Assembly: GCA_023823795.1 (NCBI GenBank)
Contig: CP085710.1
Location: 5,021,463-5,085,462 of the forward strand
DNA from: Bacillus sp. F19
GTDB lineage: Bacteria > Bacillota > Bacilli > Bacillales > Bacillaceae
DNA: 64,000 nt
Reading direction: 5' to 3'
Each line of letters starts with the position of its first letter. The first letter of the stretch is position 1. The notes below the pieces were generated by a model, which ran no database searches, was not told the DNA's origin, and saw only the letters and a list, made by a program, of their open reading frames with translations. Positions 1 through 64,000 of the stretch are shown in pieces. A program made the translations under genes and the position numbers.

Positions 1-320
1 TGAATCTGACCTTCGTATTGACTTTCAATGTCCATGATTTGTTCCGTTAAGTCGCCATATCTGTAGCGGTGTTCTTCTATTTCTTCTGCTGAAACGGTGA
101 TTTTCTTTTTGGCCTCTTCTTTTGTCATGCCATTTAATTCAAACAGACTGATCAAATTAGCGAAATAGCTGACTCTATCCTGAAATTCATAGGATTGAAA
201 ATAAGTCTTAAAGAGATACCGCTCTCCCTTTGACAAACCTGCAATCACACCGCTTAATCCATATGTCAGCAAGAACATGACAATCAAAAACTTCAGACTA
301 TTTTTCCATTTTGTACCCAA
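1..320 (-). CDS. sensor histidine kinase, N-terminal part (cut by window edge)
   Basis: About 106 codons of an open frame run off the left edge. It begins with a probable TTG at 318-320, overlapping the end of the response regulator gene by 23 bases. Residues about 8-28 (SLKFLIVMFLLTYGLSGVIA) form one hydrophobic segment that would anchor the protein in the membrane. The following residues are polar and charged, as expected for an extracytoplasmic sensor region. No kinase motif is reached inside the window. The assignment rests on position (directly after an OmpR-family regulator and translationally coupled to it) and on the membrane-anchor layout. The start codon is uncertain because no strong ribosome binding site is visible. 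Confidence 0.6.
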   Translation of the reverse strand, partial: MGTKWKNSLKFLIVMFLLTYGLSGVIAGLSKGERYLFKTYFQSYEFQDRVSYFANLISLFELNGMTKEEAKKKITVSAEEIEEHRYRYGDLTEQIMDIESQYEGQI

Positions 321-990
321 TTCCCCATACCACCTTTAAAAACCTCGGATTTTTAGGATCGATTTCAATCTTCTCTCTTATCTTCCTGATATGAACCGCC
401 ACTGTTTTTTCTGCATTATAGCCAGGCTCATTCCATACACGTTCATAAATTTCATTAATAGAAAACACGCGGCCGGCATTCAGCATCAATAATTCGACAA
501 TGCTGTATTCAATGCGGGTAAGCTTTACGTTCTCACCGTGCACCGTCACTTCTTTAGCTGTTTGATCAAGGGTAAGACCATTCAGATCTACGGTCTTTTT
601 CACCCCTTCATATGTACCAAGCGTCACATACCGTCTTAACTGTGATTTCACTCTGGCAATCAGCTCCATGGGGTTGAACGGTTTGGTCACATAGTCATCT
701 GCCCCGACCTGCAGGCCTAGTATCTTATCGGTGTCTTCACTTTTGGCACTCAGTATAATTATCGGAATGTTTTTTTTCTCGCGGATTTTAAATGTTGTTG
801 AAATGCCGTCAAGGCGCGGCATCATAATATCCAATAGAATCAAATGAACAGAGTGCTCATTCAGTTTTTCAAGAGCTTCTATGCCGTCTTTTGCTTTTAT
901 CACAGTTATGTTTTCATTCTTTAAATAGATTTCAATCGCATCGCGAATTTCTTTATCATCATCCACTACTAAAACGTTATAATTTGTCAT
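298..990 (-). CDS. OmpR/PhoB-family response regulator
   Basis: 230-residue two-component response regulator. The receiver domain occupies residues about 4-118, with the acidic pocket DDD at 10-12, phosphoacceptor Asp54 in LLDIMMP, and the conserved Lys of VTKPF near residue 103. The C-terminal part (about 130-228) is a winged-helix DNA-binding domain ending VVWGIGYKME. It is followed by an overlapping sensor kinase gene, so the pair is one operon. It resembles Bacillus VanR/ResD-like regulators but I cannot name the stimulus. Candidate autoregulatory direct repeats lie just upstream (1050-1098). Confidence 0.9.
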   Translation of the reverse strand: MTNYNVLVVDDDKEIRDAIEIYLKNENITVIKAKDGIEALEKLNEHSVHLILLDIMMPRLDGISTTFKIREKKNIPIIILSAKSEDTDKILGLQVGADDYVTKPFNPMELIARVKSQLRRYVTLGTYEGVKKTVDLNGLTLDQTAKEVTVHGENVKLTRIEYSIVELLMLNAGRVFSINEIYERVWNEPGYNAEKTVAVHIRKIREKIEIDPKNPRFLKVVWGIGYKMEK

Positions 991-1049
991 TTTCTCACGC
1001 TCCTTTCAAAAGTATATCTGTTTTCATGTTATTATCTACAGTCTAATAG

Positions 1050-1098
1050 GAAATTCTTAACACTCTGTCTATGGAATGTTTAAGAATTTCTTAAGAAA
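1050..1098 (-). promoter_or_regulatory. candidate response-regulator operator and promoter
   Basis: On the minus strand TTCTTAAGAAATTCTTAA contains TTCTTA twice with 11-base periodicity. A further TTAAGAATTTC lies about 20 bases downstream. Tandem 11-base direct repeats are the usual binding layout of OmpR-family regulators, so autoregulation is plausible. A TAGATAATAAC segment nearer the gene could be the -10 region. This is inference from pattern only. Confidence 0.35.
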
Positions 1099-1185
1099 AT
1101 ATTCTTTATTAGCTAAGAAAGAATGACCTATGCTTTTCTTTAACAATACGGGATAATGCAGAAAAGATTTGAGGTGAATGTTTCT

Positions 1186-1443
1186 TTGGAAACTTATAAG
1201 AATTGTCAAAGCTGCGGTATGCCTTTATCCAGAGATGAACACGGAGGCGGAACAGAAGCAAACGGAACAAAAAGCAGTAAATATTGCAGTCATTGTTACC
1301 AAAATGGAGCCTTTACAATGCCCGACATCACTTCAGATGAAATGAAAGAAAAAGTAAAGAGTAAAATTAAGGAGTTTGGTTTTCCTGGGTTTCTTACTGG
1401 TTTATTTACACGCAATATCCATAAGCTTGAACGCTGGAAATAA
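1186..1443 (+). CDS. small putative zinc-ribbon protein
   Basis: About 85 residues. Two Cys pairs, CQSCG near the start and CSHCY about 27 residues later, form a four-Cys zinc-ribbon like that of the family annotated as putative zinc ribbon domain. The remaining half is a charged helix rich in Lys and Glu followed by FPGFLTGLFTR. I chose the TTG at 1186 rather than the ATG at 1156 because GAGGTG at 1171-1176 sits nine bases before the TTG, a typical Bacillus ribosome binding site. The gene is divergent from the response regulator. Function unknown; a regulator or nucleic-acid-binding role is only a guess. Confidence 0.65.
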   Translation: METYKNCQSCGMPLSRDEHGGGTEANGTKSSKYCSHCYQNGAFTMPDITSDEMKEKVKSKIKEFGFPGFLTGLFTRNIHKLERWK

Positions 1444-1514
1444 AGGTGCTTCTTATTTGCCGAGGTGTTTTGCGGCGGAGATTGAAGCAATTTACTATTT
1501 TCATCTGATCATGA

Positions 1515-1547
1515 TAAAAAAGCTGCCTCCTGGGAGACAGCTTTTTT
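1515..1547 (-). terminator. rho-independent terminator (bidirectional)
   Basis: AAAAGCTG and CAGCTTTT arms enclose a TCC/GGA-rich inner stem, with A and T runs on both sides. It overlaps the stop codon of the DNA glycosylase gene and can also end transcription of the zinc-ribbon gene from the other side. Confidence 0.75.
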
Positions 1548-2154
1548 AACTGAAATTGTTCCTCTTTGAACCCGATACAAACCGGTTCCCGCTCACCCAG
1601 AATCTCCATGGATATTCTCTTGCCTCTCCGCTGTTGTCGATTCCAATTCGCGGTCCTGCAGATGTAAGTTCAGGTTCTCTGCCTTCAGCGATATACAGTG
1701 GCGCCTCCCATAAAGGACGTCCATAATCTTCTTTTACAATCCCTAATGCTTTAGTCAGTTTTCCGGGCCCATTTGTGAGATCTTGCTCCCTTTTAACCGG
1801 ACCTCGCCGTTCATACATCAATTCAAGTCCTTCAACCGGCTCTACACCTCTAATTAAAATGGCTTCAGGAGAATCTATCACTCCACTTACAACATTTACA
1901 AGGCAGTGTGTGTGCATGACATATGTATATGTATACCCAGCTGGACCAAACATGACTTCTGTTCTTGCCGTACGCCGGTTATTGAAGCTGTGTGCAGCCT
2001 GATCGCCTGGTCCGATATAGGCTTCAGTTTCAACAATTATTCCTGCAGCAATGCCTTCTGCTGTTTCTTTTACCAGAATTTTTCCGAGAAGAGCCTGGGC
2101 TAATTCCAGTGTAGGCTTATTAAAAAAGGACGAATGAATAGGCTGATGAATCAA
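1546..2154 (-). CDS. 3-methyladenine DNA glycosylase (AAG/MPG family)
   Basis: Removes alkylated purines such as 3-methyladenine in base-excision repair. The product of about 202 residues contains the catalytic Glu motif VETEAYIG, the HSFNNRRT loop, VMHTHCLVNVV, and NGPGKLTKALGI, all hallmarks of the alkyladenine glycosylase fold. The C-terminus RIGIDNSGEAREYPWRFW is also characteristic. Length matches the family (about 200). It is the orthologue type of B. subtilis YxlJ. A GTG at 2163 would add three residues, but AAAGAGGTGA is placed correctly for the TTG at 2152-2154, which I prefer. Monocistronic. Confidence 0.9.
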   Translation of the reverse strand: MIHQPIHSSFFNKPTLELAQALLGKILVKETAEGIAAGIIVETEAYIGPGDQAAHSFNNRRTARTEVMFGPAGYTYTYVMHTHCLVNVVSGVIDSPEAILIRGVEPVEGLELMYERRGPVKREQDLTNGPGKLTKALGIVKEDYGRPLWEAPLYIAEGREPELTSAGPRIGIDNSGEAREYPWRFWVSGNRFVSGSKRNNFS

Positions 2155-2201
2155 GTTGTTCACCTCTTTAAAGATTTCTCTTTAAATCATACCAAATGGA
2201 A

Positions 2202-2438
2202 TTAATTCAAGCTAAACTTTCGTAAAAAGGAGGCAGCCGCCATCTCAAGTCTATGCCTCTTTACATAACCCGCTGGCGTTTCGCCTGTAAACTTCGAGAA
2301 AAGGCGATGGAAATGATAAGGAGAATAGGTGGAAACCTTCGCTAAATGAGCTAATGTTAATTTCACTTGCAAATTTTCTTCTATATAATTTTGAACTCTT
2401 GAACTATGGGTTCGCTGTTCTTGATCAAATACAGTCAT
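2202..2438 (-). pseudogene. truncated AraC-family regulator
   Basis: 78 codons with a good ribosome binding site (AGGAG eight bases before ATG). Residues about 10-65 match the first helix-turn-helix of AraC/XylS regulators (YIEENLQVKLTLAHLAKVSTYSPYHFHRLFSKFTGETPAGYVKRHRLEMAA). The sequence then goes into SFLRKFSLN and stops. The second helix-turn-helix and any effector domain are missing, and the downstream bases do not restore homology in another frame. I read it as a deletion remnant; it could still be translated. Confidence 0.75.
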
Positions 2439-2606
2439 TCGCTTAACTCCTATACTGAATCGTACTTTATACTCCCTAATTATCAGCCAGCATACCAGTT
2501 AAAACGGATTTTCACTCTTTCTCTTTTTTCGAATGGATACTATGAATGCATCAGATTTCTTAATATAATTAATTATCAGTTTTATTTTCAGAAAGGCGGA
2601 CTATAA

Positions 2607-3548
2607 ATGATTAGGGCAGCTATTATCGGATTAGGTGCAATCGGACAGCGATTAATAAAGAACTTTACAGACCATCCAGATATCATTATTTCAGCTATAT
2701 GTGACCGGAATGCTGAAGTTACACGTGAAACATCTGAAAGACTTAAAAATGTGTCTTCATTTACTGACCATGCAAAAATGCTTGATGAAGCAGAAATCGA
2801 TCTAGTTTATGTAGCAGTTCCGCCCAAATTTCATCATGGGGTTGTAACCGATGTAATTGCAAGGGGCAAACATGTCTTATGTGAAAAACCTTTGGCAAAC
2901 TCATTGGAAGAAGCAGAAAGTCTTTATATCCAAGCATAAGAAAAAGGAATCATCCACGCAATGAATTTCCCTTTGAATTATAGTGCTGGAAGCAAAACCT
3001 TTGCGTCCCTCATAAAAGAGGGATATGTTGGAGAACTGAGACGGCTTGAGTTAAAGATGCATTTCCCTGAATGGCCGCGCCCGTGGCAGCAAAATGACTG
3101 GGTAGCAAGCCGTGAACAAGGCGGTTTTGTACTGGAAGTCGGCGTTCACTATATTCAGCAAATCCAAAAAATCTTCGGTCCTGTCCATGTTTTGAATAAA
3201 ATAGTTCAATATCCAAAAGATCCAGCTGGCTCTAAAATTGGAATCCTGGCTCAAATGGAGCTGCAGGACGGCACGCCTGTCTTATTCGACGGCCTGAGTC
3301 AAATTGCAGGAATGGAAGAAATCCGATTTACTGCTTATGGGACAGAAGGAACTCTATCCTTGCTGAACTGGTCGGCACTCGAAGGAGGCAAGCATGGCGA
3401 ACCTATACAAGGGATTGATTCAGACAGTTCACTTGCCAATTCTTTAATTGATGAGCTTGTAAAAGCCCTGAAAGGCGAAAAAGCTGAGATTATTGATTTT
3501 GAGGCAGGCTATCAGGCACAGAATATTTTAGAAAAATTAAGAAGATAA
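2607..3548 (+). pseudogene. Gfo/Idh/MocA-family oxidoreductase with internal stop codon
   Basis: The first segment (2607-2939, 110 codons) carries the Rossmann motif GLGAIGQR, VYVAVPPKFHHG and the conserved HVLCEKPLA Lys-Pro motif of NAD(P)-dependent Gfo/Idh/MocA dehydrogenases. A TAA at 2937-2939 interrupts the frame. The same frame resumes immediately (EKGIIHAMNFPLNYS) and runs to 3548 with the C-terminal domain (GGFVLEVGVHYIQQI). There is no length change, so a single base substitution in a sense codon explains it, unless it is a sequencing error. The ribosome binding site is AAAGGCGG. Probable substrate is a sugar or polyol derivative; not determinable here. It lies 16 bases before pepT. 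Confidence 0.85.
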
Positions 3549-3564
3549 GAAGGGTTGATGAAAA

Positions 3565-4803
3565 ATGAAAAATGAAATCATTGAACGATTTACTTCCTAT
3601 GTAATAATTGACACACAATCTAATGACAGCAGCGAAACATGTCCTTCCACTGAAGGGCAGCTGACACTCGCACGAACACTTACAGAAGAACTGAAAGCAA
3701 TTGGCTTAGAGGATGTAAGCATAGACGAATTTGGGTATGTGATGGCCACTCTTCCATCCAATACAGATAAGCAGGTTCCAACGATCGGCTTTTTGGCACA
3801 CATTGATACCGCAACTGATTTTACCGGGAAAAATGTGAATCCGCAGGTTCATGAAAACTATGACGGACAGGACATCCTGCTGAATGAATCAGAACAAGTG
3901 ACTCTGTCTCCAAAGGACTTTCCTAATTTATTAAACTATCAAGGCCATACCCTTATAACAACAGATGGCACCACTCTGTTAGGAGCTGACAATAAAGCGG
4001 GTATAGCTGAGATTATGACAGCGATGGACTATTTAATCAGGCATCCTGAGATGAAGCACGGCAAAATCAGAGTGGCTTTTACTCCTGATGAGGAAATCGG
4101 ACGCGGACCACATAAATTTGATGTGGCTGCTTTTGATGCGAAATACGCTTACACAGTGGACGGCGGTCCTCTCGGAGAGCTGCAGTACGAAAGCTTCAGC
4201 GCAGCCGGGGCTTCCATTACAATTAAAGGCACCAACATACACCCTGGAACGGCTAAAGGAAAAATGGTGAATTCCATTAAGATCGCAATGGAGCTGCAAA
4301 GCAAGCTGCCGGCTGAACAAGCTCCTGAATTAACAGAAGGCTATGAAGGCTTCTTCCATCTTCTATCTATAAGCGGGGATGTTGAGCAAACGAAGCTAAG
4401 CTACATTATCAGAGACTTTGATAAGGAAGAGTTCCAGCAGAAAAAGCAAACGATGGCCGGTGCTGTTGATGAATTGAAGGAGAAATACGGAAGCGAACGC
4501 ATCGTCCTTGAGATGAACGATCAGTACTACAATATGCGTGAAAAAATCGAGCCTGTTAAACAGATCGTCGACATTGCATACAAAGCGATGGAAAACCTGG
4601 ACATTCAGCCAATTGTTGAACCGATCCGCGGCGGCACAGATGGATCCCAGCTCTCCTATATGGGCCTTCCTACCCCGAATATTTTTACAGGCGGAGAGAA
4701 TTACCACGGCAAGTTCGAATATATTTCAGTTGATAATATGCAAAAAGCAACACAGGTTATTGTAGAGATTGCGAGATTGTTTGAAGAGAATGCAGCTGAC
4801 TGA
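3565..4803 (+). CDS. pepT: peptidase T (tripeptide aminopeptidase)
   Basis: Cytoplasmic M20-family zinc aminopeptidase that cleaves the N-terminal residue of tripeptides. 412 residues, the normal length. The expected dinuclear metal ligands are visible: His79 in AHIDTA, Asp142 in GADNKAG, Glu176/177 in TPDEEIG, Asp199 in TVDGG and a His in GGENYHGK near residue 380. The ribosome binding site is AAGGGTTGATG. It follows the broken oxidoreductase by 16 bases and may share its transcript. A strong terminator follows. Confidence 0.95.
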
Positions 4804-4814
4804 TTTGACAAATA

Positions 4815-4848
4815 AAAAACGCTTTGGGTGAAAATCCAAAGCGTTTTT
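4815..4848 (+). terminator. rho-independent terminator after pepT
   Basis: AAAAACGCTTTGG pairs with CCAAAGCGTTTTT around a small loop and ends in a T run. Confidence 0.9.
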
Positions 4849-5000
4849 GATATTCATTTACGCTATTAAAGGGAGCTAGTTTTCACTGTTTTCTTTCCCG
4901 CCATTTCATGTATAATTATTCATGATAAATATGGAAAAATTGACCGTTTTCTTTAAATATTTCTTTGTTAAAATCCGAGCAAACTAAGAGGGAGAATGAT

Positions 5001-6107
5001 ATGACAAACACAATTATTCAGTTTAAGCAGGTTACAAAACAATATGACAATGATCCTGCCGTCCTCAATCATGTCAGTTTTGAAATCGAGCGCGGCAAAT
5101 TTTATACACTTCTTGGTCCTTCAGGCTGCGGCAAGACAACAATCCTGCGGCTGATTGCCGGATTTACTGAAGCTTCTGAGGGAGAAATTCTTTTTAACGG
5201 AAAAAAAATAAACGATGTTCCTGCTAACAAACGCCAAGTAAATACCGTGTTTCAGGATTATGCACTGTTTCCTCATTTGAATGTTTTCGAAAATGTTGCA
5301 TTCGGACTGCGCATAAAAAAAATGAATAATCGGGATATTGAATCGAAAGTAAGAGAAGCCTTAAGCTTTGTAAACCTTGATGGATATGAAAAAAGGGAAA
5401 TTCGGGAAATGTCCGGAGGCCAGCGCCAGCGGGTCGCAATTGCACGTGCGATTGTCAATGAGCCGGAAGTTATTCTACTTGATGAACCTTTGTCAGCCCT
5501 GGACTTAAAGCTTCGGACCGAAATGCAGTATGAGCTGCGCGAACTTCAGCAGCGTCTTGGCATTACCTTTATCTTTGTCACTCATGACCAGGAAGAAGCA
5601 CTCGCGATGTCAGATGAAATTTTCGTTCTGGACAAAGGGAAAATACAGCAAAGCGGGACTCCAACAGATATATATGATGAGCCGATTAACCGCTTTGTTG
5701 CTGATTTTATTGGCGAATCCAATATTGTAAAAGGGACCATGCTTGAGGATTACCTTGTAGAATTCACCGGCAGAAAATTTGAGTGTGTCGATCAGGGTCT
5801 GAATCCAAATGAACCTATAGAGATCGTCATTCGTCCTGAAGATTTGGAAATCACTTCTTTGGAACGCGGGAAACTCCAGGTACGCGTTGATTCCCAATTG
5901 TTCCGCGGTGTTCATTATGAAATCAGCAGCTATGACAAGGATGGAAACGAATGGCTCGTTCATTCCACAAAGAAAGCCACAGTCGGAGATGAAATCGGCC
6001 TTTATTTTGACCCGGAAGCGATCCATGTTATGAGATTCGGTGAGACCGAAGAGGAATTTGACAGGCGTTTAGAAGCCTATGCAGATGGAGAAGAGCATGG
6101 AAAATAA
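5001..6107 (+). CDS. potA: spermidine/putrescine ABC transporter ATP-binding protein
   Basis: ATPase of the PotABCD polyamine importer. 368 residues from ATG 5001, chosen because GAGGGAG lies six to seven bases upstream (an upstream in-frame ATG at 4965 has no such site). Walker [10 protein letters not shown] is at about 39-47, Q-loop FQDYALFPH near 85, signature MSGGQRQR near 138, Walker [13 protein letters not shown] near 160, and switch His in THDQEEA. The last 100 residues form the TOBE-type domain seen in PotA ([11 protein letters not shown]). First gene of a four-gene operon; the stop overlaps potB. A TATAAT at 4911 may be the -10 element. Confidence 0.95.
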
Positions 6108-6900
6108 GCTGACCCGAAATTTGTATATGATTCCCTATGCTCTTTGGATTGCTCTCTTTGTTATTGCACCGATTGTTCTTGTTCTTTATTATTCTTTTAT
6201 TGATATCGAAGGAAACTTATCGCTTGCCAATTACCAGAACTTCTTCACACCGGTCTACATGAAAATGACCTTGAGTTCATTTTGGTATGCTTTTTTGATC
6301 ACAGTTCTTTCCCTGCTTATTGCATACCCAACTGCTTATTTGCTGACTTATACAAAGCATAAGCACCTTTGGCTGCTGCTGATTATTGTCCCTTCCTGGA
6401 TTAATTTATTGTTAAAAGCCTATGCTTTTCTTGGCATTTTTGGTACGTACGGTGTTGCTAACAGCTTTTTAGAAGCAATCGGCATTGGCTCGCAGCAGTT
6501 ATTATTCACCGATTTCAGTTTCATTTTTGTATCGGTTTATATCTTTATCCCATTTATGATTTTGCCTATATTCAATTCACTGAATGAATTAAATCCAACC
6601 CTGCTGGATGCAGCGCGTGATTTGGGCGCATCAAGCTGGACCACCTTCCGCAGAGTCATTTTCCCGCTTACGATTGATGGCGTTAAAGCTGGCTGCCAGC
6701 TGGTCTTTATACCCGCTCTTTCCCTGTTCATGCTGACAAGACTGATTGCGGGAAACAGAGTGATCACACTCGGCACTGCGATTGAACAGCATTTCCTTGT
6801 GACTCAGGACTGGGGTATGGGGTCGACCATTGCTGTCTTTTTGATTATTTTTATGTTTCTGATTATCTTCCTTACCGGAAATCGAAAGCGGGGTATGTAA
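6097..6900 (+). CDS. potB: spermidine/putrescine ABC transporter permease PotB
   Basis: Membrane permease subunit of the polyamine importer, 267 residues from ATG 6097 with GGAG six bases upstream; it overlaps the end of potA by 11 bases. About six hydrophobic segments are evident. The cytoplasmic EAA loop that contacts PotA is seen as [24 protein letters not shown] near residue 175. The same loop occurs in PotC, as expected for a heterodimeric permease. Confidence 0.95.
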
Positions 6901-6901
6901 G

Positions 6902-7705
6902 TTGGATAAGAAAATATCCCCTCTATCCAGGGTCTTTTTAATTTTGATCTTTCTCATCCTATATACGCCAATTTTCTTCCTTGTGTTTTATTCGTTCAAC
7001 AGCGGCGGTACGATGTACAACTTTGAAGGATTTACGCTTGATTGGTATAAGGAGCTTTTCACAGATACGAGGCTGCTGATCATCGTGCTGAACACACTCG
7101 TTATCGCCTTGCTGTCAGCACTTATTTCCACCATTATCGGTGTTCTTGGAGCACTTGCCATTCATTCTTTTAAAAGCAGACAAACCAAAAACACATTGCT
7201 TTCATTGAATAATGTGCTGATTGTCAGCCCTGACGTTATTATTGGCGCTTCGTTTCTAATCCTGTTTACGATGGCAGGAATCAAGCTTGGATTTTATTCG
7301 GTCCTCTTATCTCATATTGCATTCAGCGTTCCGATTGTTGTCTTAATGGTTCTGCCGAAACTGATGGAGATGAGTCCAACCTTGCTTGATGCAGCAAGAG
7401 ATCTTGGCGCAAGCAGCTGGAATGTCCTGACTAAAGTGACCTTGCCATTTATCACACCGGGTATTTTTGCAGGATTCTTTATGGCTCTTACGTTCTCTCT
7501 TGATGATTTTGCTGTTACCTTTTTCGTAACCGGCAATGGATTCACTACGCTGTCTGTTGAAATCTATTCACTTGCGCGCCGGGGAATCTCATTGAATATT
7601 AACGCCTTATCAACCCTGCTTTTCCTTTTCACAGTCCTGCTTGTGATTGTTTACTACTTCATCACGCAGCGAAATAAGCAAAGCGGATTGGGGGTAAGAA
7701 AATGA
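6902..7705 (+). CDS. potC: spermidine/putrescine ABC transporter permease PotC
   Basis: Second permease subunit, 267 residues, with a TTG start one base after the potB stop. Six hydrophobic segments; EAA loop [24 protein letters not shown] near residue 160. The TFSLDDFAVTFFV stretch is typical of PotC. The ribosome binding site is weak (GCGGGG), so translational coupling to potB is likely. Its end overlaps potD. Confidence 0.95.
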   Translation: MDKKISPLSRVFLILIFLILYTPIFFLVFYSFNSGGTMYNFEGFTLDWYKELFTDTRLLIIVLNTLVIALLSALISTIIGVLGALAIHSFKSRQTKNTLLSLNNVLIVSPDVIIGASFLILFTMAGIKLGFYSVLLSHIAFSVPIVVLMVLPKLMEMSPTLLDAARDLGASSWNVLTKVTLPFITPGIFAGFFMALTFSLDDFAVTFFVTGNGFTTLSVEIYSLARRGISLNINALSTLLFLFTVLLVIVYYFITQRNKQSGLGVRK

Positions 7706-8775
7706 AGAAGCTGGTCCGCGTTATCTTCGCGATTATTCTCGTGTCGGGCATCCTTATGTATGCTGTTTCAGAGTTGAACTCTTCACAGGGCTACTCAAGC
7801 GGCAATACGCTTACGATCTTTAACTGGGGAGACTACATCAATTCCGATCTGGTTGACCGCTTTGAGAAAGAAACAGGCATTAAAGTCATCTATGAGACCT
7901 TTGATTCCAATGAGGCGATGATGACAAAGATTGAACAGGGCGGAACGACTTATGATATTGCCGTTCCATCTGAATATATGATTGATAAAATGAGACAGGA
8001 AGATTTGCTTATCCCTTTGGATCATTCAAAGCTTCCGAACTTGAAAAATATTGATGACCGGTTCATGGATTTGCCATTTGACCCTGAAAATAAATATTCC
8101 GTTCCTTATTTCTGGGGAACTGTCGGCATTGTCTATAATCCAACGATGATAGACGGAAAAAAAATCACGAGCTGGAATGACCTTTGGGATCCCGATCTGC
8201 GAAATGAGATCCTGCTGATTGACGGGGCAAGAGAAGTGATGGGAATGGGCCTAAACAGCCTCGGCTACTCTCTAAATGATACAAATAAGGATCATTTAGA
8301 GGAAGCAAAACGAAAGCTTGATTCCCTCACTCCAAATGTCAAAGCAGTTGTTGGAGATGAAAGCCGGATGCTGCTGGAAAATCAGGAAGCAGCAATTGGG
8401 CTTGTATGGTCCGGGGTTGCATCAGAGATCATGTATGAAAATGAAGATCTGGAGTATGTAGTTCCTGAGGAAGGCTCAAACTTATGGTTCGATAACATGG
8501 TTATCCCGAAAACAGCCAAAAATGCGGAAGCTGCCCATCAGTTCATCAATTTCATGCTGGATGCTGAGGTAGCCGCAGAAAATACCGAATATGTCAGCTA
8601 CTCCACACCTAACAAAGAAGCCTTAAAATACATGCCGGAAGAAATGGTAAACGATGAGCGCTTCTATCCCCCGCCTGAGCTGACGGAAAAACTGGAAGTG
8701 TATGAGAACCTTGGCAAAAAGAATTTGGCTTATTATAATGAGCTGTTTTTAAAATTTAAGATGCATCCGAAATAA
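7702..8775 (+). CDS. potD: spermidine/putrescine-binding protein PotD
   Basis: Extracytoplasmic solute-binding subunit of the polyamine importer, 357 residues. NWGDYINSDLVDRFEKETG, SEYMIDKMRQEDLL, PYFWGTVGIVYN and VWSGVASEI are the family's conserved blocks. The start ATG overlaps the potC stop. The N-terminus has a hydrophobic segment (residues about 5-24) but no Cys following it, so the usual lipoprotein signal of Gram-positive binding proteins is missing. It may be held by an uncleaved signal anchor, or released. Confidence 0.93.
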   Translation: MKKLVRVIFAIILVSGILMYAVSELNSSQGYSSGNTLTIFNWGDYINSDLVDRFEKETGIKVIYETFDSNEAMMTKIEQGGTTYDIAVPSEYMIDKMRQEDLLIPLDHSKLPNLKNIDDRFMDLPFDPENKYSVPYFWGTVGIVYNPTMIDGKKITSWNDLWDPDLRNEILLIDGAREVMGMGLNSLGYSLNDTNKDHLEEAKRKLDSLTPNVKAVVGDESRMLLENQEAAIGLVWSGVASEIMYENEDLEYVVPEEGSNLWFDNMVIPKTAKNAEAAHQFINFMLDAEVAAENTEYVSYSTPNKEALKYMPEEMVNDERFYPPPELTEKLEVYENLGKKNLAYYNELFLKFKMHPK

Positions 8776-8778
8776 GAG

Positions 8779-8811
8779 AAAGGGAGTCCTGGTTTTCAGG
8801 ACTCCCTTTTC
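8779..8811 (+). terminator. rho-independent terminator of potABCD
   Basis: AAAGGGAGTCCTG and CAGGACTCCCTTTT form a 13-base stem with a GTTTT loop and a T run. Confidence 0.92.
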
Positions 8812-8844
8812 TGCTTATTTCGCACTTTTAAGGTTTGTTTCTTT

Positions 8845-10725
8845 TTAAACCATTATTTTGCAAATATCATTCGTAAACTCTACCGGATCTTCAATCGGCA
8901 AACCTTCGATCAGGAGCGCCTGATTAAATAACAGGTTTGTATACAGCGCTAATTTTTCTTTATCCTTTTCAAAGGAATCTTTTAAAGAAGCAAATACTTC
9001 ATGATTTCGATTAATTTCAAGAATTTTTTCAGCCTGTATATTCTGGTTGTTCGGCATCGCCTTCAGGATCTTTTCCATTTCCGTCGTCACTTCGCCTTCT
9101 GTTGCGATGCAGACTGGATGCGACTTCAGCCGCTTTGAAATTCTTACATCCTTCACTTTGCCGCCAAGAATCGTTTTCATCTCTTCAAAGAGTTCTTTAT
9201 TTTCTTTCGCTTCCGATTCTGCACTCTTTTCATTCTCGCCTGCTTCTATGCCTAAATCTCCGCTTGAAATCGATTTGAACTCTTTTTCCTGGTAGTTCAT
9301 CAGCATTCTGATCGCAAATTCATCCACTTCATCCGTGAAATATAAGATATCATAGCCTTTATCAGCCACAACCTCTGTCTGCGGAAGCTTTTCAATTCGT
9401 TCATAGCTTTCTCCTGCAGCATAGTAGATGTATTTCTGATCTTCAGGCATGCTTGAAACATATTCATCAAGAGTGATCAGCTTTTTCTCTTTTGATGAGT
9501 AGAACATGAGCAGGTTCTGAAGATCTTCTTTGTTTGCACCAAAATCACTGTAAACGCCATATTTCAGCTGTCTTCCGAAAGAGTTATAGAATGTTTCATA
9601 CTTTTCTCTCTCATCTTTTAATAAACTTTGCAGCTGGCTCTTAATTTTATTCTTGATATTTTTTGCAATCAGCTTCAGCTGGCGGTCATGCTGGAGGATT
9701 TCTCTTGAAATGTTAAGAGATAAATCCTCAGAATCTACCATTCCTTTTACAAAACTGAAATAGTCAGGAAGCAGGTCTGAGCATTTTTCCATGATTAACA
9801 CACCATTAGAGTAAAGCTCTAGTCCCTTTTCAAACTCTTTAGAGTAGTAATCATACGGAATCTGCTCAGGGATATAGAGAATTGCATTGTATCTGACGGC
9901 ACCGTCCACACTGATATGGATATGTTTTAACGGTTTATCAAACCCATAATGTTTTTCTGCATAAAAATTCTCGTAATCTTCCGAAGTGAGCTCATTTTTA
10001 TTCTTTCTCCAAATCGGAACCATGCTGTTGATCGTCTGTTCTTCTAGAACCTCTTCAAACTCTGTTTCGCTGTCTTCTTTGCGTTTTCTCTCCGTTACGT
10101 CCATCTTAATTGGGTAACGGATGAAATCAGAGTATTTTTTAATGATGGCTTTTAAGCGGTATTCTTCTAAATATTCATCATACGAATCGTCTTCTGTGTT
10201 TTCTTTGATGCTAAGGACAATCTCCGTTCCGACCTCTTCCTTCTCACAAAGCTCGATCGTATAGCCGTCTGCTCCCTGAGAATGCCATCTGCAGGCATCT
10301 TCACTGCCGATTGTTTTCGTTGTCACAGTGATAGCGTCTGCTACCATGAAGGCTGAGTAAAAACCAACCCCAAATTGACCGATAATGTCATGGCCATCCT
10401 TCAGCTCATTTTCACTTTTAAAAGCGAGAGAGCCGCTTTTCGCAATAATTCCAAGGTTGTTTTCAAGTTCTTCTTTTGTCATCCCAATCCCCGTATCTGA
10501 GATTGTTAATGTTCTTTTTTCCTTGTCTGCCCTTACCTTTATGTAGTAATGGTTCTGGTCAAATGATAGGCTGTCATCTGTTAAAGCTTTGTAATAAATT
10601 TTATCAATCGCATCACTCGCATTTGATATCAACTCTCTTAAAAAGATTTCTTTTTGAGAGTAAATTGAGTTGATCATCATTTCCAATAGTCTCTTAGACT
10701 CCGCTTTGAACTGCATTTTTTCCAT
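8845..10725 (-). CDS. htpG: molecular chaperone HtpG (Hsp90)
   Basis: Cytosolic ATP-dependent chaperone, 626 residues, the same length as in B. subtilis. The N-terminal GHKL ATPase domain shows NASDAIDK, the DTGIGM loop and [11 protein letters not shown]. The middle domain (about 230-490) carries [11 protein letters not shown] and [10 protein letters not shown], and the C-terminal dimerisation domain follows. I start at ATG 10725 because AAGGGAG is correctly spaced; an ATG two codons upstream is too close to it. A perfect CIRCE operator lies 26 bases upstream, implying HrcA control. Confidence 0.96.
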
Positions 10726-10750
10726 TGTCATTCTCCCTTCGAACTGCTTT

Positions 10751-10777
10751 TTAGCACTCTTTTCATGAGAGTGCTAA
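10751..10777 (-). promoter_or_regulatory. CIRCE operator (HrcA binding site)
   Basis: TTAGCACTC, nine bases, GAGTGCTAA: an exact match to the CIRCE consensus. It sits between the promoter region and the htpG start. HrcA binding at CIRCE represses groESL and the dnaK operon in Bacillus; here the same control would extend to htpG. Confidence 0.93.
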
Positions 10778-10840
10778 CCACTATTTAAATAACATATATT
10801 CCCGTTTTGTGTCAATATCCATCTTCAGGTTTTCGGCTCG

Positions 10841-10904
10841 TAGACAATCAATGACTGTTTTTGTTATAATAGTTACCTAGAGTAACTATTATCAAGGGTA
10901 ACTA
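10841..10904 (+). promoter_or_regulatory. marR promoter with overlapping MarR-type operator
   Basis: TAGACA (10841-10846) and TATAAT (10865-10870) with an 18-base spacer form a sigma-A promoter. Immediately downstream lies the inverted repeat TAGTTAC, five bases, GTAACTA (10870-10888), and a third half site GTAACTA at 10898-10904. A palindrome over the transcription start is the classical position for MarR autorepression. Confidence 0.75.
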
Positions 10905-10917
10905 TTTATTTAATGAG

Positions 10918-11346
10918 GTGTTTCCTATAAAAACATATCAAAAGTTTTTTCAGCAGCTTCTGCTGTTATACCGTCCTTTTGAAAACAGACTGAATATGGA
11001 GCTTGCCAAACACGATTTATACAGAGCTCAATGGTCTGTTTTGCATTATTTATGGAATTACGGAACAGCTGCGCTTGTTGAGCTTGCCGATTATCAAAGT
11101 GTTGAAAAGCCTACCGTTACAAGAACCATCAGCCGCCTTGAGGAACTGGGGTATGTAGAGCATGTTCCCGGCAAGGATAAGCGTGAAAAGAGAATGCAGC
11201 TTACGGACCTTGGGAGAAAGGTATACGGGGATGTTCGAGTAACAATCGATGACTATGAGCAGGAAATTTTAAAAGGAATTTCAGAAAACGAACAGCTTGA
11301 GGTGATCCGGATCATGAAAGATATTCGGAACAATATTAGAGAGTAA
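10918..11346 (+). CDS. MarR-family transcriptional regulator
   Basis: About 139-142 residues. A winged helix-turn-helix is centred on ALVELADYQSVEKPTVTRTISRLEELGYVEHVPGKDKREKRMQLT, the conserved MarR recognition helix and wing (the DKRxxxxxLT motif is intact). The next gene (12 bases on) is a truncated MFS pump, so it probably regulates that efflux gene and itself through the palindromes upstream. The start is unclear: GTG at 10918 overlaps the only good ribosome binding site (GAGGTG), whose spacing instead points to ATA at 10927. The codon there may be a mutated ATG. Confidence 0.88.
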   Translation: MFPIKTYQKFFQQLLLLYRPFENRLNMELAKHDLYRAQWSVLHYLWNYGTAALVELADYQSVEKPTVTRTISRLEELGYVEHVPGKDKREKRMQLTDLGRKVYGDVRVTIDDYEQEILKGISENEQLEVIRIMKDIRNNIRE

Positions 11347-11358
11347 GGTGGCAAAAAC

Positions 11359-11862
11359 GTGAATCAGACAACATCCAAATTATGGACGAAAGACTTTATT
11401 GTCGTGTCGTCCATCAATTTTTTCTTAACGTTAATCTTTTACTTATTAATGGTGACTATTGCTGTTTTTGCAGTGAATGAGTACAGTGCCTCTACGAGTG
11501 AGGCGGGACTTGCAACCGGTATTTTTATTATAGGCGCATTGATTGGCCGGCTTTTAATTGGAAGGCTCATTGTAACTTTCAGCCGTAAAAAGATCCTGTA
11601 TACTGGGCTTATTCTATTTACCCTGACAACAGCCTTTTATTTCTTTGAATTTGGACTTGGCTTCCTTCTTTTCAACCGTCTTCTCCATGGAATTACCCTG
11701 GGTATGGCAAGTACAGCAACAGGCACTATAGTAGCACAGATTATTCCCGCTTCGCGAAAAGGGGAAGGCATCGGGTACTACAGCATGAGTACAACTCTTG
11801 CAACAGCCATCGGCCCTTTCATCGGGCAATTGATAATGATTATCATTATATATAAAGACTGA
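11359..11862 (+). pseudogene. truncated MFS efflux transporter
   Basis: 167 codons from a GTG start preceded by AAGGTGG. The N-terminal five hydrophobic segments of an MFS drug exporter are present, with the loop GRLLIGRLIVTFSRKK corresponding to the conserved motif A between helices 2 and 3. A full MFS protein has about 400 residues and 12 helices. Here the frame ends after TAIGPFIGQLIM with IIIYKD and a stop, and no downstream homology is visible. A deletion has removed the C-terminal half. It sits in an operon with the MarR gene. Confidence 0.85.
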
Positions 11863-11867
11863 AATTA

Positions 11868-11932
11868 ATGCAATGGCTTTTTGAAATTCATAGATTAGAG
11901 GGAATCTCATTTTTCAAACAAAAAGCCTTATT
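11868..11932. terminator. possible terminator-like inverted repeat
   Basis: GGCTTTTTGAAA and TTTCAAACAAAAAGCC can pair around a long loop. It lies just past the truncated MFS gene and could have ended the marR-MFS operon. The long loop makes this uncertain. Confidence 0.35.
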
Positions 11933-12115
11933 TATTTTTGATAAATTAGAGAAGTGGTTAACGATTGGGAATTAACAGTTTATAGATTCTTGTTCAAATA
12001 CATTTTCAGGAATCAAGAACAGATTTTATGATTTCAATATACCTCCCCCTATAGCTTACAAATTTATTTTGCTATACAATTATTGTAAAAGAAAGCTGAC
12101 AGTGTGGTGATTTTA

Positions 12116-12805
12116 TTGTTCAAACTTTTACTGATCGAAGATGATATAACGCTCTTTAACGAGATCAAAGACAGGCTTTCTCAATGGTCGTATGAGGTAT
12201 ACGGAATTACGGATTTCAGCAGGGTCATTCAGGAATTCTCAGAAGTAAAACCAGATTTGATCATCATTGATATTCAGCTGCCGAAGTTTGACGGCTTTCA
12301 TTGGTGCAGGATGATCCGGTCGCATTCGAATGTGCCGATCATTTTTCTTTCCTCGAGGGATCATCCGACTGATATGGTCATGTCTATGCAGCTTGGTGCT
12401 GATGATTTTGTTCAAAAGCCCTTTCACTTTGATGTGCTGATTGCGAAAATCCAGGCCATTCTCCGCCGTGTTTATAACTACAATACAGAGCAAGTAAGTC
12501 TGAAAACATGGTGCAATGCTGCGGTTGATTATGAGCGAAATACCGTTACGAATGAAACAGGCTCCGTTGAACTGACAAAAAATGAAATGTTCATTCTTAA
12601 ACTCTTGATTGAACAAAAAAACAAAATTGTCTGCAGAGACAAGCTCATGAACAGCTTGTGGGATGATAAACGCTTTATAAGCGACAATACGTTAACAGTG
12701 AATGTCAATCGCCTGCGAAAGCGCCTGGATGAAATTGGTCTTGGTCATTTTATAGAGACAAAAGTAGGCCAGGGATATCTTGCGGCAGAAGAGGAAACGG
12801 TATGA
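12116..12805 (+). CDS. BceR-type response regulator
   Basis: 229-residue OmpR-family regulator. Receiver with acidic EDD at 8-10, phosphoacceptor Asp52 in IIIDIQLP, and QKPF Lys near residue 99. The C-terminal winged helix ends TKVGQGYLA. It is the first gene of a kinase-ABC transporter cluster, the layout of bacitracin/lantibiotic-sensing Bce systems in Bacillus. I start at TTG 12116, five bases after GTGGTGA; the upstream GTG would lack a ribosome binding site. The end overlaps the kinase start (ATGA). Confidence 0.9.
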   Translation: MFKLLLIEDDITLFNEIKDRLSQWSYEVYGITDFSRVIQEFSEVKPDLIIIDIQLPKFDGFHWCRMIRSHSNVPIIFLSSRDHPTDMVMSMQLGADDFVQKPFHFDVLIAKIQAILRRVYNYNTEQVSLKTWCNAAVDYERNTVTNETGSVELTKNEMFILKLLIEQKNKIVCRDKLMNSLWDDKRFISDNTLTVNVNRLRKRLDEIGLGHFIETKVGQGYLAAEEETV

Positions 12806-13806
12806 TCCTCCGTTTCTTAAAAGAGCGCCGCAGCTGGATTCTGTTCTTTATTATGATCCATTTATTTATTCTCTTTATTGCTTTCATTGACTCAGCCATT
12901 CCAGTGCAGCCAGTCCTGTATATGGTTTTTCTTTCCATAATTTCTTTTATTGTCTTCTTAGCCGTTCGGTACAATAAAGAAACTGCATTTTATAAAAGGC
13001 TGGAAGATCGGGAAAACAACCTTGATATATCAAGCATTCCAGCTCCGGATAGCCCGTTTGAACAATTGGTTGAAAAGACGCTCAGCGAACAGGCACAGGC
13101 GCTGAAAAAAGATGCTTTGCACAACAGAATTTCGCTTGAACAGGAAAAGGATGAACTTTTATCGTGGATTCATGAAGTGAAGACTCCGCTCACTGCCATG
13201 CATTTAATGATCGAACGCATGGAAGACGATGTGATGAAAACTCACTTGACGTATGAGTGGCTGCGGATTCACCTTTTGCTTGACCAGCAGCTGCATCAAA
13301 AACGGATTCCGTTTATTGAAAATGATTTATACATTGAAACAGTTGATTTGGAAAACGTGATTTTCAGTGAAATTAAAACACTTCAAGCATGGTGTATTCA
13401 AAAAGGGATTGGTTTTGACATTCAGCTTGATCAAAAGGAAGTCCTTAGTGATGCAAAATGGCTTGCATTTATTATTAGACAAATTTTAACGAATGCAGTG
13501 AAATACAGCGAGGCGTCAGACATTATCATAAAAAGCTGGAAGCAGGATGATCAAATAAGAGTTCAGGTGAAAGACTACGGCCGGGGCATCGATCCAAAGG
13601 ACCTGTCCCGCATATTCGATAAAGGCTTCACATCGACCATAAACCATCATGATCATGCTGCTACAGGGATGGGGCTGTATCTGGCTAAAAAAGCAGCCAT
13701 ACCGCTGCTGATTGATCTTCACGCGCAGTCTATTATCCACACAGAAACAGCATTTACGTTAACTTTTCCAAAAAGAAATGATTTTACAGCCGTCATTAGC
13801 GTGTGA
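12802..13806 (+). CDS. BceS-type intramembrane-sensing histidine kinase
   Basis: 334 residues. Two hydrophobic helices near residues 11-30 and 37-56 are separated by only a few residues, so there is almost no extracellular domain. This is the hallmark of BceS-like kinases that sense through their partner ABC transporter. His124 in SWIHEVKTPLTAM is the phosphorylation site. ATPase motifs follow: ILTNAVKYSE (N box), VKDYGRGIDPKDL (G1) and GMGLYLAKKAA (G2). Coupled to the regulator by an ATGA overlap. The stop codon lies inside the putative operator of the transporter genes. Confidence 0.9.
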   Translation: MILRFLKERRSWILFFIMIHLFILFIAFIDSAIPVQPVLYMVFLSIISFIVFLAVRYNKETAFYKRLEDRENNLDISSIPAPDSPFEQLVEKTLSEQAQALKKDALHNRISLEQEKDELLSWIHEVKTPLTAMHLMIERMEDDVMKTHLTYEWLRIHLLLDQQLHQKRIPFIENDLYIETVDLENVIFSEIKTLQAWCIQKGIGFDIQLDQKEVLSDAKWLAFIIRQILTNAVKYSEASDIIIKSWKQDDQIRVQVKDYGRGIDPKDLSRIFDKGFTSTINHHDHAATGMGLYLAKKAAIPLLIDLHAQSIIHTETAFTLTFPKRNDFTAVISV

Positions 13807-13819
13807 CAAGAATGTCACA
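13802..13819 (+). promoter_or_regulatory. BceR-type operator upstream of the transporter genes
   Basis: TGTGACA, four bases (AGAA), TGTCACA: a perfect inverted repeat that contains TGACA-N4-TGTCA. BceR-like regulators bind a TNACA-N4-TGTNA palindrome. It overlaps the kinase stop codon and lies upstream of a TATAAT at 13871-13876, with a poor -35 as expected for an activated promoter. Confidence 0.7.
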
Positions 13820-13907
13820 TGCTTTTCTATTTTGTTCGCACAATAAAAGGAAAAGGACCTTTCTTCTTTTTATAATTAAGATATCGAATTAAGAGGAGGA
13901 AGCAAGT

Positions 13908-14669
13908 ATGGCGATATTAGAAGCATCAAAGCTCCATAAAAGCTACGGAAATAAATTGAATAAACAGGAAGTCCTTAAAGGAATTGACCTTACGATACTA
14001 GGAGGCGAATTTGTCAGCATTATGGGTGCGTCCGGCTCGGGCAAAACAACGCTGCTGAATGTTCTGTCTTCAATTGATAAAGTGAGCGGAGGGACCATCC
14101 AAATTGAGCACAAAGAAATGACGGGCATGAAGGAAAAGGAGCTTGCTGAATTCAGAAAGCATCATCTCGGATTTATTTTTCAGGATTATAACCTTCTGGA
14201 CACGCTGACAGTAAAAGAAAATATTCTGCTGCCGCTTTCCATTTCAAAGGTACCTAAAAAAGAAGCGGACCAGAAATTTCATGCATTAGCAAATGAGCTC
14301 GGCATCTACGAGTTAAAAGATAAGTATCCGAATGAAATTTCCGGCGGACAGAAGCAGCGTACTTCTGCAGCACGTGCCTTTATTCATGAACCAAGCATCA
14401 TTTTTGCCGATGAACCGACGGGCGCACTTGATTCTAAATCCGCTGCTGACCTGCTGAATAAATTGACCGAACTAAACGAAAATAGAAAAGCAACCATTGT
14501 CATGGTCACGCATGATCCGGCTGCGGCAAGCTACTGCAGCAGAGTCATCTTTATAAAAGATGGACAAATCTACACACAATTGAACAAAGGGGAGCAAACA
14601 AGACAGGCTTTCTTTAAAGATATCATCAAAACACAAGGCGTCTTAGGCGGTGTGCAGTATGAACATTAA
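13908..14669 (+). CDS. BceA-type ABC transporter ATP-binding protein
   Basis: 253-residue ATPase of the MacB/LolD class. Walker [10 protein letters not shown] near residue 41-49, Q-loop [12 protein letters not shown], signature ISGGQKQR, Walker [13 protein letters not shown], switch His in VTHDPAA. The ribosome binding site is GAGGAGG. With the following permease it would form a BceAB-type transporter that both detects and removes peptide antibiotics acting on cell-wall lipid intermediates. Substrate not determinable from sequence. Confidence 0.93.
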
Positions 14670-16602
14670 TCAGCTCATCGTCAAAAATCTGAAAAAGAAC
14701 CTGAAGAATTACTATCTTTATATCTTTGCACTCATTTTCAGCGTAGCGCTTTATTTTGCTTTTGTCACTCTGCAGTATGATCCTTCCATGGACGCGGTAG
14801 AAGGTTCTATCAAAGGCGGCGCCGCCATCCGGGCTGCATCTGTCCTGCTGATTGCCATCGTGACGATCTTTTTGCTCTACGCCAATAACATTTTCATTAA
14901 ACGCCGCAGCAAAGAGATTGGGCTGCTTCAGCTGATCGGATTGACAAAGCATAAGATTTTCCGCATTTTAACGGCAGAAAACTTCCTGCTGTATTTTGGA
15001 TCTTTGGTTCTTGGTATTTTCGCTGGATTTGCGGCATCAAAATTGGTGATGATGATCTTATTCAAAATTACCGGCGTGGATGACGTAGCTAAACTCCACT
15101 TTTCCAACCAGGCGTTCATTCAGACACTGATTGTCTTCCTCGTCATTTACTTTCTCATCATGCTGATGAACTATCTGTTTATTAAAAGACAGAGCATCCT
15201 CTCGCTGTTCAGAGTGCTCTCATCCGCAGAAGAAAAAGTTAAAAAGATGTCCTTTTTCGAAATGGCCATTGGCATTTTGGGCATCATTATGATTGCGGCC
15301 GGGTATTATGTTTCCTCTAAGCTTTTTGGCGGAGACTTTAAATCCATGATGGCTCTATATGGCGCCATGTTGTTTATTCTCGGTTCTGTCATCCTTGGAA
15401 CCTATCTTTTTTACAGAGGGTCCGTCAGCTTTATTTTCCATCTCATCAGAAAGAAAAAAGATGGCTATTTGAGAGTTAGCGAGGTTCTGTCTCTTTCATC
15501 CATCATGTTCCGGATGAAATCAAATGCCCTGCTGCTGACAATCATTACGACTGTCTCAGCACTGGCGATTGGGTTGCTGTCCTTGAGCTACATCTCTTAT
15601 TACTCAGCTGAAAAAACCGCAGAAAATCAAGTGCCCGCTGACTTTTCCTTTACTGAAAGCGAAGATGCTGCACTGTTTGAAAAATCTCTGGAATCTGCTG
15701 GGATAGCGTATAAGGATGAACGAATTGATGTATTCATGGCTGAAGTGGATATCAGCGACATTTTCAGTGCCAAACTTGAAGGGCTGAATTATGATCCGAG
15801 CAAGATGACTCTTCCTGTCATCAGTGAAAAATCCGCAGGAAAAAACCTTTCAAAGGACGAAACGATTTTCACAGGCTACAGCGATCTGCTCCAAAAATTC
15901 ATGCCGCTTGATGATAAAGGAACCGTTACGCTACTTGGAAAAACAACAAGCATTCAGCAAACGTACTTGGGAATGGAAAAAGATTCTCCCGTGTCCTGGT
16001 ATTTTACAGCCGGAGGAATGCCGACAGCCATTGTCGATGATTCGGTCTTTAAGCAGCTGAAAAAGGATATGAATCCTGATGTTCAGCAGCCGGCATCTAC
16101 TTATATTGCTGTTGAAATAGCGGATCAGGACGAATTAAAAGAAGCCAATACCATTTTTACGTCCTTAAAACTGGGCGAAAACGCACCAAACGATTCCCAG
16201 CTTGAAGTTCTGAACAGCCAGAAGCGCAACATGGGGATGGCCATGTTCATCGTCGGCTTCCTTGGGCTGTCATTTCTGGTCACATCCGGATGCATTCTTT
16301 ACTTTAAACAAATGGGCGAGAGCGAAGAGGAAAAACCGAATTACACCATCTTACGTAAACTTGGCTTTACACAGGGAAACTTGCTGAAAGGCATTCAGTC
16401 CAAACAGCTTTTCAGTTTTGGGATTCCATTAGTGATCGGGCTTTTGCACAGTTATTTCGCCGTACAATCGGGATGGTTTTTATTTGGAGCTGAGGTTTGG
16501 ACACCAATGATCATAGTTATGGTGCTGTACACTGGATTGTATTCGATTTTTGGGGTGCTTTCTGTGCTTTATTATAAGAAAATGATTAAAGAAGCTTTGT
16601 AA
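14659..16602 (+). CDS. BceB-type ABC transporter permease
   Basis: 647 residues, start ATG 14659 overlapping the ATPase gene. About ten hydrophobic segments are arranged as in BceB. A large extracellular region of about 200 residues (roughly 315-520, [17 protein letters not shown] to [10 protein letters not shown]) lies between helices 7 and 8, the part thought to bind the peptide antibiotic. The FtsX-like loop [21 protein letters not shown] is present near residue 80. Length and topology match the BceB family. Confidence 0.93.
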
Positions 16603-16607
16603 AATGC

Positions 16608-16640
16608 AAAAAAGGCTCCAGCTGCGTCTGGGGCCTTTTT
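16608..16640. terminator. rho-independent terminator (bidirectional)
   Basis: AAAAAGGCTCCAG and CTGGGGCCTTTTT form the stem, with A and T runs at each side. It ends the Bce cluster and serves the small minus-strand gene as well. Confidence 0.85.
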
Positions 16641-16675
16641 CTTATGATCCGAAGCAACAATTGGATAAAAAAGAC

Positions 16676-16867
16676 CTACCTTTTCGGTAAGTCCAATGCT
16701 TGATAGGCAAGCTGATATTTTCCGCCTTCAGCAACTTCTGCATGGTACAGGGCTTTGAGGGCAAAGTTTTTCTCAAGGCTGTGTTCCTTCATCATTCCAT
16801 TCAGCTTAACTTGCAATTCCTGATTTTCTTTAATCAGCTGTTTCATCTGTGATTTTAGATACTTCAT
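16676..16867 (-). CDS. small coiled-coil protein, unknown function
   Basis: 63 residues with a consensus AAAGGAG (16879-16885) 11 bases before ATG, so I consider it real. The N-terminal half (KSQMKQLIKENQELQVKLNGMM) has the heptad pattern of a short coiled coil. The C-terminal half is Ala-rich (ALKALYHAEVAEGGKYQLAYQAL). No membrane segment and no Cys. I recognise no family. Confidence 0.6.
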   Translation of the reverse strand: MKYLKSQMKQLIKENQELQVKLNGMMKEHSLEKNFALKALYHAEVAEGGKYQLAYQALDLPKR

Positions 16868-16987
16868 ATGAAAGTTAACTCCTTTCAGATACCCAATTTA
16901 TCTACCAAGAGCAGTTTTAATCTTTTAAAAATACAGCAACGAAACTGTCAAAAGTTCAGGAGCCAAGGCACCTTCGTTTTTATATCA

Positions 16988-17656
16988 TTATTTATTCCTT
17001 CGATATAAATCCCGGCTCTTGAAACCCTTCCCAAGAATCATTTTCATTTCATCACGCCGTTTTGCTCTTGTTCCCCCTTGTTTTGCGCTATAAACATAAC
17101 GGGCCCAATCCTTACGATATCCTTGGGTGAGTGATTGATAGAAAGCAAATAAATCTGGAGTATCCTGCAAATCTTTCTCTACATCTGATATAAATCCGAT
17201 ATAATCATCAACACATTGACTTGCTTTTGCAGATGTGTGATTTTTGCTTTTAGAGTCTTCTTTTAGACCAACAACCGTAAAGACATCATCCAATCCGACC
17301 ATACGGGCAAATTTTATGCTGCTTGTCCCAACATAGCCATTTTCATCTGCCCCTAAGCCAACTAATAATTCATCTCGATGGATATAGGCAGGATATACTT
17401 TATTTCCCTTTTTAGGATAAGCCAAAAAGAGATAGCCGTTTTTATTTAAATGATTTTTATCGATAACCTTTTTTACAAGTTTCTTTAAAGAGTCCATATC
17501 TAATACAAATGCAAAAATAAGGTCATAAGCATGATCAGCTAATTCTGTGTCATAATCCGTTAATTCTGCTAAATAATCTGCACCATTTGGTAAGTGCAGT
17601 ACAGCTGTCTCTTTATATTTTAGTAAGTTTAATTTTTCTGTGATTTTTTTGGCCAT
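16988..17656 (-). CDS. DUF3052 plus YdeI/OmpD-associated (OmdA) domain protein
   Basis: 222 residues. The first 90 residues (VLHLPNGADYLAEL, YDLIFAFVLDMDSLKKLV, NGYLFLAYPKKGNKVY) resemble DUF3052-type domains. The last 60 (FYQSLTQGYRKDWARYVYSAKQGGTRAKRRDEMKMIL) match the YdeI/OmpD-associated family signature in which a conserved Arg-rich helix ends the protein. The biochemical function is not established. It lies just left of the outermost rlmH-like attachment repeat, so it is probably the first gene outside the island. Confidence 0.75.
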   Translation of the reverse strand: MAKKITEKLNLLKYKETAVLHLPNGADYLAELTDYDTELADHAYDLIFAFVLDMDSLKKLVKKVIDKNHLNKNGYLFLAYPKKGNKVYPAYIHRDELLVGLGADENGYVGTSSIKFARMVGLDDVFTVVGLKEDSKSKNHTSAKASQCVDDYIGFISDVEKDLQDTPDLFAFYQSLTQGYRKDWARYVYSAKQGGTRAKRRDEMKMILGKGFKSRDLYRRNK

Positions 17657-17717
17657 CGTTATTCACCCGTTTCATTTATTCTAAGATTTTTTTGTTTAAG
17701 AAAAAATTGCGGATGCT

Positions 17718-17740
17718 TTATTATGATAAGGCTCACCGCA
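17718..17740 (-). repeat. rlmH 3'-end-like repeat (putative att site, distal)
   Basis: On the minus strand the sequence reads TGCGGTGAGCC followed by TTATCATAATAA, in frame GEPYHN. This mirrors the rlmH end GGGGAACCGTATCATAAG (GEPYHK). It lies in noncoding DNA, in the same orientation as rlmH, about 14 kb downstream of it. See findings. Confidence 0.6.
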
Positions 17741-17780
17741 CCATTCTAACGGCGAATTTCTATTATAAGCTATGGGAACA

Positions 17781-17812
17781 AAAAAGGACAGAGAGTCTCA
17801 AACCCCCTGTCC
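17781..17812 (-). terminator. rho-independent terminator
   Basis: GGACAG and CTGTCC with inner G-T/G-C pairs, followed on the minus strand by a run of T. It would end the transcript of the degenerate protease locus. Confidence 0.7.
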
Positions 17813-17886
17813 GCCTGGTATGAATTTTGTCTTTTGTCGGTACCGGACACCATTGCCCTTATACGCTGACACCATAGCTAATTACG

Positions 17887-20593
17887 TTATTTTAAACCTA
17901 ACTGACTTAACACCATATCCAACGTAACACCCTTATACGTATCTTTCGCTTTAGGGGCATTTGGAACAGAGTCATTTTGTAATCCATAGTTTTTAATTAC
18001 ATAGTCCATATCCTTTTTATCAACAGTGCCGTCGAAGTTCAAATCGGACCCTGATGTATTTTTACCCCAATTTTTTTGAAGTTCGATTGCATCTAATACA
18101 TCAATGACATGATCTTTATTAACATCTCCCGCTTTAGCTGGAGATAATAAGTAACCCATTCTTCTACCGATTGCTTCTCCTCGAGAGTCATACGATAATA
18201 CTAATGGCTTATACATCGTAAAATGACCTGGTACATCTACCTTAAGTGTATAAGCATTTTTATCAGCTTTCAGTCCATCAGCATTGTAGCTGCCGGATTT
18301 GTTTGTTAGAGGAGCTTCAGCAACTGTTGTTCCATCATAAGACGTGACTATAACTTTTGCACCAATAGTTCTATGGTCTAAAGCGTTGTTACGTTCGCCT
18401 GTTAAAGGATTCAACATTCCCTCAAATTGCATTGATCCCTCTAACCTTGAAAAAGTTGAATTCAGTTTAAAAGTCTCAATATACGTATAAACATTATTAG
18501 TTTGTACATTGGATTGATCAATGGTCGTTCCCTTCATCTCATTATCAAACCAGTTGATAGGCGAACTTTTCGAATACATATTAGATGTTTGTAAGTCGAA
18601 ATTTACTAACTGCATATCTTCTGGTAAAGCTTTAGTTCCTAAATAGTTAAATGTAATCGTATAATACTTATTTAAAGTATCTGATGTGGTTGTTACAGTT
18701 ACTTCTGCATTACCATATTGCTTCACTGCATCACTTACAACAACATTTTTAATGGTGCCATAGTCTCCATAGTGTTTCATTACCGGAATGGTAATCTTTG
18801 CCGTTTTTAAGTTTTTAATATTGTTCGAACGGAAGGAATAATTTACTGTTTCTCCAGTCGAAATAGATTGTTTATTTGCTTTTAAATAATAATATGGGGT
18901 AGTATCAGTAACAAAAGCAACCCGCAGCATTGCCGTAGCATCTGCAGTAAAGTTTCTCGCAGCATCCATAGCATAGAACTGAACTTTTAATGGTGTTGCT
19001 TGTTTTCTCACTAGGATTTGATCCTTGTAATCCCCATTTTTATCAGTGTAGATTGGCTCATATGGCCATGGTCCATTGTAAAAGGAAACAACTGAATTGT
19101 TTGATTGATCAACAGGAATACCTAAGCGCTTTGCCTCTTCTGCTTCAGGATCATTTACATTGATATTAAAGTCATATAAAAATTGTCCTTTTGTATCAAG
19201 CTGACTTAAATTATATTCAATCACTTTTTGATCTAACGAATCAAAGGTGGAGGTCATCGTTGGTTCTCCAACCTCGTAGATGAAAGCGGCTTCTTTAGTG
19301 AATGTTTTCCCTTGATTATTTGTACCAATCATTCTTAATTTGTATTGACCCGTTTTGGCAATGACAAATTGACTGTTAATCGGATTTTTCTTATCACCCG
19401 TATACGGGTAGTAAGCCCCTGCGAATCCGCTAGGATTACTTAATAGTTGGTTTTCATTCAATAATAGAGCATTGTAAGATCCAACTAAACCAAGATCTTC
19501 ACCTGTTTTAGCATCTTGTAATACCACATCTAAAGTCCTCATATGTGACTTTAATTGGAACTTAAATCCAAGGTAAGGAACTGCATTTTCTGGCCAAGCT
19601 GTATCACCAGAGTACATAGGATTAGTAATCGTAAATGTATCGATTCCTTCGTTTACTACTCGACCGCCAAATGGAATTTGGTAGGTTTCTGTTGGATCTT
19701 CATCATTTGTAAATACAATATATCCCTCATATGTTCCTTTTTCAGCTGTTTTAGGAATAGACAGATTAAATTTGATGACTCTCTGGCTATTTCCTTCTAT
19801 ATTGACTGAAGTTGGCCCATCTAATGTGACATTATTTAAAGCTGCATCCTTTGAGTCTCTTATTCCAGTTTGGAATTTCACATTTACATTAAATGTTTTA
19901 GCTTTTTCACTTCGATTATTTAACATGAAATTTCTAACTTCTGAAATATCCTGGTGTAGACGTTCTAGTCCATCATAAGGCGCATAATTCGCAACATTTG
20001 CTTCATCCGCTTTTAACTGTTCGCTATTCGCGGTAGGTGGGTCTATCGAAAATGTTGTATTGCTCCAAACTGATTTTACTGCTTTTGATTTTAATAGATT
20101 TTTAATTTGGTTAGCTGGCAGGCTCATCGATACACCATTAAATGCATGTTTATAGGAATGGTGAATCTTGTAATCTACCGCTTTATTTTTTTCGTCTGTT
20201 AAAATTTGTCCTAAATCCTGAGTGAAGGTTTCATGATTTTTGTACTAAACTTGCTGCTTCCTCTTCAGATAATGATTGACCCTCTGCAGCTGCCTCTATT
20301 TTGGCCACTTTAACAGGCTTATTGGCAAATTCCACAATAACTGATGTTTGTTTGTTTGACTGTAAGTCAATATCCGATGAAATTTGGAGTCCAGATGTTT
20401 CATTGGTAGAAAGTTCATGAAGAGCCGCTCTTTGTTCAGATGTTAAATTAGCAAGCAAATTTTCAGTATTCGAATAACTAACCGCTTTCGCAGTAGTTGG
20501 TACTTGTCCAATAGAACCTAAAATAAAGCTAGATGATAGAGCAGCAATAACTAAGCTTTTGACAATCCTACTTTTGCGTGCTTTTTTTTTCAT
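17887..20593 (-). pseudogene. degenerate Vpr-like protease lacking its catalytic domain (frameshifted)
   Basis: The locus encodes a signal peptide and an inhibitor-I9-type propeptide (ATG 20593, TTGGAGG ribosome binding site; MKKKARKSRIVKSLVIAALSS). The frame is then lost at about 20231-20240, where a run of five A would read on correctly with four (VQN-HETFTQDLGQIL). The second frame continues with KIHHSYKHAFNGVSMSLP, matching the propeptide end of the neighbouring 1464-residue protease (REYQHAFNGVAMTLP). It reaches YAPYDGLERLHQDI, equivalent to YIPLPGIEDLHGEDV just before the S8 domain of the neighbour. There it jumps straight to the Fn3-like region (NNRSEKAKTFNVNVKF), so the roughly 450-residue catalytic domain is absent. 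C-terminal Fn3-like modules and a dockerin-type repeat pair (DVNKDHVIDVLDA and DLNFDGTVDKKD) remain. Either a dead paralogue or, if the frameshift is an error, a secreted non-catalytic relative. Confidence 0.8.
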
Positions 20594-20725
20594 TTTTTTC
20601 CTCCAAGTCACTTTATTACATATGTAAGTGCCGATAGATAACGAAACGATTTTAAAAGATAGTTTTAGACCTCCTGCCCTTCGTTTTTCCCATAACAAAT
20701 TACTTATGTATTTATAACTATACAA

Positions 20726-21038
20726 AGTATTTTAAATATTGTAAATTGGGGGAAATTTAAATAAATGGTTATTCAAAAGAACGCATATTTCATTAGCATT
20801 TTTATGAAGTAAATAGTCAATTAATATCAAAATTTCAATAATTTCACAGAAATAAATTATAAAATTTGTGGTAAAAATAATTTTTTGAAATTTTTGTAAA
20901 AAAATAAGGACAAGCTTTACCTGCGATTCCCCCAATACCCTTCATGAAAATTTCAAGCTATTATATTTATTTTTCTGAATATTTAATATGAAAGAAGTCT
21001 TTTTTTATTTATTTTGAGAAAAACAGGGGGTTATAAAG
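20726..21038. other. AT-rich intergenic region with a G-run motif
   Basis: No gene seen. It contains TTGGGGGAAATTT at about 20746-20758 and a CCCCC run near 20931. Similar G-run elements occur upstream of the intact protease paralogue (28120-28170, 28222). A promoter for the protease locus must lie here, but no clear -35/-10 pair stands out in the AT-rich background. Confidence 0.4.
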
Positions 21039-21128
21039 ATGAAAGGATTATGGAGAAAAATTTTTCAAGCTACAAATGTGCTTACATTAGCCAGTAGTAG
21101 TATTTTGGGAACTTCCGTGATTAAATAG
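21039..21128 (+). CDS. 29-residue open frame, signal-peptide-like
   Basis: ATG at 21039 is preceded at normal distance by AGGGGG. The peptide has a basic start (MKGLWRKIF) and a hydrophobic, Ser-rich stretch (LTLASSSILG), then stops. It could be a short secreted or membrane peptide. More likely it is the surviving N-terminus of a truncated exported protein, as the DNA beyond it belongs to an unrelated gene fragment on the other strand. Confidence 0.35.
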   Translation: MKGLWRKIFQATNVLTLASSSILGTSVIK

Positions 21129-21216
21129 ATTCCTTTATCCATCATTGCTTCTCCATTAAGGTATACCCTAGTGCCATTACACCCCCTCCTTCAATTTGTC
21201 CCTGATACCCAATAGG
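21122..21216 (-). pseudogene. fragment of xanthine dehydrogenase molybdopterin subunit
   Basis: The minus strand encodes GYQGQIEGGGVMALGYTLME and, one base shifted, EAMMDKGIYL. This resembles the conserved QIEGG-GxALxE block near the C-terminus of xanthine dehydrogenase/aldehyde oxidase large subunits. Restoring one A after ATGGA rejoins the frames. Both ends are cut: by csaA on one side and by the 29-residue frame on the other. Only about 30 residues remain. Confidence 0.55.
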
Positions 21217-21223
21217 GCATGTA

Positions 21224-21556
21224 TTATGAGATTCTTGTTCCATTACTAATGAGTTCATCGGGCTTTAAAAGAACAACATCCCCCTCTTCCGGAACCCCAC
21301 CTATTACCAATACCTCAGATTTAAACCCCGCAATACGCATTGGCGGAAAATTAACTACGCCTACCACTTGACGTCCACAAAGTTGTTCAGGATCATATCT
21401 ACGTGTAATTTGAGCGGAAGAATGTTTTATGCCAATCTCTTCTCCAAAATCAATTTCTAGTTTTATAGCAGGTATTCTTGCTTCAGGAAAAGATGTTGCA
21501 TTGATGACCGTGCCAACACGAATATCTAGTTTTAGAAAGTCTTCAATATTTGCCAT
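21224..21556 (-). CDS. csaA: CsaA, tRNA-binding-domain export chaperone
   Basis: 110 residues forming a single EMAP-II/tRNA-binding OB fold: [15 protein letters not shown] at the start, [41 protein letters not shown] in the middle. CsaA of B. subtilis is a dimer that binds exported preproteins and SecA. Length matches. It is 38 bases downstream of the EamA exporter gene in the same direction and may be cotranscribed. Confidence 0.92.
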
Positions 21557-21593
21557 ACTGATCTAACCACCTTTTTACAATTTCCAATATCAC

Positions 21594-22490
21594 TCATTTC
21601 TGAGTTACCCTCAGTTCCTTTTCGCTGCCAGAATTTTTAGACGACCATATTAATATTCCGATTCCTAGCATTAAGAGGAAAATCCCTAACCATGAAGTTA
21701 TATTTAAGTTTTCGCCTAATATGAAAACTCCTAATAATGCTGCTGTTAACGGTTCTGCTAACGCAAGTGTAACTGCAGTTGATGAAGAGACATGGATAAG
21801 ACCTTTGGCAAAAAGGAAATATGCTATCCCAGTCGCCATCATCCCAAGTTGAAGACTTACACTCACACCTCGAAAACTCGTTATCCAAGACATGTCAAAA
21901 ACAAATAAAAATGGAGATAAACAGATTGCACTAAGAGTGAAAACGACTGCTACTACTGATAATGACGAATGGTTTTCAACTAAAGTTCTACTTATAAGAG
22001 TATAACTAGCAAAGGATAACCCAGCCCCAAGAGCCATTATTATTCCAACAGGGTCTACATATACTGATTCTTTATTGTCAAAGAGCATTAGACAACCTAA
22101 TATTGATAGGAAAGTAGAGTACCACCAAACTTTTGATGGACGAATCTTTAAATATAACCATTCTATGAGACCTGATAAAATAGGTGCACTCCCAATTGCT
22201 ACCCCTGTCCCAATGGCCACTCCCGTAATCGAAACTGCCGAGAAAAATAATGGCTGATACAATGCCATACTTAAAGAAGCCATTATCGTTGTCTTGATTG
22301 GCCAATTTTTAAAGTTGAATTTCCCTATTATCAGAACAATTAATACTAAAAATATACCTCCTACCGCTAAGCGAGTAGCCCCAATAGCAATCGGGTGTGC
22401 TGTTTCCGGCGCAAGTGCCTGAGTTGTACCCGTGGTCCCCCAAAGTATTGCTGCAAGTAATATTAAAAAAGGAGACAATTTTCCCTTCAT
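21594..22490 (-). CDS. EamA/DMT-family transporter
   Basis: 298 residues with ten hydrophobic segments and two EamA repeats (LLAAILWGTTGTTQALAP in the first, GLSFASYTLISRTLVENHS opening the second). I start at ATG 22490, where GAGGTGAGC is well placed; 26 further upstream codons are hydrophobic but lack a ribosome binding site. DMT exporters move amino acids, nucleosides or drugs; substrate not known. The AraC-type regulator next to it (same strand, upstream) is the likely controller. Confidence 0.88.
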   Translation of the reverse strand: MKGKLSPFLILLAAILWGTTGTTQALAPETAHPIAIGATRLAVGGIFLVLIVLIIGKFNFKNWPIKTTIMASLSMALYQPLFFSAVSITGVAIGTGVAIGSAPILSGLIEWLYLKIRPSKVWWYSTFLSILGCLMLFDNKESVYVDPVGIIMALGAGLSFASYTLISRTLVENHSSLSVVAVVFTLSAICLSPFLFVFDMSWITSFRGVSVSLQLGMMATGIAYFLFAKGLIHVSSSTAVTLALAEPLTAALLGVFILGENLNITSWLGIFLLMLGIGILIWSSKNSGSEKELRVTQK

Positions 22491-22582
22491 TTTGCTCACC
22501 TCAATAAAAAAGATAAAAAGAATATTCAAACTTATAATAGAAAATTCCTTAAAAATTTTCTTTACCAAGTTTAATATCCTTT

Positions 22583-23284
22583 TTATCCATTATTAAGAAT
22601 TCTATATTTTTGTGGAGATATTCCCTCACAACTAACAAACCACCTTGTAAACGATGAAGAATTCTCAAAACCTAATTCCTCACTAATCCTCGACATGGAC
22701 CATACTGTTGAATTTAATAGATGTTTAGCCTCTTTCAAACGCAGTTCAGATATATAAACTTTTAGGCTTTTCCCGGTTTTTTTCTTAAACCATGCAGAAT
22801 AATATACTGGATGGTAATGCTCCATTTTTGCTAAAGTTTCTAATCTAATTGGCTCCTTATAATTTTTATGAATATATTCAATAGAAGGGGGTTTAGAGAT
22901 TTGAAGTTTGTTGGTCACATATCTAGTCAAATCTACTAAGGAGGATATGTTCTCCTGACTCTTCGCCTCTTCCAATAGCAAATAACGGATAGAAGCCCAT
23001 TGTTTATCCAACTGTATATACATGCTGCTTGTATTCTCTGGTAAATATTGTATTGGAATATCTAAGATTAAAAATTCATTTCTGTCTTTGGATCGGTAGT
23101 TATGATCAAACTTTGGAGGAAGATAAAAACAGTAATCTGAGTTAAGATTTATCTCTTGCCACTTCGTTTGTATATCTAAGGTGCCTTGTAATGGAAAAAG
23201 AAATTGGCCAAACTCATGTTGGTGAGATTTAAACTCTCTAGAATAGGACCTTTTCTCACAAGTTACTTGGTTGACACTTTCCAT
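22583..23284 (-). CDS. AraC-family transcriptional regulator
   Basis: 233 residues. The N-terminal part is a cupin-like sensor (SHQHEFGQFLFPLQGTLDI, DYCFYLPPKFDHNYRS). The C-terminal 100 residues contain two helix-turn-helix motifs (IRLETLAKMEHYHPVYYSAWFKKKTGKSL and SMSRISEELGFENSSSFTRWF), the AraC/XylS signature. The ribosome binding site is AGGGGGGAG. It precedes the EamA exporter by 92 bases in the same orientation. Confidence 0.9.
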   Translation of the reverse strand: MESVNQVTCEKRSYSREFKSHQHEFGQFLFPLQGTLDIQTKWQEINLNSDYCFYLPPKFDHNYRSKDRNEFLILDIPIQYLPENTSSMYIQLDKQWASIRYLLLEEAKSQENISSLVDLTRYVTNKLQISKPPSIEYIHKNYKEPIRLETLAKMEHYHPVYYSAWFKKKTGKSLKVYISELRLKEAKHLLNSTVWSMSRISEELGFENSSSFTRWFVSCEGISPQKYRILNNG

Positions 23285-23431
23285 TTTACTCCCCCCTTAA
23301 TCTTACTTTAGATATATTATAATTCTAAACAAAGATCTAAATAAAGAATTTGCAAAAAAAGGGAGCACGAATTGATTTAAATCTTGTTTAGGATTTCTTT
23401 TCCGATAACAACTTCAACCCTCTGCTAACCA

Positions 23432-23480
23432 CTATTTGTGATACGGTTCACCGCAACTAATCTAAATGAGGTTAATAAAC
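23432..23480 (-). repeat. rlmH 3'-end-like repeat (putative att site, internal)
   Basis: On the minus strand it reads TGCGGTGAACCGTATCACAA then ATAG, in frame GEPYHK-stop, in DNA with no rlmH gene. Similarity to rlmH extends about 48 bases upstream (CAAGTTTATTAACC versus CAGGTTTATCGGGC), with one extra base and internal stops. It looks like a decayed copy of the last 16 codons. Same orientation as rlmH. Confidence 0.7.
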
Positions 23481-23484
23481 TTGA

Positions 23485-23576
23485 TTACTATCATATTCTA
23501 CATCATTTTTATTAGTAAAAAGAATCACTTAAAATCCTTTCCACGTTCTAGCGGATATCTTAATCAATAAAAAATA
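23485..23576. other. intergenic DNA beside the internal att-like repeat
   Basis: Together with 23285-23431 this is noncoding sequence between the AraC gene and the protease terminator. I see nothing recognisable apart from the rlmH-like repeat. Confidence 0.4.
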
Positions 23577-23577
23577 A

Positions 23578-23607
23578 CAAATGCCAAGACGTTGCCTTGG
23601 CATTTGT
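23578..23607 (-). terminator. rho-independent terminator of the subtilisin gene
   Basis: AAATGCCAAG and CTTGGCATTT arms; on the minus strand it is followed by a T-rich stretch. Confidence 0.85.
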
Positions 23608-23616
23608 TTGCTTCTG

Positions 23617-26600
23617 TTACTTTTTCGGTTCAAGACCGATTGCACGTAAGTAGTCTTCTAATCCTTTATTGCCGTGTTTTTCTTTTGGTTTTTTATTTTT
23701 TGGAGCATCAGGTCCTACTCGTAAGAAGTTCTTTTCAATGAAGCGAACATCTATTTCGTCAACAATACCGTCTTGATTTAAGTCTTCTTCCTTATGATCC
23801 TTTCCGTAAAAAGCAACCACTTGGATGACATCAGAAATATCAATCATTTTATCGCCATTCACATCTCCCGCAGCAGCTGTAGGCTGTTTTGCCGCAGCGA
23901 ATACATACCGTCCAATATCCTCGCCCCAAGTCGTTTTTGTACCTAAATTCACTTTTTGAATGCTCTTTAAATGTCCAGGAGCTTCAACAACAATATCGTA
24001 TGGTTCTTTTGAATACGGGATATTTTTCACACTGAAAAATCCTTGTGCTTGGTCAACTGTTCCTGGATATTTCACTCCGTTAGAATCCTGCGCGTATACT
24101 TTTGCTCCAACCTTAGTTAAATCTTTAGTCGATTGACCGCTGAATCCTTCAAGGCGCATATATGAATTAACCCATGAATGCTTTGGAATAATTTTATAGC
24201 TGTCAATTTGGTTGAACAGAGTCATTTTTGTTGGTTCAGACTCTCCAAACTTCGTGTAGCTGAAATCTTTCGTATTTTCTTCTCCGTCCATAGTATCCCA
24301 TAGAATATAGAAATGATCGTCTACTAGCTTAAACGTTACATCAAGGAACGGGCTGTCCCCGCTAAATCCTTGAAATCCATTTCCGCTTATATGAGCTCCT
24401 ACGTTAACGCTCTTTTTAGACCAGGTATAAACTGGGTGCTCCTTTACGACTGGTTGGTCTACAGTTACAGTTAAGCCTTTGTCTTGTGCATATTGTTGGA
24501 ACTCTTTATTCACTTTTACATCTAAAAATTCAAAATTCTTATAAAAACCAAGATCGTACGTACCTGACATAAGTTTCTCAACATTGTTCAAACTTAACGT
24601 CATTGTTAACGTATCGTTTTTATAGACTTTTTCTTTATCGTAGGTCGGCACTACATAAGGCGTACCTTCCTTAACAAAGGCATACGGATAGAATTCATTT
24701 AATAAATGGGCGTTTGTAGCCTTATCCATTGGGAATAAAATAACGGTTGCAGGCCCATTCTCAATGTCTTTCTTCTCAATACCAAATTTCACGTCTCCGT
24801 TCGCTTCAACAGGAAAATCTCCATCTGGGAATACTTTCTGATTTAGATAATACCAAAGTGTGTTCGAAGACTGTGTCATGCCAAGTGGTGCTAATTGTTT
24901 TGTGCCTTCATCGTATAGATTTGCATGAACCCAAAATGCGTTATGAGCTTCACCGTTAAGTGTTTCTTGTGTAAAGTCTGAATCTTTTAACTCATACACC
25001 TTACCTGGAGCTTTATCTTTAAAGGTAAGCTTAGGTAATGTATTGTCAACAACAAATATTTGCTCTTTCTCGTAAGTTTTACCGTCAGCATCTACTGCTC
25101 TAAACTTCAGTGTATATTGACCTTCTGGTAATACTGATTGTGGTAGGTTAATATCCGTTATCTCATCTTTCGGATCTCCAATAAACGGATAGTAAGAAGC
25201 GCCATAGCTTATAAATAAATCTTGGTCTATCGGTGCTGTTGCAGCATCGATAGGTGTTGGACTTGTGCTTCCTAGTGCACGACCGTCTTTGTCATAGATA
25301 ATCGCTCGAACATTTTTCATCGGGCTATTTATTTTGAATTTCAAAAATCTCGTAGGACCCGCCATAAATGGATGTACAGGATTCCATAACACGTTGCTGA
25401 TGGCTGGACTATCCGTTTCAATACTTTCAATCCCTTTATCAACTGCACGAACAGCGAACGGCACACGATAGCTTTCTTGTGGATTTGCATGATTGACAAT
25501 ATTCACATAACCTTCGTATCTGCCCGTTTTTGCTGTTCCTGGTACACGAATCGTCGCTGTTAAATCAGCCGATTGTCCCGGTTCAACAGTAACCGACTGA
25601 GCAGATGCCGTCATTTCTACCTTATTGGACACTGCGTCAAGAACACCACTTTTAGCCTTGGAATATTCATAACTGATATCAAAAGCTTTTTGCCCGGTTC
25701 CGTTATTTTTAATAACCATTTTACGACTGTCTTCATTCGTATCGTTTTCTTTTTTATAAATCGTACCATAAGCAATTGAACCTGTTTCTTCGTCAATCGT
25801 AACAAGATTGCCATTATTATCCCTATTTTGCGTCTTGTCCATAACTTTAACAGATACATCTGCATGAACGGATTCTTTTACATCGACTAATCCTGCTCCT
25901 ACTTCATATACAGAATAATCGCCAGTTAATTTATCTGATGTATTCATTAACGCCGCTTTCACATCAAACGGAGTGTAGTCTGGATGTGCTTGTAAAATAA
26001 GAGCAGCCATACCAGCTACATGAGGCGATGCCATTGACGTTCCAGAAATACGTGCGTATGCAGTCGAATAGTCGATTCCATCTTCTGGACTATGAACGTA
26101 TTCCGGATAAGTGGAATAGACAGATACACCAGGTGCTACTACATCAGGTTTGATGTCATAGTTCTTCGTAACAGGTCCTCTTGAGCTGAAGCCCGCTAGA
26201 TGATTTCCTTCTGTTACAACTGAACCAACATTACTAAAAGTAATGGAAGAAGATTCTGATGCTGCTTTTAAACGCTCTCCATCTGCTTTCGTTATACGGA
26301 AAGCAGGGATGAAATTGGTTTCATTAGCCAGATAACTGTCGATTTCGCCATCGACATTGTTATACACAATCACAGCGGCTGCTCCCGCTTTTTTAGCATT
26401 GACCACCTTTTCGGCTAACGCGTACGCTCCACGCTGAATTAAAGCTACTTTTCCTGTTAAGTCAATTGGTTGACCATTTGCATCTTTAAAATCGTTCTCC
26501 CCACCTAAACCAACATAGACCACAGGATACGATTTGTTCACTAACGTTTCTAAATGATCATGATAACCTTTACCCAACAGCTTCATGTTGTTGAACGTTT

Positions 26601-28011
26601 CACTGCCAACGGTCGCTGATGCTGTAGGAATGCCCATTGGGAAGTCGCTTGCTCCAACTGTAATAGCAAACGCTGCTGTTCCTGGAGAACCAAGCGTTTT
26701 CTCACCCGGTCCTGAGTTACCTGCTGCTACTGTACATGTCACACCAGCAAGTGTAGCATTATTAATAGCAATGGATTCTGGCATTAACGGATCGTTTACG
26801 GGAGCACCCAAAGACAAGTTAATAACGTCCATTCCATCTTGTACAGCTTTATCGATACCTGCAATAATATCAGTAGACCATCCGCTCCCCCATGGACCTA
26901 ACACGCGGTAACTATATAAATCAACATCAGGCGCTACACCTAAAGACGGAAAATCAACACTATTTTCCCCTTGACCTGCAATCGTACCTGATACGTGAGT
27001 ACCGTGAGACGTATAATATGAACCGTTAGGATCAGTCGGCTTTCCTGCATTTACCCAATCTTGATACGTCGTTTCGGTTGGATCAGCATCATTATCGACA
27101 AAATCCCATCCCTTTACAGTTGCCGGATCAATAGTCGTTGAATCTTCTCCATCTTTTTTACGATATCCTTTATATGCGTCCGTTAAATCCGGATGCTTAT
27201 AATCAATACCTGTATCAAGGACGCCAACTTTAATTCCTGCACCCTTAACGTCTTCTCCATGCAAATCTTCAATACCTGGAAGAGGAATATAATTCTCTTT
27301 CAACGTCTTGGTAGAAGTATTTTGCGCAGACACACTGAGCTTCTCTGATAACGATGTCGTTGTGGTCGATTTTCCATTACTAGCTGTCAAATCATTCGTA
27401 TTGGAACCTTCTGGTCCGACTGGATCAATTTTTACAGCGCGATCTGCAAAAATTTGGCTTACTAAGCCAGACTCTAATAGTTTTTCCACATCTGTTCCTG
27501 GGAGCGTCATCGCTACTCCGTTAAACGCGTGCTGGTATTCTCTAGTAATCTTAATTTCTGGTTGTGAAGCAGGAGTAGACGGAGTGATGGCATTAACTCC
27601 TGCTTTTTGTTGCTCCATTCCTTGAACAAACTCTTTAAACTTTTTATGATTATCCTTTACCTTTTTAGTAGCTTCTTTCAACGAAATCTCGTTTCCATCT
27701 ATTTGCTGCTGAATGACTGCTACTTCTGCTGGAGCTTGTTTAAATTGTACAATAACGCGAACTTGCTCTGAGCTGTTGACGTTGATTTGTGGTGAAATTT
27801 TTATTTCACTCTCAGTGCTAATTTTATTCATTGCCTCAATCTGTTCAGGCGTTAAATGATATGTCCCTGTTTGAGAACGACTTGGAATCGGACCTTGAAT
27901 CGCGCTTTGGATTTGGTCATCAGCCAAAACCTTAAATGGAACGATAGAAGACATCAAAATACAACTAATTGCTGTATTAGCAACTATTTTTTTAAACTTA
28001 TTTTTCCCCAA
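23617..28011 (-). CDS. Vpr-like S8 serine protease with PA, Fn3-like and dockerin domains
   Basis: 1464 residues, secreted. Signal peptide about 1-31 (start TTG, AGGAGGAG upstream). Inhibitor-I9-type propeptide about 80-195. Subtilisin domain about 255-715 with the catalytic triad Asp266 (VGVLDTGID), His336 (SHGTHVSGT) and Ser659 (SGTSMASPHVAG), plus oxyanion Asn432 (AAGNSGPG). A protease-associated domain is inserted at about 475-600 (VALIQRGAYALAEKVVNAKKAGAAAVIVYNN), the Vpr layout. Several Fn3-like modules follow. The C-terminus has a dockerin-type pair of Ca-binding loops (DVNGDKMIDISD, DLNQDGIVDEID). Much longer than B. subtilis Vpr (about 800). Likely an extracellular protease for peptide scavenging. 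A decayed paralogue lies 3 kb away. Confidence 0.93.
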   Translation of the reverse strand: MGKNKFKKIVANTAISCILMSSIVPFKVLADDQIQSAIQGPIPSRSQTGTYHLTPEQIEAMNKISTESEIKISPQINVNSSEQVRVIVQFKQAPAEVAVIQQQIDGNEISLKEATKKVKDNHKKFKEFVQGMEQQKAGVNAITPSTPASQPEIKITREYQHAFNGVAMTLPGTDVEKLLESGLVSQIFADRAVKIDPVGPEGSNTNDLTASNGKSTTTTSLSEKLSVSAQNTSTKTLKENYIPLPGIEDLHGEDVKGAGIKVGVLDTGIDYKHPDLTDAYKGYRKKDGEDSTTIDPATVKGWDFVDNDADPTETTYQDWVNAGKPTDPNGSYYTSHGTHVSGTIAGQGENSVDFPSLGVAPDVDLYSYRVLGPWGSGWSTDIIAGIDKAVQDGMDVINLSLGAPVNDPLMPESIAINNATLAGVTCTVAAGNSGPGEKTLGSPGTAAFAITVGASDFPMGIPTASATVGSETFNNMKLLGKGYHDHLETLVNKSYPVVYVGLGGENDFKDANGQPIDLTGKVALIQRGAYALAEKVVNAKKAGAAAVIVYNNVDGEIDSYLANETNFIPAFRITKADGERLKAASESSSITFSNVGSVVTEGNHLAGFSSRGPVTKNYDIKPDVVAPGVSVYSTYPEYVHSPEDGIDYSTAYARISGTSMASPHVAGMAALILQAHPDYTPFDVKAALMNTSDKLTGDYSVYEVGAGLVDVKESVHADVSVKVMDKTQNRDNNGNLVTIDEETGSIAYGTIYKKENDTNEDSRKMVIKNNGTGQKAFDISYEYSKAKSGVLDAVSNKVEMTASAQSVTVEPGQSADLTATIRVPGTAKTGRYEGYVNIVNHANPQESYRVPFAVRAVDKGIESIETDSPAISNVLWNPVHPFMAGPTRFLKFKINSPMKNVRAIIYDKDGRALGSTSPTPIDAATAPIDQDLFISYGASYYPFIGDPKDEITDINLPQSVLPEGQYTLKFRAVDADGKTYEKEQIFVVDNTLPKLTFKDKAPGKVYELKDSDFTQETLNGEAHNAFWVHANLYDEGTKQLAPLGMTQSSNTLWYYLNQKVFPDGDFPVEANGDVKFGIEKKDIENGPATVILFPMDKATNAHLLNEFYPYAFVKEGTPYVVPTYDKEKVYKNDTLTMTLSLNNVEKLMSGTYDLGFYKNFEFLDVKVNKEFQQYAQDKGLTVTVDQPVVKEHPVYTWSKKSVNVGAHISGNGFQGFSGDSPFLDVTFKLVDDHFYILWDTMDGEENTKDFSYTKFGESEPTKMTLFNQIDSYKIIPKHSWVNSYMRLEGFSGQSTKDLTKVGAKVYAQDSNGVKYPGTVDQAQGFFSVKNIPYSKEPYDIVVEAPGHLKSIQKVNLGTKTTWGEDIGRYVFAAAKQPTAAAGDVNGDKMIDISDVIQVVAFYGKDHKEEDLNQDGIVDEIDVRFIEKNFLRVGPDAPKNKKPKEKHGNKGLEDYLRAIGLEPKK

Positions 28012-28656
28012 TTTACTTCTCCTCCTGAAAACGACATGATTCGTTTGTCTTTTTAAAATATTTCGATAAATTACTTTATTTGTTTTATTGTACTTAGGAA
28101 TTTTCGTATAGTAAATGGGGGGATTTTAATGTAAAACTCATAAAAAATGGGGGATTTTAATGCTAAAATATTGTAAAATTTCATCTTTTTGTTTTTGTAG
28201 TTAGGTTTTTACCTAATTTGAACTTGGGGGAAATCCATTTTGGAGGAATTAATTATTATAATATTTTACCAATTTCATATTTTTGTTTTTAATTTGCTAG
28301 GATTAGATTTGCCTCATGATTAATTCATTTTTTTCTATTATTGTTATTTCCTTTACTTCATGATAGTTTCTTAGTTCCTAATGATAAAATTCCTTCCTAT
28401 GATCTCAAATCCATACTAACGAACCTCATTTACTTACTAATTTTCTTAATACCTACTGCTACCAATAGCATTATCAACAGAAGTGTGCTTTCTTAAATAG
28501 TTTTCTGCTAACTCCCGTTGCATTGTCGTTCCTGTTATCCATTAACCTCTATTTGATAAGAAAGGGTTTTTCTCGCAAAAATATTTTATGGTAAGATGTT
28601 TAGGTCGTGTATCTACTATCTGACACATTTACATTCATCTAAGAAAAGAGGTATTT
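28012..28656. other. long AT-rich divergent intergenic region
   Basis: 645 bases between the protease gene (minus) and an MFS gene (plus). I see no gene. Notable are two near-identical direct repeats with the core TGGGGGATTTTAATG (about 28120-28142 and 28146-28165) and a third G-run TTGGGGGAAATCC near 28224. All are upstream of the protease start and resemble the element upstream of its paralogue. Confidence 0.5.
28120..28168. repeat. tandem G-run direct repeat upstream of the protease
   Basis: AAATGGGGGGATTTTAATG and AAAATGGGGGATTTTAATG occur about 25 bases apart, about 110 bases upstream of the protease start. Possible regulator binding sites or promoter-linked repeats. Confidence 0.5.
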
Positions 28657-29847
28657 ATGCACCCCACAAAATTATCCAAGCGACATTGGTTGCTCATCTT
28701 AACACTTTCTTTATTAACATTTGTTCTCGGGACAAGCGAATTTGTTATTGTCGGAATCTTAACCGATATTTCCTCGAGCCTTCATATGACAAATGCAAAA
28801 GCAGGCACACTCGTTTCTGCGTTTGCAATTACATTTGCCATCGCCACACCACTAGTGATGTCAGCAACAAGTCATTTTCCAAAGCGTAAATGGATGTTGT
28901 TTTTGATAGGATCTTTCATCGTCCTGAATGCTTTGTGTGTAATCTCGACAAGCTACATCATGCTCCTTGCACTTCGGATTATGACAGCGATTGTAACAGG
29001 AGTATTAATCTCTCTAGCCATGATTGTTGCAAGTGAAACCATGCCGATTAAAAAACGCGGACTTGCTATATCATTCGTTTTCGGTGGTTTCACACTTGCA
29101 AATGTCGTTGGAGTGCCAATTGGTATTGTCATCTCCGAATCGTACGGCTGGAATGCCACTTTCATGTTAACTACTTTCCTAGGAGGATTGGCGTTTTTGG
29201 CATCTTTTTTCGTCTTGCCTACTAGACTCAGCCAAATACGCAGTTCGATACGGGATCAGTTTTCTTTAATGACCAATCCAAGAATTTTGATGGCTTTTTT
29301 CATTCCTGCTCTCGGATTTGGCGCAACTTATACCGTCTTTACGTACCTTGTTCCTATCTTGAAGGGAATGGAAGTACCAAATCATTCAATTAGTTTAATC
29401 TTATTTGGTTACGGATTTATCTCGATTTTCAGCAACATCCTCGCCGGTAAAATTGCCAGCCACAATGCAATCGGTCGCCTTCGGTTTGTTTTTCTCGTGC
29501 AGGCAGTTGTTCTGACAAGTTTATTTTGGACTACAAATCATTTTATTTTAGGACTGGCAAACATTGGCTTGATGTCGTTAATGGCCATCCTCTTAACAAC
29601 ATCTACTCAGCTTTATTTAATAGACCTCGCCGGAATTTATCAGCCAAAAGCAACAGGACTCGCTGCTTCACTTATGCCAGTGGCAAGCAACGTAGGTATC
29701 GCTTTTGGTTCTGCATTAGGCGGAATTGTATACCATCAAGGGAATTTAATGAATGTCACATGGGTCGGTGGAGTAGTTGCAGTCTGTGCAAGTCTGCTAA
29801 CTTTCTTTTGTCATCTTTTAGATCAAAAACAAAAGAAATCAGCATAA
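28657..29847 (+). CDS. MFS transporter, DHA1 family (AraJ/PbuE-like)
   Basis: 396 residues with twelve hydrophobic segments. The start of the protein (LILTLSLLTFVLGTSEFVIVGILTDIS) and the SFVFGGFTLANVVGVPIG block are typical of DHA1 efflux proteins of the AraJ/PbuE type. These export sugars, purines or drugs. AGAGGT lies just before ATG 28657. Monocistronic, with its own terminator. Substrate not known. Confidence 0.88.
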   Translation: MHPTKLSKRHWLLILTLSLLTFVLGTSEFVIVGILTDISSSLHMTNAKAGTLVSAFAITFAIATPLVMSATSHFPKRKWMLFLIGSFIVLNALCVISTSYIMLLALRIMTAIVTGVLISLAMIVASETMPIKKRGLAISFVFGGFTLANVVGVPIGIVISESYGWNATFMLTTFLGGLAFLASFFVLPTRLSQIRSSIRDQFSLMTNPRILMAFFIPALGFGATYTVFTYLVPILKGMEVPNHSISLILFGYGFISIFSNILAGKIASHNAIGRLRFVFLVQAVVLTSLFWTTNHFILGLANIGLMSLMAILLTTSTQLYLIDLAGIYQPKATGLAASLMPVASNVGIAFGSALGGIVYHQGNLMNVTWVGGVVAVCASLLTFFCHLLDQKQKKSA

Positions 29848-30167
29848 AAGGGAAGCAACAAACGCTTGGCATGCTTCCTATGGTATCTCCAGAAGAACCA
29901 AAATCTTTCCATGCCATAATTAATGATATTACAGTAATCCCTTTATAAAAAATTGAAAAAAAGAAGTATCAAGGACGTTTAGTTGTTCTTTGATACTTCT
30001 TTAATAAATACTGCTTACTATGATTGGGTTTCGCTTTTATTAACAGTGACTATTCTATACAATTTTAACTAATATTCTTTATTACTTTTCAAAGTTATTC
30101 TTATTTTTATTTAGAATCATCATTATAGTTTTTATTTACATATTTATAATGTAATTATTTACTTCCT
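29848..30167. other. intergenic region after the MFS gene
   Basis: Holds the terminator at 29960-30002 and AT-rich DNA. A stretch at about 30010-30036 weakly resembles the rlmH 3' end on the minus strand. No gene seen. Confidence 0.35.
29960..30002 (+). terminator. rho-independent terminator of the MFS gene
   Basis: AAGAAGTATCAA and TTGATACTTCTT pair around a loop with a few extra GAC/GTT pairs, followed by TTAATAAATA. Confidence 0.75.
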
Positions 30168-30486
30168 AAGAAGTGGGAGTTTAAATTAAACAATCAAATT
30201 TATGCCGGGTTAATCTCTCAAGCAGGAGCTTCTATACAATTTCAAGGAGCTGGAAACTGGATTGCAACTCTTCCAAAATTGCAGCAGCAACAAATTTTCA
30301 GAGAAGACTTTACTATGTCTAGTAGATGGGATGAGGAGTATGGTGATCGCCAAACGGAGATTGTTTTATATGAATAGGACTGAAATTGAATCGGCTTTGG
30401 ATAATTGTTTATTAACGGATGATGAAATGAGCTCAGACTGGTCATTATTTGAAGATACACTCCCACCATTTATAAGTGCAGATTAA
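30168..30486 (+). pseudogene. remnant of CobW/ZigA (YciC)-type GTPase, C-terminal domain
   Basis: The frame reads IYAGLISQAGASIQFQGAGNW, then IATLPKLQQQQIFRED and WDEEYGDRQTEIVL. One base later it continues YMNRTEIESALDNCLLTDDEM and DWSLFEDTLPPF. These are the conserved blocks of the CobW C-terminal domain in zinc-related GTPases (AGLxxQAG, YGDRxxEIVF, ALDxCLLTDEEM, FEDPxP). The N-terminal GTPase domain (about 280 residues) is missing and there is a frameshift near 30370, so this is gene debris. Confidence 0.8.
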
Positions 30487-30678
30487 GTTAATGAGTTCAT
30501 CCAAATGAACAGTAAGTAAAACGCCCTTTAAGTGCATCTTGTGCTTCGGATTAAACATCCACTACACTATTACCGTTTGATTTAGAGGATGTTTGTCCGT
30601 CGCTCTCTTGGAATGTGGATAGGCATGGTGCATTTACTTTAGATAATGAGAGATAAATCTCTTCCTACTCTTTTAAAG

Positions 30679-30704
30679 GCTTCCGAAGATACAATTTCGG
30701 AAGC
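30679..30704 (-). terminator. terminator of the lysR remnant
   Basis: GCTTCCGAA and TTCGGAAGC form a perfect nine-base stem. On the minus strand it is followed by CTTTTAAAAG. Confidence 0.7.
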
Positions 30705-30732
30705 TCTGCGCTTCACTATCAATAGATACTAC

Positions 30733-31092
30733 CTATATTTTCTCTATTTCCACTGACCTAAATGACATGCCGATGAATCGTTCTATAACTCTTTTCATGA
30801 AACCTTCAGCTGCTTTACTCAAATATTTGTCGTTACGGTAGAAGATATCAAGTTCTCTCGTTGGTGCATTTTCAATAGGTATTGATCGAATACCTAGCGA
30901 TTGGAAGTTTTCGATAAGTTGGCTGGGTTGAATAGTAGCACCAATGTCTTTTTGAACGAGTTGAAACAATGATGTAGCCGAGCCGGTTTCCATAACACTA
31001 TTAATCGTTATTCCTTGTCTATCACACCATCTATCGATTAAGTCACGACCGCATTTCCCTTGAGGATACATGACAAGTGGTATATCTACCAA
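30733..31092 (-). pseudogene. LysR-family regulator, C-terminal remnant
   Basis: 119 codons matching the second half of a LysR substrate-binding domain: PLVMYPQGKCGRDLIDRWCDRQGI, METGSATSLFQLVQKDIGATIQPSQLI, REL-DIFYRNDKYLSKAAEGFMKRVIE. The DNA-binding N-terminus and first half of the sensor are absent. At about 31093-31100 the sequence switches to an unrelated frame on the other strand, so a recombination junction is likely. Confidence 0.8.
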
Positions 31093-31101
31093 CTCTGATC
31101 A

Positions 31102-31371
31102 GTTTATTCACAAGTAGAACCTTCAATGGCTTTTCAATTTGGTCTACCCTTATTATTAGTAAGGGAAGAAGATACTGACGCAAATAATGGAATTTGGGCA
31201 GGGGGAATTGCCCCACTCAACCTGTTTATAGTTTGGCATTCTGAAACTCAAACTGTAGATCAATTCTTTAACACTCCTGAATGGAGATCAGCCTTTGCAA
31301 ATTGGTGTGCACAAGTAAGAAATGCTTTTTATTTTCAGACAGAGCCTCAGTTCAAGTACAGATGTGACTGA
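31102..31371 (+). pseudogene. C-terminal remnant of an unidentified protein
   Basis: About 89 codons (SQVEPSMAFQFGLPLLLVREE, GIWAGGIAPLNLF, FFNTPEWRSAFANWCAQVRNAFY) open at the left with no proper start. The ExxMAxxxGLPLLLVRE pattern recalls the end of TIR/SLOG-like nucleotide-binding effector proteins, in which an ageing E-x-x-(M/L)-A helix is followed by a hydrophobic strand. I cannot confirm this. It is fused head to head with the lysR remnant. Confidence 0.45.
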
Positions 31372-31391
31372 TAAACTGGAACTTTAGCAAC

Positions 31392-31439
31392 AAGTCGAAA
31401 ATATACAAGGTTTTGTTCACCTTTATATATTTTCGACTT
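31392..31439. terminator. rho-independent terminator (bidirectional)
   Basis: AAGTCGAAAATATA and TATATTTTCGACTT arms flank a loop; T/A runs on either side. Confidence 0.75.
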
Positions 31440-31580
31440 ATTCATACAAAAATTTTGTTATCAAAAACAAAATGATTTACTTCATAAAAACAGCTTTTAA
31501 TGAAAGTAATTCACCAGTTGAAAGATGTGTCAAGAACAGTGAATCGTTCTTTAAAATTTTCACTAAAAGTAAATTTGTGC

Positions 31581-31604
31581 TTACTTATGATACGGTTCCC
31601 CCCG
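31581..31604 (-). repeat. rlmH 3' end, putative SCC-like attachment site
   Basis: The last codons GGG GAA CCG TAT CAT AAG TAA of rlmH are the reference copy of the repeats at 23432 and 17718. The equivalent position (end of orfX) is the SCC integration site in staphylococci. Confidence 0.6.
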
Positions 31605-32060
31605 ATTAATCCGAAAAGCCCGATAAACCTGCTCCACCAAAATCAATCGCATTAACTGATGAGGAAACGTCATTTTTGAAAAAGAAAGCGTATCATTCGC
31701 CCGCTTCATGACCTCGCTGCTCAACCCCAGTGATCCGCCAATAACAAATGCAACTTTGCTTTTTCCATAGGTAGCAAGGCGATCCAAGTCAGATGCAAGC
31801 TGCTCGGAAGATTTCATTTTTCCTTCAATCGCAAGGGCGATGACGTGGGTGTCTTCCGAGATTTTGGATAAGATCCGTTCGCCTTCCCGCTGTTTTACCT
31901 GCTCCATTTCGGATTCGCTTAGGTTTTCAGGCGCTTTTTCGTCAGGCAGTTCGATGATTTCGATTTTTGCATATGGTGTTAATCGCTTTAAAAACTCATC
32001 GATTCCCTGTTTTAGATATTTCTCTTTTAACTTTCCGATTGTACAAATTGTTATATTCAC
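31581..32060 (-). CDS. rlmH: 23S rRNA (pseudouridine-1915-N3)-methyltransferase RlmH
   Basis: 159-residue SPOUT-class methyltransferase acting on the 70S ribosome; the length equals that of B. subtilis RlmH (YydA) and staphylococcal OrfX. Motifs: SAM-binding knot [31 protein letters not shown], and C-terminus [25 protein letters not shown]. It is the first core gene to the right of the accessory island. Upstream is yyzF with a DnaA-box cluster. Confidence 0.96.
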
Positions 32061-32097
32061 AGGCTATCCCCACTTAAGAACAGATTACCAACAGATG

Positions 32098-32320
32098 TTA
32101 TCCACATTTGTGCACAACTTATCCACATTTAGTGTCCGAATATTAGTTCCCCACTATATATACAGCAGGGTTTGTGCACAATTCACAGGTTGTGGATAAC
32201 TTGTTGATTTCTCTGATTTTTTCGATTTCTGGCGCAATTTCATGCTCGTCTACATACATATCAATGGCTAATTCTATGTGTTCTTCACAGCATTTCATTT
32301 GTTTTCTCCTTTTATCCACA
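32098..32320. promoter_or_regulatory. DnaA-box cluster around yyzF
   Basis: Four perfect DnaA boxes: TTATCCACA at 32098-32106, 32119-32127 and 32312-32320, and TGTGGATAA at 32191-32199. One lies inside the yyzF coding sequence. B. subtilis has a small number of DnaA-box clusters outside oriC that titrate DnaA; one is next to yydA (rlmH). The position agrees. Confidence 0.75.
32143..32298 (-). CDS. yyzF: CxxH/CxxC protein YyzF
   Basis: 51 residues, with AAAGGAG ahead of ATG 32298. It starts MKCCEEHIELAIDMYVDEHE and contains CEEH and CELC, the Cys/His pairs that give this small family (CxxH/CxxC protein) its name; probably binds a metal. It lies between htrA and rlmH, as in other Bacillus genomes. 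A DnaA box lies within codons KLST, upstream and downstream boxes flank it. Confidence 0.85.
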   Translation of the reverse strand: MKCCEEHIELAIDMYVDEHEIAPEIEKIREINKLSTTCELCTNPAVYIVGN

Positions 32321-32328
32321 TGTGAGCC

Positions 32329-32430
32329 TAGAAAAGCGTCCGTTTAGCTCTGACAGACAGATAAGAATCCGGCATGACTTTTCCTAACGGATTTGTTCTG
32401 GCCGAGGAGTTGGGCGATGGAGCTAGACAC
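32329..32430 (+). repeat. intergenic structured repeat, copy 1
   Basis: Begins TAGAAAAGCG and ends GGAGCTAGACAC, with a central hairpin-forming part (AAGAATCCGG ... CGGATTTGTT). The same borders appear at 44798-44875 and, inverted, at 61005-61112; a diverged copy is at 53724-53820. Confidence 0.75.
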
Positions 32431-32465
32431 CAATGCGGAAATTTATATACATTCTTCTCGTACAA

Positions 32466-32494
32466 AGAAAAAACAGGAGCTTTAACCCTCCTGT
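32466..32494 (-). terminator. rho-independent terminator of htrA
   Basis: ACAGGAG and CTCCTGT arms overlapping the htrA stop codon, with TTTTTTC on the minus strand. Confidence 0.8.
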
Positions 32495-33699
32495 TCTTCT
32501 CCAAGCTTCAGCTTAACCGATTGTTCTTTTCCTTCCCGGTAAAAAGTAAGTTTTACACTTTCACCAACAGCTTTTTTATATAACTGTTTTCTAAGGTCGA
32601 TAATATCTTTTACTTCTTGGCCATCGAATTCAGTAATAACATCAAGCTCCTTCAGTCCAGCCTGGCCTGCCGGTGAGACCGGATTTACGCTCATGACCAC
32701 TACACCTGACCGTACTTTTTCCGGAAGCTTCAGTGTTTCTTCCCAATGATAGCTTGATACTTCATTTAAAGAACGCATGCCGATGCCAAGGAACGGGCGT
32801 CTGACTTCTCCGTACGTTTCTAAGTCATCAATAATTGGAACAGCAAGATTGATCGGAATAGCAAGCCCGATGCCTTCTACTGCTGATTGGGCAATCTTCA
32901 TTGAGTTAATGCCAATTAATTTTCCATCGATATTCACGAGCGCTCCGCCGCTGTTTCCAGGGTTGATAGCAGCATCAGTCTGAAGAACTTCTGCATTCCA
33001 GTCAACCTCTCCATCATTATTGGAATCAACGGGAATGGCTCTTTCTGTACCAGAAATGATGCCCTGTGTGACTGAACCTGAAAATTGAAGGCCTAATGGG
33101 TTACCAATGGCAATGACGGGTTCTCCAGGCTTCACATTGTCAGAATTCGCAAATTCCGCGACTTGCTCCACTTGTTTGCTTTCTGTTCGGAGAACGGCCA
33201 GATCCATCAGCTCATCGCTTCCGAGGACTTCAGCAGGTACACGGGTTCCATCACTTAAGCTCAGTTCAACCTGAGTGGCTCCGGCGATGACGTGATAGTT
33301 GGTGACCACGAAAGCATTGCCGCCTTCTTTTTTGTAAATGACACCTGATCCTGTTCCAGCTTCGCCTTTTTCATTCCAGAAACCGGCTTCCTGAATATTA
33401 ACCACGCCAACGACAGCTTTTGAGACTTTGTCGACAGCTTGGGTAACAGCCGTGCTTACATCGACTGAAATGTTTTTGGAAGGTTCGGTTGCGTTCGGAG
33501 TCTGATCCTCAGTTTCCTCTTCGTCATCTCCTAATGCCAGGTCATATGGAAGGATATCCATATTTGCAAGCACAGGAATGGAAAAAATGACAAGAAGACC
33601 TCCCAAAATAGCGCCAAGCAGGCCTGGCAGAAACTTCCCGCCCCGGTTTCCCTTTTGTCTTCGATTATCCTGTTCATAGTCCTGATCGTAATAACCCAT
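32482..33699 (-). CDS. htrA: HtrA-family serine protease (membrane anchored, PDZ)
   Basis: 405 residues from ATG 33699. A charged cytoplasmic start, one transmembrane helix (about residues 25-45, [22 protein letters not shown]), an acidic linker, a trypsin-like domain with His (TNYHVIAG), Asp (LMDLAVLR) and Ser ([11 protein letters not shown]), and one C-terminal PDZ domain ([18 protein letters not shown]). Degrades misfolded proteins at the outer face of the membrane. This is the copy next to the wal operon (YyxA/HtrC in B. subtilis). A longer frame begins upstream but lacks a ribosome binding site. Confidence 0.93.
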
Positions 33700-33803
33700 C
33701 GATTTTCTCACCCATCCTTTCACAAAGCAAACCCTGTATGAATAGTGTGTATTTCTTAGCAATATTATACTCAAGGATATCCAAAAAAATCTATTTTTAT
33801 ATC

Positions 33804-34598
33804 TTAGACCTGAACGAGGGGCGTTGGGTTTTTAGGATCTGTATCGTACAGTTCAAACTGTTCGCCGGACATAAATCCTTTACTTGCAAGAGTCTGCTCC
33901 ACAGACATCCTTGCGAGCTCTTTCATATTGTTGTCTTTGCTTAAATGCGCCAGGTAAATTCTTTTTGTTTTATCTCCGATTACATCGGTCATTGCAAGCG
34001 CAGCATCTTCATTTGAAACATGCCCTACATCGCTTAAAATCCTGCGTTTGACACTCCACGGATAGTGACCCATTCTGAGCATGTCCACATCATGGTTGCT
34101 TTCAAAAACAAAGGTATCCGCATTATCGATGATCCCCTTCATTCTGTCACTCACATACCCTGTATCCGTAATTAGTGCCAGCTTCTTTCCATCATGGTGA
34201 AAGGCATAAAACATAGGCTCTGCTGCATCATGTGATACGCCGAATGATTCTACATCTAGTCCTCCAAATGACTGAACGGTGCCCGTCTGGAAAATAAACT
34301 TTTGATCAGGATGAACGGCTCCAATCTGCCCTTCCATCGCATTCCACGTTTTCTCATTCGCGTAAATCGGCAACTTGTATTTTCTTGCAAGAATCCCTAA
34401 ACCTTTAATATGATCACTGTGTTCGTGGGTAACCAGAATACCGGATAACTGATTGATTTTCTTTCCGATCATCTGAAACAGCACTTCCATTTGTTTTCCG
34501 CTGAATCCCGCATCAACGAGCAATGAATGCTGATCTGTTTCTATATAAGTGGCATTGCCCGTGCTTCCGCTTGCGAGAACACTGAATTGCAAGCTCAT
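33804..34598 (-). CDS. walJ: MBL-fold hydrolase WalJ (YycJ)
   Basis: 264-residue metallo-beta-lactamase-fold protein; zinc motif THEHSDH near residue 56, DAGFSGK strand before it, and GHVSNEDAA / LAHLSKDNN His motifs later. It belongs to the exonuclease-like YycJ group linked to coordinating replication and cell division. Last gene of the wal operon, six bases after walI. Confidence 0.95.
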
Positions 34599-34604
34599 CG
34601 TCTC

Positions 34605-35411
34605 TCACTCCAATTTTTCATTAGAACGGATCACTTGTCCTTCTAATGCATTTACATAATAATCTTCTTTCTCATTTACAACGATATGCCATGTCGGCGC
34701 TAAAATCTGTTCTCCTGATAAAGGAAAAGGTGTATAGTAGCCAAATTGCACCTCTGTCACTTTGCTGTTTGGCTTTAAATCATTTTTGTTGTAGAGAGCC
34801 TCCAATGCCTTAATGGCAGGGAGGGTGTCCTGTCTTTCTTCCAAGTCCTCAATATTTTCAAGCATTGTCTGCTCATAGCTGACAATCTGATCCTTATCAT
34901 TTAAATAGAGGGTCAGCATTCCGATGTTTTGATCAGTAGAAAGGTCCTGAAAGACCATTCTATCATTATATGTTTGAATATAGACGATCGTATTTTCGAC
35001 TTTATCTGTCTTCCATAAGACATATTGATCTCCGTACAGAATGTTCTCGCGGACTATCTGATTCAATTTGCTTTGAGTATTTGTCTCAGGCAGTCCAATC
35101 GGCTTTTCAAATTCTGCTTTTAATCCGGTGAAGTTATTTTCAACATTAAGAATCTCCTGATTGGATAATGCCTTCAGTTCTTCCTCTGAGAAAACCTTGC
35201 TTTCGGCTGTGATGTAAGCCCCTTTTTCATTTCCCTTAGGAAGCTCGCCGTAGGTAATTCCCTCAGCTGCAAGCTGTTCTTCAACCGTTGCTTTTTGAAT
35301 GACGTCATATCTGCTGTTTGTAATGATAATATTAAAATATTGAATCGCTAAAAATGTATTCAGAACGAGAAATGCCAGTATAAAAATGGATTTCGTCTTA
35401 CTCCAATCCAT
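34605..35411 (-). CDS. walI: WalI (YycI), WalK regulator
   Basis: 268 residues from ATG 35411 (GAGGTAAAAGTG upstream). One N-terminal transmembrane helix (KSIFILAFLVLNTFLAIQYF), the rest extracellular. With WalH it forms a membrane complex restraining the WalK kinase. The YycI family end GQVIRSNEKLE is present. Its start overlaps the end of walH. Confidence 0.94.
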   Translation of the reverse strand: MDWSKTKSIFILAFLVLNTFLAIQYFNIIITNSRYDVIQKATVEEQLAAEGITYGELPKGNEKGAYITAESKVFSEEELKALSNQEILNVENNFTGLKAEFEKPIGLPETNTQSKLNQIVRENILYGDQYVLWKTDKVENTIVYIQTYNDRMVFQDLSTDQNIGMLTLYLNDKDQIVSYEQTMLENIEDLEERQDTLPAIKALEALYNKNDLKPNSKVTEVQFGYYTPFPLSGEQILAPTWHIVVNEKEDYYVNALEGQVIRSNEKLE

Positions 35412-36744
35412 CACTTTTACCTCCAAGCGTTTCATTTCCTGTCTGCAGCTTTATAAATTGGCCGCTCACCGTTTCTGCGTACCAGTACGGCTTAAGTTCA
35501 ACAATTCTCGGCTCTGCTGTTGCAGACATTTCATAAGCAGGAAATACCCTCTTCACATTTTCTTTTTCAATGGTCTTTGTCTGCTCAAGCAGAGTCAGGA
35601 TTTCTTTGCTGTTTGGCATTTTTACTGCATTCCGAACAAATCCTGTATCCAAACTGTATAGAGGGCGCAAATATGTTGCAATTTCGTTATTGCCCCAGCG
35701 CATGGAAATTTCAGTCGGTCCAAACGTATTGGTGTTATTTTCAAACACGGGAATAAAGTCTACCATTAGACGAAATGAGACAAGCTGGCTGTCAGGATCC
35801 ATGTTGTAAAACTGATACTCATCTGTCCAGCCGCCATGATCGTTTAAGAACTCAATGCTTTGTTTCATAGCTTTGCCCCGTTCAATAAACATGCTCGGAT
35901 CAATGGTCGGATTGACAAACCTTAATCTCTCCTGGCTTGGATAAACGGTCAGTAAGCTTGTTCCGTCTGTATAGACGTTCTGAGTAGGCTTCATTTCTCT
36001 TCTGACATAGCTTGGATTCGTAAAGAGCGCCTGTTTGAAATCCTCACCGTTAATGGATTCAATGATATACTTCCTCTGATCCAATTCAATTTTGCCCTCT
36101 GGAAGAAGCAAGTTCTTATCATCTAAGAGATCTATTGAAACATAAGGGTCCAAGTTTTCCTTTTTTTCAATGATGGATGCAATGAAGTTTCTTGCATTTT
36201 CGTTGCTGATCGATGCTTCATATACCAGTCTTTGCTCTACAGAAACGAAAATGATTTTTTGCGGCTGATTTGCTTTTCCCTGCGGCAGAACAATCCGGTC
36301 AAAAGAAGAGTAGATTGTTTTTTGCGATTTATATTGAAAGATAGATTGAAAGATTTCAAATGGAATTTTGTCACTGAAAACAAATTCTATTTTTTTTGTT
36401 TCACTTTTTCCATTCAGCCACTCATCAAGCTGATCAGAGGTATATCGGCCTGAGACATTTTTCACTTCGCTGATATTCCAGTTTCTCAGCTGATTCCATA
36501 CAAAATCAATATTCTCAGCTTTAAACGTCCCATAATGCTCCGCATTTTGATGGACAAACATCTGATAGGGACGGATCACATTGGCCGGCTCTTTTTTCTC
36601 TTGGCTGATAGGTTCATTTTCTAAATACTGGCTGTTTTGTATAAAGTCATAGTTAGGCTTAAAGGTCCACAGGTTATACGTAAAAAACACACTGGAGCAG
36701 ACCAGCAGCACTAATATAACTGTTTTTGCTTGTTCACGATTCAT
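35398..36744 (-). CDS. walH: WalH (YycH), WalK regulator
   Basis: 448 residues from ATG 36744, which overlaps the walK stop. A single N-terminal membrane helix (VILVLLVCSSVFFTYNLW), then a three-domain extracellular part. In Bacillus and Staphylococcus YycH and YycI bind WalK transmembrane helices and tune its activity. A longer open frame upstream lies inside walK and is not used. Confidence 0.94.
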   Translation of the reverse strand: MNREQAKTVILVLLVCSSVFFTYNLWTFKPNYDFIQNSQYLENEPISQEKKEPANVIRPYQMFVHQNAEHYGTFKAENIDFVWNQLRNWNISEVKNVSGRYTSDQLDEWLNGKSETKKIEFVFSDKIPFEIFQSIFQYKSQKTIYSSFDRIVLPQGKANQPQKIIFVSVEQRLVYEASISNENARNFIASIIEKKENLDPYVSIDLLDDKNLLLPEGKIELDQRKYIIESINGEDFKQALFTNPSYVRREMKPTQNVYTDGTSLLTVYPSQERLRFVNPTIDPSMFIERGKAMKQSIEFLNDHGGWTDEYQFYNMDPDSQLVSFRLMVDFIPVFENNTNTFGPTEISMRWGNNEIATYLRPLYSLDTGFVRNAVKMPNSKEILTLLEQTKTIEKENVKRVFPAYEMSATAEPRIVELKPYWYAETVSGQFIKLQTGNETLGGKSDGLE

Positions 36745-38578
36745 CCCAATCATCCTCTTGATCCCGGGTAAATGGAAGAGTAAATAAGATCGTTGTCCCT
36801 TTGCCTTCCACACTTTCCGCCCATATTTCCCCGTCATGCGCACCGATCATCTCTTTTGCTATAGCAAGGCCGAGACCTGTTCCTCCGAGCTTTCTTGTCC
36901 GCGCTTTATCTACACGGTAAAACCGCTCAAATATCTTGTTCTCGGTTCCTTTTGGAATTCCCATCCCCTGGTCTGTTACGCTGATTTGAAGCTTGTCCTC
37001 ATGAACTTCAGCCTTAAAAGTTATCAGACCGCCCTCTGGTGAATACTTGAGAGCATTGGAAATAATGTTATCCAGCACTTGAGTAATCTTATCAGAATCA
37101 ATGTCCACATAGAGTTTTTCTTCGGGCAGTTTACGCAAAAAAGTCACGTGCTGTTCTTTTGTCATCTCAAAGCGGTCAATAATCTGATTGAAGAAATTGG
37201 TAAAGTTAATCCATTCTTTATTAAAGCGATAATCTTTGCTGTCAAGCTTTGAAAGCTGCAGCAGATCATTAACAAGACGAATCATTCGTTCTGTCTCATT
37301 TTGAGTGACATTTAGAAATTGAGGAGCGATTTCTTTGTCTTCCCAGGCCCCATCGGCAAGTGCTTCTAAGTAGCTTCTCATCGTCGTAAGCGGCGTTCTG
37401 AGTTCATGAGATACGTTTGCTACAAATTCGCGTCTTTCCTCATCAATTTTTTCCTGTTCGGTAATATCATAAATGACGGCAATCAGACCATTATTCCATT
37501 TTTGCTCTTTTTGAATAACTGAAAAGTTTACTCTCAGGATGTACGGCTTATCCTCAGAGCTTGCATCCAAAATAAGTGAGTCCTGCTGTTCAATTAAACT
37601 ATCAAACGTATACTCATCTTCAATTCCAAGGATTTTAGTAATTGGCACCTCATAAACGGTTTCACGTGAAACATTAAGCATTTCCAGGGCAGGATTATTA
37701 ACTAGTATGACTTCCCCAGTTCGATTTGTTGCGATGACGCCATCGGTCATATGCGCAATAACAGATGCCAGCTTCTTGCGTTCTCCTTCTGTAGATGCCT
37801 GTGCTTCTTCAAGTTTATCTGTCAGATTATTAAACGTGATAGCAAGCTGTCCAATTTCATCATCACCGTATACTCTAACTTTTCTGGAGAAATTCCCCTT
37901 AGCAAGCTCAATCGCCTGTTTTCTCATATCAGACATTGGCCTTGTAATAGTACGTGCAAGGAATACACCCAGAATAGCGGTAATTGCCAAGGAAATACCT
38001 GTCCCTGTTGCTAAGATTCCATTAATCACCCGCATTTGAGAAAATACTTCTTCCATTGAAGCAACTAAGTAAAGAGCACCAATGGTTTCTTGGTCTATAT
38101 TTTTAATAGGGGTTGATGAAATCCATACCCGTCTGCTTGTATCACGTTCAATATAGACTTTTTCATCAGGCTTTTCGAATACAAGCGTCCGTTTTACGAG
38201 AACTTCCGTTGTCCGTTTCCCGATAATATCGCTATTATTCGGATCTGATGTAGCGATTACGCGGCTGTTTTTATCAATGACTCTAATTTCCTGGATTTCA
38301 TCCTTTGCAAAATCCTTTAAAATAGCCGTGATATCCTCTTCAAGTGTCGGCTGTGTGCCGGCAGAATCTTCTGTTCGTTCTTTTGTCATTTCCTGTTCTA
38401 TGCTGTAATTAATGAAATTAATTCTTTGTGTAATGGAGGTGTTGAAGTTTTCTGTTAAAGATCTCTCAAGCTGCTGTACAAAATAGACTCCAATGATTTG
38501 CATGGCAATCATGATCAGGAGCACATAAACCATTACGAATTTAAAATGGATTGATCTAAAAAAACCTACTTTATTCAT
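36734..38578 (-). CDS. walK: WalK sensor histidine kinase
   Basis: 614 residues; essential regulator of cell-wall metabolism with WalR. Two transmembrane helices (about 13-33 and 184-206) flank an extracellular PAS-like domain. HAMP follows (about 207-260), then a cytoplasmic PAS domain (about 265-370), and the HisKA domain with His391 in FVANVSHELRTPLTTM, the same residue number as in B. subtilis. ATPase motifs: NIISNALKYSPEGG, VTDQGMGIP, TGLGLAIAKEM. A parS-like palindrome is embedded at codons NVSRET (about 302-307). Confidence 0.97.
   Translation of the reverse strand: MNKVGFFRSIHFKFVMVYVLLIMIAMQIIGVYFVQQLERSLTENFNTSITQRINFINYSIEQEMTKERTEDSAGTQPTLEEDITAILKDFAKDEIQEIRVIDKNSRVIATSDPNNSDIIGKRTTEVLVKRTLVFEKPDEKVYIERDTSRRVWISSTPIKNIDQETIGALYLVASMEEVFSQMRVINGILATGTGISLAITAILGVFLARTITRPMSDMRKQAIELAKGNFSRKVRVYGDDEIGQLAITFNNLTDKLEEAQASTEGERKKLASVIAHMTDGVIATNRTGEVILVNNPALEMLNVSRETVYEVPITKILGIEDEYTFDSLIEQQDSLILDASSEDKPYILRVNFSVIQKEQKWNNGLIAVIYDITEQEKIDEERREFVANVSHELRTPLTTMRSYLEALADGAWEDKEIAPQFLNVTQNETERMIRLVNDLLQLSKLDSKDYRFNKEWINFTNFFNQIIDRFEMTKEQHVTFLRKLPEEKLYVDIDSDKITQVLDNIISNALKYSPEGGLITFKAEVHEDKLQISVTDQGMGIPKGTENKIFERFYRVDKARTRKLGGTGLGLAIAKEMIGAHDGEIWAESVEGKGTTILFTLPFTRDQEDDWDES
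37658..37673 (-). promoter_or_regulatory. parS-like site inside walK
   Basis: On the plus strand GGTTTCACGTGAAACA matches the parS consensus TGTTTCACGTGAAACA at 15 of 16 bases. It encodes NVSRET, the same peptide as the parS in spo0J. Confidence 0.8.
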
Positions 38579-38583
38579 GAAAC

Positions 38584-39288
38584 CTACTCCTGTTCAGGGT
38601 TTCGCAAGTAATACCCGACACCTCTTCGTGTCACAATCCAAGTCGGATGACTCGGATTATCTTCGATTTTCTCCCTAAGTCTGCGAACAGTCACATCTAC
38701 AGTACGGACGTCACCAAAATAATCATAGCCCCAAACGGTTTGAAGGAGGTGTTCGCGCGTCATGACTTGTCCAATATGTTTGGCTAAATAATGAAGCAGC
38801 TCAAACTCACGATGAGTCAGTTCAATCGTTTCCCCGCGTTTAGAGACAACATAAGCATCAGGATGAATCGTTAATGAACCGATTTCAATTTCATTTTTAT
38901 CTGTTTGCTGTTCTGGAGGAAGAGCCTGCAATCTTCTTAAATTGGCTTTTACGCGAGCTAAAAGCTCTCTGGTGCTGAATGGTTTTGTCACATAGTCATC
39001 TGCGCCAAGTTCAAGTCCAAGCACTTTATCGATTTCGGAATCTTTTGCTGTCAGCATGATAATTGGAATTTCGTATTTTTTCCGGACTTCACGGCATACT
39101 TCCATTCCATCTTTATTCGGGAGCATAATATCTAAAAGGATGAGATCAGGCTGAATTTCTTCTACCATTTCCAATGCTTCATTTCCATCATAGGCACAAA
39201 ATACTTCATAACCCTCTTTTTTTAAGTTAAATTGCAGAATGTCTGCAATCGGCTTTTCATCATCAACAACTAAGATTTTCTTTTCCAT
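38584..39288 (-). CDS. walR: WalR response regulator
   Basis: 234 residues; OmpR family. Asp53 in [11 protein letters not shown] is the phosphoacceptor, [23 protein letters not shown] bears the conserved Lys. The C-terminal winged helix ends [16 protein letters not shown]. Start ATG 39288 is chosen with AGGGGCGA about ten bases away. First gene of walRKHIJ; controls autolysins and wall hydrolases. Confidence 0.97.
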
Positions 39289-39510
39289 GGCCAATCGCCC
39301 CTTTTATATAAGGTGTTTCTTTCCTTATTCTTAATTTACCACTTCTACTTAACAGATTCATCCTTTCAAGGCGTATTTCTTTTTAGCTATTTCCTAAATG
39401 TTCCGCGGTGAACCAGCGGAAGTGCGAAAAAAGGTTTGCAGCTGAATCACGTAAGAACTCACTGAAATTCACCCTCACCCTTATTTCTTTTCAGTGAAGA
39501 CAAAAACTCG

Positions 39511-39559
39511 GCATTTTGCCGAGCTAAAAAGAGGAAAACCTCTAGCAAAGCTAGAGGTT
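39511..39559 (-). terminator. terminator after the M23 peptidase gene
   Basis: CTCTAGC and GCTAGAG form a hairpin at the stop codon, with CCTCTTTTT on the minus strand; a second hairpin (CTCGGCA/TGCCGAG) follows at 39511-39526. It isolates walR from the peptidase gene. Confidence 0.75.
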
Positions 39560-41012
39560 ATTTTTTCACGTAATCAAGCGGATTTTTCAATTTTCCATTT
39601 TGATAAACTTCGAAGTGCAAATGAACACCGGTAGAACGTCCAGTAGATCCCATCACACCGATTTTCTGGCCTTGAGATACTGTTTGACCTACTGAAACCG
39701 AAATAGAGTCTAAATGGGCGTAAACAGTTTTCATTCCATTGCCGTGATCAATCTCTACTTTATTTCCATACGCTCCAGAGTTTCCAGCTGAAACGATTTT
39801 TCCATTGTCTGCAGCTTTTATTGTTCGATCGCTTGGACGGGCAATATCTATCCCTTTATGCATTTTCCCCCAGCGGGTTCCGAGCTTGCTTGAAACATAA
39901 CCGCCTACAGCAGGCCATGCTAATGAACCATTTCCGCGAGAAGGAACGACTTTCGTGCCTTTGACGATAATTTCTTTTACTGGTTCAGTAAGTGTTTCAT
40001 CTTTTGTTGTTTCGCGTTTCACTTCATTGCCATTTTCTTTAAAAACAATATAATTTAACAGCTTTTGACCGTCTTTACCTTCTTGCTTCGTTTTCATGTC
40101 GCCTTTGAACATAGAAGAATCTTCAATCACTTCTGTTTCATAGACAATCGCTTCTTTCTTTGATACTTCTTCTTTTACAAGTACATTTGTAAATGGTTTA
40201 TATTCTTTTACATTCAGTTCTTCTCCAGGCTTAATGATATCTTCATCTTTTAAGCTTGGATTCAGTGCAAGCAAATCTTCTAATGTAAGCTTATATTCAG
40301 CAGCTACTTTACTGAGTACATCTGTATCATTGACTTTATGCTTTTTCTCTTCAAGAGTTCCTTTTTCAAGAAGCTTTAAGCCTTCCTCAGCAGCAATCAG
40401 CTTGTCGGGAGAAACTTTTTCTTCAGTAACTGAAACTTTATCAGAAAAGGAAACGTCTAATATACGTGATTGGTTTTCTTTAATAGGCTGCAAAGGCACG
40501 GTGGATTTTTTCATCGTATCCAGCTGCTTTAAAACTTCCTCTGAAACATATTTGCCTTTAAATTTGTTTAATACGCTTTCGGCTTCTTCTTTGTTTTTGA
40601 AGTAAGCAACGTTTTTATCGTCTACTTTAATGGAAGCAGCTACTGCCACAACATCAAGTTCTGCATTCAGTTTAGTTAATGTTTCATCATTATTCGAAAC
40701 AGGACGAAACATTTGTTCAGGGATGATTTCAATTTCTTCAACCGTTAATTGATAATCTTTATAGTTCTTTTTGGCCTCATCAATTTTCTGCTTTGAAAGG
40801 TCATCAATTAACTGCTGACTGTCTACTGTACCTGCTAGATCTCCATCTAAATAGACATGATAAACGGTTTCAAGATTTTCTTCTGCAGATGCAGATCCAA
40901 TGCCAAATGACAGACCGCAAGCCATTGCCAAACTAAAAAAAGTCTTCTTCATTATGCTGTTTTTTGTATATTGAACGTTGTTTCCAACGAATCCATTTAT
41001 GCGCTTAAACAC
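39558..41012 (-). CDS. secreted M23 peptidase with LysM and G5 domains
   Basis: 484 residues from a GTG start (GGGAGG ten bases upstream). Long N-terminal region and signal peptide ending ASAEE near residue 44. LysM at about 240-277 (VNDTDVLSKVAAEYKLTLEDLLALNPSL), then a G5 domain (about 280-355) and the peptidase M23 domain (about 370-480) with zinc ligands in MHKGIDIA, AHLDS and VHLHFEVY. Hydrolyses peptidoglycan crosslinks. It lies just upstream of walR, a common arrangement in Bacillus, and is a likely WalR target. Confidence 0.92.
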   Translation of the reverse strand: MFKRINGFVGNNVQYTKNSIMKKTFFSLAMACGLSFGIGSASAEENLETVYHVYLDGDLAGTVDSQQLIDDLSKQKIDEAKKNYKDYQLTVEEIEIIPEQMFRPVSNNDETLTKLNAELDVVAVAASIKVDDKNVAYFKNKEEAESVLNKFKGKYVSEEVLKQLDTMKKSTVPLQPIKENQSRILDVSFSDKVSVTEEKVSPDKLIAAEEGLKLLEKGTLEEKKHKVNDTDVLSKVAAEYKLTLEDLLALNPSLKDEDIIKPGEELNVKEYKPFTNVLVKEEVSKKEAIVYETEVIEDSSMFKGDMKTKQEGKDGQKLLNYIVFKENGNEVKRETTKDETLTEPVKEIIVKGTKVVPSRGNGSLAWPAVGGYVSSKLGTRWGKMHKGIDIARPSDRTIKAADNGKIVSAGNSGAYGNKVEIDHGNGMKTVYAHLDSISVSVGQTVSQGQKIGVMGSTGRSTGVHLHFEVYQNGKLKNPLDYVKK

Positions 41013-41060
41013 GATTTAATTTCCTCCCAATTAACCACTGCTAAGTACTTTATCTATCAT

Positions 41061-41089
41061 TTTATAAGCAAATAGTTCTATTTCGACAA
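41061..41089 (-). promoter_or_regulatory. sigma-A promoter of the M23 gene
   Basis: Minus strand: TTGTCG (41084-41089), 17 bases, TATAAA (41061-41066), about 50 bases upstream of the GTG start. Confidence 0.6.
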
Positions 41090-41250
41090 AATTCTATTTT
41101 TTTACCGCTATATTAAATTAGCATATTATCAGACAATTACCTAGTGGTTTTGAAAAATGTAACATTTCTGTATTATTGGTGTCATAATTTACTGTTTCCT
41201 GTAAATATATGCCCATACAAGAAGGATTTTTCATGATAAAAAAGTCAGAA

Positions 41251-41289
41251 AAAAAAAGACATGCATCCTAAAAGGATCATGTCTTTTTT
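41251..41289 (-). terminator. terminator after tRNA-Phe
   Basis: AAAAGACATGCATCCT and AGGATCATGTCTTTT pair almost perfectly; strong T run on the minus strand. Confidence 0.9.
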
Positions 41290-41292
41290 GAG

Positions 41293-41365
41293 TGGCTCGG
41301 GACGGAATCGAACCGCCGACACAAGGATTTTCAGTCCTTTGCTCTACCGACTGAGCTACCGAGCC
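41293..41365 (-). tRNA. tRNA-Phe (GAA)
   Basis: A 73-base cloverleaf: acceptor GGCTCGG/CCGAGCC with discriminator A, D arm GCTC...GAGC, anticodon arm AAGGA CTGAAAA TCCTT (anticodon GAA), T arm GGCGG TTCGATT CCGTC. The 3' CCA is not encoded (next bases CT). In B. subtilis the trnY cluster with tRNA-Phe lies at the same place between purA and walR. Confidence 0.96.
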
Positions 41366-41488
41366 ATGTTTAAGTATGAGGTACAACATTTTTTTGTTCT
41401 TGGAACCTTCGCCCAAATTTCAGGAAGATTAGCCAAGCAGCGGCTTAATTTGTGCGCTGATGTGAATACTTCGCAGCTTATTCGATCG

Positions 41489-41537
41489 TGCTCTACCGAC
41501 TGAGCTGCCGAGCCATGTTTAAGTTATGAAGTACAAC
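41489..41537 (-). repeat. duplicated 5' fragment of tRNA-Phe with leader
   Basis: A copy of about 49 bases (the first 26 of the tRNA and about 23 of the upstream leader) repeats 41340-41388 with about three differences. It lacks the anticodon, T arm and 3' acceptor. About 100 bases of unrelated sequence separate the two. See findings. Confidence 0.8.
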
Positions 41538-41828
41538 GTTAACTATGTAGAACCATCCATAATGTGATGTAAAACGTTGTTTATTACCGGACCTTTATTA
41601 TTATAATTCAAGGTTCGCAGAAATACAAGGAAATTTTCGAATATTAGCGGCAGATTATTTAATTTGGCAGTACTTATCATGTTATATAGCCAATTTTAGG
41701 ATTATTACAGCCGAAAATGGAAAACTTTCAACTGTTTTTTTGATTTTTCAGCTGATACTTGAAAATCTTTCAGCCTGTTTCGACCTTTTATCGGCCTAAC
41801 TGCAAATTCCAGCCGCTCAAGCTATAAA
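41538..41828. other. intergenic region between tRNA fragment and purA terminator
   Basis: No gene recognised. TTTTCAGCTGATACTTGAAAATC (41740s) and related segments are AT-rich; probably what remains of a former tRNA cluster. Confidence 0.35.
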
Positions 41829-41858
41829 AAAATCGAAAGGAGGCTAGCCCCTTTCGAT
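41829..41858 (-). terminator. rho-independent terminator of purA
   Basis: ATCGAAAGG and CCTTTCGAT arms; TTTTTT on the minus strand. Confidence 0.85.
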
Positions 41859-41865
41859 CAGCTGC

Positions 41866-43299
<1,434 letters not shown>

Positions 43300-43380
43300 T
43301 TAAAATAATATACCATCTTCACATAGAGTTCCCCTAATTAAGGGTTTCATTCTTAAAGGTAAAGGGTTAAAGTTTCAAAA

Positions 43381-43408
43381 AAAAGAGCCGTCTTTATAAA
43401 GACAGCCT
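43381..43408 (-). terminator. terminator of the replicative helicase gene
   Basis: GGCTGTCTTTATAAAGACGG is a near-perfect palindrome next to the stop codon, with TTTTTTT on the minus strand. Confidence 0.75.
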
Positions 43409-44771
43409 AAGCACCTGGCGGAACGCCGGCATCATCGAATCGCCGTTCCAAGTTTACGAATTTATTGTATTCCTTTACGAAAGCAAGACTGACCGTACCA
43501 ACTGGACCGTTACGCTGTTTTGCAATGATGATTTCGATGATATTTTTATTTTCGGATTCCTTATCGTAGTAATCATCACGATATAAGAAAGCAACAATAT
43601 CTGCATCCTGCTCGATACTTCCTGATTCACGGATATCTGACATCATAGGACGCTTGTCCTGACGCTGCTCAACTCCGCGTGATAGCTGCGATAGGGCGAT
43701 AACAGGCACTTTTAATTCCCTTGCCAGGGACTTAAGTGTCCGTGAAATTTCAGATACTTCCTGCTGACGGTTATCTTTATTTCGTCCGCTTCCCTGAATC
43801 AGCTGCAGGTAGTCAATCAGAATCATCCCAAGACCGCTTTCCTGTTTGAGGCGGCGGCATTTTGCACGGATTTCACTTACCCGGATGCCTGGAGTATCAT
43901 CTATAAATATACCTGAATCAGACAAGCTTCCCATTGCCATGGTAAGCTTTCCCCAGTCTTCAGGAGTTAAGTTGCCGGTACGCAAATTCTGTGCATTAAT
44001 ATTGCCTTCTGCACAAAGCATCCTCATAACGAGCTGATCTGCCCCCATCTCAAGACTGAAGATCGCAACGTTCTCATCTGTTTTCGTTGCCACGTTTTGC
44101 GCGATATTCAAGGCAAATGCGGTCTTGCCGACAGAAGGACGGGCAGCTACAATAATCAGATCATTTCGCTGAAAGCCGGCTGTCATTCTGTCAAGCTCCG
44201 TAAAGCCCGTGGCAATTCCAGTGATGTCTCCTTTTCTTGTGTGGAGCAATTCAATGTTATCGTACGTTTGAACAAGAACATCTTTAATATTCTGGAAAGC
44301 TCCGGCGTTTTTCCGCTGTGAAACCTCCATAATGTTTTTCTCGGCTTCATTTAATAAAACATCTACTTCATCTTCACGGGAATAACCGTCTTGAGCAATC
44401 GTTGTAGCTGTTCGGATCAATCTCCGCAAAATCGACTTCTCTTCTACGATTCTTCCATAATATTCGATATTGGCAGCAGTCGGAACCGCATTTGCCAGAT
44501 CACTTAAATAAGATACTCCGCCGATTTCCTCTAATAAATTGGCATCAGCAAGCTCAGAGGTTACTGTTACTAAGTCAACAGGCTCCCCTTTATCCGCAAG
44601 CTTCAGCATCACATTGTAAATCTTCTGATGAGATGCTCTGTAAAAATCTTCTGGAATCAAAATTTCAGAAGCGGTGATTAGAGATGCGGGTTCTAGAAAA
44701 ATCGCTCCGAGAACAGCTTGCTCCGCCTCAATATTTTGTGGAGGAATCCGATCATCAAACATTTCATTCAT
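43407..44771 (-). CDS. dnaC: replicative DNA helicase (DnaB-type; DnaC in Bacillus)
   Basis: 454 residues, the B. subtilis length. N-terminal domain RIPPQNIEAEQAVLGAIFLEP; RecA-type core with Walker A ARPSVGKTAFAL near 215, DYLQLIQG Walker B, and SQLSRGVEQRQDKRPMMSDIRESGSIEQDAD motif. Hexameric helicase of the replication fork. Start ATG 44771 follows AAGGACGGTGA; an upstream GTG-type extension has no ribosome binding site. Confidence 0.97.
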   Translation of the reverse strand: MNEMFDDRIPPQNIEAEQAVLGAIFLEPASLITASEILIPEDFYRASHQKIYNVMLKLADKGEPVDLVTVTSELADANLLEEIGGVSYLSDLANAVPTAANIEYYGRIVEEKSILRRLIRTATTIAQDGYSREDEVDVLLNEAEKNIMEVSQRKNAGAFQNIKDVLVQTYDNIELLHTRKGDITGIATGFTELDRMTAGFQRNDLIIVAARPSVGKTAFALNIAQNVATKTDENVAIFSLEMGADQLVMRMLCAEGNINAQNLRTGNLTPEDWGKLTMAMGSLSDSGIFIDDTPGIRVSEIRAKCRRLKQESGLGMILIDYLQLIQGSGRNKDNRQQEVSEISRTLKSLARELKVPVIALSQLSRGVEQRQDKRPMMSDIRESGSIEQDADIVAFLYRDDYYDKESENKNIIEIIIAKQRNGPVGTVSLAFVKEYNKFVNLERRFDDAGVPPGA

Positions 44772-44797
44772 GATGATCACCGTCCTTATCATTTAAT

Positions 44798-44875
44798 TAG
44801 AAAAGCGCGAGCGCCTTGGTCAGCTCCGGCAGGCAGATCCGTCTGACCGAGGAGTTAGGCGCTGCAGCTAGACAT
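44798..44875 (+). repeat. intergenic structured repeat, copy 2
   Basis: TAGAAAAGCGCGAGCGCC ... GAGGAGTTAGGCGCTGCAGCTAGAC. GGCGC/GCGCC and TCAGACGGAT-type inner complementarity make it hairpin-forming. Shares borders with the copies at 32329 and 61005. Confidence 0.75.
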
Positions 44876-44910
44876 GGATGAACAAAACCTTATACTTCTC
44901 TATAATAGGA

Positions 44911-44962
44911 AAAAATGTGATGCTGCGAAAAGAAGCAGCATCCATTCACACATCACATTTTT
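44911..44962 (-). terminator. terminator of rplI
   Basis: GATGCTGC and GCAGCATC form an inner hairpin; outer AAATGTGATG/CATCACATTT arms extend it. T run on both strands. Confidence 0.8.
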
Positions 44963-44970
44963 TAAACTGA

Positions 44971-45420
44971 TTATTTTTGTTCTGTTACGTGCACCTTAAC
45001 AGTTGCTGTTACTTCCGGATACAGTTTTACCGGCACATTTGTATAGCCTAGAGCACGGATCGCATCCGGCAGGTCAATTTTTCGTTTATCTACTTTATGG
45101 CCATGTGATTTCAGAAGCTCATCAGCGATTTGCTTGCTTGTAATGGATCCGAATAAACGGCCGCCATCTCCTGATTTCGCCTTAAGTTCAACCGTTAAGT
45201 TTTCAAGCGTTTCTTTTAGTTCAACCGATTTTGCAAGCTCTGCAGCAGCTTCTTTTTCTTCTTTTTTCTTTTGGCCTTGAAGCTTGCTGATTTCTGCCTG
45301 ATTGGCTTCAATCGCAAGTCCCTGCTTAATTAAAAAGTTATGTGCGTAGCCGTCAGCTACATTTTTAACTTCTCCTTTTTTCCCTTTACCTTTTACATCT
45401 TTTAAGAAAATAACTTTCAC
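44971..45420 (-). CDS. rplI: 50S ribosomal protein L9
   Basis: 149 residues, GTG start at 45420, AAGGAGG ten bases upstream; the start overlaps the gdpP stop. N-terminal L9 domain [31 protein letters not shown], then the long connecting helix and the C-terminal rRNA-binding domain ([18 protein letters not shown]). Confidence 0.97.
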
Positions 45421-47396
45421 GACTTAGTTCCTCCTTCTAAATACTCTTCGATCGCACGTTTTAATCTTTCTTCTGCTTCAAGCAGCGATACATGTTCAAG
45501 CTGTGTAGCCGCATTTGTGAGGTGACCTCCGCCGTCTAAAGCTTCCATGATCAACTGCACATTGATATCCCCAAGGGAACGGGCACTGATTCCGATTGTA
45601 TGCTCATTTCTTCTCGCAAGAACGAATGACGCCACAACACCGCTCATTGCCAAGAGCGTATCTGCTGTTTGAGCAATGATGACTTGATCGAAATAGTCCT
45701 CTGACTCGGGATCTGATTTTGCAATGGCGATGCCATCTTTAAGCATGTTGGTATTTTGAATGATCTTTGACCGCTTTACATAGTGATCAATATCTTCTCT
45801 CATAAATTTTTGCACAAGAATCGTGTCAGCCCCTTTAGATCTTAAATAGGAAGCTGCATCAAATGTACGGGAACCCGTTCTGAGAGTAAAGCTTTTAGTA
45901 TCGACTATAATGCCCGCAAGCAACGATGTGGCTTCAATCATGTTCATTTTCAGACGTTTGGTCTGATATTCCAGGAGTTCTGTCACAAGCTCTGCTGTTG
46001 AAGAAGCATATGGCTCCATGTAAACCAGCAATGGATCCTTAATAAACTCTTCCCCCCGGCGGTGATGATCAATGACGACAACGTTGTCCACTTTATTCAG
46101 CAGCTTTTCATCGATGACAAGTGACGGCTTATGGGTATCCACAACAATCAGAACTGTGTCATCTGTAGAGATTTCCAAAGCTTCTTCTCTTGTTATAAAA
46201 CGGGACCACAAATTAGAATGCTGCCTTACTTCCTGAATCAGCCTCTGCACGCCTATATCAATCTCGTTTTGATCAAGAACGATAAAGCCTTCCTTTTCAT
46301 TTACCTGAGCTACTTTCAGAATGCCGATGGCTGAGCCTATTGAATCCATATCAGGGTATTTATGGCCCATAATGATGACTTTGTCGCTTTCTGAAATAAT
46401 TTCTGTCAGCGCATGCGAGATCACTCTTGCACGTACTCTTGTTCTTTTTTCCATCGGATTCGTCTTGCCGCCATAAAACTTCACTTTTCCGTTCGTCTGC
46501 TTAATGGCAACCTGATCTCCACCGCGTCCTAAAGCGAGATCAAGACTTGATTGAGCCAAATCCCCAAGCTCAGTAAGAGAAGGCACACCTGAGCCTATAC
46601 CGATGCTCAGTGTGAGGGATATATTTTGAACAGTTGTCTGTTCCCTAACTTCGTCAAGAATAGAAAACTTTCCTTTTTCAAGCTTTATTAAAATATTTTC
46701 GTTGAGAATCGCCATAAACCGTTCTGATGACGTTCTTTTCAGAAAGATGCCGTTGTCTGTTGCCCATTTATTCAGCAAGGAGGTTACTTGACTATTAATT
46801 GTGCTTTTCGTCTGGTCATCCAGGCCTTGCGTGACTTCATCGTAATTATCAAGAAAAATAAGAGCAAGAACCGTCCGCTCATCCTCATACTGCTTTTCAA
46901 TTTCTGTCTGCTCCGTAACATCAAAGAAGTACAGCAGTCTTTCCTCGCGCTTGATGATTACTTTAAACTTCCGTTCGTGAAGAGTTATGGTTTCTGTATC
47001 GACTTCCTGCTTCACAAGGGGCACAAGTGATTCGGCTACATCATACATGGACCTGCCGACCAATGTGTCTTCATGGAAACAGGATGTCAAAAACGGATTA
47101 GTCCATTCTATATGATAATGTTCGTTAAAAAGCATAATCCCTATAGGCATTTCCATTAAAGCTTCTTCGCCAACCCGCTTCAAACGGTAAGAGAGAGTCG
47201 AAATGTAGGTTTTCATTTCAACCTTCAGCTTTTTATCGGCTATTTTCAAAAGAAATAAGATCGCACCTAATAGAAAGACTCCGGCAACACCAATCATCCA
47301 TTGATAATAAAAGAGGAGGATGATGGCAATCGCGGTCAGGCCAATTAATGCAAATAGGGGATACCTGATAAACGGTTTTTTGTAAAAACTGGGCAT
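45417..47396 (-). CDS. gdpP: cyclic-di-AMP phosphodiesterase GdpP (YybT)
   Basis: 659 residues. Two N-terminal transmembrane helices, a degenerate PAS domain, a degenerate GGDEF domain (about 175-300), and a DHH/DHHA1 phosphodiesterase domain with [29 protein letters not shown] and [11 protein letters not shown]. Hydrolyses c-di-AMP, affecting wall homeostasis, potassium and beta-lactam tolerance. Between yybS and rplI, as in B. subtilis. Confidence 0.97.
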
Positions 47397-47490
47397 TTTG
47401 TTTCAGCTCCTCAAACAACAGTGAAACATACGTAAGACTGCGGCTTACTCCTTCTGCGCACTGTATAAATCTAGTTTATGCGCCATAGTG

Positions 47491-48420
47491 CTATTTCTTC
47501 ACGCGGCCCCGCAAATTAAAACCTAAATCAATTATACCTAAGATTCGCACAAGATACATCAGGATCGGCAGAATCAAAGAAAGAATGATTGCTGTAACAG
47601 GTATGGCTTTCGAATAATTTTTCACATGACAGTAAAAGAAAACAAAAGAGAAGCCCTGTACCGCCAACAGCACCTGCAGAACAAACAGCAAGTTAACAGC
47701 AGCAATATATAGAAAGCTGCCTGTATCCAAATTTAAAAAGAATAAAAAACTGACAATCAAGTAATACCAGACAATGCTTGACGGCAGCTTCCACTCTCTG
47801 AATGGCTTTAGCGGCACCAGCTGGATTTTCAGCCTTTTAAGAACAGGAATGGTTACAGCATGAGACAGTAAGGCAAAGATAAATGAAGCACTTACAAGCA
47901 AACTTGGAATTAGGTAGCCTATATACTTCATTTGCTCTTCTAATTGATTAATCGCTGCTTCATTTGCTTCCAGACCAATTGCAGCCATCATTGACTTTGC
48001 CATATCAATCGTTTTGTCCATGCTGCCTGTCGCTTCTTCAATTGGATCGATTTGAAAAAATGCCACAGAGGCTGCATACATGACGACAAAGCTGATGAGA
48101 AAGGCAATTGTGCCCCCGATCAAAGCGCCTGCCGTTTGCCTCTTCTTATAAAAGTAACCCATCACGATTCCGCTCAAGGCATATGTTAAAGTTAATGGCA
48201 AAGCAAACAAAGAACCAACTATCAATGTAATGAAGATAGCAGCGGCCATTAAAGTGACAGCAGCTTTAATCCCATGTCTCACCGTATAAAGAATAAACGG
48301 CAATGGCAAAAAGACCATTAAAAATGCCCCAAACAGCGGCAGATAAAGTGTCATTAATGTTAATAAAGTAAAGAGCGCAAGTAATATCGCACCTTCTGTC
48401 AATATGTTAACCCGTTTCAC
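47491..48420 (-). CDS. yybS: YybS, DUF2232 membrane protein
   Basis: 309 residues with about eight hydrophobic segments (ILLALFTLLTLMTLYLPLFGAFLMVFLPLPFILYTVRHG at the start is characteristic of DUF2232). Function unknown; conserved neighbour of gdpP and rplI. Confidence 0.92.
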   Translation of the reverse strand: MKRVNILTEGAILLALFTLLTLMTLYLPLFGAFLMVFLPLPFILYTVRHGIKAAVTLMAAAIFITLIVGSLFALPLTLTYALSGIVMGYFYKKRQTAGALIGGTIAFLISFVVMYAASVAFFQIDPIEEATGSMDKTIDMAKSMMAAIGLEANEAAINQLEEQMKYIGYLIPSLLVSASFIFALLSHAVTIPVLKRLKIQLVPLKPFREWKLPSSIVWYYLIVSFLFFLNLDTGSFLYIAAVNLLFVLQVLLAVQGFSFVFFYCHVKNYSKAIPVTAIILSLILPILMYLVRILGIIDLGFNLRGRVKK

Positions 48421-48500
48421 AGTTTCACCTCTTTTATACTTCCAAGCTTATTTTAAATGAACCGTGCGTGACAAATCAAATGGTTGGATAAAGAGTAAAT

Positions 48501-48535
48501 AAAAAAGCAGCAAGGAATCCTCACTGCCTTTTTCA
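48501..48535 (-). terminator. terminator of the rpsF-ssb-rpsR operon
   Basis: AAAGGCAGTGAGG and CCTTGCTGCTTT form an imperfect stem directly after rpsR, followed by a T run on the minus strand. Confidence 0.75.
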
Positions 48536-48540
48536 TCTTA

Positions 48541-48798
<258 letters not shown>

Positions 48799-48823
48799 TT
48801 ATGAAATGCACGTACTATATGTT

Positions 48824-49351
48824 TTAAAACGGTAAGTCATCATCAGAGATATCAATCGGCTTTCCATCATTAGCGAATGGATCGTCATCAAAGTTCGAAC
48901 GGCCTTGATTACGCTGATTCTGATTTTGATTTTGATTTTGGCTGAATGGATTTTGCTGACCGCCTTGTCCACCTTGGCCGCCGCCATAATAATTGTTGTT
49001 TCCGCCACCGCCGCCGCTGTTTCCACTGCCGCTTTTAGGTTCAAGAAACTGTACGCTTTCTGCAACCACTTCGGTTACATAAACACGTTTGCCAGTCTGG
49101 TCTTCATAGCTGCGTGATTGCAGACGTCCATCTACTCCTGCTAAACTTCCTTTTTTAAGGAAATTTGCAACATTTTCAGCCGGACGGCGCCATACGACAC
49201 AGTTTATGAAGTCCGCTTCTCTTTCACCCTGCTGGTTTGTGAAGGAACGGTTAACAGCTAATGTAAAAGTAGCAACTGCAGCTCCAGCTGGTGTGTAGCG
49301 CAGTTCTGGATCTTTTGTTAGTCTGCCGACTAAAACAACCCGATTCATCAT
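48824..49351 (-). CDS. ssbA: single-stranded DNA-binding protein SsbA
   Basis: 175 residues from ATG 49351 (AAAGGA nine bases upstream). OB fold (1-105: [48 protein letters not shown]). Gly/Gln/Asn-rich linker, then the acidic tip DISDDDLPF that binds partner proteins. Essential replication protein. Confidence 0.97.
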
Positions 49352-49390
49352 CAGAATCATCCTTTTTTAAAGATATCTAATCTATATGAA

Positions 49391-49678
49391 TTACACTTCT
49401 TTTCTAGTTACCATGTGACGCATGATGTCTTCGTTGATTTTCGCTAAGCGGTCAAATTCTTGAACAGCTTCCGGCTTTGATGCAACTTGAAGAAGCATGT
49501 AGTAACCGTCACGCAAATCGTTGATTTCATAAGCAAGGCGACGTTTGCCCCACTCTTTTGTTTCTTCAACTTCCGCACCATTGTCAGCTAAAATTGTGTT
49601 GAAACGCTCAACTAGAGCTTTTTTAGCCTCATCTTCAATGTTTGGACGGATGATATACATGATTTCGTATTTATTCAT
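49391..49678 (-). CDS. rpsF: 30S ribosomal protein S6
   Basis: 95 residues; [18 protein letters not shown] start and [22 protein letters not shown] are diagnostic. First gene of rpsF-ssb-rpsR with GGAGGTG upstream. Confidence 0.97.
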
Positions 49679-49704
49679 CTCTTACACCTCCTTTTGGTCT
49701 AAAC

Positions 49705-49785
49705 GGCCCTAAACGGGCAAGGAGCAATTAAACAATTCAATTACTCACAAGTTTAAATTATAGCAAACAAAACGACTTTAGGCAA
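49705..49785 (-). promoter_or_regulatory. rpsF promoter and leader hairpin (possible S6:S18 motif)
   Basis: Minus strand: TTGCCT (49780-49785), 17 bases, TATAAT (49757-49762). In the leader, GCCC-GTTTA-GGGC (49706-49718) followed by CG precedes the ribosome binding site. S6:S18 autoregulatory leaders carry a stem with an exposed CCG; this hairpin is a candidate but the match is not exact. Confidence 0.55.
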
Positions 49786-49790
49786 CCAAA

Positions 49791-50891
49791 TTAAACATTA
49801 AAACGGAAATGGATAACGTCGCCATCATTTACGATGTACTCTTTTCCTTCTAAACGCACTTTCCCGGCTTCACGTGCAGCTCCCATTGTTCCTGCATTCA
49901 GCAGATCTTCATAGGAAACTGTTTCAGCGCGGATAAATCCGCGTTCGAAGTCAGAGTGAATAACGCCGGCACACTGCGGAGCCTTCATTCCTTTTTTGAA
50001 AGTCCACGCGCGGACTTCCTGTACACCCGCTGTAAAATAAGTCGCAAGACCGAGAAGATTGTATGAAGCTTTAATAAGCTGATCAAGACCTGATTCTTCA
50101 ATGCCAAGCTCTTCAAGGAACATTTCTTTTTCCTCTCCATCAAGTTCGGCAATTTCGGATTCAATCTTCGCACATACAACAATGACTTCAGCTTTTTCAT
50201 TCGCAGCGAATTCGCGAACTGCTTTTACATATTCATTGTTTGAAGCATCAGCCACTTCATCTTCAGAGACATTAGCTACATACAAAACAGGTTTGCTTGT
50301 CAGCAAATGAAGATGCTTAACAATTTTCATCTGTTCATCTGTGAATTCCACAGAGCGGGCCGGTTTGTCGTTTTCGAATGCATCTTTCAGCATTAACAGA
50401 ACCTCGTGCTCATAAACAGCATCTTTATCTTTTTGCTTAGCAAGCTTGCCGACACGCTCAATACGCTTGTCTACAGACTCTAAATCCGCTAAAATCAACT
50501 CAAGATTGATTGTCTCAACATCATCAATCGGATCTACTTTTCCTGAAACGTGAGTAATGTTGTCGTCTGCAAAACAGCGCACAACGTGACAAATGGCATC
50601 TACTTGACGAATATGTGAAAGAAACTTGTTTCCAAGTCCTTCTCCTTTACTTGCTCCCTTAACAATCCCTGCAATATCCGTAAATTCAAACGCAGTAGGA
50701 ACTGTTTTCTTTGGTTTTACAAGCTCTGTAAGCTTTTGAAGACGCTCATCCGGCACTTCTACAATCCCTACGTTAGGGTCAATTGTACAGAATGGGTAGT
50801 TTGCTGATTCAGCACCAGCCTGTGTAATGGCGTTAAAAAGCGTTGACTTCCCTACGTTCGGAAGTCCAACAATACCAGCGGTTAAAGCCAT
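49791..50891 (-). CDS. ychF: redox-regulated ATPase YchF (YyaF)
   Basis: 366 residues, the family length. Obg-like P-loop GIVGLPNVGKSTLFNAITQ, switch region DIAGIVKGASKGEGLGNKFLSHIR, coiled-coil insertion, and C-terminal TGS domain (AWTFKKGMKAPQCAGVIHSDFERGFIRAE). Prefers ATP; associated with ribosomes and stress. Start ATG 50891 follows GAGGAG at 11 bases. Confidence 0.95.
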   Translation of the reverse strand: MALTAGIVGLPNVGKSTLFNAITQAGAESANYPFCTIDPNVGIVEVPDERLQKLTELVKPKKTVPTAFEFTDIAGIVKGASKGEGLGNKFLSHIRQVDAICHVVRCFADDNITHVSGKVDPIDDVETINLELILADLESVDKRIERVGKLAKQKDKDAVYEHEVLLMLKDAFENDKPARSVEFTDEQMKIVKHLHLLTSKPVLYVANVSEDEVADASNNEYVKAVREFAANEKAEVIVVCAKIESEIAELDGEEKEMFLEELGIEESGLDQLIKASYNLLGLATYFTAGVQEVRAWTFKKGMKAPQCAGVIHSDFERGFIRAETVSYEDLLNAGTMGAAREAGKVRLEGKEYIVNDGDVIHFRFNV

Positions 50892-51048
50892 GGTTATTTC
50901 CACTCCTCTATATGAACAATATATAATCGATTAATCCGTTTATTTTTATCTAACCAATCTTCAACAATTATAGATACTAACGCATGAAATGACAAGCTTA
51001 AGAGGGGAAGTCTTTCATGGTAAAAGTTCATTTTTACTCATTAAAAAA

Positions 51049-51083
51049 AGGGGAAAACCAAACGGAAATCAAGGTTTTCTCCC
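51049..51083 (-). terminator. terminator of the mscS-DUF951 operon
   Basis: GGGAGAAAACC and GGTTTTCCCC arms; TTTTTTT follows on the minus strand. Confidence 0.8.
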
Positions 51084-51114
51084 TAAATAAACCAATTTAA
51101 AGCCATAAAAACAG

Positions 51115-51309
51115 TTATTCTTCATGCTTGACTAATCTTTTTTTCATTTTCCGGGCAAATTCTCTTCTTGGAATCATCACACTGTGAGCACAGCCTTCGC
51201 ATTTTATGCGGATATCCATGCCCATTCTGATGATTTTCCAGCGATTCGCACCGCACGGATGAGGTTTTTTCATTTCGACAACGTCATTTATGCCAAATTC
51301 CTTGTCCAC
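51115..51309 (-). CDS. yyzM: DUF951 protein (YyzM)
   Basis: 64 residues; VEMKKPHPCGANRWKIIRMGMDIRIKCEGCAHSVMIPRREF is the DUF951 signature with conserved Cys in PCG and CEGC. Overlaps the end of the mechanosensitive channel gene by one base, so translationally coupled. Function unknown. Confidence 0.93.
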   Translation of the reverse strand: MDKEFGINDVVEMKKPHPCGANRWKIIRMGMDIRIKCEGCAHSVMIPRREFARKMKKRLVKHEE

Positions 51310-52202
51310 TATTCACTCATCCTTTCCTTTTGTTTAGCACCTTCATCCTGTCTTGTATACATGACCATGCGAGGGTATGGAATTTCAATGCCATGCTCAT
51401 CAAGTCTCATCTTAATTTCTTTTCTCAGCATACGCGATATATGAAAATTCTTCATAGGAAGGACCTCACTGACTACACGCAAGACAACTTCCGATGGTCC
51501 CAGGTTTTGCACGCCAAGCAACTCAGGAGGTGCAACCATTTCTTCATACTTATCCGGCAGCTCGAGCAATAAATCTTCAATCACTCTTTCTGCTTTTGGA
51601 ATATCCCCTTCATAGGCAATACTGACATCTACAAAAGCGACGCTGTTATTGACGGAGAAATTAGTCACTTCCGTTATATTTCCGTTTGGCAGAATATTGA
51701 TTTCTCCTGTCCAGCTCTTAATCTTAGTCGTGCGAAGTCCAATTTCTTCAACGGTTCCTTCAAATTGGCCGACACGAATCATGTCACCAACTGAAAACTG
51801 ATCTTCAAAAATAATGAAGAATCCTGTAATGACGTCCTTGACAAGATTTTGTGCACCGAATCCGACGGCGAGCCCGACAATTCCCGCTCCGGCGAGCAGA
51901 GCCTTTACATCAAAGCTTAATGTCTCAAGGATCATCAGCAGGGCAACAAAATAAACGAGGTACGTTAAAATATTATTGAGCAGCTTGACCAGCGTATTTT
52001 CTCTCCGCTCTGAAATGCGGAGCGGTGACTTTGTTCTTAGCAAGAAAATTTTTTCAATGACTGTATTTCCGACTCGAATAAGAATCGCTGAAAGAATCAT
52101 AATGCCAATAATCTTCAGCAGTCCTTGTACAAAGTTCAGCCAGAGATCTTCGTTTAGAAGAGAGGCACCCATTTTATCTATAAGCTTATTTAAAAAATCC
52201 AC
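51309..52202 (-). CDS. MscS-family mechanosensitive channel
   Basis: 297 residues. Three transmembrane helices; the pore-lining helix ALLAGAGIVGLAVGFGAQNLVKDVITGFFIIFEDQFSVGD carries the Gly/Ala packing pattern of MscS TM3. Beta domain GTVEEIGLRTTKIKSWTGEINILPNGNI follows, then an alpha/beta C-terminal domain. Opens under membrane tension. Upstream of yyzM. Confidence 0.93.
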   Translation of the reverse strand: MDFLNKLIDKMGASLLNEDLWLNFVQGLLKIIGIMILSAILIRVGNTVIEKIFLLRTKSPLRISERRENTLVKLLNNILTYLVYFVALLMILETLSFDVKALLAGAGIVGLAVGFGAQNLVKDVITGFFIIFEDQFSVGDMIRVGQFEGTVEEIGLRTTKIKSWTGEINILPNGNITEVTNFSVNNSVAFVDVSIAYEGDIPKAERVIEDLLLELPDKYEEMVAPPELLGVQNLGPSEVVLRVVSEVLPMKNFHISRMLRKEIKMRLDEHGIEIPYPRMVMYTRQDEGAKQKERMSE

Positions 52203-52378
52203 ATCAGATCAACCTTTCCTTTATAAAGAATTACACGCTGCATTCATAAAGATAGATTTTATTTTAACAACTTTTCTAAGCAATTTACAGTGCTTAGTAA
52301 AAACTCTTATTATCTCTTAAATATGTATAGATTTCTATATTCTTCCGTATACTGTTACTACTATATTGAAGGAGTGAA

Positions 52379-53005
52379 ATGATGAATTTTAAATCTGGCT
52401 TTTTAAAACCGCAGCGAGACCGAATTTATTATGAAGATGACCATGCGGCTGAACATTTATCATCAGAAATAAAACTCCTTCTTTCTGTACGGAAACCCAT
52501 CGTTGTCCTATGTATTGGAACAGACCGCTCAACCGGTGACTGTTTAGGCCCTTTAGTAGGCACTAAGCTTATCGATGCTGATCTCAAGCATTTCCATGTT
52601 TACGGAACACTAAAGCATCCTGTTCATGCAGTCAACCTTGAAGAAACCATCCAAGAAATAGAACGAACGTTCGATAACCCTTTTATCCTTGCGATTGATG
52701 CCTGCTTGGGAAGACTGAAAAGTGTGGGGACATTCCAGGTTGGATCAGGTCCAATCAAGCCTGGTGCTGGTGTAAACAAGGTGCTTCCCGAGGTAGGAGA
52801 CATTCACATTAATGGAATTGTAAACGTCAGCGGGTTTATGGAATTCTTTGTATTGCAAAATACAAGACTGCATCTCGTTATGACAATGGCTTCTATTATT
52901 GCAGAAAGCATCATTCTGGCTGATCAGCAGATAGAACTTAAAAAAATCCCGCTAAAGACGAAGACCTCCTGGCTTAATCAGGCCAAGGGTGCAAACTTCA
53001 ATTAA
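52379..53005 (+). CDS. yyaC: spore protease YyaC (GPR-related)
   Basis: 208 residues, GAAGGAG seven bases before ATG. VVLCIGTDRSTGDCLGPLVGTKL, and LAIDACLGRLKSVGTFQVGSGPIKPGAGVNKVLPEVGDIHINGIVNVSGFME are the YyaC/GPR-like protease blocks. Sporulation-associated. Convergent with the DUF554 gene (four-base overlap of the stops). Confidence 0.93.
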   Translation: MMNFKSGFLKPQRDRIYYEDDHAAEHLSSEIKLLLSVRKPIVVLCIGTDRSTGDCLGPLVGTKLIDADLKHFHVYGTLKHPVHAVNLEETIQEIERTFDNPFILAIDACLGRLKSVGTFQVGSGPIKPGAGVNKVLPEVGDIHINGIVNVSGFMEFFVLQNTRLHLVMTMASIIAESIILADQQIELKKIPLKTKTSWLNQAKGANFN

Positions 53006-53703
53006 ACAAATTTCATTAAAACAATAATGACTGCAACAACTGCCAGACTTGGGAGCAGGTTTGCTACACGAATGGCTTTTATGGCAAGCATATTGATTCC
53101 AATGGCAAAGATCAGTATCCCGCCAACAGCCGTAATCTCTGAGATCAAATCCTCAAGCAAAGATTCCGGTACATACTGATGAATCACATTCGCGAATATA
53201 GCGATGCCTCCTTCATATATGAAAACAGGAACCGCTGAAAGAAGAACACCGATGCCAAGCGTACTTGAAAGAACCATGCTCGTAAAGCCATCAATCATCG
53301 ACTTTGTGTACAAAATATCATGATCCTGTCTCAATCCGCTATCAAGTGATCCCACAATTGCCATTGCACCAATGACAAAAATAAGGGTAGCGGATACAAA
53401 GCCTTGTGCAAAATCACCGGTTTGATTTCTGCTCAGTTTTTTCTCAAGCCAATGTCCCACCTGATGCAGCTTCTTTTCAATATCAATGGCTTCTCCAATG
53501 ACCGCCCCAAAAACAAGACTGATAATCACAATAAACAGCTGTTCACTTTCCAGTGCCATATCAAGGCCCAATACCATGACAAAAAGACCTATGCCAGTCA
53601 TGACCGTCTGTTTCATAGATTCTGGTATTCTGCGAAGCAATAAACCTAATAGGGATCCTATGATAATTCCAGCTGCATTTACTAAACTTCCTAATAATAC
53701 CAC
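53002..53703 (-). CDS. DUF554 membrane protein
   Basis: 233 residues with about seven hydrophobic segments; GSLVNAAGIIIGSLLGLLL, GLFVMVLGLDMAL and FVIGAMAIVGSLDSGL fit DUF554 (YdfK/YqgA type). Possible transporter; function unknown. TTG or ATG start is not decided. Confidence 0.9.
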   Translation of the reverse strand: MVLLGSLVNAAGIIIGSLLGLLLRRIPESMKQTVMTGIGLFVMVLGLDMALESEQLFIVIISLVFGAVIGEAIDIEKKLHQVGHWLEKKLSRNQTGDFAQGFVSATLIFVIGAMAIVGSLDSGLRQDHDILYTKSMIDGFTSMVLSSTLGIGVLLSAVPVFIYEGGIAIFANVIHQYVPESLLEDLISEITAVGGILIFAIGINMLAIKAIRVANLLPSLAVVAVIIVLMKFV

Positions 53704-53723
53704 TTTAATCCCTCTCTCTATTT

Positions 53724-53820
53724 ATAAGGAGCAAGCCCCTTCGTCAATTTCGGCAGGCAGACAGATATCCGCCATAAAAAGGCGGATCCTTTCTGAACGA
53801 GATGTTAGGTGCTGGAGCTG
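53724..53820 (+). repeat. intergenic structured repeat, copy 3 (diverged)
   Basis: AAGGAGCAAGCCCCTTCGTC ... GATGTTAGGTGCTGGAGCTG with an internal GATATCCGCC/GGCGGATCC hairpin. It matches the CTGGAGCT end of copies 1 and 2, but the initial AAAAGCG is changed. Confidence 0.6.
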
Positions 53821-53842
53821 CTTTTTTATTAAACATAAAAAG

Positions 53843-53868
53843 AAGCCATCTATGCTGCAAGATGGCCG
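53843..53868 (-). terminator. terminator of soj-spo0J
   Basis: GCCATCT and AGATGGC arms; TTCTTTTTATG on the minus strand. Confidence 0.85.
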
Positions 53869-53869
53869 C

Positions 53870-54724
53870 TTAAGATGATTGCTCAGCTTCAAGCAACTCT
53901 AAAATTCTTTCCAGATCCTCTTTTGAAAAAAATTCAATTTCAATTTTCCCTTTTTTCTTCTGCTGCTTAATCGTAACAGAAGTGCCAAAATACTCACGCA
54001 AGTAGGATTCTCTTTCTTTAATGAAAATGTCCTGACTGCCAGCTTTCTTTTTCGTTTCACGTGAAACATTTTCGTTTAGCTGCTGAACAAGAAGCTCAAC
54101 TTGGCGGACATTAAGCTGCTCTTTCATAATTTTGTCCGCTAAGGCTTTTAGCTTATCTTTTTTCTTCAGCCCGAGCAGTGTTCTGCCATGACCCATTGAA
54201 ATCTTTCCTTCAGAAATAAGTGTTTGAATGGTTTCAGGAAGAGACAATAACCTTAGATGATTCGCTATATGCGGTCTGCTTTTCCCTAGACGTCTGGCAA
54301 GCTCTTCTTGTGTAATATGCAAGTGATCAAGCAAAGCCTGGTAAGCTCCCGCTTCTTCGATTGGAGATAAGTCTTCGCGCTGCAGATTTTCAAGAAGCGC
54401 AAGCTCCATCATCTGCTGCTCTGTTAGCTCTCTGATAACAGCTGGCACAACATGAAGGCCCGCTGCTTTTGCTGCACGGAAACGGCGCTCGCCTACGACA
54501 ATCTCATAGCCTTTAATACTCTTGCGCACAATGATTGGCTGAAGGATACCATGCTGAAGGATGGACTCTTTCAGTTCTTCAATCGCTCCTGGCAAAAATG
54601 TTTTGCGGGGCTGATAAGGATTTGGACGCAGATCTTTAATTTTAATTTCCTGCAGTGTTTCGTCATTGCTTACTTCCATATTCGTAAACAAAGCATTGAT
54701 TCCTTTACCTAATCCTTTAGCCAT
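53870..54724 (-). CDS. spo0J: chromosome-partitioning protein ParB (Spo0J)
   Basis: 284 residues. N-terminal ParB/sulfiredoxin-like CTPase with RPNPYQPRKTF and GERRFRAAKAAG; HTH (TQEELARRLGKSRPHIANHLRLL); C-terminal dimerisation. Binds parS, spreads and loads SMC; with Soj regulates DnaA. Overlaps soj by 8 bases. A parS site lies within its own coding sequence. Confidence 0.97.
   Translation of the reverse strand: MAKGLGKGINALFTNMEVSNDETLQEIKIKDLRPNPYQPRKTFLPGAIEELKESILQHGILQPIIVRKSIKGYEIVVGERRFRAAKAAGLHVVPAVIRELTEQQMMELALLENLQREDLSPIEEAGAYQALLDHLHITQEELARRLGKSRPHIANHLRLLSLPETIQTLISEGKISMGHGRTLLGLKKKDKLKALADKIMKEQLNVRQVELLVQQLNENVSRETKKKAGSQDIFIKERESYLREYFGTSVTIKQQKKKGKIEIEFFSKEDLERILELLEAEQSS
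54054..54069 (-). promoter_or_regulatory. parS site inside spo0J
   Basis: CGTTTCACGTGAAACA, 15 of 16 bases of the parS consensus; B. subtilis has a parS in the same gene. It encodes NVSRET. Confidence 0.93.
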
Positions 54725-55478
54725 TTACAACCACTTCCTTTGCCAATTCTAAGTATACGTCAGCGCCTCTTGAGCGCGGGTCATAAATAATAATCGGCTG
54801 TCCATGACTTGGTGCTTCGCTTAAACGGATGTTTCTGGGAATAATTGTTTTATATACTTTGTCGCGAAAATATTTTTTGACTTCTTCAATAACCTGAATT
54901 CCTAAATTGGTTCGTGCATCAAGCATTGTTAAAAGAACGCCTTCTATCATTAAATCGGTATTTAAATGTTTTTGAACTAATCGCACAGTATTCAGCAGCT
55001 GACTCAATCCTTCAAGTGCATAATACTCGCATTGAACTGGAATAAGCACGGCATCTGAAGCTGTTAAAGCATTAATTGTCAGTAATCCTAAAGAGGGAGG
55101 ACAGTCAATAATCATATAGTCATAATTATGTTTTACTTTTTCAAGCGCACGTTTCAGACGGACTTCTCTAGAAATGGTTGGCACAAGTTCAATTTCGGCA
55201 CCTGCCAGCTGGATAGTGGCCGGAATTGCATCCAAATTTTCGACAGCAGTTGGCTTAATGACTTCTGTTACATCAACATCATCAACTAAAATATCATAAA
55301 CACAATGTTCAACATCGGCTTTTTCTATTCCTATACCACTTGTCGCATTTCCTTGTGGGTCAACATCGACGAGAAGAACTCGTTTTCCTATATATGCTAA
55401 GCACGCACCAAGATTAACGGAAGTTGTCGTTTTGCCGACCCCGCCTTTCTGGTTCGCAATGGCAATAATTTTCCCCAC
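54717..55478 (-). CDS. soj: chromosome-partitioning ATPase ParA (Soj)
   Basis: 253 residues from GTG 55478 (AGGTGA five bases upstream; six earlier codons are in frame but lack the site), equal in length to B. subtilis Soj. Deviant Walker A NQKGGVGKTTT, Walker B-like MIIDCPPSLG and the LVDVDPQGNATSGIG motif. Switches DnaA activity and works with Spo0J. Confidence 0.97.
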   Translation of the reverse strand: MGKIIAIANQKGGVGKTTTSVNLGACLAYIGKRVLLVDVDPQGNATSGIGIEKADVEHCVYDILVDDVDVTEVIKPTAVENLDAIPATIQLAGAEIELVPTISREVRLKRALEKVKHNYDYMIIDCPPSLGLLTINALTASDAVLIPVQCEYYALEGLSQLLNTVRLVQKHLNTDLMIEGVLLTMLDARTNLGIQVIEEVKKYFRDKVYKTIIPRNIRLSEAPSHGQPIIIYDPRSRGADVYLELAKEVVVNG

Positions 55479-55612
55479 GATGTCACCTGCTTTCACTAAA
55501 CATGAACTCTATCATGCTCTCTATTTTATCATGAAACTTTGCCAATGGTTTGAACTTTTTTGCAATTTGTAAAAATGCAGCTTGAACGGAAATCTTGAAA
55601 TCTATGAAACTT

Positions 55613-55647
55613 CAAAAAGAAAAACCCTCTGCTGAATTTGCAGAGAG
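55613..55647 (-). terminator. terminator of noc
   Basis: CTCTGC and GCAGAG arms; GGTTTTTCTTTTT on the minus strand. Confidence 0.8.
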
Positions 55648-56514
55648 CTACTTTGGAATTTTTATAGTGAATTGAATGTATTCTTCAAATTCTTCTTCTT
55701 CAGCATTTATTTTTACGCCAGTATCCGCTACCATTGTCAACGATTGACGGATGGTATTCATCGCAATACGGGTATCCCGGCTGAATGCTTTACGTTTTGG
55801 TTTTGCTTTTGGGCTGGTTTTCTCAAGCATTTTGACAACGCGGTCTTCTGTTTGTTTGACATTTAACTGCTTTTCTATGATTTCAGAGAGCAGTGTAATT
55901 TGCGGATCTGGTTTTTTTAAAGGAATGAGTGCTCTTGCATGTCTCTCTGTTATTTTCTTTTGGAGCAATGCATCTTGAACTTCATGAGGCAGCTTTAACA
56001 GCCTAAGCTTATTGGCAATTGTGGACTGTCCTTTTCCGAGACGCTGGGCAAGGGCTTCTTGGGTCAAGTCGTGAAGCTCCAGCAGCTTGGCATATGCAAC
56101 AGCTTCTTCAATCGCTGAAAGTTCCTCGCGCTGAAGGTTCTCAATTAAAGCAACAGAAGCTGTTTCTGTGTCGTTGAAGTCCTTCACAATTGCTGGGATT
56201 GTTTCCCATCCTAGTTTTCGGACTGCTCTATACCGTCTTTCCCCGGCAATAATTTCATATCTTCCATCAACCTGACGTACAACAATCGGCTGAATAATCC
56301 CGTGTGTACGTATCGTAAGCGATAATTCTTCAATTTTTTCATCCGCGAAAACCGTACGGGGCTGAAAACGATTAGGCACGATTTCCTCCACGGAAATCTT
56401 CTTTACCTCATCAAATACTGAATCATCAATCTCTTCTGTTTCAATTACTGCTGTTTTTTCTGCTGTATCTTCTTTTTCTCCCAAACCGAAAAAACGAGAG
56501 AATGGATGCTTCAT
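55648..56514 (-). CDS. noc: nucleoid occlusion protein Noc
   Basis: 288 residues; a ParB paralogue. Amphipathic N-terminus [17 protein letters not shown] (membrane-targeting in Noc), ParB box [43 protein letters not shown] and [26 protein letters not shown]. Prevents division over the nucleoid. Lies between soj and rsmG. Confidence 0.96.
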
Positions 56515-56610
56515 GAGCCTACACCACCTTTAGAAACTGCCATCATATTAATTCTCTTTCAATTCTCTATATTCCTGCATGCTGAACGAACTTTCCACCT
56601 GAATGTTTTT

Positions 56611-57327
56611 CTATTCTAATGGAAGTTTGTTAGGCGTACCCGGTTTGCGGGGATATTTAGCAGGTGTTGATTTTTGTTTATGAATAATAATGATTGAGCG
56701 CTCACTTTTCTCAAGCGGCAGCTCAAAGGCATACTTTTCCTTCACCTTGCCGCCAAGCGTACTGATTGCTTTTTCAGCATTGATTATTTCTTCCTCAGCT
56801 GATGCGGCTTTCATTGCTACGAAGTGACCGCCTGTTTTAGCAAGAGGCAGGCAAAGCTCGCTCAAAACAGATAGACGCGCTACAGCCCTTGCCGTCACAA
56901 CGTCATACGTTTCTCTGAATGCTTTGTTTTTTCCAAACGTTTCTGCTCTGTCATGGTAAAGAGATACGCCTGAAAGGTTTAATGATTTCGTCAGATGATC
57001 TAAAAATGTAATTCTCTTTTGAAGAGAATCCACAATTGCAATTTTCAGATGCGGAAAGCAGATTTTAATCGGCAGACTTGGAAACCCTGCGCCTGCGCCT
57101 ACGTCACAAATGGATAACGGTTTTGTAAAATCAAAATAGAAAGCAGCAGAAATAGAATCATAAAAATGCTTAAGATAAACTTCTTTTTTATCTGTAATCG
57201 AAGTTAAATTCATTTTTTCATTCCACTCTACAAGCAATTCGTAGTAAGTCTCAAATTGCTCCAGCTGTTCTGCGGAAAGAGAGATTCCCTTTTCCTCAAG
57301 ACTGGATTTAAATAAAGAAATGTCCAT
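56611..57327 (-). CDS. rsmG: 16S rRNA (guanine-527-N7)-methyltransferase RsmG
   Basis: 238 residues from ATG 57327 (AAAGG eight bases upstream). SAM motif [33 protein letters not shown]. Methylates G527; loss gives low-level streptomycin resistance. Last gene of mnmE-mnmG-rsmG. Confidence 0.95.
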
Positions 57328-57351
57328 ACTCAAAACCTTTCTGATCTGCTT

Positions 57352-59241
57352 TTATTCGCCTGAAACACGCGCTATTTTTCCTTGCTCCAAATAGACGAGA
57401 AGGATGGAAATATCTGCAGGGTTAACCCCTGAAATACGGGATGCCTGTGCCATTGAAAGCGGTCTGACCTCTTTCAGTTTCTGTCGTGCTTCAGAAGCAA
57501 TACCTGAAATAGCATCGTAATCAATATTTTCTGGAATTCTTTTGTTTTCCATTTTCTTCAGCTTTTCAACCTGCTGAAGCGACTTTTCAATATAGCCCTC
57601 ATATTTAATCTGAATTTCAACCTGTTCGGCTATTTCTCCGGAAATATTTTCGTCAGCAGGAGCAAGAGCATGAATATGCTCATAGTTCATTTCAGGGCGT
57701 TTCATAAGATCTGATGCACGGATTCCGTCCTTCAGTTCACTGCCGCCTGCTCTTCTGATTAATTCCTGTGTCTGCTCATTTGGTTTGATTATGACCGAAT
57801 TCAAGCGTTTTTTCTCTGCTTCAATCGCTTCTTTTTTAAGCAAGAAAGTCTTGTAGCGTTCTTCTTTTATAAGTCCAATCTTACGTCCAATATCCGTTAA
57901 ACGCAAGTCTGCATTATCATGGCGAAGAAGCAGGCGATATTCCGCTCTGGAAGTCAATAAACGATACGGCTCGTCTGTACCTTTTGTGACTAGATCATCT
58001 ATTAATACTCCGATATAAGCATCAGAACGGCTTAAGATGACTTCTTCTTTGCCAAGGGCTTTGCTGGCAGCATTAATTCCGGCCATTAAGCCTTGGCCCG
58101 CTGCTTCTTCATAGCCAGATGTACCATTGATTTGTCCGGCTGTAAATAGGCCGGGAACCTTTTTCGTTTCAAGGGTTGGCCATAGCTGTGTAGGTACGAT
58201 GGCATCATATTCGATTGCGTATCCTGCACGCATCATTTCCACTTTTTCAAGACCGGGAATGGATGATAGAATTCTTCGCTGTACATCCTCCGGAAGACTT
58301 GTTGATAATCCCTGCACATAAACTTCCTGTGTGTTTCTGCCTTCTGGCTCAAGGAAAATCTGATGACGCGGCTTATCATTAAAACGGACGACCTTATCTT
58401 CTATTGAAGGACAGTAGCGCGGTCCAGTTCCTTTAATCATGCCCGAATACATTGGTGAACGATGAAGATTATCGTCGATAATTTTATGAGTTTCTTCACT
58501 TGTGTAAGTCAGCCAGCATGGAAGCTGATCGGTAATATATTTTGTCGTCTCATAGGAAAAAGCGCGGGGAACGTCGTCACCTGGCTGAATTTCTGTTTTG
58601 CTGTAATCAATCGAATGACTGTTTACACGCGGCGGTGTTCCCGTTTTAAAACGGACCATATCAAGTCCAATTTCCTGCAGATGCTCTGATAATTTTATAG
58701 AAGGCTGCTGGTTATTAGGTCCGCTTGAATATTGCAGTTCACCTAAAATAATTTTCCCTCTTAAAAATGTGCCTGTAGTCAGAACAACTGTTTTCGCACG
58801 GTATTCCGCACCCGTTTGAGTAATAACGCCCAGGCACTCTCCGTCTTCAATAATAAGACGGTCTACCATTCCTTGAAGCATTGTAAGATTCCGTTCATTT
58901 TCCATCGTCTTTTTCATTTCATGCTGATACGTAAATTTATCAGCCTGAGCACGCAGCGCACGCACAGCCGGTCCTTTGCCTGTATTCAGCATTCTCATTT
59001 GAATATGTGTTTTATCGATATTTTTAGCCATTTCTCCGCCTAAAGCATCGATTTCCCGCACTACGATTCCTTTTGCCGGTCCACCTACTGATGGATTACA
59101 AGGCATAAAAGCAACCATATCAAGATTGATCGTCAAAGCAAGCGTTTTTGCACCCATTCTCGCAGAAGCGAGGGCTGCCTCAACCCCTGCATGACCTGCA
59201 CCGACGACAACTACATCATAATCACCTGCATGATATCCCAT
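57352..59241 (-). CDS. mnmG: tRNA uridine-5-carboxymethylaminomethyl modification enzyme MnmG (GidA)
   Basis: 629 residues. FAD-binding [45 protein letters not shown], and a C-terminal DRV-like helical domain that binds MnmE. With MnmE modifies wobble U34. Confidence 0.97.
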
Positions 59242-59325
59242 GGTATTTACCTCCTTTATGAATTAAGCACTTTTCTATTTTTTAACCTAAGGTAAAATGT
59301 ACATGATTCTTTATATATACAGCCC

Positions 59326-60711
59326 TTATTTTCCTAAACAGAACTGAGCAAACAGCTGATCAATCAGACTTTCATGAACAGCATCTCCAATAATTTCACC
59401 GAGCAGCTCCCACGTACGTGTCAAATCGATTTGTACAAGATCAATCGGCACTCCCGCTTCAATCGCTTCAAGTGCATCTTCAATGGTACGTTTTGCCTGT
59501 GACAGCAAAGCAATGTGCCTTGTGTTTGAAACATAGGTTAAATCCGAAGCGCCAACGCTGCCTTCGAAAAACAGCGAGCTGATGGATTCTTCAAGCTGAT
59601 CAATTCCCTGTTCTTCAAGCAGAGAAGTCGTCACTACAGGAGATTTTTCAGCAAGCTCCCTCACCCGTTTCAAATCTACTTTTTGAGGAAGGTCTGTTTT
59701 ATTGACGATAACAATTACGTCCATTCCGCTTACAGCTTCAAACAGCTGCTCATCCTCTTTTGAAAGAAATTCACTGTAGGTTAAAACGAGCAGGATAAGA
59801 TCGGCCTTTTTCAATACCTGTCTAGATTTCTCAACACCAATCCTCTCGACAATGTCCTCTGTCTCCCTAATACCAGCTGTATCAACTAAACGAAGAGGCA
59901 CGCCCCGAACGTTTACATATTCCTCAATGACATCCCTTGTCGTTCCCGGTATATCTGTTACAATCGCTTTATTTTCGTGAATCAGACTATTCAGAAGCGA
60001 CGATTTGCCTACATTAGGTCTGCCTACGATGACCGTTGAAAGACCCTCTCTTAAAATCTTGCCCTGCTGAGATGTTTGGAGCAGCTTTTCAATCTCGTTT
60101 TTGACGAACGTTGCTTTTTCAATCAGCATGCTGTGCGTCATTTCTTCTACATCATCATATTCAGGGTAATCTATGTTTACTTCCACATGTGCAAGTGTCT
60201 CAAGAATTTCCTGGCGCAGACGCTGAATGAGCTTTGATAGTCTCCCTTCCATCTGTCCAAGGGCGACATTCATTGCACGATCTGTTTTTGCTCTTATTAA
60301 ATCCATCACCGCTTCAGCTTGCGACAAATCAATTCGTCCATTTAAAAACGCTCTTTTCGTAAATTCACCAGGTTCTGCAAGCCGCGCCCCATGGTTTAAT
60401 GCAAGCTGCAGTACACGGTTAACTGTTACAATCCCGCCGTGGCAGTTTATTTCTACTATATCTTCCCTCGTAAATGTCTTAGGGCCTTTCAAAACCGATA
60501 CCATGACTTCTTCTACAATTTGGGCAGTATCAGGATCTGCAATATGCCCGTAATGAATCGTATGTGAAGGTACCTCTGCCAATCGTTTCCCTGAAGGACC
60601 TGAATACAATCTGTCCGCAATCTTGATCGCATCGTCCCCGCTTAGTCTGACGATGGCAATCGCTCCCTCTCCCATTGGTGTGGATATTGCTGCAATTGTA
60701 TCGAATTCCAT
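59326..60711 (-). CDS. mnmE: tRNA modification GTPase MnmE (TrmE)
   Basis: 461 residues from ATG 60711 (GGGGTGA upstream). Folate-binding N-terminal domain ([25 protein letters not shown]), G domain with [31 protein letters not shown], and C-terminal CLGK with catalytic Cys. Confidence 0.97.
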
Positions 60712-60825
60712 GCGTTTCACCCCGCTTCTTTCAAAATAAATCTATATAGAAATTTCCCATTATATACGCAGTCAAATTTATAAGATATCATAGTTATTTC
60801 TTATTGGAAAGAAAAAAATATCGAA

Positions 60826-60882
60826 TTATCCACAGACTTAAATTCCGCACAATTCTCTCATTATCATTTTAACTTATCCACA
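60826..60882. promoter_or_regulatory. pair of DnaA boxes upstream of mnmE
   Basis: TTATCCACA at 60826-60834 and 60874-60882, both perfect, 48 bases apart in the same orientation, about 3 kb from oriC. Confidence 0.7.
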
Positions 60883-60943
60883 TGTTAATAACAATATTTC
60901 CAAATGCAAGGTTTCTAAGCCCTTAAGCATAAAAGAAAGCACA

Positions 60944-60977
60944 AAAAAACCCGCTGATTAAATACCAGCAGGGTTTT
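60944..60977 (-). terminator. terminator of the rpmH-jag region
   Basis: AACCCGCTG and CAGCAGGGTT arms; TTTTTTTGTGC on the minus strand. Confidence 0.85.
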
Positions 60978-61004
60978 GGTGTGTCAGATGAGTATTGTTC
61001 GGGC

Positions 61005-61112
61005 AAAGTCCCGCTAATCGCCTAATTCCTTGGCAGAACAAATCCGCAAAAAAAGTCAAAGTGTCGGATTCTTATCTGTCTTCCTGCGCTAAACAGGCGA
61101 TTTTGCTTTTCT
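61005..61112 (-). repeat. intergenic structured repeat, copy 4
   Basis: Minus strand reads AAGAAAAGC ... ACAGATAAGAATCCGA ... GCGGATTTGTTCTGCC ... GGAATTAGGCGATTAGCGGGAC. It shares the 16-base segment GACAGATAAGAATCCG and TTTGTTCTG with copy 1 at 32329. Reaches the jag stop. Confidence 0.75.
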
Positions 61113-61732
61113 TATTTAGGAGCAATCACCAAATGACGATTAGGTTCTTCTCCAACCGAGTATGTTTTGATCTTGTGCTGCTGGTTAACTAGAGCAGCAT
61201 GGATAATCTTTCGTTCATATGAAGGCATTGGTTCTAAAGGAACCTCTCTTTTAGTACGAACAGCCTGATGTGCAAGCTTCTGAGCGAGCTGAATTAATGT
61301 TTCTTTGCGGCGGGTTCTGTAGTTTTCAGCATCTACTGTAATGTGCAAGTAGTGATTAGAATGACGATTTGCCGCGAGCTGTGTCAAATATTGCAGAGAA
61401 TTAAGCGTTTGGCCGCGTTTTCCAATTAAGAGCGCAACCTTCTCTCCTTCAATTTGAAACGTGACATTTTTGCCTTCCTGAATCATTTCAACCTTTGCTT
61501 CCACATTCATATTTCTGATCACTTCTGTCAGAAAACGATGCGCTTCTTCAGCAGGATTTGGAAGTTTTACGGCTTTTACCATTGCAGGTTTTGCCCCAAA
61601 CAGTCCTAAAAATCCCTTTTTCCCTTCATCAATAACGGTAATTTCTACTTCTTTATCGCTTGCATTCAGCTGTGTTAAAGCGGATTGTACTGCTTCTTCG
61701 ACGCTAAGTCCGGTAGCAGTTATTTCTCTCAC
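61112..61732 (-). CDS. jag: RNA-binding protein Jag (KhpB/EloR)
   Basis: 206 residues. Jag_N (about 1-50: [22 protein letters not shown]), KH domain (about 80-140: [21 protein letters not shown]), R3H domain ([40 protein letters not shown]). Stop and start overlap spoIIIJ by four bases. Confidence 0.96.
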
Positions 61733-62505
61733 TTTTTCGTTCCTCCCGATTTTGAAAGTGCTTTCGCTCTAATATCAGGTCCGTAGATGATCATTGTCTG
61801 CACGATCATGAATATATTTCCGACTACCCAATATAAAGATAGTGCAGCTGGGAAGCTGACAGCAAAGATGACGATCATAATTGGCATGATATATAAAAGC
61901 ATAGCCATTTGCGGATTTTGATTTGCTGTTCCCGCCATTGTCAATTTTTGTTGGATGAATGTTGTAATACCTGCAATGATCGGAAGCAGGTATATTGGAT
62001 CCTTCGATCCCAGGTCAAACCATAGGAAGTTGTGATCTGCAATTGCTTCTGTTCTCATAATTGCATGATAAAAACCAATCAGGATTGGCATTTGAACTAA
62101 TAATGGAAAACACCCTGCAAGCGGGTTCACTTTATTCTTCTGGAATAAAGCCATTGTTTCCTGCTGCAGTTTTTGCTGTGTTTTTTGATCTTTAGAGCTG
62201 TATTTTTCACGCAGCTTTTTCATTTCTGGCTGTACTTCCTGCATCGCTTTTGAGTTTTTGATCTGTTTAATCATTAAAGGCAAGATCGCAAAACGTATCA
62301 TCAGCGTAACGATAACGATTGACAGTCCGTAGTTGTTACCCATTAATTCTGCAACATATATGATCAGCCATGATAACGGATACACAATGTAGTGATTCCA
62401 GAATCCCTGACTTTCTTCTGTGATTGGCTGATTCACTTCTGTACATCCTGTAAGAAGCATCATGATGCTCACTAAGCCAAGCACTAACAATATTCTCCTT
62501 TTCAA
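61729..62505 (-). CDS. spoIIIJ: membrane protein insertase YidC1 (SpoIIIJ)
   Basis: 258 residues; lipoprotein signal [21 protein letters not shown] with lipid-modified Cys21. Five membrane segments; [42 protein letters not shown] and [20 protein letters not shown] are YidC motifs. Inserts membrane proteins and is needed for forespore sigma-G activation. Confidence 0.96.
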
Positions 62506-62613
62506 CCGGTATTCCTCCTAACAAAATAACTAAACCTGCAAGTTCTGCCGACTTTATTCAACACTTATTTTAACATCTTTTAAAAAGGAAAACTTCTTTC
62601 ATTTTTCACTTTT

Positions 62614-62988
62614 CTATGTATTTTTTATGGAGTTTTCACGCTGGGGTCTTGCTCTGTGGACTTTTGTTTTTCTGAAAAGGTGCAATAAACTGCTTTTGAC
62701 TTCATGATAGTCCATTTCGGATGCCGGCTTTCTGGCAATTACTATATAATCAATGCCTGTTTTTAAGCTGTCCTTTTCTTCGAGAAATACTTGCCGGACG
62801 AGGCGCTTAATTCGGTTTCTTGTGACGGCATTCCCTATTTTTTTACTGACTGATAAACCTAAACGGAATTCTTTTTCTTCAGGCTGACCCAGCATGTAGA
62901 TCACAAATTGTCTATTTGCCATCGACTTACCATGCTTGAATACTTTTTGGAAGTCTTCGTTTTTTTTGATGCGGTTTTTCTTTTTCAT
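62614..62988 (-). CDS. rnpA: ribonuclease P protein component
   Basis: 124 residues (B. subtilis 116). [28 protein letters not shown] and the RNR motif [19 protein letters not shown] are conserved. Slightly longer basic C-terminus ([19 protein letters not shown]). Confidence 0.96.
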
Positions 62989-63089
62989 TTCCTCACTCCG
63001 GATCCTTGCCTGAAATTCTCCAGCCTGTTGAGAGCTTTTCCATCATTATTTCTTTAACAATATCTATTTAAACAGCTGTTTTTGAAAAA

Positions 63090-63153
63090 CATGGCCCAAT
63101 CATAAGTAGGATTGGGCCATGTAAAAAAGACCACTGATACTTTTCAGTGGCCT
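63090..63153 (-). terminator. two tandem hairpins between rpmH and rnpA
   Basis: GCCACTG/CAGTGG-type hairpin then TTTTTT (63128-63153), and TGGCCCAATC/GATTGGGCCA with GTTTTT (63091-63119). Both have terminator form on the minus strand. They probably lower rnpA expression relative to rpmH. Confidence 0.75.
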
Positions 63154-63286
63154 ATGCTGATAATACTTTTCTTCCTTTACGACGACGTGCAGCTAGCACT
63201 TTACGTCCGTTTTTTGAGCTCATGCGAGCGCGGAAACCGTGAACTTTACTATGTTTGCGATTATTTGGTTGATAAGTTCTTTTCAT
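63152..63286 (-). CDS. rpmH: 50S ribosomal protein L34
   Basis: 44 residues: [44 protein letters not shown]. Complete and normal. Preceded by GGGAGGTG. Head of the rpmH-rnpA-spoIIIJ-jag region, divergent from dnaA. Confidence 0.98.
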
Positions 63287-63331
63287 TATAGACACCTCCC
63301 TGAGGAATAGCTGTTAAAGACAGTCTTTCTA

Positions 63332-63361
63332 ATTATAGAGAGTGACCTAGTGAATTGTCAA
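63332..63361 (-). promoter_or_regulatory. rpmH promoter
   Basis: Minus strand TTGACA (63356-63361), 18 bases, TATAAT (63332-63337): perfect sigma-A hexamers. Confidence 0.9.
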
Positions 63362-63615
63362 CCATATGACAAAAAAGATCTCACACTGAAAGACTGTTCT
63401 CATATAATTTATTGTTTTTATATAGAAATTTTCAAGTCAGGGAAGATCTTTTCCACTTAAATTAGCAGAATCAAGATAGATTCATTCCATTAAAAAAATT
63501 TAAAATTCATTTTTGCATCCTGAATTATAAAGTTTTAATAAAAAAGCCTAACTAATGATTGATGTACAAATCTATTAAACTTCATAGACTGTGAATAGTT
63601 TTTTCGACATATTTT
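63362..63615. other. AT-rich rpmH-dnaA spacer
   Basis: No gene seen; leads into the DnaA boxes of oriC. Confidence 0.5.
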
Positions 63616-63851
63616 TTATCCACACCCGTTATCGACAGGTTTCACACAGAACAAACATATGTGGACAATTATTCTCAACAAAGAGCCGGATATGTGGATA
63701 AGTTTAATAAAACCATTGCGCCGCTTCGTTTAATTTGATATTATATTTGTGTTTTCACTCTGAATATCGGAACGTCAACATCCGCTTTATCCACACTCTG
63801 TGGATAACATGTGGAAAGATTATAAACACCCTGTTAAAAAACTTGTCCACA
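63616..63851. other. oriC: oriC, rpmH-dnaA part (DnaA-box cluster)
   Basis: Perfect DnaA boxes TTATCCACA at 63616-63624 and 63787-63795, TGTGGATAA at 63693-63701 and 63799-63807; near matches at 63629, 63660 and 63843. This matches the incA/incB side of the bipartite Bacillus origin upstream of dnaA. The incC part with the unwinding element lies beyond the window. Confidence 0.92.
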
Positions 63852-63980
63852 TTTAAGGGTTTATGTCGAAAAGACGTTTTTCTACTATATTATATATTTA
63901 TGCACATTTTGTTCGTTTTGTATTTTTATTCACGGACATCCAGCTGTTGTACAAAACATGTACACATTCATTTTATAGAA

Positions 63981-64000
63981 AAAGGAGGGAGATGCCTCAT
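63981..64000 (+). promoter_or_regulatory. ribosome binding site of dnaA (gene begins at the right edge)
   Basis: AAAGGAGGG at 63981-63989. With normal spacing the start codon falls at about 64000. ATG at 63992 is too close to be the start. Identity as dnaA follows from rpmH and the DnaA boxes. Confidence 0.7.

Follow-up and report, generated by a model that had tools for sequence, protein, structure and literature searches.

Probable remains of a multi-unit SCC-like island at the 3' end of rlmH in Bacillus sp. F19

Methicillin resistance in staphylococci resides on staphylococcal cassette chromosome (SCC) elements. In integrons, short gene cassettes are lined up between repeated sites and are moved by a recombinase that the cassettes themselves do not encode. 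SCC-like elements at rlmH in Bacillota are already in print. The Enterococcus cassette chromosome (ECC) elements use the 3' site of rlmH and combine att sites of about 50 bp, with a TATCATAA motif and a dyad, with recombinases of the ccrAB type (excerpts of PMC6222049). The PolA-SSB-primase islands are located downstream of rlmH in several Bacillota, have second ends that were located by the last ~12 bp of rlmH, and include composites and predicted empty sites (excerpts of PMC10061031). A search of the open-licence PMC literature, preprints excluded, retrieved no paper on short recombinase-less rlmH arrays in Bacillus and its kin.

The locus analyzed here, within a window of 64,000 nucleotides (the whole stretch of contig CP085710.1 under study), has the same kind of chromosomal address that holds methicillin-resistance cassettes in staphylococci, and the island shares with SCC the insertion at the rlmH 3' end and the repeats on the same strand. 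Tandem composites and units lacking ccr genes are a further likeness, with parallels in the composite and pseudo-SCC islands (excerpts of PMC10061031). The rlmH 3' site and dyad att sites are common to this locus and the ECCs; however, the latter span 21-78 kb and carry ccrAB (excerpts of PMC6222049), whereas the two window intervals span 5.7 and 8.1 kb and encode no recombinase. The location downstream of rlmH, the composite structure and the empty site also recall the PolA-SSB-primase islands, although the survey of these, in the excerpts of PMC10061031, starts from elements with a helicase, a primase and a recombinase, none of which was found in the window island. Unlike SCC, the island resides in a member of the Bacillaceae (the same genus as G003) rather than in a staphylococcus, and contains no intact ccr gene, only one C-terminal relic; a Pfam scan of 10 ORFs from the island and its flank revealed no SCC core operon (helicase or primase near ccr). 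The sequence-only reading was correct that the window encodes no ccr-type serine recombinase: PF07508 has no match in the window or in the whole genome.

The target, the conserved housekeeping gene rlmH (31581..32060, minus strand; PF02590, E 5.9e-59), is the only PF02590 match in the genome, and the attachment site corresponds to its last codons (E/PYHK). The sequence-only reading had this end repeated in three copies on one strand, and all three are found at the positions it gave, on the minus strand: at rlmH itself (31585..31601, in the dyad register, with the predicted crossover GA at 31597-31598), internally (R2, 23436..23452, putative crossover GA at 23448-23449) and distally, where the repeat joins the chromosomal flank (R1, 17721..17737, putative crossover GA at 17733-17734). 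A weight matrix was derived from 46 internal sites in other genomes; with it, R2 scores 44.6 bits, the rlmH end 29.8 and R1 11.2. The next-best score in 32 kb, both strands, is -0.5, and single-base shuffling of 13.8 kb (20 rounds, one strand) never gave more than 7.4. The weakness of R1 counts against the composite reading that is preferred below. A degenerate 17-mer with at most 3 mismatches has 4 matches in the window (the fourth, at 11301, with 3 mismatches) compared to 0.73 expected, and none of 100 shuffles gave 4; a slightly looser 17-mer with at most 1 mismatch has 4 matches across the 5.6 Mb of the genome, each of them exact, and three are the copies at this locus. The probability that the repeats are chance matches is practically negligible given the excess in the window, the matrix scores, and the strand bias and the empty site described below, even though the reversed-pattern control yields 2 genomic matches and the fourth genomic match, C1:1242204, carries no insertion. 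The latter site (30 bits) is conserved in G006 and, with no insertion seen, was set aside. The similarity of the 23.4-kb copy to about 48 bases of rlmH, as originally proposed, holds only in part: to the left of the core, R2 has a AACCTCATTTAGAT arm that is also found at internal sites of other genomes, and its right arm is GTGGTTAGCAGA. When the flanks of the three copies were aligned in full, no clear similarity emerged outside the core. In a repeat search, the 23.4/31.6-kb pair forms family D7, one among many repeats.

The same motif recurs in related bacteria. Downstream of 104 rlmH loci (1.36 Mb; 27 of 41 genomes and 77 of 80 named loci, with L032, L034 and L035 dropped as duplicates of G003, G017 and G019), it occurs 48 times on the rlmH strand and once on the opposite strand, compared to one and none, respectively, upstream of rlmH (0.78 Mb); L133 and L158-L164 entered another motif count only. 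In appearance, the copies are att sites that have a dyad centered on GA. The arms are symmetric in register 0 only (4.52 of 8 positions, against 1.8-2.9 at ten other offsets) and match inside intervals (7.88/14, a value reached in 0 of 20000 permutations, compared to 5.99 after permutation), with an arm match of at least 10 in 20 of the 48 intervals. A strict pattern for the TGAGG-type internal site matched in 10 of 150 genomes, which is not a census, with no control matches. The short cassettes at rlmH form a mixed pool, mostly of units of 1-6 kb with one to a few genes, among them a Septu pair, a modification-dependent restriction enzyme, regulators and exporters; the named loci extend at most 10 kb downstream, so that long elements are open-ended and short closed intervals over-represented.

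Of 40 relatives, 8 possess genes for Ccr-like recombinases (PF07508) at a distance of up to 27 kb from rlmH, a frequency raised among the 19 relatives from outside the genus, seven of which were chosen for PF07508 near rlmH. The recombinases examined are of the serine type, and their genes often overlap the att site, a difference from SCC. CcrB is the best NCBIfam match for all ten recombinases of relatives, a likeness to SCC, but at no more than 408 bits compared to the NCBI CcrB cut-off of 900. The recombinase clades track the arm sequence of the site: the G013 type goes with TGAGG, the L058 pair with GAGGCAAA, the L045 type with TGGTAAA and the G016 type with GCACATAG. Of the 48 closed intervals, 39 contain no trace of a recombinase, and three recombinase-less units are ~95-98% identical (sequences cut 17 bases after GA at rlmH) between hosts with rlmH only 73-75% identical. 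In shared cassettes, the 300 bases to the right of GA are 95-99.7% identical, compared to 69-73% for the 150 bases to the left. This sharp step, along with the arms matched within intervals and the link between clade and arm type, makes it very improbable that the rlmH end was copied by homologous recombination or segmental duplication, without a site-specific recombinase, although a subtilase gene and a subtilase-like pseudogene (C-terminal piece 24% identical to the intact subtilase) lie just before R2 and R1, respectively.

In G006, rlmH (95.6% identical over 480 bases) runs straight into DNA contiguous with the flank from the 17.7-kb copy onward, so that the island breakpoints coincide with the repeats; the flank gene, encoding an OmdA domain (16988..17656, minus strand; PF13376), comes directly after rlmH in this empty-site relative. 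Thus, the single-ended relative expected for an island bounded by repeats exists, and the view of the 14 kb of DNA between the copies as accessory, bounded by SCC-like attachment sites, is supported. The distal interval encodes an AraC-type regulator (22583..23284; PF12833), an EamA-type transporter (21594..22568; PF00892), a tRNA-binding-domain protein which we take to be CsaA-like (21224..21556; PF01588) and an apparently broken second subtilase (17887..20725, in pieces 20231-20725 and 17887-20127, with no catalytic domain in a Pfam scan), all on the minus strand. The proximal interval encodes a subtilase of 1464 aa (23617..28011, minus strand; PF00082, PF02225, PF06280, PF05922), an MFS exporter (28657..29847, plus strand; PF07690), the substrate-binding part of a LysR-type regulator (30733..31092, minus strand; positions 105-207 of the 209 in the PF03466 profile) and an 81-aa gene fragment (31126..31371, plus strand) that is 96% identical to a stretch of Metabacillus halosaccharovorans (L033), where this stretch adjoins an internal copy of the rlmH end.

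Orthologs of the MFS gene (83-86%) are located 3' of rlmH in G001, G004, G005 and G007, and AraC and EamA genes occur together 3' of rlmH in G001, G004 and G007; G002, G003 and G006 possess only MFS paralogs (at most 37%). The MFS orthologs in four other members of the genus suggest a long residence for part of the block, which counts against the composite reading, and the empty site could reflect a loss in G006 just as well as a gain in the window strain. The sequence-only reading would have fallen with segments found elsewhere or lacking breakpoints at the repeats; the breakpoints do coincide with the repeats, but in G001, G004 and G005 no strict rlmH-end copy bounds the MFS gene, which in G007 is inside a bounded interval. 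It is possible, although we tend to doubt it, that the genus has long possessed much of the block and that G006 lost it by excision between rlmH and R1, without any recent arrival in the window strain. Against this stand the LysR fragment, the gene with the tRNA-binding domain and the pieces of the second subtilase, for none of which the other loci compared contain a match at E 1e-15, the intact subtilase, with only a partial match in L094 (33-41%), and the GC content of the two intervals (0.378 and 0.350), below that of the flank (0.405).

The partition into one cassette of 5.7 kb and another of 8.1 kb in tandem is not supported, whereas the SCC-like reading is right in kind. The arms at the ends of the two window intervals match at 4/14 and 3/14 positions, which places both intervals in the bottom 10 of the 48 and under the mean of 6 obtained by permutation. 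Matched ends (inverted repeats) do not bound either one, a further point against the composite reading, and the movement of each as a unit is hence only hypothetical. Moreover, a candidate decayed att copy (GCGAAACCCAATCATAGTAAGCAG; 30011..30034, minus strand) splits the proximal interval near 30.02 kb; its alignment, together with the next 140 bases, to the left end of the element in G016 scores 45, compared to a maximum of 34 in 2000 shuffles. It is adjoined by a relic of a Ccr-like recombinase C-terminus (29832..30000, plus strand) with an internal stop, recovered as two tblastn pieces (E 2.7e-5, with the 13.8-kb island without rlmH as the sequence searched); none of the six reading frames of the island had a significant match to a recombinase profile (best E 0.029). 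A possible second relic (31487..31606, plus strand), the last 9 codons of which are rlmH read on the opposite strand, was first taken as solid (E 1e-7). It is identical to the G016 recombinase in 18 of 40 positions but, by our count, in 10 of 31 outside rlmH. In that outer part, its DNA score is attained by 51 of 2000 shuffles, and the protein comparison no longer yields a match. The relic claim was therefore cut from two to one, and our confidence in the composite reading was slightly lowered.

We read the island as a decayed composite of at least two units, and probably of three or more. Very probably, it eroded from units put into the rlmH-end att site by Ccr-like large serine recombinases, which would have inserted them one behind another at the last codons of rlmH. 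The crossover is predicted at the GA of GGT-GA-ACC; each insertion would then replace the last rlmH codons by the element's own copy and leave the gene intact. The units here are apparently no longer self-mobile because the genome lacks a recombinase of this family and the interval ends are mismatched.

In related bacilli, rows of cassettes follow rlmH, many of them short and without a mobilizing enzyme, and the Bacillaceae seem to be a reservoir of such cassettes, with several recombinase-arm pairs and including a compact defense system. An evenly balanced proposition is that the rlmH end in Bacillaceae and relatives serves as an integron-like platform, where short cassettes carrying only the arms of the attachment site would be moved in trans by Ccr-like serine recombinases of other elements with the same arms, one clade per arm type, the window island being a worn-out array. 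The arrayed short units, the repeated sites that separate them and the presumed trans-acting enzyme resemble integrons, whereas the serine recombinases, the dyad site at the end of a protein-coding gene and the several recombinase/arm types differ from them. The recombinase-arm pairs make trans-mobilization testable. Should every insertion overwrite the codons at the end of rlmH, the gene end would record the last visitor. In favor of the composite reading, the His codon of rlmH varies with the type of arm downstream, being CAC in 10 of 15 loci with TGGTAAA-type arms compared to 7 of 89 others (Fisher p 1.6e-6).

The claim of the sequence-only reading that the end of rlmH recurs three times on one strand of the window is borne out by a pattern search, with copies at the rlmH end itself (31.58 kb), at 23.44 kb and at 17.72 kb. 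In the whole genome, a degenerate 17-mer has four matches, three of which are the window copies (two matches for the reversed-pattern control). An att matrix trained on 46 internal sites, all from other genomes, ranks the same three copies highest in 32 kb of window DNA (44.6, 29.8 and 11.2 bits; runner-up, -0.5), and even the 17.7-kb copy, the lowest-scoring of the three, exceeds the maximum of 7.4 from 20 shuffles. The fourth genomic match (G000:C1:1242204; L157:6205-6221) is intergenic, scores 30 bits with this matrix and is kept in the genus relative G006; no insertion is seen at this 17-mer, which is either a secondary site or a chance match.

Downstream of 104 rlmH loci, taken from genomes and from single named loci, a 14-base motif has 48 same-strand occurrences and one on the opposite strand (1.36 Mb), compared with one and zero occurrences, respectively, upstream of 80 loci (0.78 Mb). 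At least one extra copy is present in 33 of the 104 loci, the window included; between neighbouring copies lie 48 intervals, with a median length of 3.6 kb (range, 588 to 17,603 bases). A recombinase or its trace is detected by tblastn in nine of these intervals, and no trace is detected in the other 39.

Internal sites read TACGGT-GA-ACCGTA, with outer arms such as AACCTCATTTA and TAAATGAGGTT. The arms are symmetrical in register 0 only (4.52 of 8, against 1.8-2.9 elsewhere), and we infer that the crossover falls at the central GA. Within one interval, 7.88 of 14 arm positions are matched, compared with 5.99 for permuted pairs (0 of 20000 permutations); the fit is uneven and far from general, with scores of at least 10 in 20 of the 48 intervals and of 7 or less in another 20. 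The codons of rlmH go with arm type: lysine is AAA at all 13 rlmH sites with GAGGCAAA arms and AAG at 24 of 26 sites with TGAGG arms, and histidine is CAC at 10 of 15 sites with TGGTAAA-type arms versus 7 of 89 others. The stop codon was excluded from this comparison because it shares bases with the arm motif by which sites were sorted.

Of 40 relatives, 8 have PF07508 genes no more than 27 kb from rlmH, and recombinase frames of at least 200 bits lie within 10 kb of rlmH in 11 of 77 named loci. For ten recombinases from rlmH loci, CcrB is the best NCBIfam match (E from 3e-35 to 8e-122), all ten scoring under its cut-off of 900 bits; among seven analyzed with Pfam, all contain Resolvase and Recombinase domains and six a zinc ribbon. 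Another member of the window strain's genus has three PF07508 genes away from the contig that holds rlmH (G001:C8:97909-111314, partly L133). In a tree of 22 sequences, each 450 aa or longer, the groups agree with arm type: GAGGCAAA (n=9, plus a clade of five partner recombinases), TGGTAAA (n=3), TGAGGTTTT (n=2), GTGAGGGTAAAATAG (n=2) and GCACATAG (n=1). This agreement is a concordance of sequences that shared descent alone could produce. Among 16 recombinase frames that reach or cross a site, 15 continue through the crossover (loci L040, L044, L045, L049, L055, L058, L061, L091, L092, L093 and L100; genomes G002, G010, G016 and G029), and therefore their C-terminal tail is encoded by the opposite strand of rlmH or by the neighbouring unit. 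Judging from these frames, the tail would depend on the integration state and would be altered by excision.

Some units are common to hosts with rlmH genes of 73-75% identity. Starting at the rlmH stop, Paenisporosarcina sp. HGH0030 (L103) and G003, which belongs to the genus of the window strain, have about 1.4 kb of DNA in common at 98-100% identity (rlmH, 74.8%), and L103 shares this unit with G002 as well (97.9% over 2.36 kb). Fictibacillus nanhaiensis (L082) matches G007 at 94.9% over 1.35 kb, the match ending 20 bases away from the next L082 site, and the unit at rlmH in Peribacillus glennii (L056) is found at an internal site in G026 (97.3% over 2.9 kb). In three pairs compared, identity is 69-73% left of the GA (150 bases) versus 95-99.7% to its right (300 bases). 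No recombinase trace was detected by tblastn in the closed copies of G002, G003, L056, L082 and L103 (the G026 copy is unclosed). Genome-wide, no PF07508 gene was found for L103, L056 or G003 (the last 93% complete), and such genes are absent from 7 of 17 named genomes holding recombinase-less closed intervals. Among 30 cargo proteins scanned with Pfam, two of them from G005, where a recombinase trace is present, and the other 28 from trace-free intervals, 25 have a match at 1e-5; these include Roc-COR GTPase, PvuRts1I-like restriction enzyme, RES, FRG, GmrSD, permeases and regulators. Also among the 25 is a Cass2-family protein, an integron-associated effector-binding protein encoded in an rlmH cassette (L116:3082-3567). 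A 2.3-kb interval encodes PtuA (E 6e-143) and PtuB (E 1e-58), together making up a Septu pair, or Septu-type defence unit (L053:10779-12700). In the open-licence literature, preprints aside, on rlmH cassettes of Bacillus and its kin, no description was found of short recombinase-less cassettes with arms matched to separate recombinase clades.

SCC elements have already been described in print. Two papers report ECC at rlmH (PMC6222049) and, in Bacillota, rlmH islands that carry recombinases and primases, including composites (PMC10061031). The island in the window is a decayed example of this published kind; it departs from SCC in several defining respects and is therefore not classified as such. 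An empty-site relative with breakpoints at the repeats, as anticipated from the sequence, does exist: in G006, rlmH (95.6% identical to that of the window over 480 bases) is directly followed, without the intervening 14 kb, by DNA that lies right of the 17.7-kb copy in the window, with 89.8% similarity continuing for 5.7 kb. The difference might be a gain in the window strain or a loss in G006: four of seven other genus members have MFS orthologues downstream of rlmH, and these are absent from G002, G003 and G006.

From rlmH outward, the island consists of an 81-aa fragment, a LysR fragment, a decayed site, an MFS exporter, an intact subtilase and the 23.4-kb site, followed by AraC and EamA genes, a tRNA-binding-domain gene, a second subtilase gene apparently broken in two (17887-20725), in which the catalytic domain was not found, and the 17.7-kb site; the OmdA-domain gene beyond belongs to the flank. 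The proposed division into two cassettes is not supported, the arms of both window intervals being mismatched. Over 127 bases, about 40 of them in rlmH, the left end at rlmH has 73% identity to the left end of the G016 element, which bears a recombinase; past the stop codon, without the rlmH part, the match is equalled by 51 of 2000 shuffles and was rejected. The decayed site near 30.02 kb and the next 140 bases appear to be the better relic: they align to the G016 left end with a score of 45 (shuffle maximum, 34; 2000 shuffles), island tiles scoring best against that end are those near 30.02 kb, and pieces of a recombinase C-terminus, with an internal stop, are retained at 29832-30000 (E 2.7e-5, search of the island). 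In addition, the window shares a 390-base stretch (90% identity) with Metabacillus halosaccharovorans, lying about 100 bases from rlmH in the former and about as far from an internal site in the latter; the first 80 bases after these two sites align with a score of 33, the highest of 500 shuffles being 32. Probably, at least three eroded units make up the island, and one of them formerly carried a G016-type recombinase.
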